DNA of 34,222 nucleotides from Alkalinema sp. RU_4_3. Lineage in GTDB: Bacteria > Cyanobacteriota > Cyanobacteriia > Leptolyngbyales > Leptolyngbyaceae. A program made the position numbers and the translations under genes. The notes beneath the pieces were generated by a model. It was not told the origin of the DNA, made no database searches, and saw only the letters and a list, made by a program, of their open reading frames with translations. Of the stretch, positions 1-34,222 are shown piece by piece; position 1 is the first letter of the stretch; each line of letters starts with the position of its first letter. Location: NCBI GenBank assembly GCA_012031975.1, contig JAAUSA010000024.1:1-34222 (forward strand), given 5' to 3'.

Positions 1-264
1 AGCGCGCAGACGAAGGCGGGGGATATCGAGCTAAGGGGTGTGCACACGCCGGTGACTGCTTCGACGAGTGCGGGGGATATCCACGCGCGGATCGCGGGGC
101 CGGGGCAGGGGACGCTGGTGGCGCGGACGGCGGTGGGCGATGTGCGCGTGAACGGGAAGGAGTACGAAGGGAAGCTGGCTGAGATCACGCTCGGCGAAGG
201 GTCCGAGATCTCGCGGCTGGAGTCGTCGGTGGGCGATGTGCGGGTGACGGCACCGGGCGGGTGA
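1..264 (+). CDS. DUF4097-like beta-strand repeat protein, 3' fragment (foreign, GC-rich)
   Basis: Frame 1 is open from the first base and ends at TGA 262-264, giving the last 87 residues of a protein whose start lies outside the window. It shows regularly spaced AGDI / VGDVRV motifs (about residues 7, 24, 45 and 78). These are typical of the beta-helical repeats in DUF4097 (putative adhesin-like) proteins, which are common in Actinobacteria. Codon third positions are almost all G or C, unlike the cyanobacterial genes that follow, and no HIP1 octamer occurs here. I infer that this piece belongs to another genome joined to the cyanobacterial contig. The family call rests only on the repeat pattern. 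Confidence 0.6.
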   Translation, partial: SAQTKAGDIELRGVHTPVTASTSAGDIHARIAGPGQGTLVARTAVGDVRVNGKEYEGKLAEITLGEGSEISRLESSVGDVRVTAPGG

Positions 265-440
265 GGCGGCGCGGGCGGCGCAGGCGTTCCAGACGGAACG
301 CAGAAGACCCGCGGGCCCTTTAAATGGGTTGACGTGCGAGGCCGATGGTGCACCTTGCCTGCACTATGGGAAGAATTGCACGCAACATCCTGCCGGACCT
401 GGAAAAGTGTGGCTCAGAGAGCCGTCCCGAGAACAAGCGT
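265..440. other. Junction zone between foreign GC-rich DNA and cyanobacterial DNA
   Basis: After the stop at 264 the sequence stays GC-rich to about 315, then changes composition. No convincing gene, promoter or RNA is visible. The cyanobacterial coding signal only becomes recognisable from about 440, within the TAB2-like fragment. The switch point therefore lies between about 300 and 440, but cannot be fixed without read data. Confidence 0.5.
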
Positions 441-650
441 CGCCACGGGCGATTGGTTGTTCAGGAGACGGGGGTGCTCGATCGCTGGACGTTGACGCCG
501 TTGCCGTTGCCGGAGTTGCAATTGGAGGCGACGCGGTTTGAGTCGGATAAGGCGGCGGTGCGGGATGTGCATTTCCTGGCGTTGCAGGAGAGTCCGGATG
601 TGGAGGCGTTTGCGGGGTTTTGGATGTTGCGGGATGTGTCGCTGATGTAG
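345..650 (+). pseudogene. TAB2/DUF1092-like protein, C-terminal remnant
   Basis: The reading frame ending at TAG 648-650 encodes a C-terminus with WTLTPLPLPELQLEATRF, then DVHFLALQ, then FAGFWMLRD. This resembles the end of the TAB2/ATAB2 family (DUF1092), where an LHFLAIQ motif is followed by a GFWLL motif shortly before the stop. TAB2 proteins are RNA-binding factors; the algal and plant members promote translation of photosystem I mRNA. Full-length members are about 260-300 residues, and only about 60-70 recognisable residues are present here. The first roughly 30 codons do not look like the family and probably derive from the chimeric join. The assignment is from memory of the motif, so moderate only. 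Confidence 0.4.
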
Positions 651-669
651 GGGGGAGGGCGTATCGATC

Positions 670-1341
670 CTATTTTGCTGTCTCTAAGCCCAACTGCTCA
701 ATCTCAGCCGTAGAAAATCCTGTGACTTTGGCGATGAATGCGATCGTCGCACCTTCTCGGAGCATATTCTTGGCGATCGCTATTGCTGTCGCCTTTGCGC
801 CTTTGGCTTCACCTTTTGCGAGGGTCTCCTCATGCCATTTTTCGTAGGCGGGGGATAAGTTCATGATGGCCTCCTTGATGTCCTTTGTCTTATTTTGCCG
901 CAATTTGAGGTTGATCTGCAAGATCGAAATATGTCTCAGGGTTTCCTGACGGTAAGGATGGTCTTGGGGAAGGTTTGTCAGCTCTTTGATTGCCTCAGCT
1001 TGAACAGATCCTTTGCCCAGGAGCCGAAGCAAGATTGTATCGGGGGTCTTGGGTAACTCGTGGATGGCGATCACGCCTGTCCGTTCGGCAATGCAGCGAA
1101 AATAGATGCCAGGCCCCCAGGTTGGGTCGGTTTCAACGTTGAAGTTGTCTTTCAATGTCTTGGAGAAGGTGGGTGTGATAATCCAAAGTCTGGGATAGTC
1201 TGCCTTTGGAAAACGTTGTTTGTTTTTCTTTGCGGTGGCAATGAGTTCATGCTCCAGGGAAAAGCGTTTGTTGCCACAGTTGGAGACCTCATACTCTGGT
1301 ACAGGACTACGGAATGCTTCAATGGCACAGGGTTGAGCCAT
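670..1341 (-). CDS. Rpn/PD-(D/E)XK-type cyanobacterial hypothetical protein, N-terminally truncated
   Basis: The 223-residue product carries the pattern PRLWIITPT...WGPGIYF...GVIAIHELPKTPDT...LLRLLGKGSVQAEAIKEL...AIMNLSPAYEKWHEE. This is typical of a large cyanobacterial family often annotated as DUF4351/Rpn-like nuclease or, wrongly, flagellar assembly protein H. Full-length members begin about 60-70 residues earlier with the nuclease-like N-terminus. Here the homology begins at the equivalent of MA-PC-EAFR, and an in-frame TGA lies three codons before the ATG. Only 51 bases separate the start from the preceding HEAT gene on the same strand, so the missing part is absent rather than frameshifted. 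The C-terminus is a helical tail rich in Lys, Ala and Glu. It is probably a decaying remnant and may not be functional. Confidence 0.6.
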   Translation of the reverse strand: MAQPCAIEAFRSPVPEYEVSNCGNKRFSLEHELIATAKKNKQRFPKADYPRLWIITPTFSKTLKDNFNVETDPTWGPGIYFRCIAERTGVIAIHELPKTPDTILLRLLGKGSVQAEAIKELTNLPQDHPYRQETLRHISILQINLKLRQNKTKDIKEAIMNLSPAYEKWHEETLAKGEAKGAKATAIAIAKNMLREGATIAFIAKVTGFSTAEIEQLGLETAK

Positions 1342-1392
1342 ATTCCTTCAGGCACAGCTCAATGAATGGTCTCAGCTCTAGCGGTTATCAGA

Positions 1393-3567
1393 TTATTCCT
1401 CCAGAAATACCTGAATTGAGTTGTTAGGTCCAATGATTATCCTAACTGCTGTAGACAAACCCTTTGGGTTTGGGGATACAAAGGGCTCACCCTCCAATGG
1501 AAACCCAACTCGATCGAGTAGAACCATCGATTCTTTGGTTAAGGGCGACAATGTTTTCATTGTTCCGTCTGGTGCAATTTCTACACGATATTCTAGACTG
1601 CTTTTCAGTTCCTCTGGGGGGTTCCAGTTTCTGGATAGGAATTGTTGTACTTCGCTTGTCTGGGATAATCGATCGACTGCGATTGGCTTACCGCTGTTCC
1701 CATAGCCGAGTTTTGATAGGGACTCCGCTGCGGCTCCGCTGACGCGGGATGATGGATCTTTGAGCAGCGGAATTAAATCGGGAATTGAGGCTTTTGCCTT
1801 GTTGCCCACGCTTCCAAGCGATGTTGCGGCTTGCGATCGAACCAACGGATTTTTATCCTTAAGTGAAGCAACCAAAAATGGAATGGCCCATGCCGAAGAT
1901 TCTCCATTTTCACCCAAAGCAAATACGATATTGAATCGGACAACCACTTCAGGATCTTGGAGGAGCGGCATGAGCAGTGGAAGGATCGATTTTTTAGGTG
2001 CGTCCATTCCCATCAGAGTATGTGCTGTCATGAATCGGGTCTCAAAATCTCGATCTTTAAGTAGGGGAATAAGGTGTGGGACAGCTGACTCACCAATCTG
2101 GCTCAACATATAAGCAACGTTTCCCTGCCCTGAAAAGTTCACGTCTCTCAACAGGGGAATCAGAGATAGAATAATAGACTTTTCTAACTTGGCCCTAGTT
2201 CCATCAAACCCTGTTTCTAGATATTGATACCCAAGTGTTTCTACTGCACTTATCCGAACTTCTGAATTGGAGTCTTGGAGCAAATTTATCACAGCAGGAA
2301 CTATAATTTCTGTTGAATCTCTTATATCGCCTAAAGCCTTTACAGAGAGCATTCGAATGTCTGCATCGGGATTCTGTAATAAAGGTAGTAAGGATTGAAT
2401 AGCAGGTCTACCGATCGCTCCCATTGCCGAAGCTGCGTTCGAGCGAACATCCTTGTCTTGATCCTTAAAACGCAAAACAAGGGCTGGTATTGTTAATTTC
2501 GCCGATTCTCTCATTTCGCCAAGTGTTAGAATCGCACTCGATCGCATAGTTCTATCTAGGTCTTGAAGTAAGGGCAGGAGTGAAGGAATTGCAAATTGCC
2601 CCATTGCCCCAATTGTCCTGATAGCAGACGCTCGTGCCTCCTCATCTGTATCTTTCAGCAAAGGAATGAGTGAGGGCAGTACAGATTTTGCTGGTTCTTT
2701 CATTTGACCAAAGGCTAGGGCCGTACTGACACGTACTCTGACATCTGGATCTTGAATTAGTGGAAGGAGGAAAGGAATTGCAGGCTTACCAATACGGCCA
2801 ACGACTGCTGCTGCGGTCGATCGCACGTCCCTATCCTCAGCCTTAAAGAGAAGAATTAGGGAGGGAATGGCTGGTGCGGCTGATTCACGCATTCGACCAA
2901 ATGCCTCTAACGCACTTCCCCGGACGAAGGCATTGGAACTTTTGAGGAGAGGAATGAGAAAGGGTATGGCTGGTGCGGCTGATTCTGGCATGTCGCTCAG
3001 TGCATCAGCTGCCTGTATTTGAATTTCAGGTTCAGGTTCCTGGAGTAGAGCGATGAGGACTGGAGCTGCTAACTCTGTTGACTCCCTCATTCTACTCAGT
3101 GCAGAAGCTGCATTCAGCCGTACGTATCGATCCGGAGATTGAAGCAGAGGGATGACAAACGGAAGCGCTGATTTGCCTATCCGACTAATACTAAAAACGG
3201 CCCATGATTGAACCTCCTTATTCTGATCTTTGAATAGTGCAAGCAGGTCTGGAATAGATGATTCTGCTGTTTCGCCTATATGCCCAAGTAATTCGGCTGC
3301 CTTCGATCGAACTACCGAACTAGGGTCTTTCAGCAACGGGATGAGAGCTGATATTGCTGGCTGTCCTTGTTTCCTGAGTTCCCCAGCGATGAAATAAAGC
3401 TCTCCCTTCTCAGCAGTCTTGACTTTCTGGATCAAGCGATCAACTGCTGCCGTTTGACTTTGCTGCTGTGTTGTTGTCTCCGATCGCACCACCCCAACAG
3501 TCCCCGCCACCTGGCTAAATGTCAGCAGCATCGTGGGTAGAAGATGGAGGAGCGATCGATTCTTCAT
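1393..3567 (-). CDS. Secreted HEAT-repeat protein
   Basis: This 724-residue protein starts with a Sec signal-like segment (residues 1-30: basic MKNR, hydrophobic core, then small residues). It continues with about 17 tandem HEAT/PBS-lyase-type repeats of about 31-38 residues. The repeat core is like IPxLIPLLKDPDxxVRxxAAxALGxxGE, with the usual Asp-Val-Arg and Ala-Leu-Gly positions. Such repeats form a curved helical solenoid that binds other proteins. In cyanobacteria, related cytoplasmic repeats occur in phycobilin lyases, but the signal peptide and the lack of a lyase signature argue against that role. The last 75 residues form a non-repeat domain of unknown function. It is probably periplasmic. 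The start is the only Met with a signal sequence after it. Partner unknown. Confidence 0.85.
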   Translation of the reverse strand: MKNRSLLHLLPTMLLTFSQVAGTVGVVRSETTTQQQSQTAAVDRLIQKVKTAEKGELYFIAGELRKQGQPAISALIPLLKDPSSVVRSKAAELLGHIGETAESSIPDLLALFKDQNKEVQSWAVFSISRIGKSALPFVIPLLQSPDRYVRLNAASALSRMRESTELAAPVLIALLQEPEPEIQIQAADALSDMPESAAPAIPFLIPLLKSSNAFVRGSALEAFGRMRESAAPAIPSLILLFKAEDRDVRSTAAAVVGRIGKPAIPFLLPLIQDPDVRVRVSTALAFGQMKEPAKSVLPSLIPLLKDTDEEARASAIRTIGAMGQFAIPSLLPLLQDLDRTMRSSAILTLGEMRESAKLTIPALVLRFKDQDKDVRSNAASAMGAIGRPAIQSLLPLLQNPDADIRMLSVKALGDIRDSTEIIVPAVINLLQDSNSEVRISAVETLGYQYLETGFDGTRAKLEKSIILSLIPLLRDVNFSGQGNVAYMLSQIGESAVPHLIPLLKDRDFETRFMTAHTLMGMDAPKKSILPLLMPLLQDPEVVVRFNIVFALGENGESSAWAIPFLVASLKDKNPLVRSQAATSLGSVGNKAKASIPDLIPLLKDPSSRVSGAAAESLSKLGYGNSGKPIAVDRLSQTSEVQQFLSRNWNPPEELKSSLEYRVEIAPDGTMKTLSPLTKESMVLLDRVGFPLEGEPFVSPNPKGLSTAVRIIIGPNNSIQVFLEE

Positions 3568-3601
3568 AGGTCACTAGACAAACAACAGGTTTCCAACCAT
3601 C

Positions 3602-3668
3602 TTGCCATAGCAAACCCGTTGAGGTCTAGGCCGTTTGCTATAATGCTTTGTATCGTTTTGTCTCATAG
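3602..3668. repeat. Dispersed repeat, copy 1 (second copy at 6126-6190)
   Basis: About 66 nt between the HEAT gene and the Uma2 gene align with 6126-6190 in the same orientation. Shared blocks are TTGCCA-AGCAA, CTAGGC-GTTT and TTTGTATCGTTTTGT-TCA-AG. Copy 1 also holds a perfect 9-bp inverted repeat, ATAGCAAAC / GTTTGCTAT, around a 17-nt loop. The hairpin is degraded in copy 2. It may be a small mobile or regulatory element lying in the divergent promoter region. Confidence 0.55.
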
Positions 3669-3739
3669 ATCCTGGGCACTCATTTCTGCTCAAAGCAATC
3701 TCAGCTATACTGAGCACAGTTCCCTAGAGGCAGTCCACC

Positions 3740-4384
3740 ATGGTCATGCTCCAGCTCCGGCAACTGGTTGTCCAGCCAGGACAGCGCATTTCGCTCCAAG
3801 ATGTAGATTGGGCAGAGTTTGAGGCGATTTTGGAAGAGCTGGGCGATCGTCGTCCAAGCCGAATTGCCTACTTTGACAATCTTCTGGAGATTCGTATGCC
3901 CCTACCTAAACATGAGAAAGCCAAGGTGCTGATCGGGGACATGGTGAAGATCCTGCTTGAAGAACTGGACATTGATAATGAAGGTTTTGGTTCTAGTACG
4001 TTCAAACGCACTAAAATGGCCGCAGGGATTGAGCCCGATGATTGTTTTTATATTGAGCATGCGGTGCAAATGCGCGGAAAAGATAGGGTGGATTTGGCGA
4101 TCGATCCCCCACCTGATTTGGCGATCGAAGTCGATGTGACTTCAGTGACAGGATTGGATGCCTATCAAGCCTTGGGTGTGCCGGAGCTGTGGCAGTTTGA
4201 AGAGGGGCAGTTGCGGATTAGCCTGTTGCAGAATGGGGTGTATCAGGACTCTGCTGTCAGTGCTCATTTTCCGCAGTTTGATATTGTGAGAATGGTCGAG
4301 GAGGCGATCGCCCAGGCCAAAATAGAGGGCCGTAGTCAGACGCTTAAAGGCTTTCGAAGAACTGTCCAAGGCTCGAAGTTCTGA
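3740..4384 (+). CDS. Uma2 family (DUF820) putative endonuclease
   Basis: The 214-residue product has the Uma2/DUF820 architecture of the PD-(D/E)XK nuclease fold. The catalytic region is DLAIDPPPDLAIEVDVTS (about residues 117-134), followed by the helix LDAYQALGVPELWQFE. An acidic residue and a conserved E(V/I)DVTS motif are expected in the active core. These proteins are expanded in cyanobacteria and their role is uncertain; nuclease activity is inferred from the fold. Length is normal. ATG occurs at 3740 and 3746 in the same frame, and an AGAGG lies upstream, so either could be used. The gene is divergent from the HEAT protein gene. It appears intact, unlike the second Uma2 gene at 29.1 kb. 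Confidence 0.85.
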   Translation: MVMLQLRQLVVQPGQRISLQDVDWAEFEAILEELGDRRPSRIAYFDNLLEIRMPLPKHEKAKVLIGDMVKILLEELDIDNEGFGSSTFKRTKMAAGIEPDDCFYIEHAVQMRGKDRVDLAIDPPPDLAIEVDVTSVTGLDAYQALGVPELWQFEEGQLRISLLQNGVYQDSAVSAHFPQFDIVRMVEEAIAQAKIEGRSQTLKGFRRTVQGSKF

Positions 4385-4423
4385 TATATTAAACTTTGAT
4401 GGTGACAGTACAATTTAGTGATT

Positions 4424-5023
4424 ATGGCTAAACGCAATAAGAAAAAATTGAATGCTCAACTGAACGACAATCCCCAGATTTTGTATCAAGCCTATGGAGT
4501 ATTGCGAGGCCGATTGATTTGGACAGAAGATAATCTAGCTGGCCTAATACTGACAGATGACACAACAATCACAATTAGTGGTTGTAAGGCCGAGCTGATG
4601 CCATGGCTCAATCGCCGTCGGGCTCAACTGGAAACAGAATCACATCTATGGGGCGTCTATCCTCGTCAAGATAGCATGAACGAATTGCATCTGACATTGG
4701 CAACTCGCACCCTAGTTGCACCACCACTGGCTGAAGACAACTTTATTATTGCTGGTCGGGTTTCAGCGCCACCCAACGGTCAACACATTTTTGTGGAAAT
4801 CTGCCGAAATCGGCTATCTCGTAACCAAGCCAACCGCAATAGTGAGCCGACAAGCTTTCATCTGACTATCAAGGGAAACCTTCTAATGGCCCATGTTGGT
4901 CAAATTTGGCGATTACAATGTGTGCGATCGGGCCTAAATATTCAGATGTATCAGGCTGATCATCTTCAGACCAGTGATATGCATTCCCCTGACTTTATTG
5001 AATTTCATCCGACAATTCTATAA
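4424..5023 (+). CDS. Uncharacterised cyanobacterial protein
   Basis: This is a 199-residue soluble protein with a basic N-terminus (MAKRNKKKLNA), no signal peptide and no membrane segment. I do not recognise the family. The segment YGVLRGRLIWTEDNLAGLIL near the start and the later GRVSAPPNGQHIFVEICRNR...FHLTIKGNLLMAHVGQIWRLQCVR give alternating beta-strand patterns, compatible with small beta-barrel domains. Nucleic-acid binding is possible given the basic start, but this is speculation. I chose ATG 4424 over the in-frame GTG at 4418. It lies 39 nt after the Uma2 stop and could be co-transcribed with it. Confidence 0.6.
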   Translation: MAKRNKKKLNAQLNDNPQILYQAYGVLRGRLIWTEDNLAGLILTDDTTITISGCKAELMPWLNRRRAQLETESHLWGVYPRQDSMNELHLTLATRTLVAPPLAEDNFIIAGRVSAPPNGQHIFVEICRNRLSRNQANRNSEPTSFHLTIKGNLLMAHVGQIWRLQCVRSGLNIQMYQADHLQTSDMHSPDFIEFHPTIL

Positions 5024-5066
5024 TGATCTGTTTGGAATCTCCTCAGAATTGCGGGGGATTTGGATA

Positions 5067-6011
5067 TTAGCTCGGCAGAATGGATGTTCGCAGCACGATG
5101 GCATGAAATAGGTACAGGAATGCATTTATATCCTCAAGATCTTCAAACTTGACAATAACATAGACGAAATCGCGAAGATTAAAACTAGTCTCTTCGATCG
5201 ACTGACGCCTCACGCGGCGAATTTCAAGCTTTCCGTCTCCAGAATTTAGTTCAATTTCGTTAGCGTTGATGCGTTTAATCTCTCCGGAAGGAAGAATAAC
5301 GTTGATAAAACCTGAGCCAACCTCCAAGGCTGTTCCATAATCGGTTGAGAATCGAGTCACGCCAATCTGGGCTAACTCAGTTTGTGCCCTGTCTAGACGA
5401 ATTTTCGTCCAAATTCTCTCGGCGGCTAAACCAAAAGAGTAGGAAGTGCTCTTCCCTTGCTCAGCCCATCCTTGAATTGTAAAGGGTTTTCTGCTTGTCT
5501 GATTATTCCAAGTCAAATCAAACGATAATCCTTGGTAAAGGTTATTTCTGTAGACCTGCGTCACCTTTTTGTACAGTCCACTTGTTTCTGAAAATCGTAG
5601 AATATTCCCTTCAAGCCCCTTACGAGTCTGCCAGTAGCGCGCAACTCCAAGTTCGCCTACATAGGAAGATTCTGGCCTTTCAAAGTATCGATCGCGAATT
5701 TGTACCCCAAAGAACCAAGATGTTAGTACGGCAAGCAGACCTCCACCAAGCCAGCTTAGACTTGCATCTGTCCCGATCGCATTAAAGATCAGATACCCCA
5801 CAGTCATTGTCACCCCAGCCAAAAGGAGGAGCAAAAGAAAGCCTAGTATTCCCCAGTTTGATGGATTACTATCTGTCCCTGCGGCTGTGATCACCGCACC
5901 AATCTCCGGCGGCGGTGGTGCGAAGAAAACTGCATTGGGATGTAGTGGACTGCCACTATGATGGGTCACCTGTGCTGTCGGAATCCAAGCAGACTGGTAA
6001 GCTGTCGTCAT
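5067..6011 (-). CDS. Membrane-anchored uncharacterised protein (DUF6585-like pattern)
   Basis: The product of about 314 residues has a Pro-rich, His-containing N-terminal region of about 45 residues. Two adjacent transmembrane helices follow (about 51-75 and 84-105), and then a large soluble domain. The soluble part reads as repeated short beta-strand segments such as YVGELGVARYWQ...GLYKKVTQVYRN...SFDLTWNN...GSGFINVILPSGEIKRINANEIELNSGDGKLEI. This is reminiscent of PH-like DUF6585 proteins, but I am not certain. The frame also has an upstream GTG at 6017. ATG 6011 is preferred because GGAGAGG lies about 7 nt before it. No neighbour suggests a function. Confidence 0.6.
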   Translation of the reverse strand: MTTAYQSAWIPTAQVTHHSGSPLHPNAVFFAPPPPEIGAVITAAGTDSNPSNWGILGFLLLLLLAGVTMTVGYLIFNAIGTDASLSWLGGGLLAVLTSWFFGVQIRDRYFERPESSYVGELGVARYWQTRKGLEGNILRFSETSGLYKKVTQVYRNNLYQGLSFDLTWNNQTSRKPFTIQGWAEQGKSTSYSFGLAAERIWTKIRLDRAQTELAQIGVTRFSTDYGTALEVGSGFINVILPSGEIKRINANEIELNSGDGKLEIRRVRRQSIEETSFNLRDFVYVIVKFEDLEDINAFLYLFHAIVLRTSILPS

Positions 6012-6125
6012 AAACACCCTCTCCCAGAGGCATAAACGTTTTGGTTATAGCCAATACTCAGTAGATTGGTGTATAAACAATGCCAACCCTTGTGATTTGC
6101 GAAGCAAAACAGCTATTGTGCAATT

Positions 6126-6190
6126 TTGCCACAGCAATCCAAATATCGCTAGGCAGTTTTCCATCCATATTTGTATCGTTTTGTGTCAGA
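6126..6190. repeat. Dispersed repeat, copy 2
   Basis: This is a direct-orientation, imperfect copy of 3602-3668. Its right end overlaps the last codons of the histidine kinase gene (stop at 6186-6188), so the repeat may have supplied the present stop. The palindrome seen in copy 1 is partly lost here. Confidence 0.5.
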
Positions 6191-7814
6191 GGATGGGTAG
6201 GGCGATCGTCAAGGTCGTAGCCACTTTGGGTTCAGAGGTGAGGCCCAAGCTGCCTCGGTGGCTGTTTTCAACGATGTAGTGGCTGTTGGTTAGGCCGAGT
6301 CCTGTGCCGCTGCCCACGTCTTTGGTGGTGAAAAAGGGATCGAATACCTTATGTAGAATTTCTGGGGCAATACCCATGCCATTATCTGTGATGCTAATTG
6401 TCGTACGATCGCGCTCCTGAGTTGTCTTGATCACAATGCGAAAAACCTTGGTCTCGAATTCGGCTAGGCGATCGATGCCTTCGATGGCATTGGATAATAG
6501 ATAGAAAAATACCTGGTTGAGCTGGGCTGGATAGCAGGTGAGGGGCTCAATCGTTCCATATTGGCGATCGAGGCTAATGGGCGATCGGTAGGGCGTGGTT
6601 TCTAACCGTTGGTTGAGGAGCGTTAGGGTATTGTCGAGGCTTTCGTGGATATCGGCGCGTTTGAGTTCAGCTTCGTCAAGGCGGACGAAGTTGCGGAAGG
6701 ATGCGACGAGATCGCGGATGCGGGCGGACCCCGATTGCATAGAACTAATAATGCTGGGCATGTCCTCCTGGATAAATGCCAATTCCATGGTTTCCCGCTG
6801 TTCGGTAATCGATGCAGGGGGATTGGGCAGGGCCGCTTCGTACTGAGTGATTAATTCTAGGAGATCGGTGCTGTATTGAGCTAGGTAGCTCAGATTGGCA
6901 TGGATGAAATTAATCGGATTGTTAATTTCATGGGCAAAGCCAGCACCGAGTTGGCCTAGGGAAGACATTTTTTCGGTATGGACTAGTTGGGCCTGGGTGC
7001 GTTTTAGATCCGCGATGCTGGCTTCAAGCTGCTGGCCTGTCTGGCGGAGACTCGCTTCGGACTCCTTACGCAGGGCGATCGCATCCAAGGTTTGCATATG
7101 GGTGGCAAAGAAGGCTTGGATGACATCCTGCAATTCATTATTGGTTTTATAGCTGCGGGATAGGAACTCGGGGCAGGGGGTTTCTTGGAGGATGGCGATG
7201 CCCGCTTGGCGGACGTCGGCCTGGAGACGGACGATCGGCTCAATGAGACGATGGTTAATAATCCAAATCATCAATCCCGTCACACTAATGGAAATCAATA
7301 CCACCAAGCCCAAAACCCGCACTGAAAAAGCGATCAAATCATCCGAAATTTCCGTCGCATCATAGGACACCAGCAAATAGTAATTGCCATCCTGAAGCTT
7401 CACCTGCCGGGCCATGTCGTAGCGCCAGGGGTTTGTATAGTGGAGATTTTTGCCGAGCTGTTTGGCCTGGTCAAAGCTGAGGGGTTCGGCATTGCCAAAG
7501 GTTCCGACGGCCTGACCATTGTCTCGGTAGAGTTTACCCGCGATTAGGGGCGTGTTTTGTTTGAGCAGCGGCAAGGATTGGGCGAATTGGGTCGCGTTGG
7601 GTTGGGCGATCGCCAGCGTATCCACAGTCGCCACTGCCGTCATTTCTAATTCATCCAACTTCTCATATTTCCGCCGATAGGCCGAGGGCAAAAAGATCAC
7701 GGCCTCCATGCCTAAGATGCCAAATAAAATCCAGACGCTGAGCTGGCGCGATAGTTTTGAACTCAGGCCAGTGAAGCGCGATCCGAATTGGGAAGATTTA
7801 GGTTGGGATAGCAT
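6186..7814 (-). CDS. Membrane sensor histidine kinase
   Basis: This is a complete 542-residue two-component sensor. TM1 spans about residues 24-46. A periplasmic sensing domain (about 47-160) is followed by TM2 (about 165-187), a HAMP-like linker and a coiled coil up to about 280. The H-box with phospho-acceptor His295 lies in GAGFAHEINNPINF. The ATPase domain shows the N-box (LLSNAIEG, Asn442), the G1 box (DNGMGIA, Asp477), the F-box (FDPFFTTKD) and the G2 box (GSGTGLGL, 501-508). It autophosphorylates and should pass phosphate to a response regulator, but none is encoded nearby. The signal is unknown. The Cys-repeat lipoprotein gene lies 137 nt upstream on the same strand, so the two may be co-expressed. 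Confidence 0.93.
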   Translation of the reverse strand: MLSQPKSSQFGSRFTGLSSKLSRQLSVWILFGILGMEAVIFLPSAYRRKYEKLDELEMTAVATVDTLAIAQPNATQFAQSLPLLKQNTPLIAGKLYRDNGQAVGTFGNAEPLSFDQAKQLGKNLHYTNPWRYDMARQVKLQDGNYYLLVSYDATEISDDLIAFSVRVLGLVVLISISVTGLMIWIINHRLIEPIVRLQADVRQAGIAILQETPCPEFLSRSYKTNNELQDVIQAFFATHMQTLDAIALRKESEASLRQTGQQLEASIADLKRTQAQLVHTEKMSSLGQLGAGFAHEINNPINFIHANLSYLAQYSTDLLELITQYEAALPNPPASITEQRETMELAFIQEDMPSIISSMQSGSARIRDLVASFRNFVRLDEAELKRADIHESLDNTLTLLNQRLETTPYRSPISLDRQYGTIEPLTCYPAQLNQVFFYLLSNAIEGIDRLAEFETKVFRIVIKTTQERDRTTISITDNGMGIAPEILHKVFDPFFTTKDVGSGTGLGLTNSHYIVENSHRGSLGLTSEPKVATTLTIALPIL

Positions 7815-7951
7815 AGCGGCTCAAGGGGAACGGAATCCTAGGGTCCATGGGTCTAGGATGCCCGATTCGATCGAGACAATCAGCAGAACTAAGCGATCTC
7901 CGTTGATTCAATCGAAGAATGGGGCAAGATTCACCCCATTCTCCAACAGCA

Positions 7952-8188
7952 TTACGGCTTCTTGGAAGCACAGGGAGCTGCCTTAGAGGCGCAGGGAGCT
8001 GCTTTAGAGGCACAGGGTTTAGCCTTAGAAGCACAGGGAGCCGCTTTAGAGGCACAGGGGGCTGCCTTCTCCGTGGTTCCTGTCGTGGCACCGGGTTTGG
8101 CGGCGCAGGGATTGGCTCCGCAGCCCACGACTAGACCCATGCTGAGGGTCGCGGCGATCGCCATCTGAGAAATATATTGAACTCGCAT
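7952..8188 (-). CDS. Small lipoprotein with Cys-containing heptad repeats
   Basis: This 78-residue protein has a lipoprotein signal peptide ending in the lipobox LVVGC (lipidated Cys23). After an NPCAAKPG stretch come five exact 7-residue repeats of the form A-A-P-C-A-S-K. They place Cys at 45, 52, 59, 66 and 73, giving seven cysteines including the lipidated one. There are no acidic residues in the repeats, and lysine recurs once per unit. Similar PCAAK-type Cys repeats are scattered in bacterial hypothetical proteins, with suggested but unproven metal or thiol roles. Function is unknown; export and membrane anchoring are supported by sequence. It is encoded upstream of, and in the same direction as, the sensor kinase. 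Confidence 0.75.
   Translation of the reverse strand: MRVQYISQMAIAATLSMGLVVGCGANPCAAKPGATTGTTEKAAPCASKAAPCASKAKPCASKAAPCASKAAPCASKKP
7961..8065. repeat. 21-bp tandem repeat (5 copies) inside the Cys-repeat lipoprotein gene
   Basis: Five 21-bp units encode the PCASK heptads. Units differ mostly at silent positions, for example GCTGCC, GCCGCT and TTAGCC variants. The number of repeats has therefore been maintained at protein level rather than being a very recent slippage product. Confidence 0.85.
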
Positions 8189-8376
8189 TGGGGTTATGCT
8201 CCAAGAAGGTGAACAGGCAGCCTAGGAATTAGGCCCCATTTAGTATTACTCGGGAGGATGGCGATCGGATTAGTCTGGCCCAAGGGCATGGATCCAGCTG
8301 CGGTTTAACCCAGAGAACATCCAAACGTCATTCAACCTTGTATGTCAAACAGATAAACTATCAGCGGAGACAACCC

Positions 8377-8838
8377 ATGCGGCCCCCCATTCTACTCCTC
8401 GGCCTCAGCCTGATCGGCCTCCTAACGGCCTGCCCTAAACCCGATGAAGTCAAGCAACAGGAGACAGCTTCTGTGATCACCCTGACCCAAGTGGGCTGCC
8501 AGTTCCTCGAAACCGAAACCCAAAACCAGCAGTTCAAACCCCAGCGAGCCGAGGACTGCCGGGGCCTCAATGCCAAAGCTGATCGCCGCCCAGGCTTCAA
8601 ACCTCTCAAACTCAAGGCAGGCGACTACATCTTCCGCGTCACCAACCAAAACGTCCCCTACGAACTCGGCTTCTACCTGCGCGGCGAAGGCGTCAGCCAG
8701 GTCACCCTCCCCAAGGTCAGCGGCGGCGGCCTCACCCAGGGCCTCACCAAGGACTATCAGATCAGTCTCAAACCTGGAAAATATGTCTTTAGCTGTCCGC
8801 TCAACCCCACACCAGACTATCCTCTAATAGTGGAATAG
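8377..8838 (+). CDS. Cupredoxin-like lipoprotein
   Basis: Translation from ATG 8377 gives 153 residues starting with a lipoprotein signal (MRPPILLLGLSLIGLLTAC, lipobox LLTAC, Cys19). GGAGA lies about 8 nt upstream. An in-frame TTG further upstream (8338) would precede the signal peptide and is rejected. The mature part reads as a small beta-sandwich: VITLTQVGCQFLE, GDYIFRVTNQNVPYELGFYL, then SLKPGKYVFSCPLNPTPDYPLIVE. This resembles cupredoxin-like domains that end in a Cys near a GxYxFxC loop. No complete His-Cys-His-Met copper site is obvious, so copper binding is uncertain. It is followed after 10 nt by the cupin gene and is probably co-transcribed with it. Confidence 0.7.
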   Translation: MRPPILLLGLSLIGLLTACPKPDEVKQQETASVITLTQVGCQFLETETQNQQFKPQRAEDCRGLNAKADRRPGFKPLKLKAGDYIFRVTNQNVPYELGFYLRGEGVSQVTLPKVSGGGLTQGLTKDYQISLKPGKYVFSCPLNPTPDYPLIVE

Positions 8839-8848
8839 CAGGAGCCCC

Positions 8849-9436
8849 ATGACACAGGATTGGCTAGTGGACAATCGAGGCCAGGTAAGGCCCTTAGAAA
8901 CCCAGGCAATGGCGGAACGCGAAACCCCCTATCGCCTCTATCGCTTCCTCACCGAAGTCGAAGACATCCTGGCTAATAATTCAAACCCCCAGGCCCAACT
9001 CCAGCAGATTGTCCCCCGCGTCCGCTACCTGCTGGACCATTCCCCCTGGATCGCCATGCCGATTTTCCCCAACCCCGACACTGGCTGGGAAGTCCTGATG
9101 CTCTACGACGAACCCGACTTTCCCCTGACCGTCCAAATCGTCGCCTGGGCCGCTGGCACCGTTTCCCCCATCCACAACCACGGCTGCTGGGGCCTCGTCG
9201 CCCTGCTCGACGGCCAGGAGCAGAACCAATTCTGGCAGCGATCCGAGGACCAGCTCGAAACCACGACTACACAATTGCTCAACCCCGGCGAAATCCTCAC
9301 CTTCCTCCCCGACAGCATCCACCAAATCACGGCCCTCGGCGACCAGCCCACGATTAGCTTTAATCTCTATGGCGAGACCGACTATCAGCGGCGGTTTGAG
9401 TATGACCCCATCAGCCATCAAGCCGTGGTTTTTTAG
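8849..9436 (+). CDS. Cysteine-dioxygenase-like cupin
   Basis: The 195-residue protein has the cupin motif 1 VSPIHNHGCWGLVALLDGQE (about 105-124) and motif 2 PDSIHQI (about 154-160). His109, His111 and His158 form the expected 3-His iron site of the cysteine dioxygenase type I superfamily. Family enzymes oxidise thiols such as cysteine or 3-mercaptopropionate to sulfinates using O2 and Fe(II). Substrate cannot be deduced here. It is cytoplasmic, with no signal peptide. An AGGAG lies 6 nt before the ATG, and the preceding cupredoxin-like lipoprotein gene ends 10 nt upstream, so they form a likely operon. Length matches bacterial homologues (about 190-200). Confidence 0.8.
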   Translation: MTQDWLVDNRGQVRPLETQAMAERETPYRLYRFLTEVEDILANNSNPQAQLQQIVPRVRYLLDHSPWIAMPIFPNPDTGWEVLMLYDEPDFPLTVQIVAWAAGTVSPIHNHGCWGLVALLDGQEQNQFWQRSEDQLETTTTQLLNPGEILTFLPDSIHQITALGDQPTISFNLYGETDYQRRFEYDPISHQAVVF

Positions 9437-9565
9437 TTCAGAAAAACAAGAACCGATAAATCCGATCGCTTCCATTGGCTGTATATAGAGTACAAACCTA
9501 GATCAGGAATGATTGCTCTATGATCATTTCCCCTTGAAAAGTTGTTTCATGGCCCAGAATCTGCA

Positions 9566-10141
9566 ATGGACATATCTATGACGCAGCGGACAGAGCTCTC
9601 TGATCCAAAGCTGATCGAGGCCCTCCAACGTCACGATCGCAATGCCCTATCGGCAATCTACGATCGCTACAGTGGCCTCGTCTACAAGATCGCCCTGAAG
9701 ATGCTCCACCAAGAGGAATCGGCGGCGGATTTGACCCAGGAAGTTTTTCTGGAACTGTGGAAACGGCCCGAACGGTATCAATCCGATCGGGGATCCATCG
9801 GCGTATTCCTGTCTGTGATGACGCGATCGCGTGCCCTCAACCGGATTCGAACCGCCAAATCCCAACAGAACCTTCTCCAACGGGCCGGACGCAATGCCAT
9901 GACCGAATCCACTGCCAATCCCAATCTCGAACAGGCCACGCTCTCCGAACTCAGTTCCATGGTGACCCAAGCCCTACAGCAAATCCCCGAGGCCCAGCGG
10001 CAGGTTTTGGAGATGGCCTACTATGAGGGGCTTTCCCAGTCGGACATCACTGAAAAAACTGGGATTCCCCTGGGCACCGTTAAATCCCGCTCTCGACAAG
10101 GTTTACTCAAGCTTCGCGATCTTCTTAAAGACCTGGCATAA
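9566..10141 (+). CDS. ECF-type RNA polymerase sigma factor
   Basis: The product of 191 residues from ATG 9566 carries sigma region 2 (AIYDRYSGLVYKIALKML...ADLTQEVFLELWKRPERY...VMTRSRALNRIR). It also has region 4 (QALQQIPEAQRQVLEMAYYEGLSQSDITEKTGIPLGTVKSR, a helix-turn-helix). Regions 1 and 3 are absent, as in extracytoplasmic-function sigma factors. ATG also occurs at 9578, and an in-frame TTG at 9542; the ATG forms are preferred. The anti-sigma factor gene starts 6 nt after its stop, the usual pairing for an autoregulated sigma/anti-sigma unit. It should direct core polymerase to stress promoters when the membrane anti-sigma releases it. The regulon is unknown. Confidence 0.92.
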   Translation: MDISMTQRTELSDPKLIEALQRHDRNALSAIYDRYSGLVYKIALKMLHQEESAADLTQEVFLELWKRPERYQSDRGSIGVFLSVMTRSRALNRIRTAKSQQNLLQRAGRNAMTESTANPNLEQATLSELSSMVTQALQQIPEAQRQVLEMAYYEGLSQSDITEKTGIPLGTVKSRSRQGLLKLRDLLKDLA

Positions 10142-10146
10142 CTCAC

Positions 10147-10914
10147 ATGAACCACGATATGGACAACAATCAAAACCCCTGGCCCGAACTTCTAGCAGGC
10201 TATGTGCTGGGCGATCTTTCCTCCGACGATATGATTCGGGTGCAGCAACACCTGGAAACCCATCCTGAGGCCGTCGAGGAAGTGCGGGCCTTGGAAATGG
10301 CCCTGGGTTTGCTGCCCTTGGGTCTGCCGTCCCAGCCTGTGCCGCCCTATATTAAGACGAATCTGTTTAAGCAGATCGATCCGATGGCTACAAGGGAGCC
10401 CCGGCGGCATTTTCGCTGGCAGGTGGCGATCGGAGGAATAGCAGCGGCAGCAATCGCCGCCCTAGGTGTCCAGAACTATCAGCTTCAGGCCCAGCTTCAG
10501 GGTACGCGGCAGGAGGTGGCGGGGTTGCGATCGAGTCAGGAGAAGTTGGCGACCAACCGCGATCTAGCTAGCCTGGTGGGGAATTTTTCCGGGCGACGGT
10601 TGGAGATGGCAGGCAGCGGGGTGGCGGCGGGGGCCAAGGGGGAGGTGTTTATTATGCCGGAGCAAAATCGGGCGGTGCTGGCGGTGGATCATCTGCCGTC
10701 GCCGCCGCCGGGGAAGGTCTATCATCTCTGGGCGATCGTCGAGGGCAGTAAGGTGGGCTGTATTCAGTTTGTGCCGGAGCGCGATGGCAAAGTGTTGATG
10801 CAGTTGCCCGCCGATCGTTGGTCTGGGGCGGCACAGGTGGCGGTGACGCTGGAGCCTGTGGTGAGTGAGGCGGTGCCGTCGGGGGATATGGTGATGGTGG
10901 GCGATCCGATTTGA
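10147..10914 (+). CDS. RskA-family membrane anti-sigma factor without zinc motif
   Basis: The 255-residue protein has a cytoplasmic anti-sigma domain (about 12-60: LLAGYVLGDLSSDDMIRVQQHLETHP), one transmembrane helix (about 91-108), a short coiled coil (about 108-135) and an RskA-type extracytoplasmic domain (about 150-250: PSPPPGKVYHLWAIVEG...GAAQVAVTLEPV). The classical zinc-binding H-x3-C-x2-C of ZAS domains is missing: in HLETHPEAVEE both Cys positions are replaced. It should bind the sigma factor encoded 6 nt upstream and hold it at the membrane until released by a periplasmic signal, probably by regulated proteolysis as in other RskA systems. An in-frame ATG at 10159 is an alternative start. 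Confidence 0.88.
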   Translation: MNHDMDNNQNPWPELLAGYVLGDLSSDDMIRVQQHLETHPEAVEEVRALEMALGLLPLGLPSQPVPPYIKTNLFKQIDPMATREPRRHFRWQVAIGGIAAAAIAALGVQNYQLQAQLQGTRQEVAGLRSSQEKLATNRDLASLVGNFSGRRLEMAGSGVAAGAKGEVFIMPEQNRAVLAVDHLPSPPPGKVYHLWAIVEGSKVGCIQFVPERDGKVLMQLPADRWSGAAQVAVTLEPVVSEAVPSGDMVMVGDPI

Positions 10915-10941
10915 GGGGGTGGAAGGTTGCAGAAATATTAG

Positions 10942-10966
10942 GACGCGGAATTCCGCGTCTTTTTTT
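10942..10966 (+). terminator. Rho-independent terminator after the sigma/anti-sigma operon
   Basis: A perfect palindrome GACGCGGAATTCCGCGTC (10942-10959) is followed directly by seven T residues. It starts 27 nt after the anti-sigma stop codon. This is a textbook intrinsic terminator for the plus-strand operon. Confidence 0.92.
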
Positions 10967-11013
10967 GAAATTTATTTAATCCAATCCAACCTGGGGATTG
11001 TACCTATCTATAG

Positions 11014-11056
11014 AATCTCAAATATCAACAGCAACGCTGTAAAACAAATTGAGATT
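11014..11056 (+). promoter_or_regulatory. Nested inverted repeat in the leader of the beta-propeller gene
   Basis: AATCTCAA (11014-11021) and TTGAGATT (11049-11056) form a perfect 8-bp arm enclosing a second small stem, CAGC-AAC-GCTG (11029-11039). It lies 37 nt before the ATG at 11093. It could be a 5' UTR structure or an operator; no known motif is matched. Confidence 0.35.
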
Positions 11057-11092
11057 GCTGAATTAACCTCACTTCACCAGGATTAAATCATC

Positions 11093-12208
11093 ATGACGAA
11101 TCGTCGTATCTTTTTGATCGGCTCTATTTGTGCTGCAACGGTTTTACCGACAGTTCTGTCATCGAGCGCGATCGCTAACTATTACGCTCCGCCGAAACCC
11201 ACAGTTTACACAACCAGCAACGCCACAGCGGGCAACCAGCTCCTGGCCTTTGAACAGCTCAAGGATGGCAGTCTTAAGGCGGTGGCGACGGTTCCAACGG
11301 GCGGGACAGGCACGGGCGGTGGTCTGGGGAATCAGGGGGCGATCGCGGTGACGCGCGATCGCCAAATGCTGCTGACGGTTAATGCAGGCAGCAACGAGAT
11401 TTCGGTGTTTCGCTTAAATGAGCCAACCCCAAAACTAGTCAGCAAGGTAAATTCCGGCGGTGTCCGTCCGGTGAGCGTCGCTGTCCAAGGTGACATTGTC
11501 TATGTAGTCAATGCAGGCAGCGACGATGTGACGGGGTTTTATCTCAGAGGGAATAAACTCCAGCCCATGCCGAATTCCCGTCGGGCTTTGAGTGCCACAG
11601 GCACAGCTCCGGCCCAGGTCAGTTTTACCCCCGATAGTCGGTTTGTAGTCGTCACGGAAAAGGCGACAAACAATATTTCCACGTTTCCTTTGCGCAATAA
11701 CGGCTATCTGGGCGATCGCATTAATAATCCTTCCAATGCGGCGACGCCCTTTGGATTTGCCTTCGATCGCAAGGGGCGTTTGCTAGTCTCCGAGGCAGCG
11801 GGTGGTGCGGCCAATGCCAGTTCGATCTCCTCTTACAGACTCCCCGGCAGCGGTCTGCTGCAAACGATCACGGCTGCGGCCAAGACCAATCAGTCGGCGG
11901 CCTGCTGGGTGGTGGTCTCGAAGAATGGTGAGTATGCCTATGTGAGCAATACGGGCAGTGGGAGTATTTCGGGGTTCAAGATTGAGCCGACGGGTCAGTT
12001 GAAAGCGCTGACTGCCGATGGCCGAACGGCGGTGACGGGGGCGGGACCGATCGATATGATCTTCAGCCGCAATGGTCGCTTCTTGAGTTCTCTTAATACG
12101 CGGAGTGGGACGATCTCGACTTTTGAGCTACGGGATGGCGGCGGGCTGACGCCTGTGGCAACGTTGGGTAGTCTGCCGACGACTGCCACTGGGTTAGCTG
12201 TGCGCTAA
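11093..12208 (+). CDS. Secreted beta-propeller protein (lactonase/YVTN-like)
   Basis: The 371-residue protein has a Sec signal peptide (about 1-28, ending SSAIA) and then repeated propeller blades. Blade motifs include LLTVNAGSNEISVFRL, VYVVNAGSDDVTGFYL, VVVTEKATNNISTFPL and AYVSNTGSGSISGFKI. These are typical of the 6-phosphogluconolactonase / YVTN seven-bladed family. Enzymatic activity cannot be assigned because many secreted members are not lactonases. It follows the sigma/anti-sigma operon but sits behind a strong terminator with its own leader, so it may be a target rather than a member of that operon. The stop is at 12206-12208, facing the TPR gene. Confidence 0.82.
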   Translation: MTNRRIFLIGSICAATVLPTVLSSSAIANYYAPPKPTVYTTSNATAGNQLLAFEQLKDGSLKAVATVPTGGTGTGGGLGNQGAIAVTRDRQMLLTVNAGSNEISVFRLNEPTPKLVSKVNSGGVRPVSVAVQGDIVYVVNAGSDDVTGFYLRGNKLQPMPNSRRALSATGTAPAQVSFTPDSRFVVVTEKATNNISTFPLRNNGYLGDRINNPSNAATPFGFAFDRKGRLLVSEAAGGAANASSISSYRLPGSGLLQTITAAAKTNQSAACWVVVSKNGEYAYVSNTGSGSISGFKIEPTGQLKALTADGRTAVTGAGPIDMIFSRNGRFLSSLNTRSGTISTFELRDGGGLTPVATLGSLPTTATGLAVR

Positions 12209-12305
12209 TTCATACGGTAGTGCGTCAGAAACAGTTTCCTGGCGTACTACCATCAAAGCCGCCTTCAAAGCCGATCGCACTCCCACCCCACCGACCGCGA
12301 TCCAA

Positions 12306-13456
12306 TCAAGGGTTTGGCTGGCCGAACCCTTTCGATCGTTTTCCCATGAGTTGTAGAAATCGTGGGTGCTGATTGATATTGTTAAACTGCGGATCTTTGG
12401 CGGCGATCGGTTGATATTTTTGGCGTTTAATTTCAACGCTTTGGCTAGGGCCTCTAAGGCAGGCTCCACATCATTTTGAGCCGCATAGCAACAGGCTCTG
12501 TTGTAGTAGCCATTGGCGTGCTTGGGATTGACCACGAGGGATTGATCGATACTGCGGTGGGCGGCAGCATAGTTACCCAAGACGACATGGGCATAACCTT
12601 GGTTGTCCCAGGCTTCGTAGTTTTCTGGATCGGCGGCCACTGCACCATCGTAGGCCGCGATCGCCTCCGCTGTGCGGTTCAATCGACGCAGTGAAAGGCC
12701 CATATTATTCCAGGCTATACTATTCGAGGGATCGAGTTCGACGGCTTTTTTGTAATGGATTAGTGCTTTTTCTTCCTGGTTGATCTGACTCAAGAGATAC
12801 CCTAAATTCGCCCAACCATTCGCATAATTGGGTTCCACTTCAATGGCTTTTTCAAAATCTTCCTTGGCCTTTAGGATTTGGCCCTGCTGCATATGGGCAC
12901 AGCCTCGGTGATACCAACCATCGGGATTTGAAGGATCTAGTTTTATGGCACTAGTGATGCTATTTAGGCCCTGGGGATAGCGCTTCAATTGAATCAGGGT
13001 AAACCCACGATTCACCAACGCTTTAAAGTGATCTGGCTTAAATTCCAAGCACCGATCGAAGGCTTCTAAGGCTTCTTTGTGCTTCCCCAGCGCCGAGTAG
13101 GAGATCCCCATACCTTGCCATGCGAGGGCATCAGAGGGAATAAACTTGGTGCAAATACGGAAAATTGCGATCGCTTGGATGTCACGATTCAACTCGTGGA
13201 GGATTAAGCCTTTATTGTAGAGTGCATTGCGGTTATTGGGTTCAAGCCTCAAGGCTTGGTCGAGACTTTCGATCGCTCCATCATACCGTTTTAGATGGCC
13301 TAGGGTTAATCCATGGGTACCCCAAGCGTGGCAATTGTCCGGTTCTAGGGCGATCGCCTGATCGAGTAGCGGTATTGCACTGGTAAAATCTTCAACGAGA
13401 AGATATTGTTCGGCTTGCTGAACTAGCAGTGTGGCTTGGGCTTCAGGCTGAGACAT
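12306..13456 (-). CDS. TPR-repeat protein, frameshifted near its C-terminus
   Basis: The gene encodes about ten tandem tetratricopeptide repeats of 34 residues (for example ALEAFDRCLEFKPDHFKALVNRG and ALIHYKKAVELDPSNSIAWNNMG) that form a protein-binding solenoid. There is no signal peptide. In the raw frame the protein continues to 12194 with an odd 75-residue tail that overlaps the convergent propeller gene. If one base is restored at the run of five T at 12417-12421, the tail becomes YQPIAAKDPQFNNINQHPRF and the gene stops at 12306-12308. This matches the usual ending of cyanobacterial TPR proteins and removes the overlap. I therefore give 12306 as the end and regard the longer frame as an artefact of the indel. 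The partner is unknown. Confidence 0.8.
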
Positions 13457-13500
13457 GGGTCTTGAATAGTGAGAACGTGATTATAGTTTAGCCTGACTGC

Positions 13501-13935
13501 TCAAAATGGATTATGAATTGTCAAAACACCTTCAACAATTAGCCCCTGCTGCATATCCTCCGAGATGAGGACGTCCGCACCAGACTCCAAGGCTGCTGCA
13601 ACCACTAAACTATCCCAAAATGAAAAAAGATAACGCCCACTCCTCAAATCTGCTGCCCGCATCAACACTGCTTGATTCAAATCCATGACCAAATGTGATT
13701 GATAGCATCCTCGGATAAACTGCCCCACTTGGTCCTCCGGGAACTTTGCCTTCCGCATCAAATTCAAACTCACCTCATTCACAACCTGGGCGCTCATTGC
13801 CACCCTGATCGATCGTAATAATTGATTCGCTATCTGATGCTTCTGCGCATCCTGACTCTGAATCAACGCATAGAGCCAAATATTAGAATCCACAAAACAA
13901 AGCGACGATTCCAGACTAACGCTCATACATCTCAT
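13501..13935 (-). CDS. PIN-domain toxin (VapC-like)
   Basis: The 144-residue protein has the PIN ribonuclease fold: FVDSNIWLYA (Asp16), NEVSLN (Glu54), FSFWDSLVVAAAL (Asp108) and ISEDMQQG (Asp127), giving the four-acid metal site. PIN toxins of type II toxin-antitoxin systems cleave tRNA or rRNA. It overlaps the antitoxin gene upstream by 11-20 nt, depending on whether ATG 13935 or ATG 13926 is used, as expected for a coupled pair. It lies next to the restriction locus, a common setting for defence and addiction genes. The exact RNA target cannot be predicted. Confidence 0.88.
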   Translation of the reverse strand: MRCMSVSLESSLCFVDSNIWLYALIQSQDAQKHQIANQLLRSIRVAMSAQVVNEVSLNLMRKAKFPEDQVGQFIRGCYQSHLVMDLNQAVLMRAADLRSGRYLFSFWDSLVVAAALESGADVLISEDMQQGLIVEGVLTIHNPF

Positions 13936-14140
13936 CCCGCGTTAACGGCACAAAATTCTCCACCGCGATCGGATTTTCCAATAATCCTTTCAGAAAATTA
14001 GCATCATCTGGCTGTGCTCCACTTTGCTGAATCAAAATCACCCGCACATTCTTAGCCGGATTCAGAGAGCTTTTGTACTGCTCAGGAATCAAAATCATGC
14101 CATCCTTGACCTGTGCCTGAAATTCCACAACCGCACTCAT
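13916..14140 (-). CDS. AbrB/MazE-like antitoxin of the PIN toxin
   Basis: Translation from ATG 14140 gives 74 residues: MSAVVEFQAQVKDGMILIPE followed by a C-terminal acidic tail. The first 40 residues have the VEFQAxVKDGxIxIPE pattern of small cyanobacterial AbrB/MazE-like antitoxins, which bind DNA as swapped-hairpin dimers. The C-terminus (ENFVPLTRDEMYER) should block the toxin. GGGGGAA lies just before ATG 14140, so I prefer it to the upstream ATG at 14170. The stop codon overlaps the toxin start, so the pair is translationally coupled and probably autoregulated. Confidence 0.75.
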   Translation of the reverse strand: MSAVVEFQAQVKDGMILIPEQYKSSLNPAKNVRVILIQQSGAQPDDANFLKGLLENPIAVENFVPLTRDEMYER

Positions 14141-14186
14141 AGTTCCCCCAGGATTACTGTACCCCTTCATTCTAGCCCAAACAATC

Positions 14187-14285
14187 TCACACCGCCTCCT
14201 TCAAAGCCGATCGCACCCCCTCCGCCTTCCCTCTAGCCGACCGATACTTATCCATCTGTACAAATGGATCCTCTTGTGTATCCTC
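14187..14285 (-). pseudogene. Relict copy of the hsdR 3' tail
   Basis: On the minus strand this intergenic stretch reads EDTQEDPFVQMDKY followed by AEGVRSALKEAV and a stop. It closely parallels the end of the intact hsdR downstream (LHEDPLVLLDKY ... AEVARSALKEAL). Nucleotide identity is strong over a 21-nt core from 14194, also found at 17458. It has no start codon or upstream domain and sits 63 nt past the hsdS stop. It looks like the leftover 3' end of a second restriction-subunit gene or of a small dispersed repeat. Confidence 0.6.
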
Positions 14286-14347
14286 GATTGCCTTCGGACT
14301 CGTGGAGCGGGGGCCAAGGGGATGGTGGGTGATCGCCTATGAGATCA

Positions 14348-15976
14348 CTAGATGACTAGCTGGCTGACGGCTGCGGCGGCTAGGGCTTTCGCTTTCGCCT
14401 GAGCGTCCCGCAGGTGATCTTCGAGGGTGTCGCAGAGGGTTGTCAGTTGTTCGACTTTGGTGACGATGCGTTTTTGTTCGGGGAGGGGTGGAAGGGGAAT
14501 CAGCGTTTCCTTGATTTTTCCTACATTGAGATTTGGTTGAGCACCACCAGCGGCTAATGATCGGAGTTCTTCATATTTCTTTTTGAATACGTAACGAATG
14601 TATTCTTGATGTTCATGGGTTGCATCAAGTAGTGTAATTGCAGCGCAAGCCTGATTAATTGTGGCAGCAATCTTCAACCCTGAAATTTGCCCACGAGTTT
14701 TCCCCTGCCCATACAACGCGACTATTAAGCAGCCAGGTTGATACATACGGAGGCGATGATCTTTGACTGCCAAATCAGTAACGAAATTTTCTGCTTGAGC
14801 AATGAAATCCTGAGAAGTAGAAGTACTTGTAATCCAAGGAATATTACCACCTTCATAATAATCAGGGTTGGATGTGAGTGGTGTGCTCCCGGTGCCAATA
14901 TCGCTGATGTCGTCTAGCCAAGACCATTGCCATGATTTTGGGATCTCATGAACAATTAACTCATGAGGTATTTTACCAAGTGGCTTACTTTTCTTAATTT
15001 GACCTGAAGCAGTAAGTTGTTGTTTAGTCTTTTTGCTGCTTTCTTGGAAATCGGAGGCATTGCCGTCAGAAGCATCTTGAGGCACCAATTTACCCCGAAC
15101 TGCGAGTTCCAAAATGAGTTTTCGTAGGTCATCCACATCTTGTGGTTCCTGACTCAAATCCAGCCAATTTTCCTGCACGATCGCCCAAGCATCCCCCAAA
15201 GTCTCATCCGAATCCGCATTCATCAGGGCATCGATCGCACTCCCCCGCAGTTTTTGCCGGAGGTTATCGCGGGTCTGTTTTGCTGCTTCGTAGCGATCGC
15301 ATAGTGCCATTAGTTCATCGACTTTGGCGACGATACGTTTTTGTTCGGCGAACGGTGGAAGGGGAGTTGGAATTGAATTAATATACTGGGTACTCAGATT
15401 TGGAATTGCACTTCCAAAAGATGCTTCAAGGTTTTTCTTGATTTGAGTATTCAGAAAATAATATAAATATTCAGGATGAATCTTGATCGGAATAATTTTC
15501 CCAACTCGCTGATTTAACAAATAAATATTATTAGTTGTATTGAACGCTAATTTTCCAGTTGTCGCGCCAGACATTGCAATTAGCAAATCACCAGGGTGAA
15601 CTTGGAATTTTGCATCTAATTTGCTTAGATAATCGGGCTGGACACAATTCATGCTAGTTGGATCAATGGCTCCATTGACTAAATTACCAATGCGAACTAC
15701 ACCAAGGCCATGAGTCTGAAAATCGGCGCTCTTAAATGCGAATCCATTAACAAACTGTATTACCTGCCCCAGCTCTACAAATTGCCAATGCTCAGGTAAT
15801 TCATAAACCTCTCCATGCTCAATGATATGAAGCACTTCCGCAGGCTCATCCTTCGCATCCTGCGGCACCAACTTCCCCCGCACAGCCAAATCCAAAATCA
15901 ACGATCGCAGCTTCTGCACCCCACCCGGAGCCTCCGCGATAACCTCAAAATTCTCGAAAAACGACTGCAAATCCAT
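14348..15976 (-). CDS. hsdS: Type I restriction-modification specificity subunit HsdS
   Basis: The 542-residue protein has the two-fold HsdS layout. Target recognition domain 1 (about 50-205) is followed by a conserved helix region PLPPFAEQKRIVAKVDELMALC. A second half begins with LRKLILELAVRGKLVPQD, which repeats the N-terminal LRSLILDLAVRGKLVPQD, and TRD2 is followed by PLPPLPEQKRIVTKVEQLTTLC. HsdS chooses the bipartite DNA target for the type I complex. It is the third gene of a minus-strand operon (15 nt after the 179-aa protein gene). A methyltransferase subunit HsdM, needed for activity, is not encoded anywhere in the window. Confidence 0.95.
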   Translation of the reverse strand: MDLQSFFENFEVIAEAPGGVQKLRSLILDLAVRGKLVPQDAKDEPAEVLHIIEHGEVYELPEHWQFVELGQVIQFVNGFAFKSADFQTHGLGVVRIGNLVNGAIDPTSMNCVQPDYLSKLDAKFQVHPGDLLIAMSGATTGKLAFNTTNNIYLLNQRVGKIIPIKIHPEYLYYFLNTQIKKNLEASFGSAIPNLSTQYINSIPTPLPPFAEQKRIVAKVDELMALCDRYEAAKQTRDNLRQKLRGSAIDALMNADSDETLGDAWAIVQENWLDLSQEPQDVDDLRKLILELAVRGKLVPQDASDGNASDFQESSKKTKQQLTASGQIKKSKPLGKIPHELIVHEIPKSWQWSWLDDISDIGTGSTPLTSNPDYYEGGNIPWITSTSTSQDFIAQAENFVTDLAVKDHRLRMYQPGCLIVALYGQGKTRGQISGLKIAATINQACAAITLLDATHEHQEYIRYVFKKKYEELRSLAAGGAQPNLNVGKIKETLIPLPPLPEQKRIVTKVEQLTTLCDTLEDHLRDAQAKAKALAAAAVSQLVI

Positions 15977-15991
15977 TAGGCAACCTCACAA

Positions 15992-16531
15992 CTACTTAAA
16001 CTCTGGAATGGAAGAAGGAAGACCAACACGCATAAAGAAACGGGCAAACCCCTGGGAGAAATGCTCCAGATAGGGCGATCTCAGTCGCCATCGATCGCCC
16101 AAAGACTGCGCATGGTGGGTGACATAGGCGATCGGCAAACTGTGAATCTGACGGAAATCTACGACTAAAGCACTCCTGCTATCTGCTGGATCAGAAAACG
16201 AACCTAAGAGATGTAGCCCCTCTACTTTTCCTTTGCGTACTTCGTTCCATTTTTTCCCAGAGAATGTAGTATTAACTTCTTCAAACTTAGAAATAGTAAA
16301 AATACGACAAAAAGCTACTAATGATGCTTTTTTGTTCTCTAGATCACAACTCTGGGTAATCACAATTAAATCACTGACCCCAATGTCCACACGAAGGGTT
16401 TGTCTTTCTTCAATCAAGTCTCCTTCGCGATCTGGCGAATAAAAATCAGAAACAGGGACTAAGCACCCTGGCAAATAATCACCTTGCCGCAGTTCAACAG
16501 TATTTACTTTTTCCCAAAACGATTCAATCAT
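15992..16531 (-). CDS. Uncharacterised protein coupled to a Phd-like protein in the RM operon
   Basis: The 179-residue soluble protein begins MIESFWEKVNTVELRQGDYL. It contains two strongly patterned segments. One is DLIVITQSCDLENKK (about 53-67), with a Cys that looks functional. The other is a C-terminal block LVVDFRQIHSLP...RWRLRSPYLEHFSQGFARFFMRVGLP (about 120-172). I recall related uncharacterised proteins near restriction or defence genes, but no function is established. Its ATG overlaps the stop of the Phd-like gene by one base (TAATG), and hsdS starts 15 nt after its stop, so the three genes form one transcription unit. It might be the toxin-like partner of the Phd-like protein or an accessory of the RM complex. 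Confidence 0.7.
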   Translation of the reverse strand: MIESFWEKVNTVELRQGDYLPGCLVPVSDFYSPDREGDLIEERQTLRVDIGVSDLIVITQSCDLENKKASLVAFCRIFTISKFEEVNTTFSGKKWNEVRKGKVEGLHLLGSFSDPADSRSALVVDFRQIHSLPIAYVTHHAQSLGDRWRLRSPYLEHFSQGFARFFMRVGLPSSIPEFK

Positions 16532-16872
16532 TAGTCATCATCATCCCAAACATAAACCTGTGGAGGAATTTCCCCAACAAAATTTCGAGTCACTTCTATA
16601 GTGTGACTGTACTTGATCGGCATCTGCTCATATTGTACATCTTCATCATCTACAAAATCCTCTAAATCTTCCTCCAAATGCGGCTCACTACCGTTGTCAA
16701 GGATAACTGGGAGAACCTCTGATTCTTCTAGCCGTAAAACTCGCTTTGGCCCAACCACCAACCGAGCAACAGGATGGTCATCCTGCAAAATTTCAACGCC
16801 CTCACCAGGCATTAGGTCCGCAATAATCTCAGGAAGGTTTTTTTGCGCCTCAATTAACTCAATCTGATTCAT
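16531..16872 (-). CDS. Phd/YefM-like antitoxin with extended acidic C-terminus
   Basis: The 113-residue protein starts with MNQIELIEAQKNLPEIIADL followed by GEGVEILQDDHPVARLV, the N-terminal pattern of Phd/YefM antitoxins (DNA-binding dimer). The C-terminal part is unusually acidic (EEDLEDFVDDEDVQYE and a final DDDD) and longer than in typical Phd proteins of 75-90 residues. It is the first gene of a minus-strand operon and is joined to the 179-aa gene by a TAATG overlap, the arrangement expected of an antitoxin before its toxin. The partner is not a recognised toxin family. It may instead control restriction subunits. Confidence 0.7.
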   Translation of the reverse strand: MNQIELIEAQKNLPEIIADLMPGEGVEILQDDHPVARLVVGPKRVLRLEESEVLPVILDNGSEPHLEEDLEDFVDDEDVQYEQMPIKYSHTIEVTRNFVGEIPPQVYVWDDDD

Positions 16873-16934
16873 AATCGCAGCCCCTAAGCAAGGTTGCTCT
16901 CATTTTAGCTTACACAATATGCTCTGGCCAAGAT

Positions 16935-17457
16935 ACCCCAAACACCCCCGCAGTCCCAAATTCAACAACCCTCCCACAGAAACTTGTTCTTCACAGAAGA
17001 TCGGAGTCCTGTAGGGACGGTGTTTGATTAGCCTGCAATTCATTCGCAGGCCCTCCATGGGGCCATCAGATCACCTCGCCATTGAAGCGCTCATCGCCGT
17101 TGCCTACAAGCACCGCGAATGAATGGATACTCTTGGCGAATTCATCTATGGACCCCACCGACGATCGCATGGCCCACCTGGGATTAAAATCCCAGGCTAA
17201 CAGCTCAAACCCGTTGAAACGGGTTAAATCCTTGCCTAGAAAGCATTACAGGCATATGATGCCAATCTTCTCCAACCTGCTTTAGCTGGTTTTGGCTATT
17301 AGCCTCGGGTTTTAACCCTAGGCGGGGCAGCAGCGCAGCGGGGAGTTCGCCAGCAGTATCATGAATTGCGGGCTAGTTGGGCCGTCCCTACAGGACTCTC
17401 ATTGGTCGGGAGGAATCTGAATTTGGAATTGCTGCTCACCCCAAACACCCCCGCAGT
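16935..17457. repeat. 20-nt direct repeats bounding the insertion at the hsdR 3' end
   Basis: ACCCCAAACACCCCCGCAGT occurs identically at 16935-16954 and at 17438-17457. The right copy encodes the last codons of hsdR (the LRGCLG end); the left copy is non-coding. Between them lies about 480 nt of structured non-coding DNA. The arrangement looks like a duplication created by insertion or by recombination at this point. Confidence 0.8.
16955..17437. mobile_element. Structured insertion-like element with 17-nt inverted repeats
   Basis: There is no convincing gene in this 0.5-kb stretch between hsdR and the Phd-like gene. It contains perfect 17-nt inverted repeats, GAGTCCTGTAGGGACGG (17004-17020) and its complement (17382-17398). 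CCAAATTCA / TGAATTTGG arms lie further out. Between them are at least four hairpins: GCCTGC/GCAGGC (17031-17051), CCTGGGAT/ATCCCAGG (17177-17196), AACCCGTT/AACGGGTT (17208-17225) and CCTCGGGTT/AACCCTAGG (17303-17322). It encodes no transposase, so it would be a non-autonomous MITE-like or cyanobacterial structured intergenic repeat. It occupies the place where hsdM might be expected. Confidence 0.6.
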
Positions 17458-19331
17458 GCCTCCTTCAAAGCCGATCGCGCCACCTCCGCCTCCCCAGCCG
17501 CAAACCCATACTTATCCAACAGCACCAGTGGATCCTCATGCAGATCCCCCACCACATTTGGATTCTTCACATCCAAGTTGTACCCTTTCTCCTTCCATTT
17601 CCGCCTTCCGCCTTCCCCACCTCTGCCTTCCCCAAACCCCTCATCCTGAATCGCCGGCCCATCCCACTCCGGGTCAGCAAACAAATCCGTCGCCCCCCGA
17701 AAGTCAATCACCGTAAAGTAGGTTTTTCCATAGTCTTCCCGCAGCCGCGTCCCCCGCCCAATGATTTGCTTAAACTCCGTCATCGACTGAATTCGCCGAT
17801 CGAGCACAATTACATGACAAGTCTGCGCATCCACCCCCGTCGTCATCAACTTCGAGGTCGTCGCAATTACCGGATAGGTCTCCTTCGGATTAATAAAATT
17901 ATCCAACTGAGCCTTCCCGATCTTCTCATCCCCCGTAATCTGCATCACGTAACGATGATCCGCCTGCACAAGTTCCCGATTTTCATCCACATTGACCAAC
18001 GCCTGCCGCATCCGCTCCGCATGGTCAATGTCTTCACAAAACACGATCGTTTTCCGCATCGGATCGCCATCCTGCAAAAACTGAGTCACATACTCCGCCA
18101 CCAAACGATCGCGCTGCTCAAACACAATGCTGCGATCGGTATCCATCAGGTTATACACCCGGTCCTCAATCAATTGACCCCGATCGTCCTGCTCCCCCAC
18201 CTCCGGTCGCCACCCATTGCTGTCCACATCCAAATCCACCCGCACGACTCGAAACGGTGCTAGAAAGCCATCCTCAATCCCCTGCTTCAGCGAATAGGAA
18301 AAAATCGGCTTCCCAAAGTAGTCAACATTCGAGACATACTTCGTCTCCTTTGGCGTTGCCGTCAGGCCCACCTGCACCGCCTCCGAGAAATAATCCAACA
18401 CCTGCCGCCAATTCGAGTCCTCTGCCGCACTTCCCCGATGGCACTCATCAATTACAATCACGTCAAAGAAATCCCGATCGAACTTCGTATACAGATGATC
18501 GCGCTCCTCATTGCCCACGATCGCCTGATAGATCCCCAGATAGACCTCATAGGCTGTATTGATCCGCCCCGTCTGTGGATCCAGCAGCCCCCGATCGAGC
18601 TGCGTCATCACCTCCCCAAACGGTCGAAAATCATTAATCCGCGTCTGATCAATCAACGCATTGCGATCGGCCAAAAACAAAATCCGCTTCGCCGCCTTCG
18701 ACTTCCACAACCGCCACAGGATATTGAACACCGTGTAAGTCTTTCCTGCCCCCGTCGCCATCACCAGCAAGCAGCGCTTCTGACCCTTCGCGATCGCCTC
18801 GATCGTCCGATTCACCGCCAACTGCTGATAGTAGCGTGGCTCCTTCCCACCCACTTCGTAATAGTAGGTCGAGTTCAGTAGCTCCGACGTAGTTCCTTGC
18901 AGCGATCGCCATTGCTGATACCGTTCCCACAGCTCCTCCGGCGATGGAAACGCCTCCAAACTCAACACCTGTTCCATCTGGCCATAGGTGCCACTGCGAT
19001 CGTGCAGCAAAAAGCCATCCCCATTCGACGAAAACACAAACGGCACATCCAGAATCCGGGCATAGTCCAGTGCCTGCTGCATCCCCGCCCCAAGGCTATG
19101 CTTGTTATCCTTCGCTTCAATCACCGCGATCGGCTGATTCGCCTGATGGTACAGCAGATAGTCCGCCCGCTTGCTTGTTCCCCTGGTACTCAGTCGCCCC
19201 CGCACCAGCATCTGCCCATCGGTAAAACTAAATTCCCGCCGGACCTGATTCTTCTTCCAGCCAGCCTGCTCGATGGCTGGGGTAATGTAGCGATCGCAAA
19301 TATCTGCTTCTGACAATGTACGCTTATCCAT
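17436..19331 (-). CDS. hsdR: Type I restriction enzyme R subunit, lacking the usual C-terminal domain
   Basis: The 631-residue protein carries an N-terminal nuclease domain with Asp57 and the E-x-K of VIEAKDN (Glu72, Lys74). The helicase motor follows: Walker A ATGAGKT (192-198), DECH (295-298), GLTATP motif III and motif VI QIIGRGTR (522-529). It resembles the EcoEI-type R subunits (about 800 residues), but the C-terminal assembly domain is missing. After VIDFRGATDLFADPEWDGP a Gly/Arg-rich linker leads to a short tail (LHEDPLVLLDKY...ARSALKEAL). A relict copy of this tail lies at 14187-14285. R cuts DNA after ATP-driven translocation, but needs M2S for assembly, and no hsdM is present. It may be inactive or use an M subunit encoded elsewhere. 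Confidence 0.92.
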   Translation of the reverse strand: MDKRTLSEADICDRYITPAIEQAGWKKNQVRREFSFTDGQMLVRGRLSTRGTSKRADYLLYHQANQPIAVIEAKDNKHSLGAGMQQALDYARILDVPFVFSSNGDGFLLHDRSGTYGQMEQVLSLEAFPSPEELWERYQQWRSLQGTTSELLNSTYYYEVGGKEPRYYQQLAVNRTIEAIAKGQKRCLLVMATGAGKTYTVFNILWRLWKSKAAKRILFLADRNALIDQTRINDFRPFGEVMTQLDRGLLDPQTGRINTAYEVYLGIYQAIVGNEERDHLYTKFDRDFFDVIVIDECHRGSAAEDSNWRQVLDYFSEAVQVGLTATPKETKYVSNVDYFGKPIFSYSLKQGIEDGFLAPFRVVRVDLDVDSNGWRPEVGEQDDRGQLIEDRVYNLMDTDRSIVFEQRDRLVAEYVTQFLQDGDPMRKTIVFCEDIDHAERMRQALVNVDENRELVQADHRYVMQITGDEKIGKAQLDNFINPKETYPVIATTSKLMTTGVDAQTCHVIVLDRRIQSMTEFKQIIGRGTRLREDYGKTYFTVIDFRGATDLFADPEWDGPAIQDEGFGEGRGGEGGRRKWKEKGYNLDVKNPNVVGDLHEDPLVLLDKYGFAAGEAEVARSALKEALRGCLG

Positions 19332-19558
19332 AGGAGATCAGTAGGAAGGATTGAGGAGTAAGTATAAAATTTGGCTTATCCCTTCTAGATACAGTCTTCG
19401 CAAGACAATATCCGGAAGATGTCACCTTTTCTAGCTTACCCACAGCCCCCTATTCATCCCACTTCGCTCAAAGATCCTTGGGGCATGCATCCAATTTGAA
19501 CTGCCTGGGGTATCACTAAGACAAAGTTTTCATGGTTTCACAGCGCTAGTACCTTTCT

Positions 19559-20290
19559 ATGACTAAGCTTCTCGATCGCTATCCCCTCTGGCTCAAAAGG
19601 ACTTTGATCGCCGCCGCAATAGCCGTTACGATTGTGATGGCAAAACAACTTAACCTGGCTATGCTGCTGCAAGACGCTCTCAAAGATGCCCTAACTTGGG
19701 TGGATAGCCTGGGGGCCATCGCACCCCTCGCCTTTATCGCGATCTATAACATCGCCACGGTTCTACTCATTCCGGGATCGGTGCTGACCCTAGGCAGTGG
19801 AATCCTATTCGGGCTGGGCTGGGGGACGCTCTATGTGGTCGTGGCTGCCACCCTAGGAGCCACGATCGCCTTCTGGATTGGCCGCAACTTCGCCCGTGGC
19901 TGGGTGAGTCGGCAGTTGGAGAAGTATCCCAGGTTCGAGGCGATCGATCGGGCCGTGGCGGATCAGGGCTTCAAGATCGTGGCCCTAGTGCGGCTTTCCC
20001 CGCTGTTTCCCTTCAATTTGCTCAACTATGCCTTTGGGATCACCCAGGTTTCCCTGAAGGACTACGTGCTCGGCTCCGTCGGGATGATTCCAGGGACAGT
20101 TTTGTATGTCTATCTCGGTTCATTGCTAGGAAACATCGCTATGATTGGGGCAAAGACGGGTGTGAGCGATCCACAAACTGAAAAGATTCAGTGGATTACG
20201 AAAATTCTGGGCTTGGGGATTACGATCGCCGTAACTGCCTATATCACCCGTATCGCGAAGAAAGCCCTTGACGAAAGCATTTCGGAATAA
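19559..20290 (+). CDS. TVP38/TMEM64 (DedA-like, VTT domain) membrane protein
   Basis: The 243-residue integral membrane protein has several hydrophobic helices (about 12-32, 50-110, 165-190 and 205-228). It carries the VTT-domain signature: LIPGSVLTLGSGILFGLGWGTL and then IGRNFARGW, and later RLSPLFPFNLLNYAFGIT with the conserved Arg and Pro. The family includes DedA-like proteins and YdjX/YdjZ; roles in lipid scrambling or ion-dependent transport are proposed. It ends 4 nt before the mercuric-reductase-like gene, a pairing (sometimes a fusion) that is frequent in cyanobacteria and suggests a shared, still unclear function. Confidence 0.88.
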   Translation: MTKLLDRYPLWLKRTLIAAAIAVTIVMAKQLNLAMLLQDALKDALTWVDSLGAIAPLAFIAIYNIATVLLIPGSVLTLGSGILFGLGWGTLYVVVAATLGATIAFWIGRNFARGWVSRQLEKYPRFEAIDRAVADQGFKIVALVRLSPLFPFNLLNYAFGITQVSLKDYVLGSVGMIPGTVLYVYLGSLLGNIAMIGAKTGVSDPQTEKIQWITKILGLGITIAVTAYITRIAKKALDESISE

Positions 20291-20294
20291 AGCT

Positions 20295-21800
20295 ATGCAA
20301 CCCCTAGATACCTACAATCGCCAACTGCTCGATCGCGTTCATCCCCCCGACTGGGCCAATCCGACCCCCCAGGCTGAGTATGACCTGGTGGTGATCGGAG
20401 CCGGAACAGCGGGCTTGGTCGTTGCAGCTGGCAGTGCTGGCTTGGGGATTGGGTTGAAAATTGCCCTAATCGAGCGGGAATATATGGGCGGTGACTGTCT
20501 GAATGTGGGCTGTGTGCCGTCTAAATGTTTGATTCGATCGGCGAGGGCAGTTGGTGAGATTCAGTCAGCAGCAAGACTAGGGGTGATCGCCCAGGCCCTG
20601 TCGGTAGATTTTGGGGTGGTGATGGAGCGAATGCGCAGGGTGCGATCGGGCATCAGCGAGAATGATTCAGCCGAGCGCTTTAAGAATTTAGGCATTGACG
20701 TATTTTTCGGCGAGGCGAAGTTTGCTGATAAACATACTATTGAGGTTGCAGGTCAGAAACTGAGGTTTAAAAAAGCCACGATCGCCTCCGGTGCCAGGGC
20801 AGTCAAACCTCCGGTGCCGGGACTTGCCGAAGCGGGGTTTCTGACCAACGAGACCGTGTTCTCCCTCACGGAATGTCCAAAACGACTGGCGGTAATTGGC
20901 GGTGGACCGATCGGCTGTGAGTTGGCCCAGGCGTTCCATCGATTGGGTTCGGAAGTCACATTGCTGCATAAAAACCAGCAGTTACTCGACAAGGAAGATC
21001 CAGATGCGGCGGCGATCGTTCAGGCACAGCTCGTCCAAGATGGTTTGCAGTTGGAACTAAACGCCAATTTAATCAAGGTCGAGGTCACGGCAGCGGGGAA
21101 ACAACTGACTTGGCGATCGGGCACAGAAACCCAGTCGATCGTCGTCGATGAAATCCTGATTGGGGCGGGCCGTCAGCCGAATGTGGAGAATTTGAATTTA
21201 GAGGCGATCGGTGTCGAGTACGATTTACGCAAAGGCGTCAAGGTCAATGACTATTTGCAAACCACCCAACCCCATATCTATGCAGCGGGCGATGTCTGTA
21301 TGGATTGGAAATTCACCCATGCGGCGGATTTTGCGGCAAGGATTGTGATTAAGAATGCCTTGTTCGCACCCTTTGGATTGGGTAAATCGAAACTGAGTGG
21401 TTTGACCATGCCTTGGGTGACCTATACGAGTCCAGAGGTTGCCCATGTTGGTCTCTATGAGAAAGATGCCCAGGTGGAAACCACAACAATTATGGTGCCG
21501 ATGTCGTCGGTCGATCGCGCCCTCACCGATGGTGAAACAGAAGGCTTTGTCAAGGTTCTCTTACGTAAGGGAAGTGATGAGATTTTGGGAGCGACGATTG
21601 TTTCTAACCATGCCGGGGAAATGATCAGCGAAATTACTACAGCAATGGTGAACAAGATTGGACTAGGAAAACTAGCGGCGGTGATTCATCCCTACCCGAC
21701 CCAGGCCGATGCGATTCGCAAGGCGGCGGATGCTTACCGGAAGACGCTGCTGAGCGATTGGACGCGGGGCCTATTAAAGCTTTTGGCGAAGCTGAGTTGA
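20295..21800 (+). CDS. Mercuric-reductase-like FAD/NAD(P) disulfide oxidoreductase
   Basis: From ATG 20295 the protein has 501 residues. An FAD-binding GAGTAG (about 35-40) is followed by the redox disulfide GGDCLNVGCVPSK (Cys68/Cys73), a second Rossmann motif GGGPIGCE, the FAD motif YAAGDV, and a dimerisation domain with the catalytic His of IHPYPTQAD. The frame extends upstream to TTG 20268, but this would overlap the previous gene. It lacks the N-terminal heavy-metal domain and the C-terminal Cys-Cys pair needed by true MerA to handle Hg(II). The usual mercuric reductase label is therefore doubtful. It is more likely a general thiol/disulfide flavoenzyme working with the VTT membrane protein encoded 4 nt upstream. 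Confidence 0.87.
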   Translation: MQPLDTYNRQLLDRVHPPDWANPTPQAEYDLVVIGAGTAGLVVAAGSAGLGIGLKIALIEREYMGGDCLNVGCVPSKCLIRSARAVGEIQSAARLGVIAQALSVDFGVVMERMRRVRSGISENDSAERFKNLGIDVFFGEAKFADKHTIEVAGQKLRFKKATIASGARAVKPPVPGLAEAGFLTNETVFSLTECPKRLAVIGGGPIGCELAQAFHRLGSEVTLLHKNQQLLDKEDPDAAAIVQAQLVQDGLQLELNANLIKVEVTAAGKQLTWRSGTETQSIVVDEILIGAGRQPNVENLNLEAIGVEYDLRKGVKVNDYLQTTQPHIYAAGDVCMDWKFTHAADFAARIVIKNALFAPFGLGKSKLSGLTMPWVTYTSPEVAHVGLYEKDAQVETTTIMVPMSSVDRALTDGETEGFVKVLLRKGSDEILGATIVSNHAGEMISEITTAMVNKIGLGKLAAVIHPYPTQADAIRKAADAYRKTLLSDWTRGLLKLLAKLS

Positions 21801-21846
21801 AATCTAAATAGAATATGAATGAAAATTGATATGAATGGATCTTCAT

Positions 21847-21865
21847 GTTAATCTGATCTTAACCT
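21847..21865 (+). promoter_or_regulatory. PHO-box-like direct repeat before the arsR-pst operon
   Basis: Two 8-mers, GTTAATCT (21847-21854) and CTTAACCT (21858-21865), are separated by GAT, with another GAT after the second. The cyanobacterial PHO box bound by SphR (PhoB homologue) is made of CTTAACCT-type 8-bp repeats spaced by 3 bp. A TATAGAT candidate -10 element follows at 21868-21874. The site lies 23 nt before the arsR start, so the pst operon is probably induced by phosphate starvation. A weaker third unit may lie at 21836. Confidence 0.65.
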
Positions 21866-21887
21866 GATATAGATAGGTTCATTCTCT

Positions 21888-22189
21888 ATGGCTACCTCAG
21901 AAACCACCGATGAAGTGGACTGTGCCCGTCGATTGAAGATTTTGGGCGATCGGACCCGTCTCAGCATTTTGGGCCAGCTCCTAGATGGCCCCAAGCCTGT
22001 GGGTGAATTGAATATCGACCTGAACCTGGAGCAGAGCCTGCTGTCCCATCATTGAAGATATTGCGACAGGAAGGCTTTGTCGAAGCGAAGCGGGACGGTA
22101 AAGCTGTTCTATACCAACTCGCCCATCGCTTCAAACTCCATGACCTGAAAGCCTTAAACCTAGGTTGTTGTGTTCTTTCGTTTAATTGA
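21888..22189 (+). pseudogene. ArsR/SmtB-type repressor, frameshifted
   Basis: ATG 21888 opens a frame reading MATSETTDEVDCARRLKILG followed by DRTRLSILGQLLDGPKPVGEL, the winged-helix ArsR family start. It stops at TGA 22053-22055. Shifting by one base at 22052 (a TT that should be TTT) restores SHHLKILRQEGFVEAKRDGK and AVLYQLAHRF, ending with a Cys-Cys pair (LNLGCCVLSFN) and a stop at 22187-22189. The restored protein of about 101 residues has a normal length. ArsR proteins release DNA on binding metal(loid)s; the Cys residues near both ends could be ligands. It is the first gene of the pst operon, 2 nt before pstS. The break could be a sequencing error or a real inactivation. Confidence 0.8.
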
Positions 22190-22191
22190 CT

Positions 22192-23049
22192 ATGAAATCC
22201 ATCCAAAACTCCCCTTTCAAAACAGCCGCTGGATTGTTCCTGATCCTGCCGTTTTGCCTCAGTTTGGCAGCCTGTTCCGGCTCTTCTACCTCCCAACCCA
22301 ACGCCCCGAAGAAACTGGTCTTAACCGGATCAAGTACCGTTGCTCCCCTGGTGGGAGAACTGGGTAAACGCTATGAAGCCCAGCATCCCGGCACCCGCAT
22401 TGATGTGCAGTCCGGGGGTTCCTCGCGCGGTATTAGCGATGCCCGCCAGGGCACAGCCGAGATTGGCATGGTCTCACGGGGGCTAAAATCCGATGAAGCC
22501 GATCTTCAGGCAGTGACGATCGCCCAGGATGGTATTTCGATGATTGTCCATAAAAGCAATCCTATTGCTACCCTAAAGGATGAGGAAATCATCGATATCT
22601 ATACGAAAAAAACCACCCAGTGGAAGGCGATCGGCGGTGGCGATCGGCCCATTACGGTCGTCAGCAAAGCCGAAGGGCGATCGACCCTGGAGCTATTTGC
22701 GAAATATTTCAAGCTAGAAACCAAGGATATTAAAGCGGACTCCGTGATTGGTGAAAATGCCCAGGCGATTAAGCTGGTGGCGGGTAATCCCGATGCGATC
22801 GCCTATGTGTCGATTGGTGCCGCCGAGTACGAAATTACCCAGGGATCGCCGATTAAACTATTGCCTATCAAGGGTGTAGAGGCAACAACTGCCAATATTC
22901 TCAATGGCAAGTTCCCGATTTCACGCCCGCTGAATCTAGTTACGAAGGCGGCTCCTACGGGGCTGGCGAAGGAATTTATTGAGTTTGCGCAGGCTAAAGC
23001 GAATGAAGATATTGTCAAAGCCCAGTATTTTGTACCATTGGCGCGCTAA
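22192..23049 (+). CDS. pstS: Phosphate ABC transporter substrate-binding lipoprotein PstS
   Basis: The 285-residue protein has a lipoprotein signal (lipobox SLAAC, Cys28). The PstS core shows LTGSSTVAPLVGELGKRYEA, IDVQSGGSSRGISDARQGTAEIGMVSR (phosphate-binding Ser/Thr loops) and ITVVSKAEGRSTLELF. It captures periplasmic phosphate, or arsenate in some homologues, for the PstCAB permease encoded next. It is shorter than the E. coli PstS (about 345 residues) but typical of the compact bacterial group. The start ATG 22192 is 2 nt after the restored arsR stop; pstC begins inside its 3' end. Confidence 0.9.
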   Translation: MKSIQNSPFKTAAGLFLILPFCLSLAACSGSSTSQPNAPKKLVLTGSSTVAPLVGELGKRYEAQHPGTRIDVQSGGSSRGISDARQGTAEIGMVSRGLKSDEADLQAVTIAQDGISMIVHKSNPIATLKDEEIIDIYTKKTTQWKAIGGGDRPITVVSKAEGRSTLELFAKYFKLETKDIKADSVIGENAQAIKLVAGNPDAIAYVSIGAAEYEITQGSPIKLLPIKGVEATTANILNGKFPISRPLNLVTKAAPTGLAKEFIEFAQAKANEDIVKAQYFVPLAR

Positions 23050-23878
23050 GGCGTTCGTTTATCTGCTCCAGAGCCTGGCCCTGGCCTCCGGGGCGATCGT
23101 TCTATTGATTGTGGGCTTCCTTCTGCGCGAGTCCCTGCCGATTCTGCGTCAAGTGGGTATGGTGCGCTTTTTTAGCGATCGCACCTGGCACCCCACCAGC
23201 GGTGAGTTTGGGCTCTATCCGATGCTTTGGGGATCGATGCTGGTGACGATCGGGGGCGTGGCGATCGCTACGCCCCTAGGTCTTTCCTCCGCTATATTCT
23301 GCCAATACTATGCGCCGCCGATGGTGGCCCAGGCCTATCGGCGCTTGATTGAATTGTTGGCGGGAATTCCTTCGGTCATCTACGGCCTATGGGGTTTGGT
23401 GGTTTTGGTCCCGTTGATTAGTCGCCTTCACCCACCGGGTACCAGTCTATTAACTGGGCTATTGGTGTTGGCCTTGATGATTCTACCGACGATCGCCCTA
23501 GTGGCAGATACGAGTTTGGCTAATGTTCCCCCTAGCTATTTACAGGGAGCAGCGGCCTTAGGGCTGGGCCGTTGGGCGATCGTACGGTCCGTGGCGATCC
23601 CAGCGGCGCGGGCGGGGCTGAGTACGGCGGTGGTCCTAGGCACAGGGCGGGCGATTGGTGAAACCATGGCGGTCCTGATGGTCTGTGGCAATGTGGTGCA
23701 GATGCCTGAGGGGTTGTTTTCTCCGGTGCGGACGCTGACGGCGAATATGGCCCTGGAGATGGCCTATGCTATGGCGGATCATCGCAGTGCATTGTTTGTC
23801 AGTGGATTGGTATTAATGGCATTGGTGGGGCTTTTGGTGGCGATCGCTGAGGGAATCAATGGTGAGGTGTATGATTAA
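23003..23878 (+). CDS. pstC: Phosphate ABC transporter permease PstC
   Basis: Using ATG 23003 the product has 291 residues and overlaps pstS by 47 nt. It has about six membrane helices. The permease signature for contact with the ATPase is visible: ALGLGRWAIVRSVAIPAARAGLSTAVVLGTGRAIGET (the EAA-like loop). PLGLSSAIFCQYY and LLAGIPSVIYGLWGL are typical of PstC. It forms the transmembrane channel with PstA. The overlap with pstS and the 8-nt overlap with pstA indicate tight translational coupling. Confidence 0.9.
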   Translation: MKILSKPSILYHWRAKAFVYLLQSLALASGAIVLLIVGFLLRESLPILRQVGMVRFFSDRTWHPTSGEFGLYPMLWGSMLVTIGGVAIATPLGLSSAIFCQYYAPPMVAQAYRRLIELLAGIPSVIYGLWGLVVLVPLISRLHPPGTSLLTGLLVLALMILPTIALVADTSLANVPPSYLQGAAALGLGRWAIVRSVAIPAARAGLSTAVVLGTGRAIGETMAVLMVCGNVVQMPEGLFSPVRTLTANMALEMAYAMADHRSALFVSGLVLMALVGLLVAIAEGINGEVYD

Positions 23879-24697
23879 GCAGATGATCTGGGCCATGGCT
23901 CTGCTAGTGACAGGGGTCTTTTCTTTGGCTTTGCGGAGATATTGCTGGGCGGGGTTTGGGACAGCTTTCCTGGGCGTTTTTCACGACGGTTCCTCGGAAC
24001 GCAGGACGGGGATGGTGGAATTGCCCCGATTCCTTGTTTCTACATTTTGGATTCTGGTCGTTTTGCTTGAGGGGTTTCGATTCCGGTGGGGGTGGGGGCG
24101 GCGATTTTCCTCAGTGAGTTTAGTCAAATGGGAAGTCGGCTGGGGCGATCGCTACGCTTAAGTTTGGATATCCTAGCCGGGGTGCCTTCGATTGTGTTTG
24201 GATTGTTTGGCAATGCTTTTTTCTGTAAAACCCTAGGGTTGGGTTTTTCTATCCTATCCGGGGGCTTAACCCTAGCCTGTATGGTGCTGCCGATTCTGAT
24301 TCGATCGACCCAGCAGGGCCTTAGCGCGGTGCCCCAGGATTATCGGCGATCGGCGTCGGCTTTGGGGATTTCCCGCATTGCAATTCTGTGGGAGATTTTG
24401 CTGCCTGCGGCACTGCCGGGATTGGTGGTGGGGCTGTTGCTGGGAATTGGGCGGGCGATCGCTGAGACGGCGGCGCTATTGTTTACCAGTGGCTATGTCG
24501 ATCGGATGCCGGAATCACTGTTTGATTCGGGGCGTTCGCTTTCGGTGCATATTTTTGATTTGTCGGTGAATGTGTCGGGCGGTGAGAGTAAAGCCTATGG
24601 CACGGCCTTAGTTTTGATTTTGATCTTGGTTTTGACCAATAGTCTGGTGGCCTGGATGGGCGATCGCTTTCGTAAAGTAAGAATTTTGGATGTATAG
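23871..24697 (+). pseudogene. pstA: Phosphate ABC transporter permease PstA, with about five frameshifts
   Basis: The downstream two-thirds (from about 24074) reads as a clean PstA: VGVGAAIFLSEFS, LAGVPSIVFGLFG, and the loop ALGISRIAILWEILLPAALP...GIGRAIAETAALLFTSG. Upstream, the conserved protein jumps frame: SLAL, then AEILLGGVWDSF (from 23933), WAFFTTVPRNAGR (from 23971), DGGIAPI (from 24011), LVSTFWILVV (from 24033), and GVSIPVGVG (from 24074). Each jump is one base, mostly at short G, C or T runs, and no fragment has lost conservation. The start overlaps the pstC stop, and pstB follows 3 nt after the end. Either this short region is badly sequenced or the gene is freshly broken. Confidence 0.85.
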
Positions 24698-24700
24698 ATT

Positions 24701-25480
24701 ATGGTGCTTAGTTCTCGATCGCCTGCTTCTATTCATACTGAGCAATTAAGCCTAAGGTATGGGCGTAAGATTGCCTTTCAAGATGTGACCCTAACTGCTC
24801 CTACGGGCAGCATTACGGCGCTGATCGGCCCGTCAGGCTGCGGCAAAACCAGTTTTCTAAACTGCCTCAATCGTCTTTCTGAATTGACACCCAATACTAA
24901 AATATCTGGGGCGGTTCTACTTGAAGATCAAAATATTAAAACCCTAGATCTAATCCATCTCCGGCGGCGGGTGGGGATGTTGTTTCAAAAGCCCAATCCG
25001 TTTCCGCTCTCTATTTATCGCAATTTGGAGTTTCCGCTCCTTGAACATGGGATTCGATCGAGCGATCGCATCGCCGAGGTGATTGAATCGAGTTTACAAA
25101 CTGTTGGGTTATGGAATGAGGTCAAGAATCGGCTCAAAAGCCCAGCCATGGCCCTATCTGGCGGACAGCAGCAGCGGCTTTGTCTGGCCCGAGCTTTGGC
25201 CTTAAATCCTGAGGTTTTGCTGATGGATGAGCCTTGCAGCGCCCTTGATCCACTGTCAAGTGAGGTGGTGGAGGATCTGATCGATGGCCTGCGGGGTGAC
25301 TATACGGTGATTGTGGTGACCCATAATCTGGCCCAGGCTAGGCGAATTGCCGATCGGGTTGCTTTGTTTTGGGTTCAGGGCGATGGGGGGCGGCTGATTG
25401 AATCGGGGTCCGTGGGCCAAATGTTTGAATCGCCGCAGCAGGCTTTGACCCAGGCCTACGTTTCCGGGAGACGGGGCTAG
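24701..25480 (+). CDS. pstB: Phosphate ABC transporter ATP-binding protein PstB
   Basis: The 259-residue ATPase has Walker A GPSGCGKT (43-50), the Q-loop MLFQKPNPFP typical of PstB, the signature LSGGQQQRLCLARAL, Walker B VLLMDEPCSALDP and the switch His in VVVTHN. It powers phosphate uptake through PstC/PstA. It is the last gene of the arsR-pstSCA-pstB unit, beginning 3 nt after pstA. Length and motifs are complete, which argues that the operon was functional recently. No phoU follows. Confidence 0.95.
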   Translation: MVLSSRSPASIHTEQLSLRYGRKIAFQDVTLTAPTGSITALIGPSGCGKTSFLNCLNRLSELTPNTKISGAVLLEDQNIKTLDLIHLRRRVGMLFQKPNPFPLSIYRNLEFPLLEHGIRSSDRIAEVIESSLQTVGLWNEVKNRLKSPAMALSGGQQQRLCLARALALNPEVLLMDEPCSALDPLSSEVVEDLIDGLRGDYTVIVVTHNLAQARRIADRVALFWVQGDGGRLIESGSVGQMFESPQQALTQAYVSGRRG

Positions 25481-25518
25481 GTTATACTGTATGCCCTAAA
25501 CGATCGGGTATTAATGGC

Positions 25519-26178
25519 ATGGATGATCTACTCCGCGATGGGAAAGACAATCTGGCAATGCAAGCCTTAGCGCCCTTGAGCAGGACCTATTTGCCCTGGA
25601 GTGGCTATGCGATGCGGCCCAGTGGGGTGGTGAAGGTGCTCAATGAGATGGTGATTAATCAGCGCTCTGTGGTGGTGGAATGTGGGGCGGGTTTGACGAC
25701 GTTTTATATTGCGGGTCTGATTCAGCAGCAGGGGAAGGGCCATCTCTATACGATCGAGCATGATCCAGAATGGATCGCCGTGGTGCGGGGGTTGCTGGTC
25801 CAGGGGGGGCTGGAATCCTATGTGACGTTGATTCATGCGCCTTTGGTGGATTGTGAATTGAGTTTGGAGGGGACGGCTTGGTACGATCGCGCGGTAATTG
25901 CTCAGGTGATGGGCGACCGGGCGATCGATCTACTGGTGGTAGATGGGCCTCCGGCCTACGATCTGGCGCGTCAGTATGCGCGGTATCCGGCGGCGATCTA
26001 TTTCCAGTCTCAGTTTGCGCCAGATTTTGCGATCGTTTTGGATGACATCGATCGCCTTGGGGAGCAGCATATTTTGGCCCAGTGGCAGGAGAAAATTCCT
26101 GGGTTGGCGGTGAAGCAGTTGGCGATCGATGGTGGCGTGGCGATTTGTTCGAATCGATCGGGGTTTAGTGTGAGTTAG
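25519..26178 (+). CDS. Class I SAM-dependent methyltransferase-like protein
   Basis: The 219-residue protein contains VVVECGAGLTTFYIAGL (about 51-67), a motif I-like glycine loop, followed by HLYTIEHDPEWIAVVRGLL (motif II acidic residue). LLVVDGPPAYDLARQYARYPA and AIVLDDIDR correspond to later strands. This pattern matches the Methyltransf_24-like proteins of the Rossmann methyltransferase class. Substrate is unknown. It lies 38 nt after pstB, which may be read-through or a separate promoter; a functional link to phosphate uptake is not evident. Confidence 0.65.
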   Translation: MDDLLRDGKDNLAMQALAPLSRTYLPWSGYAMRPSGVVKVLNEMVINQRSVVVECGAGLTTFYIAGLIQQQGKGHLYTIEHDPEWIAVVRGLLVQGGLESYVTLIHAPLVDCELSLEGTAWYDRAVIAQVMGDRAIDLLVVDGPPAYDLARQYARYPAAIYFQSQFAPDFAIVLDDIDRLGEQHILAQWQEKIPGLAVKQLAIDGGVAICSNRSGFSVS

Positions 26179-26219
26179 GGGTGCTCATAGGTCTACAGTT
26201 TCAGAACGAATTTGCTACC

Positions 26220-27263
26220 ATGGCGGTAATCCTCACAACCCGCCCGATCGTGACATCCCCCAAAGAGCCCACCCTGCCCACCCCAAAAAAACAAGGTCTC
26301 GGCAGCTTCTTCATCGGCATGACCTACCCGGTTCGAGCCGTAGCAGCCCTGTTTCGCTACCCACAACTACGCAGCTACGTCCTCTGGCCGATCGCCCTGA
26401 ACATTCTTCTCGGCATCACCCTCTACAGCCTACTGCTCTCCACGGGCCTGCACCTGATCGATCATTGGATTAGCAGCCTGCCCGAATTAGCCGCAGACCT
26501 GGCTCAGTGGCAGCCGCCCGCCCTGCCCTGGACGGATGCGATCGCCCTTGCTTGGCCTGGCTGGCTCCATTGGCCTAGTTGGCTCCATTTACCCAGCATC
26601 ACCTTGCCCCATTTGGCCCTACCCAAGCTGCCACTGCCCCAATTCCAACTCCCTAGCTGGCTGGTCCATGCGCCGATGGAGCTAGTGAGCTGGCTATTGC
26701 GGCTGGTGTTGACGATTTTGCTATTGCTGGTGACGGGCTTTGTGCTGTTGCAGTTTGGGTTTATTTTGGGGGCGCCTTTCTATGGCAAGCTGTCGGAGAC
26801 GATCGAGCAGCTAAAGACCGGGCGACTGGAGGTGGTAGAAATCACGGCTTGGCGGGAAATTGGTCGGGCGATTCTGTATGAGTTGAAAAAATTGGTGCTG
26901 GTGGTGGGTATTGGCCTGGGATTGCTGCTGCTCAACCTATTGCCGGGGGTGGGTACGGCGATCGCCAGCCTAGGAACCGTTGCCCTAGGCTCTTATTTGG
27001 TTTGCCTAGACTTTTTTGACTCGACCCTAGAACGCCGCCGCCTCAAGTTTCGTCAAAAACTGCGCATTGTGCAGCAAAGTCTCCCCGCCAGTGCAGGCTT
27101 TGCCCTGGTTTGTTTTGGCATTGTGAATATTCCGTTGATTAATCTCGTTGGTATTCCACTTTGCGTTGTGGCGGGGTCGTTGTTTTGCTGCGATCGCATT
27201 CTGCCCTCCGATGGCAGGTTGTGGCCTACTTCAGATAAAACAGCTTCGTCGGAGAAGTCCTAG
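26220..27263 (+). CDS. EI24/CysZ-like membrane protein with a Pro/Leu/Trp-rich insert
   Basis: From ATG 26220 the protein has 347 residues. GLGSFFIGMTYPVRAVAALF and the later FGFILGAPFYGKLSETIE are characteristic of the EI24/CysZ family of integral membrane proteins; CysZ members carry sulfate. Four to five hydrophobic helices are visible. Between helices 1 and 2 there is an unusual segment of about 45 residues with repeated LP and WL steps (WPGWLHWPSWLHLPS, then LALPKLPLPQFQLPSW). The frame is open upstream to a GTG at 26181, but the ATG is preferred. Its 3' end overlaps the convergent SH3-type gene by 38 nt. Sulfate transport is not certain. Confidence 0.75.
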   Translation: MAVILTTRPIVTSPKEPTLPTPKKQGLGSFFIGMTYPVRAVAALFRYPQLRSYVLWPIALNILLGITLYSLLLSTGLHLIDHWISSLPELAADLAQWQPPALPWTDAIALAWPGWLHWPSWLHLPSITLPHLALPKLPLPQFQLPSWLVHAPMELVSWLLRLVLTILLLLVTGFVLLQFGFILGAPFYGKLSETIEQLKTGRLEVVEITAWREIGRAILYELKKLVLVVGIGLGLLLLNLLPGVGTAIASLGTVALGSYLVCLDFFDSTLERRRLKFRQKLRIVQQSLPASAGFALVCFGIVNIPLINLVGIPLCVVAGSLFCCDRILPSDGRLWPTSDKTASSEKS

Positions 27264-28005
27264 AGAGCAATCGCCCCTCTACCCAACCTTCTTGCCCATC
27301 CATCCGAATCTTCTGCCAACTGCCCTTTGTCTCTAGCAACTCTACGAGATTGTTTTCATACAATGGGAAAATCATTTCTCCTTTGTCATCTGGTGTTTTG
27401 CGAAAGGGAATGCAATCGCCATTGGTCCAGGCAACACCTTCGCCAACCAATAGCTCCTGCTGTGCATCCCAACGTGTAAATTTATTATTGCCCAACCGAG
27501 TCTCTCCAAGGGCCGACCCTGCCCTATCCCGGCTAAATCCTGAATTGCCAGCATAGATCGCTTTGTAATGATCTTTTTTGCGCAGCAACAGCACTGTTTC
27601 ATCGGAGGTATCGTCCCCGGCATAAAACACCAAATCCACATATTCATCGCGATTGATATTGCGCACCTCGCGGATATCGTAGACCCAATAGGTGGCAAGA
27701 TTTGTGCCGATGCTGTGTTCAAACAGGAGCGATCGCTTCCGACTCTTCCCATCTACCAAATCGAACTTGACGAAAACCTGAGTCTTCATTTTCTCTCCCC
27801 CGCGCCGATCGGGGCAACTCTGAGCCATCGGTTTTTCTAGGGTGGATTTGAAAATCTGTTCCAGACCCGCCTGGCGATCGAGATTCATCATCATCTGGAG
27901 TTCCGGCGCTTTGGCCCAGGAGCGCTCCTGTTGTGCCTCGGCAGCCACCCCTAAGGCAACCAGAATACCCAATACGATCGTTGCGGCGGCTGTGAGACGT
28001 TTCAT
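27226..28005 (-). CDS. Exported protein with a C-terminal SH3-like domain
   Basis: The 259-residue protein begins with a signal peptide (about 1-24, ending AEAQ). A central domain of unknown family follows, with strands such as VFVKFDLVDG, TYWVYDIREV and DLVFYAGDDTSDETVLLL. The last about 55 residues look like a bacterial SH3 domain (IFPLYENNLVELLETKGSWQKIRMDGQEGWVEGRLL). Such SH3 domains often bind the cell wall. An AGGTGA precedes ATG 28005 by 7 nt. It is divergent from another SH3-type protein gene (28100), so both may work in the envelope. Confidence 0.75.
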   Translation of the reverse strand: MKRLTAAATIVLGILVALGVAAEAQQERSWAKAPELQMMMNLDRQAGLEQIFKSTLEKPMAQSCPDRRGGEKMKTQVFVKFDLVDGKSRKRSLLFEHSIGTNLATYWVYDIREVRNINRDEYVDLVFYAGDDTSDETVLLLRKKDHYKAIYAGNSGFSRDRAGSALGETRLGNNKFTRWDAQQELLVGEGVAWTNGDCIPFRKTPDDKGEMIFPLYENNLVELLETKGSWQKIRMDGQEGWVEGRLLSRTSPTKLFYLK

Positions 28006-28099
28006 AAAAAATCACCTGGAACTTAATTAAATCTGCTATGAATGGAGAAACAAGACCGTTACTCCAGTTACTTCACCGTCGCCCGCCGCGATTCCAGAC

Positions 28100-28816
28100 A
28101 TGGCCACAAAACCCGCCCAGCTCATCGCCATCGGCCTCACCAGTCTAGCGGCTCTCACGGGGGGCGCGATCGCCTTCCTGGAGAAAAAGCCCACGGATCA
28201 ATCCAGCGTGGTTTCTAAACCCCCCAGTCTCACCCCGAGCCCTACGGCCCCTGAGGTTTCGTCCCCTGTCCCTGATAAAGTCAGCCCCAAGCCTGATAGT
28301 CCAAAGAAACAGCCCGATCGCTGTGATACCAGCATGGCTAAGGTCTCCGATCCGAATCCGCCGTTGAATGTGCGATCGGCCCCCGATACCAGCAGCAACA
28401 ACATCACGGGCAAACTCCAGAACGGCACCTACGTGACAATCGAGGATGAAACCCCCGACTGGTATCGGATCAAATCCCCAACCCCCGGCTGGATCGCCAA
28501 GAGCAAAACCGTCCACGCCTGCACCGAAAAACGCCAACAGCTAACCCTGCTCCCCAGCCAAACCATCCGAGGCGAATTCATTGGCAGCGGCCACCATGAC
28601 TATCCCCTAACCCTCAAATCAGGCCAAGTCCTCACCCTCACCCCGACCAAAGGCCCTCGCCCAGGACTCATCGACCCCAGCGGTAAGGTTTTAGAGCCCA
28701 TGGGCGAAGAGACCAGTGCGATCGTCTTTAACCCGCAAATCGACGGTGACTACACCGTTTATTTGGAATCCCGATTTAAGGGCTATGGATATGAGTTTGC
28801 GATCGAAGTCAAGTAG
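28100..28816 (+). CDS. Exported SH3-domain protein with a PPC-like C-terminal domain
   Basis: The 238-residue protein starts with an N-terminal hydrophobic segment (about 8-27) that may be a signal or anchor. A Pro/Ser-rich linker (about 28-72) is followed by an SH3_3-type domain (PPLNVRSAPDTSSNNITGKLQNGTYVTIEDE...WYRIKSPTPGWIAKS, about 87-135). It ends in a beta-sandwich domain (YPLTLKSGQVLTLTPTKGP...GDYTVYLES) resembling bacterial PPC-type domains. No enzyme motif is seen. A cell-wall or extracellular binding role is likely. Two Cys residues flank the SH3 region. Confidence 0.75.
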   Translation: MATKPAQLIAIGLTSLAALTGGAIAFLEKKPTDQSSVVSKPPSLTPSPTAPEVSSPVPDKVSPKPDSPKKQPDRCDTSMAKVSDPNPPLNVRSAPDTSSNNITGKLQNGTYVTIEDETPDWYRIKSPTPGWIAKSKTVHACTEKRQQLTLLPSQTIRGEFIGSGHHDYPLTLKSGQVLTLTPTKGPRPGLIDPSGKVLEPMGEETSAIVFNPQIDGDYTVYLESRFKGYGYEFAIEVK

Positions 28817-29092
28817 CCTTTCCTAGGGACATTGGAACTTCACATCCTGCCCCAAGGAATGCGATCGCAAGGGGACTCAGGGCGATCGCCCAAGGCATCT
28901 GGAGATTTTTCATAGGGTAAGGACCATAGAGTGAAGCTATTACTGTCAGGCACTCCTTGGATTCTAGTATAAATTAATGTAAATCGCCGCTGCGAGTACG
29001 GATTGTCTCTCGATCGCTCGATCGGACGGTGCAACTGCGCCATAATGGGGGTAGATTTCTGTACCACTTTCTCTGCCTTTTGGGGGATAGCC

Positions 29093-29909
29093 ATGACTGC
29101 TGCGATCACAAAAAATGTGGATACCAACTCAGCAATATTTTATCCCAGCGAGGACGGTCAACCCTTGGCGGAAACCTATGCCCATCTGATGGCGATTTTT
29201 GCCATTCTTTCCGTGTTGAAGCAATATTTGGCGGCAGAGTCGGCGCAGTTTAGTCGATCGATCGACAAGCCGGGCACAGTGTTGTCCGATCAGTTCCTGT
29301 ACTATGCCGAAGGCTATGCGGATCTGCGCGTAGCACCAGATGTCATGGTCATTCTCAACGTAGCGGGCGGTGGCCGGGATAACTATAAAATTTGGGAAGA
29401 GGGGCGAAGTTCCCTCCGTTGTTTTTGAAGTGACCTCCAAAGGCACCAAAGGCGAAGATGAAGGCTTCAAACGCCTGTTATACGAGCAGCTTGGCGTTCA
29501 GGAATATTGGCAATTTGATCCCAGGGGCGAATGGATCCCAGAGAAACTCAGGGGCTACTGGCTCGACGAGGATCGCTATCGTCCGATCGAAAGTCCTCGA
29601 AGTACGGTCCTCAAACTCCACCTGAAAGTAGAAGGGGAGTACCTCTGTTTCTACCGAGAAGACAACGGAGCCAAGCTCCTCACCCCCGAAGAACTGGCCG
29701 AGATGAACGATGCTCTGCTGGAAACCAATGGGTTTCTCTTGGAAACCAACGAGTCCCTAACGGAAACCAACGAGTCCCTAACGGAAACCAATGATTCCCT
29801 GTTGGAAACCAATGAGTCTCTAACGGAAGCCAAACTAGCAGCGGAGAGAGAGGCCGATCGCCTACGGGAAAAACTCCGATCGCTCGGTATCAATCCCGAC
29901 GAGATTTAA
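29093..29909 (+). pseudogene. Uma2 family putative endonuclease, frameshifted, with heptad-repeat tail
   Basis: ATG 29093 (after a GGGGGA) opens a Uma2 N-terminus (VLSDQFLYYAEGYADLRVAPDVMVILNVAGGGRDNYKIWEEG). The frame breaks at the G-run 29401-29404; one added G restores GEVPSVVFEVTSKGTKGEDE and QLGVQEYWQFDPRGEWI. The catalytic EVTSK then continues in the frame that ends at 29909. The restored protein is about 272 residues. Its C-terminus is a coiled-coil-like stretch of ETN-containing heptads, then the common cyanobacterial ending REKLRSLGINPDE. It ends 4 nt inside the convergent hisA. Unlike the intact Uma2 at 3740, this copy is disrupted or misread. Confidence 0.83.
29715..29840 (+). repeat. 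21-bp tandem repeat coding for heptads
   Basis: About five and a half 21-bp units (CTG-CTG-GAA-ACC-AAT...) encode the heptads L-L-E-T-N-E-S, with T-E-T-N-E-S variants. The units differ at a few positions. In-frame expansion of a coiled-coil segment is the simplest reading. Confidence 0.85.
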
Positions 29910-30676
29910 CAAATCTGACTCCCACCCTCCGGAGCCACATCCTGCCATCTCCCATTCCCCACCGCCCGGATCGCCTCCCGCAGCACCACATCCCCCGTAT
30001 AAATCGCCCGCCCGACGATCGCCCCCGTCACCCCATGCACCTCAAGGCTGAGCAAATTCATCAAATCCGTCACCGAACTCACGCCCCCAGAAGCGATCAC
30101 AGGCACATCTACCGCCATCGCCAATTCCTTAAGTGACTCCAAATTTGGCCCCTGCATCGTCCCATCCCGATGAATATCCGTATAAATAATCGCCGCCGCC
30201 CCCAGCTTCGACATCCGCATCGCCAACTCCACCGCCTGCACCTTCGACGTTTCTAACCAGCCCTTCGTCGCCACCCAGCCATCCCGCGCATCAATCCCCA
30301 CCACCACCTGGCCCGGATATTGCGCGCACAATTCCCCCACCAAATCCGGCTTCTCCACCGCTACGGTTCCCATAATGCCCCGCTGCACACCCACATCCAG
30401 CAGACGTCTTAGCCGATCGCCATCCCTCACCCCACCACCCACCTGCACCGGAATCGACAACGCTTTTACTACTTTTTCAATCGCAGGCAAATTCACCAAT
30501 TCCCCTGTCTTCGCCCCATCCAAATCCACCAAATGCAACCTTGTCGCCCCCTCATCTTCCCACCGCTTCGCTACTGCCGCCGGATCATCCCCAAATACTT
30601 CCGACTGACCGTAATCCCCTTGATAGAGACGGACACACTTACCACCCAACAAATCAATAGCCGGAATAACTTCCAT
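29906..30676 (-). CDS. hisA: Phosphoribosylformimino-AICAR ribotide isomerase HisA
   Basis: Counting from ATG 30676, the 256-residue (beta/alpha)8 enzyme starts [20 protein letters not shown]. It contains the catalytic Asp8 in AID and the second catalytic Asp in [16 protein letters not shown]. It also has the phosphate-binding [11 protein letters not shown] and VIASGGVSS loops. It catalyses the Amadori isomerisation of ProFAR to PRFAR in histidine biosynthesis. A longer start (30688) exists, but MEVIPAID is the family norm. It is downstream of argS on the same strand, separated by 112 nt with a hairpin. Confidence 0.96.
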
Positions 30677-30741
30677 GACAAACCTCAAAATAAAGAAAGA
30701 AGAAAGAAAAAAGAAAAATCAAACAACCTCACCCAGTTAAT

Positions 30742-30769
30742 AGCCCCCAAACTTGGGGGTTTGGGGGCT
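30742..30769. terminator. Hairpin between argS and hisA
   Basis: AGCCCCCAAAC (30742-30752) and GTTTGGGGGCT (30759-30769) pair perfectly over 11 bp with a 6-nt loop. A shorter alternative, CCCCCAA/TTGGGGG (30744-30750/30753-30759), is mutually exclusive with it. No T-run follows directly on either strand; a pyrimidine-rich tract starts about 20-30 nt further on the minus strand. It is a probable terminator or attenuator for argS. Confidence 0.55.
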
Positions 30770-30788
30770 TTCCCCCCAGCCTCCAAGC

Positions 30789-32543
30789 CTACATCCGATC
30801 GAGCACCGAAATCCCCAACAGATCCAGCCCAATCTTCATCGTCCGCGCCGTCAAATCACACAGCACCAAACGCGAAGTCTTCACCGAATCCTCCGCCTTC
30901 AACACCGGACAATTTTCAAAAAACACATTAAACTTCTGCGCCAATTCAAACAAATACTGCGCCAACCGATTCGGCAATAAATCCGCTGCCACAGCATCGA
31001 TCGTATCCTGCAACAGCAACAGATGTTTTACCAACGTCACCTCATCCGCCTCAGAAAGCGAAACCGCCGCCGTTTCAAGCTGTGATAAATCAACGCCTCC
31101 CTTCCGTCCAATACTCTGTACCCTTGCATAGACATAGAGCATATAGGGCGCTGTATTTCCTGCAAGTGCCAACATGCGATCGTAATCAAAAATATAATTA
31201 CTATTGCGATTCTGGCTCAAATCCGCATACTTCACAGCACCCAGTCCTACAACCTGGGCGACATGATCAATCCATTCCGGTGTTTCCGATCGCTCCTCTA
31301 GCTCCAGTCGTTTAACCAGATCCGATCGCGTTCTCTCCACTGCTTCATCCAACAATTCCTGCAACGGCACCGATTCGCCATCCCGCGACTTAATCCGCTT
31401 CCCATCCGCCCCCAGCACCAGCCCAAACGGCGCATGCTCCAACGTAACCCCTCCGCTCACCCAGCCCGCTCGCTTCGCAACTTGAAACACCTGAATAAAG
31501 TGGTTTGTCTGGCCCACGTCTGTTGTGTAGACTAGCCGCTGCGCTTTATCTTCACTAATCCGATAGCGGATCGCCGCCAAATCCGTCGTCGCGTAGTTAT
31601 AGCCCCCATCCGACTTCTGCACAATCAACGGCAGCGGATTCCCTTCTTTGTTCGTAAACCCCTCCAAGAAAACACATTGCGCCCCTTGGTCCTCGACCAG
31701 CAACCCCGATGCCCGCAAAGCCGTCACCACATCCGCCAGGTAGGGATTGTAGAAAGACTCGCCGCGATCGACAATATCCTCCGCAATCCCGAGCGCATCA
31801 TAGATCTTCCGGTAGGACCGCTTCGACAGAGCACAGACCACCCGCCAAGCCTTTAGGGTAGTCTCATCCCCCGCCTGCAACAGCACCACCGCCTGCCGTG
31901 CCGAGGTTTGGAACGCCTCATCGGAGTCAAACCGCTTCTTGGCCTCCCGGTAGAAGGTCGCCAGATCGGCCACGTTCAACTCATCCGATGCCAGTGCCTC
32001 CGGGTAGGCCGACTGCAAATGGGCGATCAGCATGCCAAAGGGCGTGCCCCAGTCCCCCACATGACTCAGCTTCAGCACATCATGGCCCTGGAACTCCAGG
32101 ATCCGCGCAAAGCACTCCCCGATCACCGCAGGCCGCAAATGGCCCACATGCATCTCCTTGGCGATATTCGGACTTGGGTAGTCCACAATCACTCTCTGGG
32201 GTTTTGCCACCTTTGGGATCCCCAGGCGATCGTCCCCCTGCATCATCCCCAGCCTGCCCTCCAGATAGCTACGCTTCAGCATCAAGTTGATAAACCCCGG
32301 CCCCGCGATCTCCGGCGTTTCGCACAGGTCCGAGACCTCTAGACGATCGAGCACCGCCTGAGCGATCTGCCGGGGAGCCTGGGACAGTTGCTTCGACAGG
32401 CCCATGGCAAAGTTCGCCTGATAGTCCCCAAACTTCGGATTACTCGTCGGCACCAGCACCGGATCTTGCGATGCGAACTCAGCGCCTAGCGCCGCTGCCA
32501 TTGCGCTAGCAAAACGGTGCTTCAATTCTAAGATCACGGTCAT
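30789..32543 (-). CDS. argS: Arginyl-tRNA synthetase
   Basis: From ATG 32543 the protein has 584 residues, the normal length for bacterial ArgRS. The frame runs further upstream to 32816, but that part overlaps the plus-strand C39 gene and does not resemble ArgRS. The class I motif is [10 protein letters not shown] (HVGH, 132-135), and the KMSKS counterpart is [14 protein letters not shown]. An N-terminal additional domain and a C-terminal DALR anticodon-binding domain are present. It charges tRNA-Arg using ATP. It is an essential gene and appears intact. Confidence 0.97.
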
Positions 32544-32676
32544 AATGGGTGTGCTTCTTGTGCAGATTGACAAACTGGCTTGTAGGGCGAGGGATTTACC
32601 CGTTTGAAACCAGTTATCTATCATAGGGGCAAGTCGCCCCCGTCTCCATCCATCTACATAATTATCGACCCCTCCC

Positions 32677-33471
32677 ATGGCCCTCACACTTACCGTTACC
32701 ACCACCACTGCCCTGAAGCGCAAACCCATCAACGCAGGCGAGCTTCCCGAAGGCCAGAAGCGTACCCTGACCGCTGGTAAAGAACTCGTCCTAGAAAGCT
32801 TTGAGCCCATTCGCAATCACATCCGAGTGGTCCTTAAGGGAGACTCCACCACAGAGGATAACTTTTGGTATGCCTTCGGCGACCATGTGACCATCCGGGA
32901 GGGCGATCGCCAAGTCCACCCCAACACCATGCCCGACAGCATCACCCTCAACGTCCCCTATAGATCCCAGCGCAACAACGAAATCAACCCCGACGGCGCC
33001 TGCAATGTCACCTCCCTGGCCATGGTGTTGCAGTACTTTGGCGTCGAGCAGCGTCAGGCCGCCAGCTACGCCCAGTTCGAAGACGAACTCTACGACTACG
33101 CCGAAACCAACGGCCTCAGCCGCCATGATCCCCATGATCTCGCCGTGATCGTCGAAGACTATGGGTTGCGCGATGACTTCCGCAGCGATTCCACCCTAGA
33201 GCAGATCAAAGCCTGGATCGCCCTGCGCCGCCCCGTCGTGGTCCATGGCTACTTCACCAACTTTGGCCATATCATCACCCTGATTGGCTACGATGAGTCC
33301 GGCTTCATCGTCCATGACCCCTACGGCGAATGGAACGACTGGGGCTATGATCTCAACGATCCCGAAGGCGACAACACCAAGGGCAAGGCCAAACACTACT
33401 CCTACGATCTAATCGATCGTCTCTGTGTAGACGAAGGCGGCTGCTGGTCCCACTTCATCTCGAAACGATAA
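32677..33471 (+). CDS. C39-like cysteine peptidase
   Basis: The 264-residue protein has a C-terminal papain-like peptidase domain of the C39/peptidase_C39_2 type. Cys109 lies in [18 protein letters not shown], His198 in [13 protein letters not shown], and an Asp follows in FIVHDPYG. The N-terminal about 90 residues are a beta-rich domain of unknown family. There is no signal peptide and no ABC-transporter domain, so it is a stand-alone peptidase rather than a bacteriocin exporter. It is divergent from argS and ends 12 nt before the pseudouridine synthase gene. Confidence 0.85.
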
Positions 33472-33483
33472 CTCTCCAAACCA

Positions 33484-34125
33484 ATGTCCCAACGCCTCGA
33501 ACTCGAAGCTGAATCCTCCGCCGATCGCCTCGATCGCTACCTCGCCGAGCAATTGAGCGATCTCTCTCGGGCCAGGGTGCAGAAGCTGATCGCCGATGGA
33601 CAGGTGCAGGTGAACGGTGTGGTTTGCACCTCGAAGAAGGTGGGCGTGGACCTCGGGGACTTGATTCAAATCGAGATTCCGGAGGCGGTGGCGATCGCCC
33701 TGGAACCCGAAGTCATTCCCCTGGACATCCTCTACGAGGACGAAGACTTGATCATCGTCAACAAACCCGCTGGCATGGTCGTCCATCCCTCTATTGGCCA
33801 TTACAGCGGCACCTTGGTCAACGCCCTCCTCGCCCACTGCGGCGATACCCTCCCCGGCATCAATGGCGTTCAGCGTCCGGGCATTGTCCATCGGCTAGAC
33901 AAGGACACCACGGGTGCGATCGTCATCGCCAAGACGGAAGCCGCCATGGTCTCCCTCCAGTCCCAGTTCAAGGTCAAAACCGCCCGTCGCAGCTACCTCG
34001 CCATCGTCCAGGGGGTGCCCAAGACCGAAACGGGTACCATCGATGAACCGATTGGACGGCATCCGATCGATCGCCAGAAGATGGCCGTTGTTTCCATCGA
34101 GCAGGGCGGTCGCCGGGCCGTCACT
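33484..34125 (+). CDS. RluA/RluD-family 23S rRNA pseudouridine synthase, 3' end lost at the chimeric join
   Basis: Residues 1-60 are an S4 RNA-binding domain (DRLDRYLAEQLSDLSRARVQKLIADGQVQVNG). The catalytic domain shows IVNKPAGMVVHPSIGHYSGT and the catalytic Asp139 in HRLDKDTTG. The protein proceeds normally to QKMAVVSIEQGGRRAVT at about 34125. The expected continuation, ending in the conserved RTHQIRVH, is replaced by GC-rich codons with no similarity. The true gene needs about 100 more residues. RluD-type enzymes modify 23S rRNA helix 69 uridines. Truncation is attributed to assembly, not evolution. Confidence 0.9.
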
Positions 34126-34222
34126 GCTGCTCTACCTGCTCGCGTTCATGTTCCTGCGCCGCTACCGGATCACCCGCGAGCGCCACGGCGAGATCGTCGC
34201 GAGCTACCTGGCCGAGAACTTT
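34113..34222 (+). CDS. Foreign GC-rich fragment, MFS-transporter-like terminus
   Basis: In a frame different from the preceding gene, about 34112-34222 reads AGPSLLLYLLAFMFLRRYRI then TRERHGEIVASYLAENF. This is one hydrophobic helix followed by a basic cytoplasmic tail. It resembles the C-terminal end of actinobacterial sugar/GPH-type MFS transporters. Third codon positions are nearly all G or C. The frame remains open at the window edge. It is very short, so only a tentative family guess is possible. Confidence 0.4.

Follow-up and report, generated by a model that had tools for sequence, protein, structure and literature searches.

The locus described here borders on several known systems. 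In cupredoxins, His and Met ligands are expected after the ligand Cys, and the known thiol dioxygenase carries a Ser-His-Tyr triad. Plastids and bacteria possess a transmembrane reducing pathway of the DsbD/CcdA-thioredoxin type (PMC3842002, in excerpt), and the YHS domain has been reported as a probable copper sensor (PMC4626032, in excerpt). We analyzed a stretch of 34,222 nucleotides from Alkalinema sp. RU_4_3 (contig JAAUSA010000024.1; hereafter the window) that carries a small Cys-repeat gene, a member of a family that is widespread in cyanobacteria and apparently undescribed so far. The repeat unit of this family, (N/D)PCA(A/G/S)K, did not turn up in the open-licence literature searched, although absence there is not proof of novelty.

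A tandem Cys-repeat gene in the window

The gene at 7952-8188 on the minus strand encodes a stand-alone Cys-repeat protein of 78 amino acids, MRVQYISQMAIAATLSMGLVVGC-GANPCAAK...(A/K)xPCASK x5...KKP, in which a signal sequence with a lipobox precedes one NPCAAK unit and five xxPCASK heptads. Read by eye, the lipobox is VVG/C with its cysteine at position 23, and Arg2 lies in the n-region; given this basic n-region, a hydrophobic stretch and a lipobox Cys within the usual range of about 15-35, lipidation is predicted. The first claim of a sequence-only reading of this DNA, a tiny lipoprotein with five PCASK heptads, is thus confirmed as to the gene product. Searches of Pfam and NCBIfam returned zero matches to the protein, and a consensus scan of 7700-8500 returned no sigma-70-type promoter.

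The heptads read, in order, AAPCASK, AAPCASK, AKPCASK, AAPCASK and AAPCASK, with an exact period of 21 nt, and Tandem Repeats Finder, which is blind to reading frame, recovers the same array. Silent differences between units had earlier been taken as a sign of selection on the protein, a claim that is borne out: the 10 unit pairs differ by 30 silent single-base changes as opposed to 4 replacement codons, a count biased by the choice of units through the amino acid string PCASK, and 6 of the 8 variable columns are third codon positions. Open reading frames on the plus strand overlap the gene (for example, 7919-8134); an antisense gene was considered and rejected, as the conserved N-terminus and the silent changes favor the minus strand. 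A second 21-bp tandem repeat array lies elsewhere in the window, at 29720-29833.

The neighboring histidine kinase

The sequence-only reading had also proposed that the peptide serves a nearby membrane histidine kinase as its periplasmic sensing partner. The kinase gene (6186-7814, minus strand) does share the orientation of the repeat gene, as had been noted, and lies 137 nt downstream of it; a hairpin, however, separates the two (7914-7944, minus strand; 14 bp, loop of 3, −18.9 kcal/mol), starting 8 nt past the stop codon of the lipoprotein. This hairpin is terminator-like, lacks a clear U-run and was not reported by the consensus scan for regulatory signals. Conserved linkage, suggested at the time as a check, proved rare. 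Full-length homologs of the kinase with at least 40% identity occur in four other genomes of the family (G027, G031, G007, and G024), and only in G031 does the kinase lie near a Cys-repeat gene, which is there fused to thioredoxin, 2.3 kb away and on the opposite strand; this single case speaks for the partnership. Of the named cupin loci (the best 80 of 333; see below), a single one, L045, holds a close homolog of the kinase, and it is the same contig as the G031 locus. The kinase that is conserved behind the cupin is a different one. A partnership between lipoprotein and adjacent kinase is accordingly very improbable, and the latter is probably a neighbor that does not belong to the system.

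The repeat family across cyanobacteria

In the 58 related genomes searched, homologs share the N-terminus and repeats, followed by a thioredoxin (WCxxC), YHS or DM13 domain; others stand alone, as does the window protein, which stops after the repeats and lacks the thioredoxin domain with the WCxxC motif carried by fused relatives. A class-wide profile built from stand-alone and fused forms matched 286 of 388 genomes, many through the thioredoxin part only. When a strict rule of at least 3 units was applied to the loci fetched, 95 distinct repeat proteins were found among the loci examined: 42 fused to thioredoxin, 36 stand-alone, 16 fused to YHS, and 1 fused to DM13. As the family extends across the class, the window frame is not a product of chance. 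Similar repeats are known in proteobacteria.

The 95 proteins contain 604 units, with a preference for N or D at −2, P at −1, A at +1 and K at +3 relative to the Cys, and the family unit is best written as (N/D)PCA(A/G/S)K with a Cys spacing of 5 to 8, mostly 6 and 7. The Cys at every seventh residue that had been singled out as unusual therefore stands for the window and falls as an essential trait, the strict heptad being a local variant; a coiled coil built on heptads was likewise rejected, since the spacing varies. Between successive units, the P, C and A codons differ 7, 2, and 698 times at codon positions 1, 2, and 3, respectively; because the search pattern itself demands P and C, the information lies solely in the A position and in the silent divergence. 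A stand-alone protein has from 3 to 15 units, and 30 of the 36 such proteins have a lipobox pattern; the mature parts of the stand-alone proteins are 12.7% Cys, Met is absent and aromatic residues nearly so.

The shared N-terminus and repeat would also be expected of a passive spacer, a degenerate remnant left after loss of the thioredoxin domain. We disfavor this explanation as quite improbable, given that there are 36 distinct stand-alone proteins, many of them intact and linked to the cupin, and that P, C, and A are conserved over the 604 units together with silent divergence, even if the search pattern leaves no freedom at P and C.

Several further loci were noted in these searches. On plasmid pAQ7 of the model strain Picosynechococcus sp. 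PCC 7002 (NC_010474.1; L164, 9246-9586), RefSeq annotates an open reading frame, WP_156785491.1, antisense to the Cys-repeat gene, which shows that the annotation calls the wrong strand. The window peptide itself had zero matches in a plasmid collection searched by tblastn. A lipoprotein of Met/Lys repeats (DAMKxDAMK; L043, 6783-7193, minus strand), flanked by a DM13 protein and an anti-sigma gene in the vicinity of CcdA, is possibly a Met-repeat counterpart of the Cys-repeat protein. KSKPCSKK repeats in genome G021 (L023, from 1458, plus strand) look unrelated.

Linkage to a thiol-dioxygenase-like cupin

The conserved neighbor of the repeat gene is a cupin, usually divergent. When named genomes were searched with the cupin alignment, 333 loci resulted, and the best 80 were taken as the named loci; 54 of these 80 have a strict repeat gene no more than 4.5 kb from the cupin. 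Where at least 2.5 kb of upstream sequence was present (66 of the best 80), a strict repeat gene was found in 46 loci and was divergent in 41. A relaxed scan of the remaining 20 recovered a repeat or related thioredoxin gene in 13, and none in L064, L065, L066, L093, L095, L116, and L118. In the class search, at least 26 of 41 stand-alone-type matches lie within 4 kb of a cupin, at least 25 of them divergently, among the matches listed; the other 15 have no listed cupin nearby, so that the linkage is incomplete among these matches. Longer frames in the class tables lie within 4 kb of a listed cupin in 4 of 17 cases, again among the matches listed. In genome G243, the two genes are divergent and about 1.1 kb apart. 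A quick tree built from 107 cupins, of which 85 were labeled, requires at least 18 changes of repeat type, at least 4 of them forced by strongly supported branches for the stand-alone class; linkage to the cupin thus persists when the attached domain is exchanged.

The window cupin (8849-9436, plus strand) is a thiol-dioxygenase homolog in fold and iron site. A profile of seven cupins matched 3-mercaptopropionate dioxygenase (E 2.2e-17), mercaptosuccinate dioxygenase (E 5.2e-13) and also cysteine dioxygenase, and the structural model (mean pLDDT, 92.3) was matched best by Foldseek to these same enzymes (E 7.5e-13, TM 0.73, 25% identity). The cupin fold carries a three-His iron site, and all 107 cupins compared have His109, His111, His158, Tyr174, and Arg182. 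The Ser-His-Tyr triad is altered: Tyr174 is present in all 107 and position 170 is Ser in 88 and Thr in 19, and position 172 is Asn in 107 of 107. With Asn172 in place of the triad His, the activity of the cupin may differ from that of the known enzyme.

Regulator genes and possible partner proteins

In 48 of the best 80 of 333 loci, the cupin gene is followed by one for a HAMP-type kinase, as a rule together with an OmpR-type regulator, and 14 of the same 80 have an ECF sigma/anti-sigma pair near the cupin. The window has the latter version: an ECF sigma factor of the PRK12519 subfamily (9542-10141, plus strand) and an anti-sigma factor (10147-10914, plus strand; RskA_C, weak zf-HC2) replace the kinase/regulator pair, which is absent beside the window cupin. 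After removal of 21 duplicates from 139 loci, the 118 that remained, chosen for a cupin or a repeat and hence representative of that sample only, contained CcdA in 43, thioredoxin reductase in 12 and ECF sigma in 17. Thioredoxin-fused forms are accompanied by CcdA and sometimes by thioredoxin reductase. The window genome, which is 97% complete, has no thioredoxin-fused repeat copy and no dedicated CcdA; it encodes one distant exported-type thioredoxin and two distant CcdA homologs.

In 9 of the 118 loci, the cupin and repeat genes have an FGE-sulfatase-like lipoprotein nearby (for example, L143, 6036-7010, plus strand). A peptide-modification (RiPP-like) reading, for which these lipoproteins are the sole support, was rejected.

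Between the repeat gene and the cupin, the window encodes a divergent lipoprotein with a predicted cupredoxin/EfeO-like fold (8377-8838, plus strand) and three conserved Cys in the mature protein besides the lipid Cys. Homologs occur in 17 of 388 genomes, a number that includes the window genome; three copies (G240, G234, and G210) look broken. In 11 of the 17 genomes the gene neighbors a cupin gene of the same orientation (3.1 kb away in G007 and less than 0.4 kb in the others), and in 9 it neighbors a stand-alone repeat gene of opposite orientation, making the arrangement of repeat gene, divergent cupredoxin-like gene and following cupin a recurrent one. The model is of middling confidence (65.6), with EfeO (E 1.2e-5) and cupredoxins as best fold matches.

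Discussion

The redox or metal context that had been suggested for the peptide is supported by its relatives, fused to thioredoxin, YHS or DM13, and by the adjoining genes for CcdA, a thiol-dioxygenase-like cupin and a cupredoxin-like lipoprotein. We tentatively favor the view that the repeat lipoprotein serves as an envelope thiol reservoir and that its locus responds to thiol-redox and possibly also metal stress, a reading to which we give a little less than an even chance. A small, disordered lipoprotein would then present six nonlipidated thiols in a row on the outer face of a membrane. These tethered thiols may take up oxidants or soft metals and be regenerated through thiol-disulfide exchange. 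In the fused relatives, this would be the task of the thioredoxin attached to the repeat, fed by the linked CcdA, in some loci with a thioredoxin reductase, such that electrons might pass from NADPH through thioredoxin reductase, thioredoxin, CcdA and the envelope thioredoxin to the Cys repeat. The stand-alone form of the window could depend on proteins of this kind from elsewhere in the genome, or on the cupredoxin-fold lipoprotein as a partner, while the linked cytosolic cupin might tune or report small-thiol levels. The locus would be switched by the kinase/regulator pair or, in the window, by the ECF sigma/anti-sigma pair.

The thioredoxin fusions and the CcdA and thioredoxin reductase neighbors fit a recycled reservoir. 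Such a reading is weakened by the incomplete linkage to the cupin and by the window genome, with neither a fused thioredoxin nor a dedicated CcdA, and Asn172 in the cupin triad counts against it as proposed. Moreover, the YHS fusions, the EfeO-like fold and a kinase whose nearest models, below the cut-off, include heavy-metal sensors point to metal as much as to redox.

Soft metals therefore remain the chief rival, on the strength of the YHS fusions and the cupredoxin-fold neighbor. The repeat protein would, on that account, be an envelope scavenger of Cu(I), Hg or Cd whose thiols bind metal within a metal-stress regulon. YHS, the probable copper sensor of PMC4626032, is attached to 16 of the 95 repeat proteins; a kinase is closest, among others, to heavy-metal sensors (218 bits with the cztS_silS_copS model, below its cut-off of 292.55); and merA and a DedA-family gene lie beside the locus on a plasmid of Synechococcus sp. 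NIES-970 (L165, 1601-3936). Yet the clustered CxC or CxxC motifs of metallothioneins are absent, the repeat Cys being spaced mainly 5-8 and never less than 5 apart; the mature parts lack Met and almost all aromatics; the cupredoxin-like protein retains Cys140 with none of the expected downstream His/Met ligands; and the commonest fusion is to thioredoxin. We regard this metal-scavenging account as rather unlikely, and an oxidant and a metal role could coexist.

The envelope thiol reservoir would extend to a broader proposal, which we consider possible and on balance doubtful: that the (N/D)PCA(A/G/S)K repeat is a portable envelope thiol brush, borne alone or on thioredoxin, YHS or DM13, and that, joined by a thiol dioxygenase and by control in which a kinase and a sigma factor are interchangeable, it may form an undescribed system for measuring and buffering the thiol or soft-metal state of the envelope. 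The analysis ties several cyanobacterial genes that lack annotation together as a single, testable envelope-thiol locus and offers a direct hypothesis for the role of exported CcdA-linked thioredoxins and of a conserved thiol dioxygenase homolog in phototrophs.

Compared with metallothioneins and copper-binding Cys-rich peptides, the window protein is likewise small and rich in Cys, but it is a predicted lipoprotein without CxC or CxxC and without a Pfam or NCBIfam match. The 8377-8838 protein has EfeO as its best structural match, but it is short and lacks the rest of EfeO, and its model confidence is only 65.6. The cupin shares with the 3-mercaptopropionate, mercaptosuccinate and cysteine dioxygenases the fold and the three iron-site His, yet differs in the Asn that replaces the triad His in all 107 sequences and in its 25% identity to the best fold match. 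As for the DsbD/CcdA-thioredoxin pathway (HCF164/CCS5 type), its description in the excerpted part of PMC3842002 includes no Cys-repeat arm, and the window protein has no thioredoxin domain; what the fused relatives have in common with that pathway is an exported thioredoxin domain and, next to it, a CcdA (DsbD_TM) gene.
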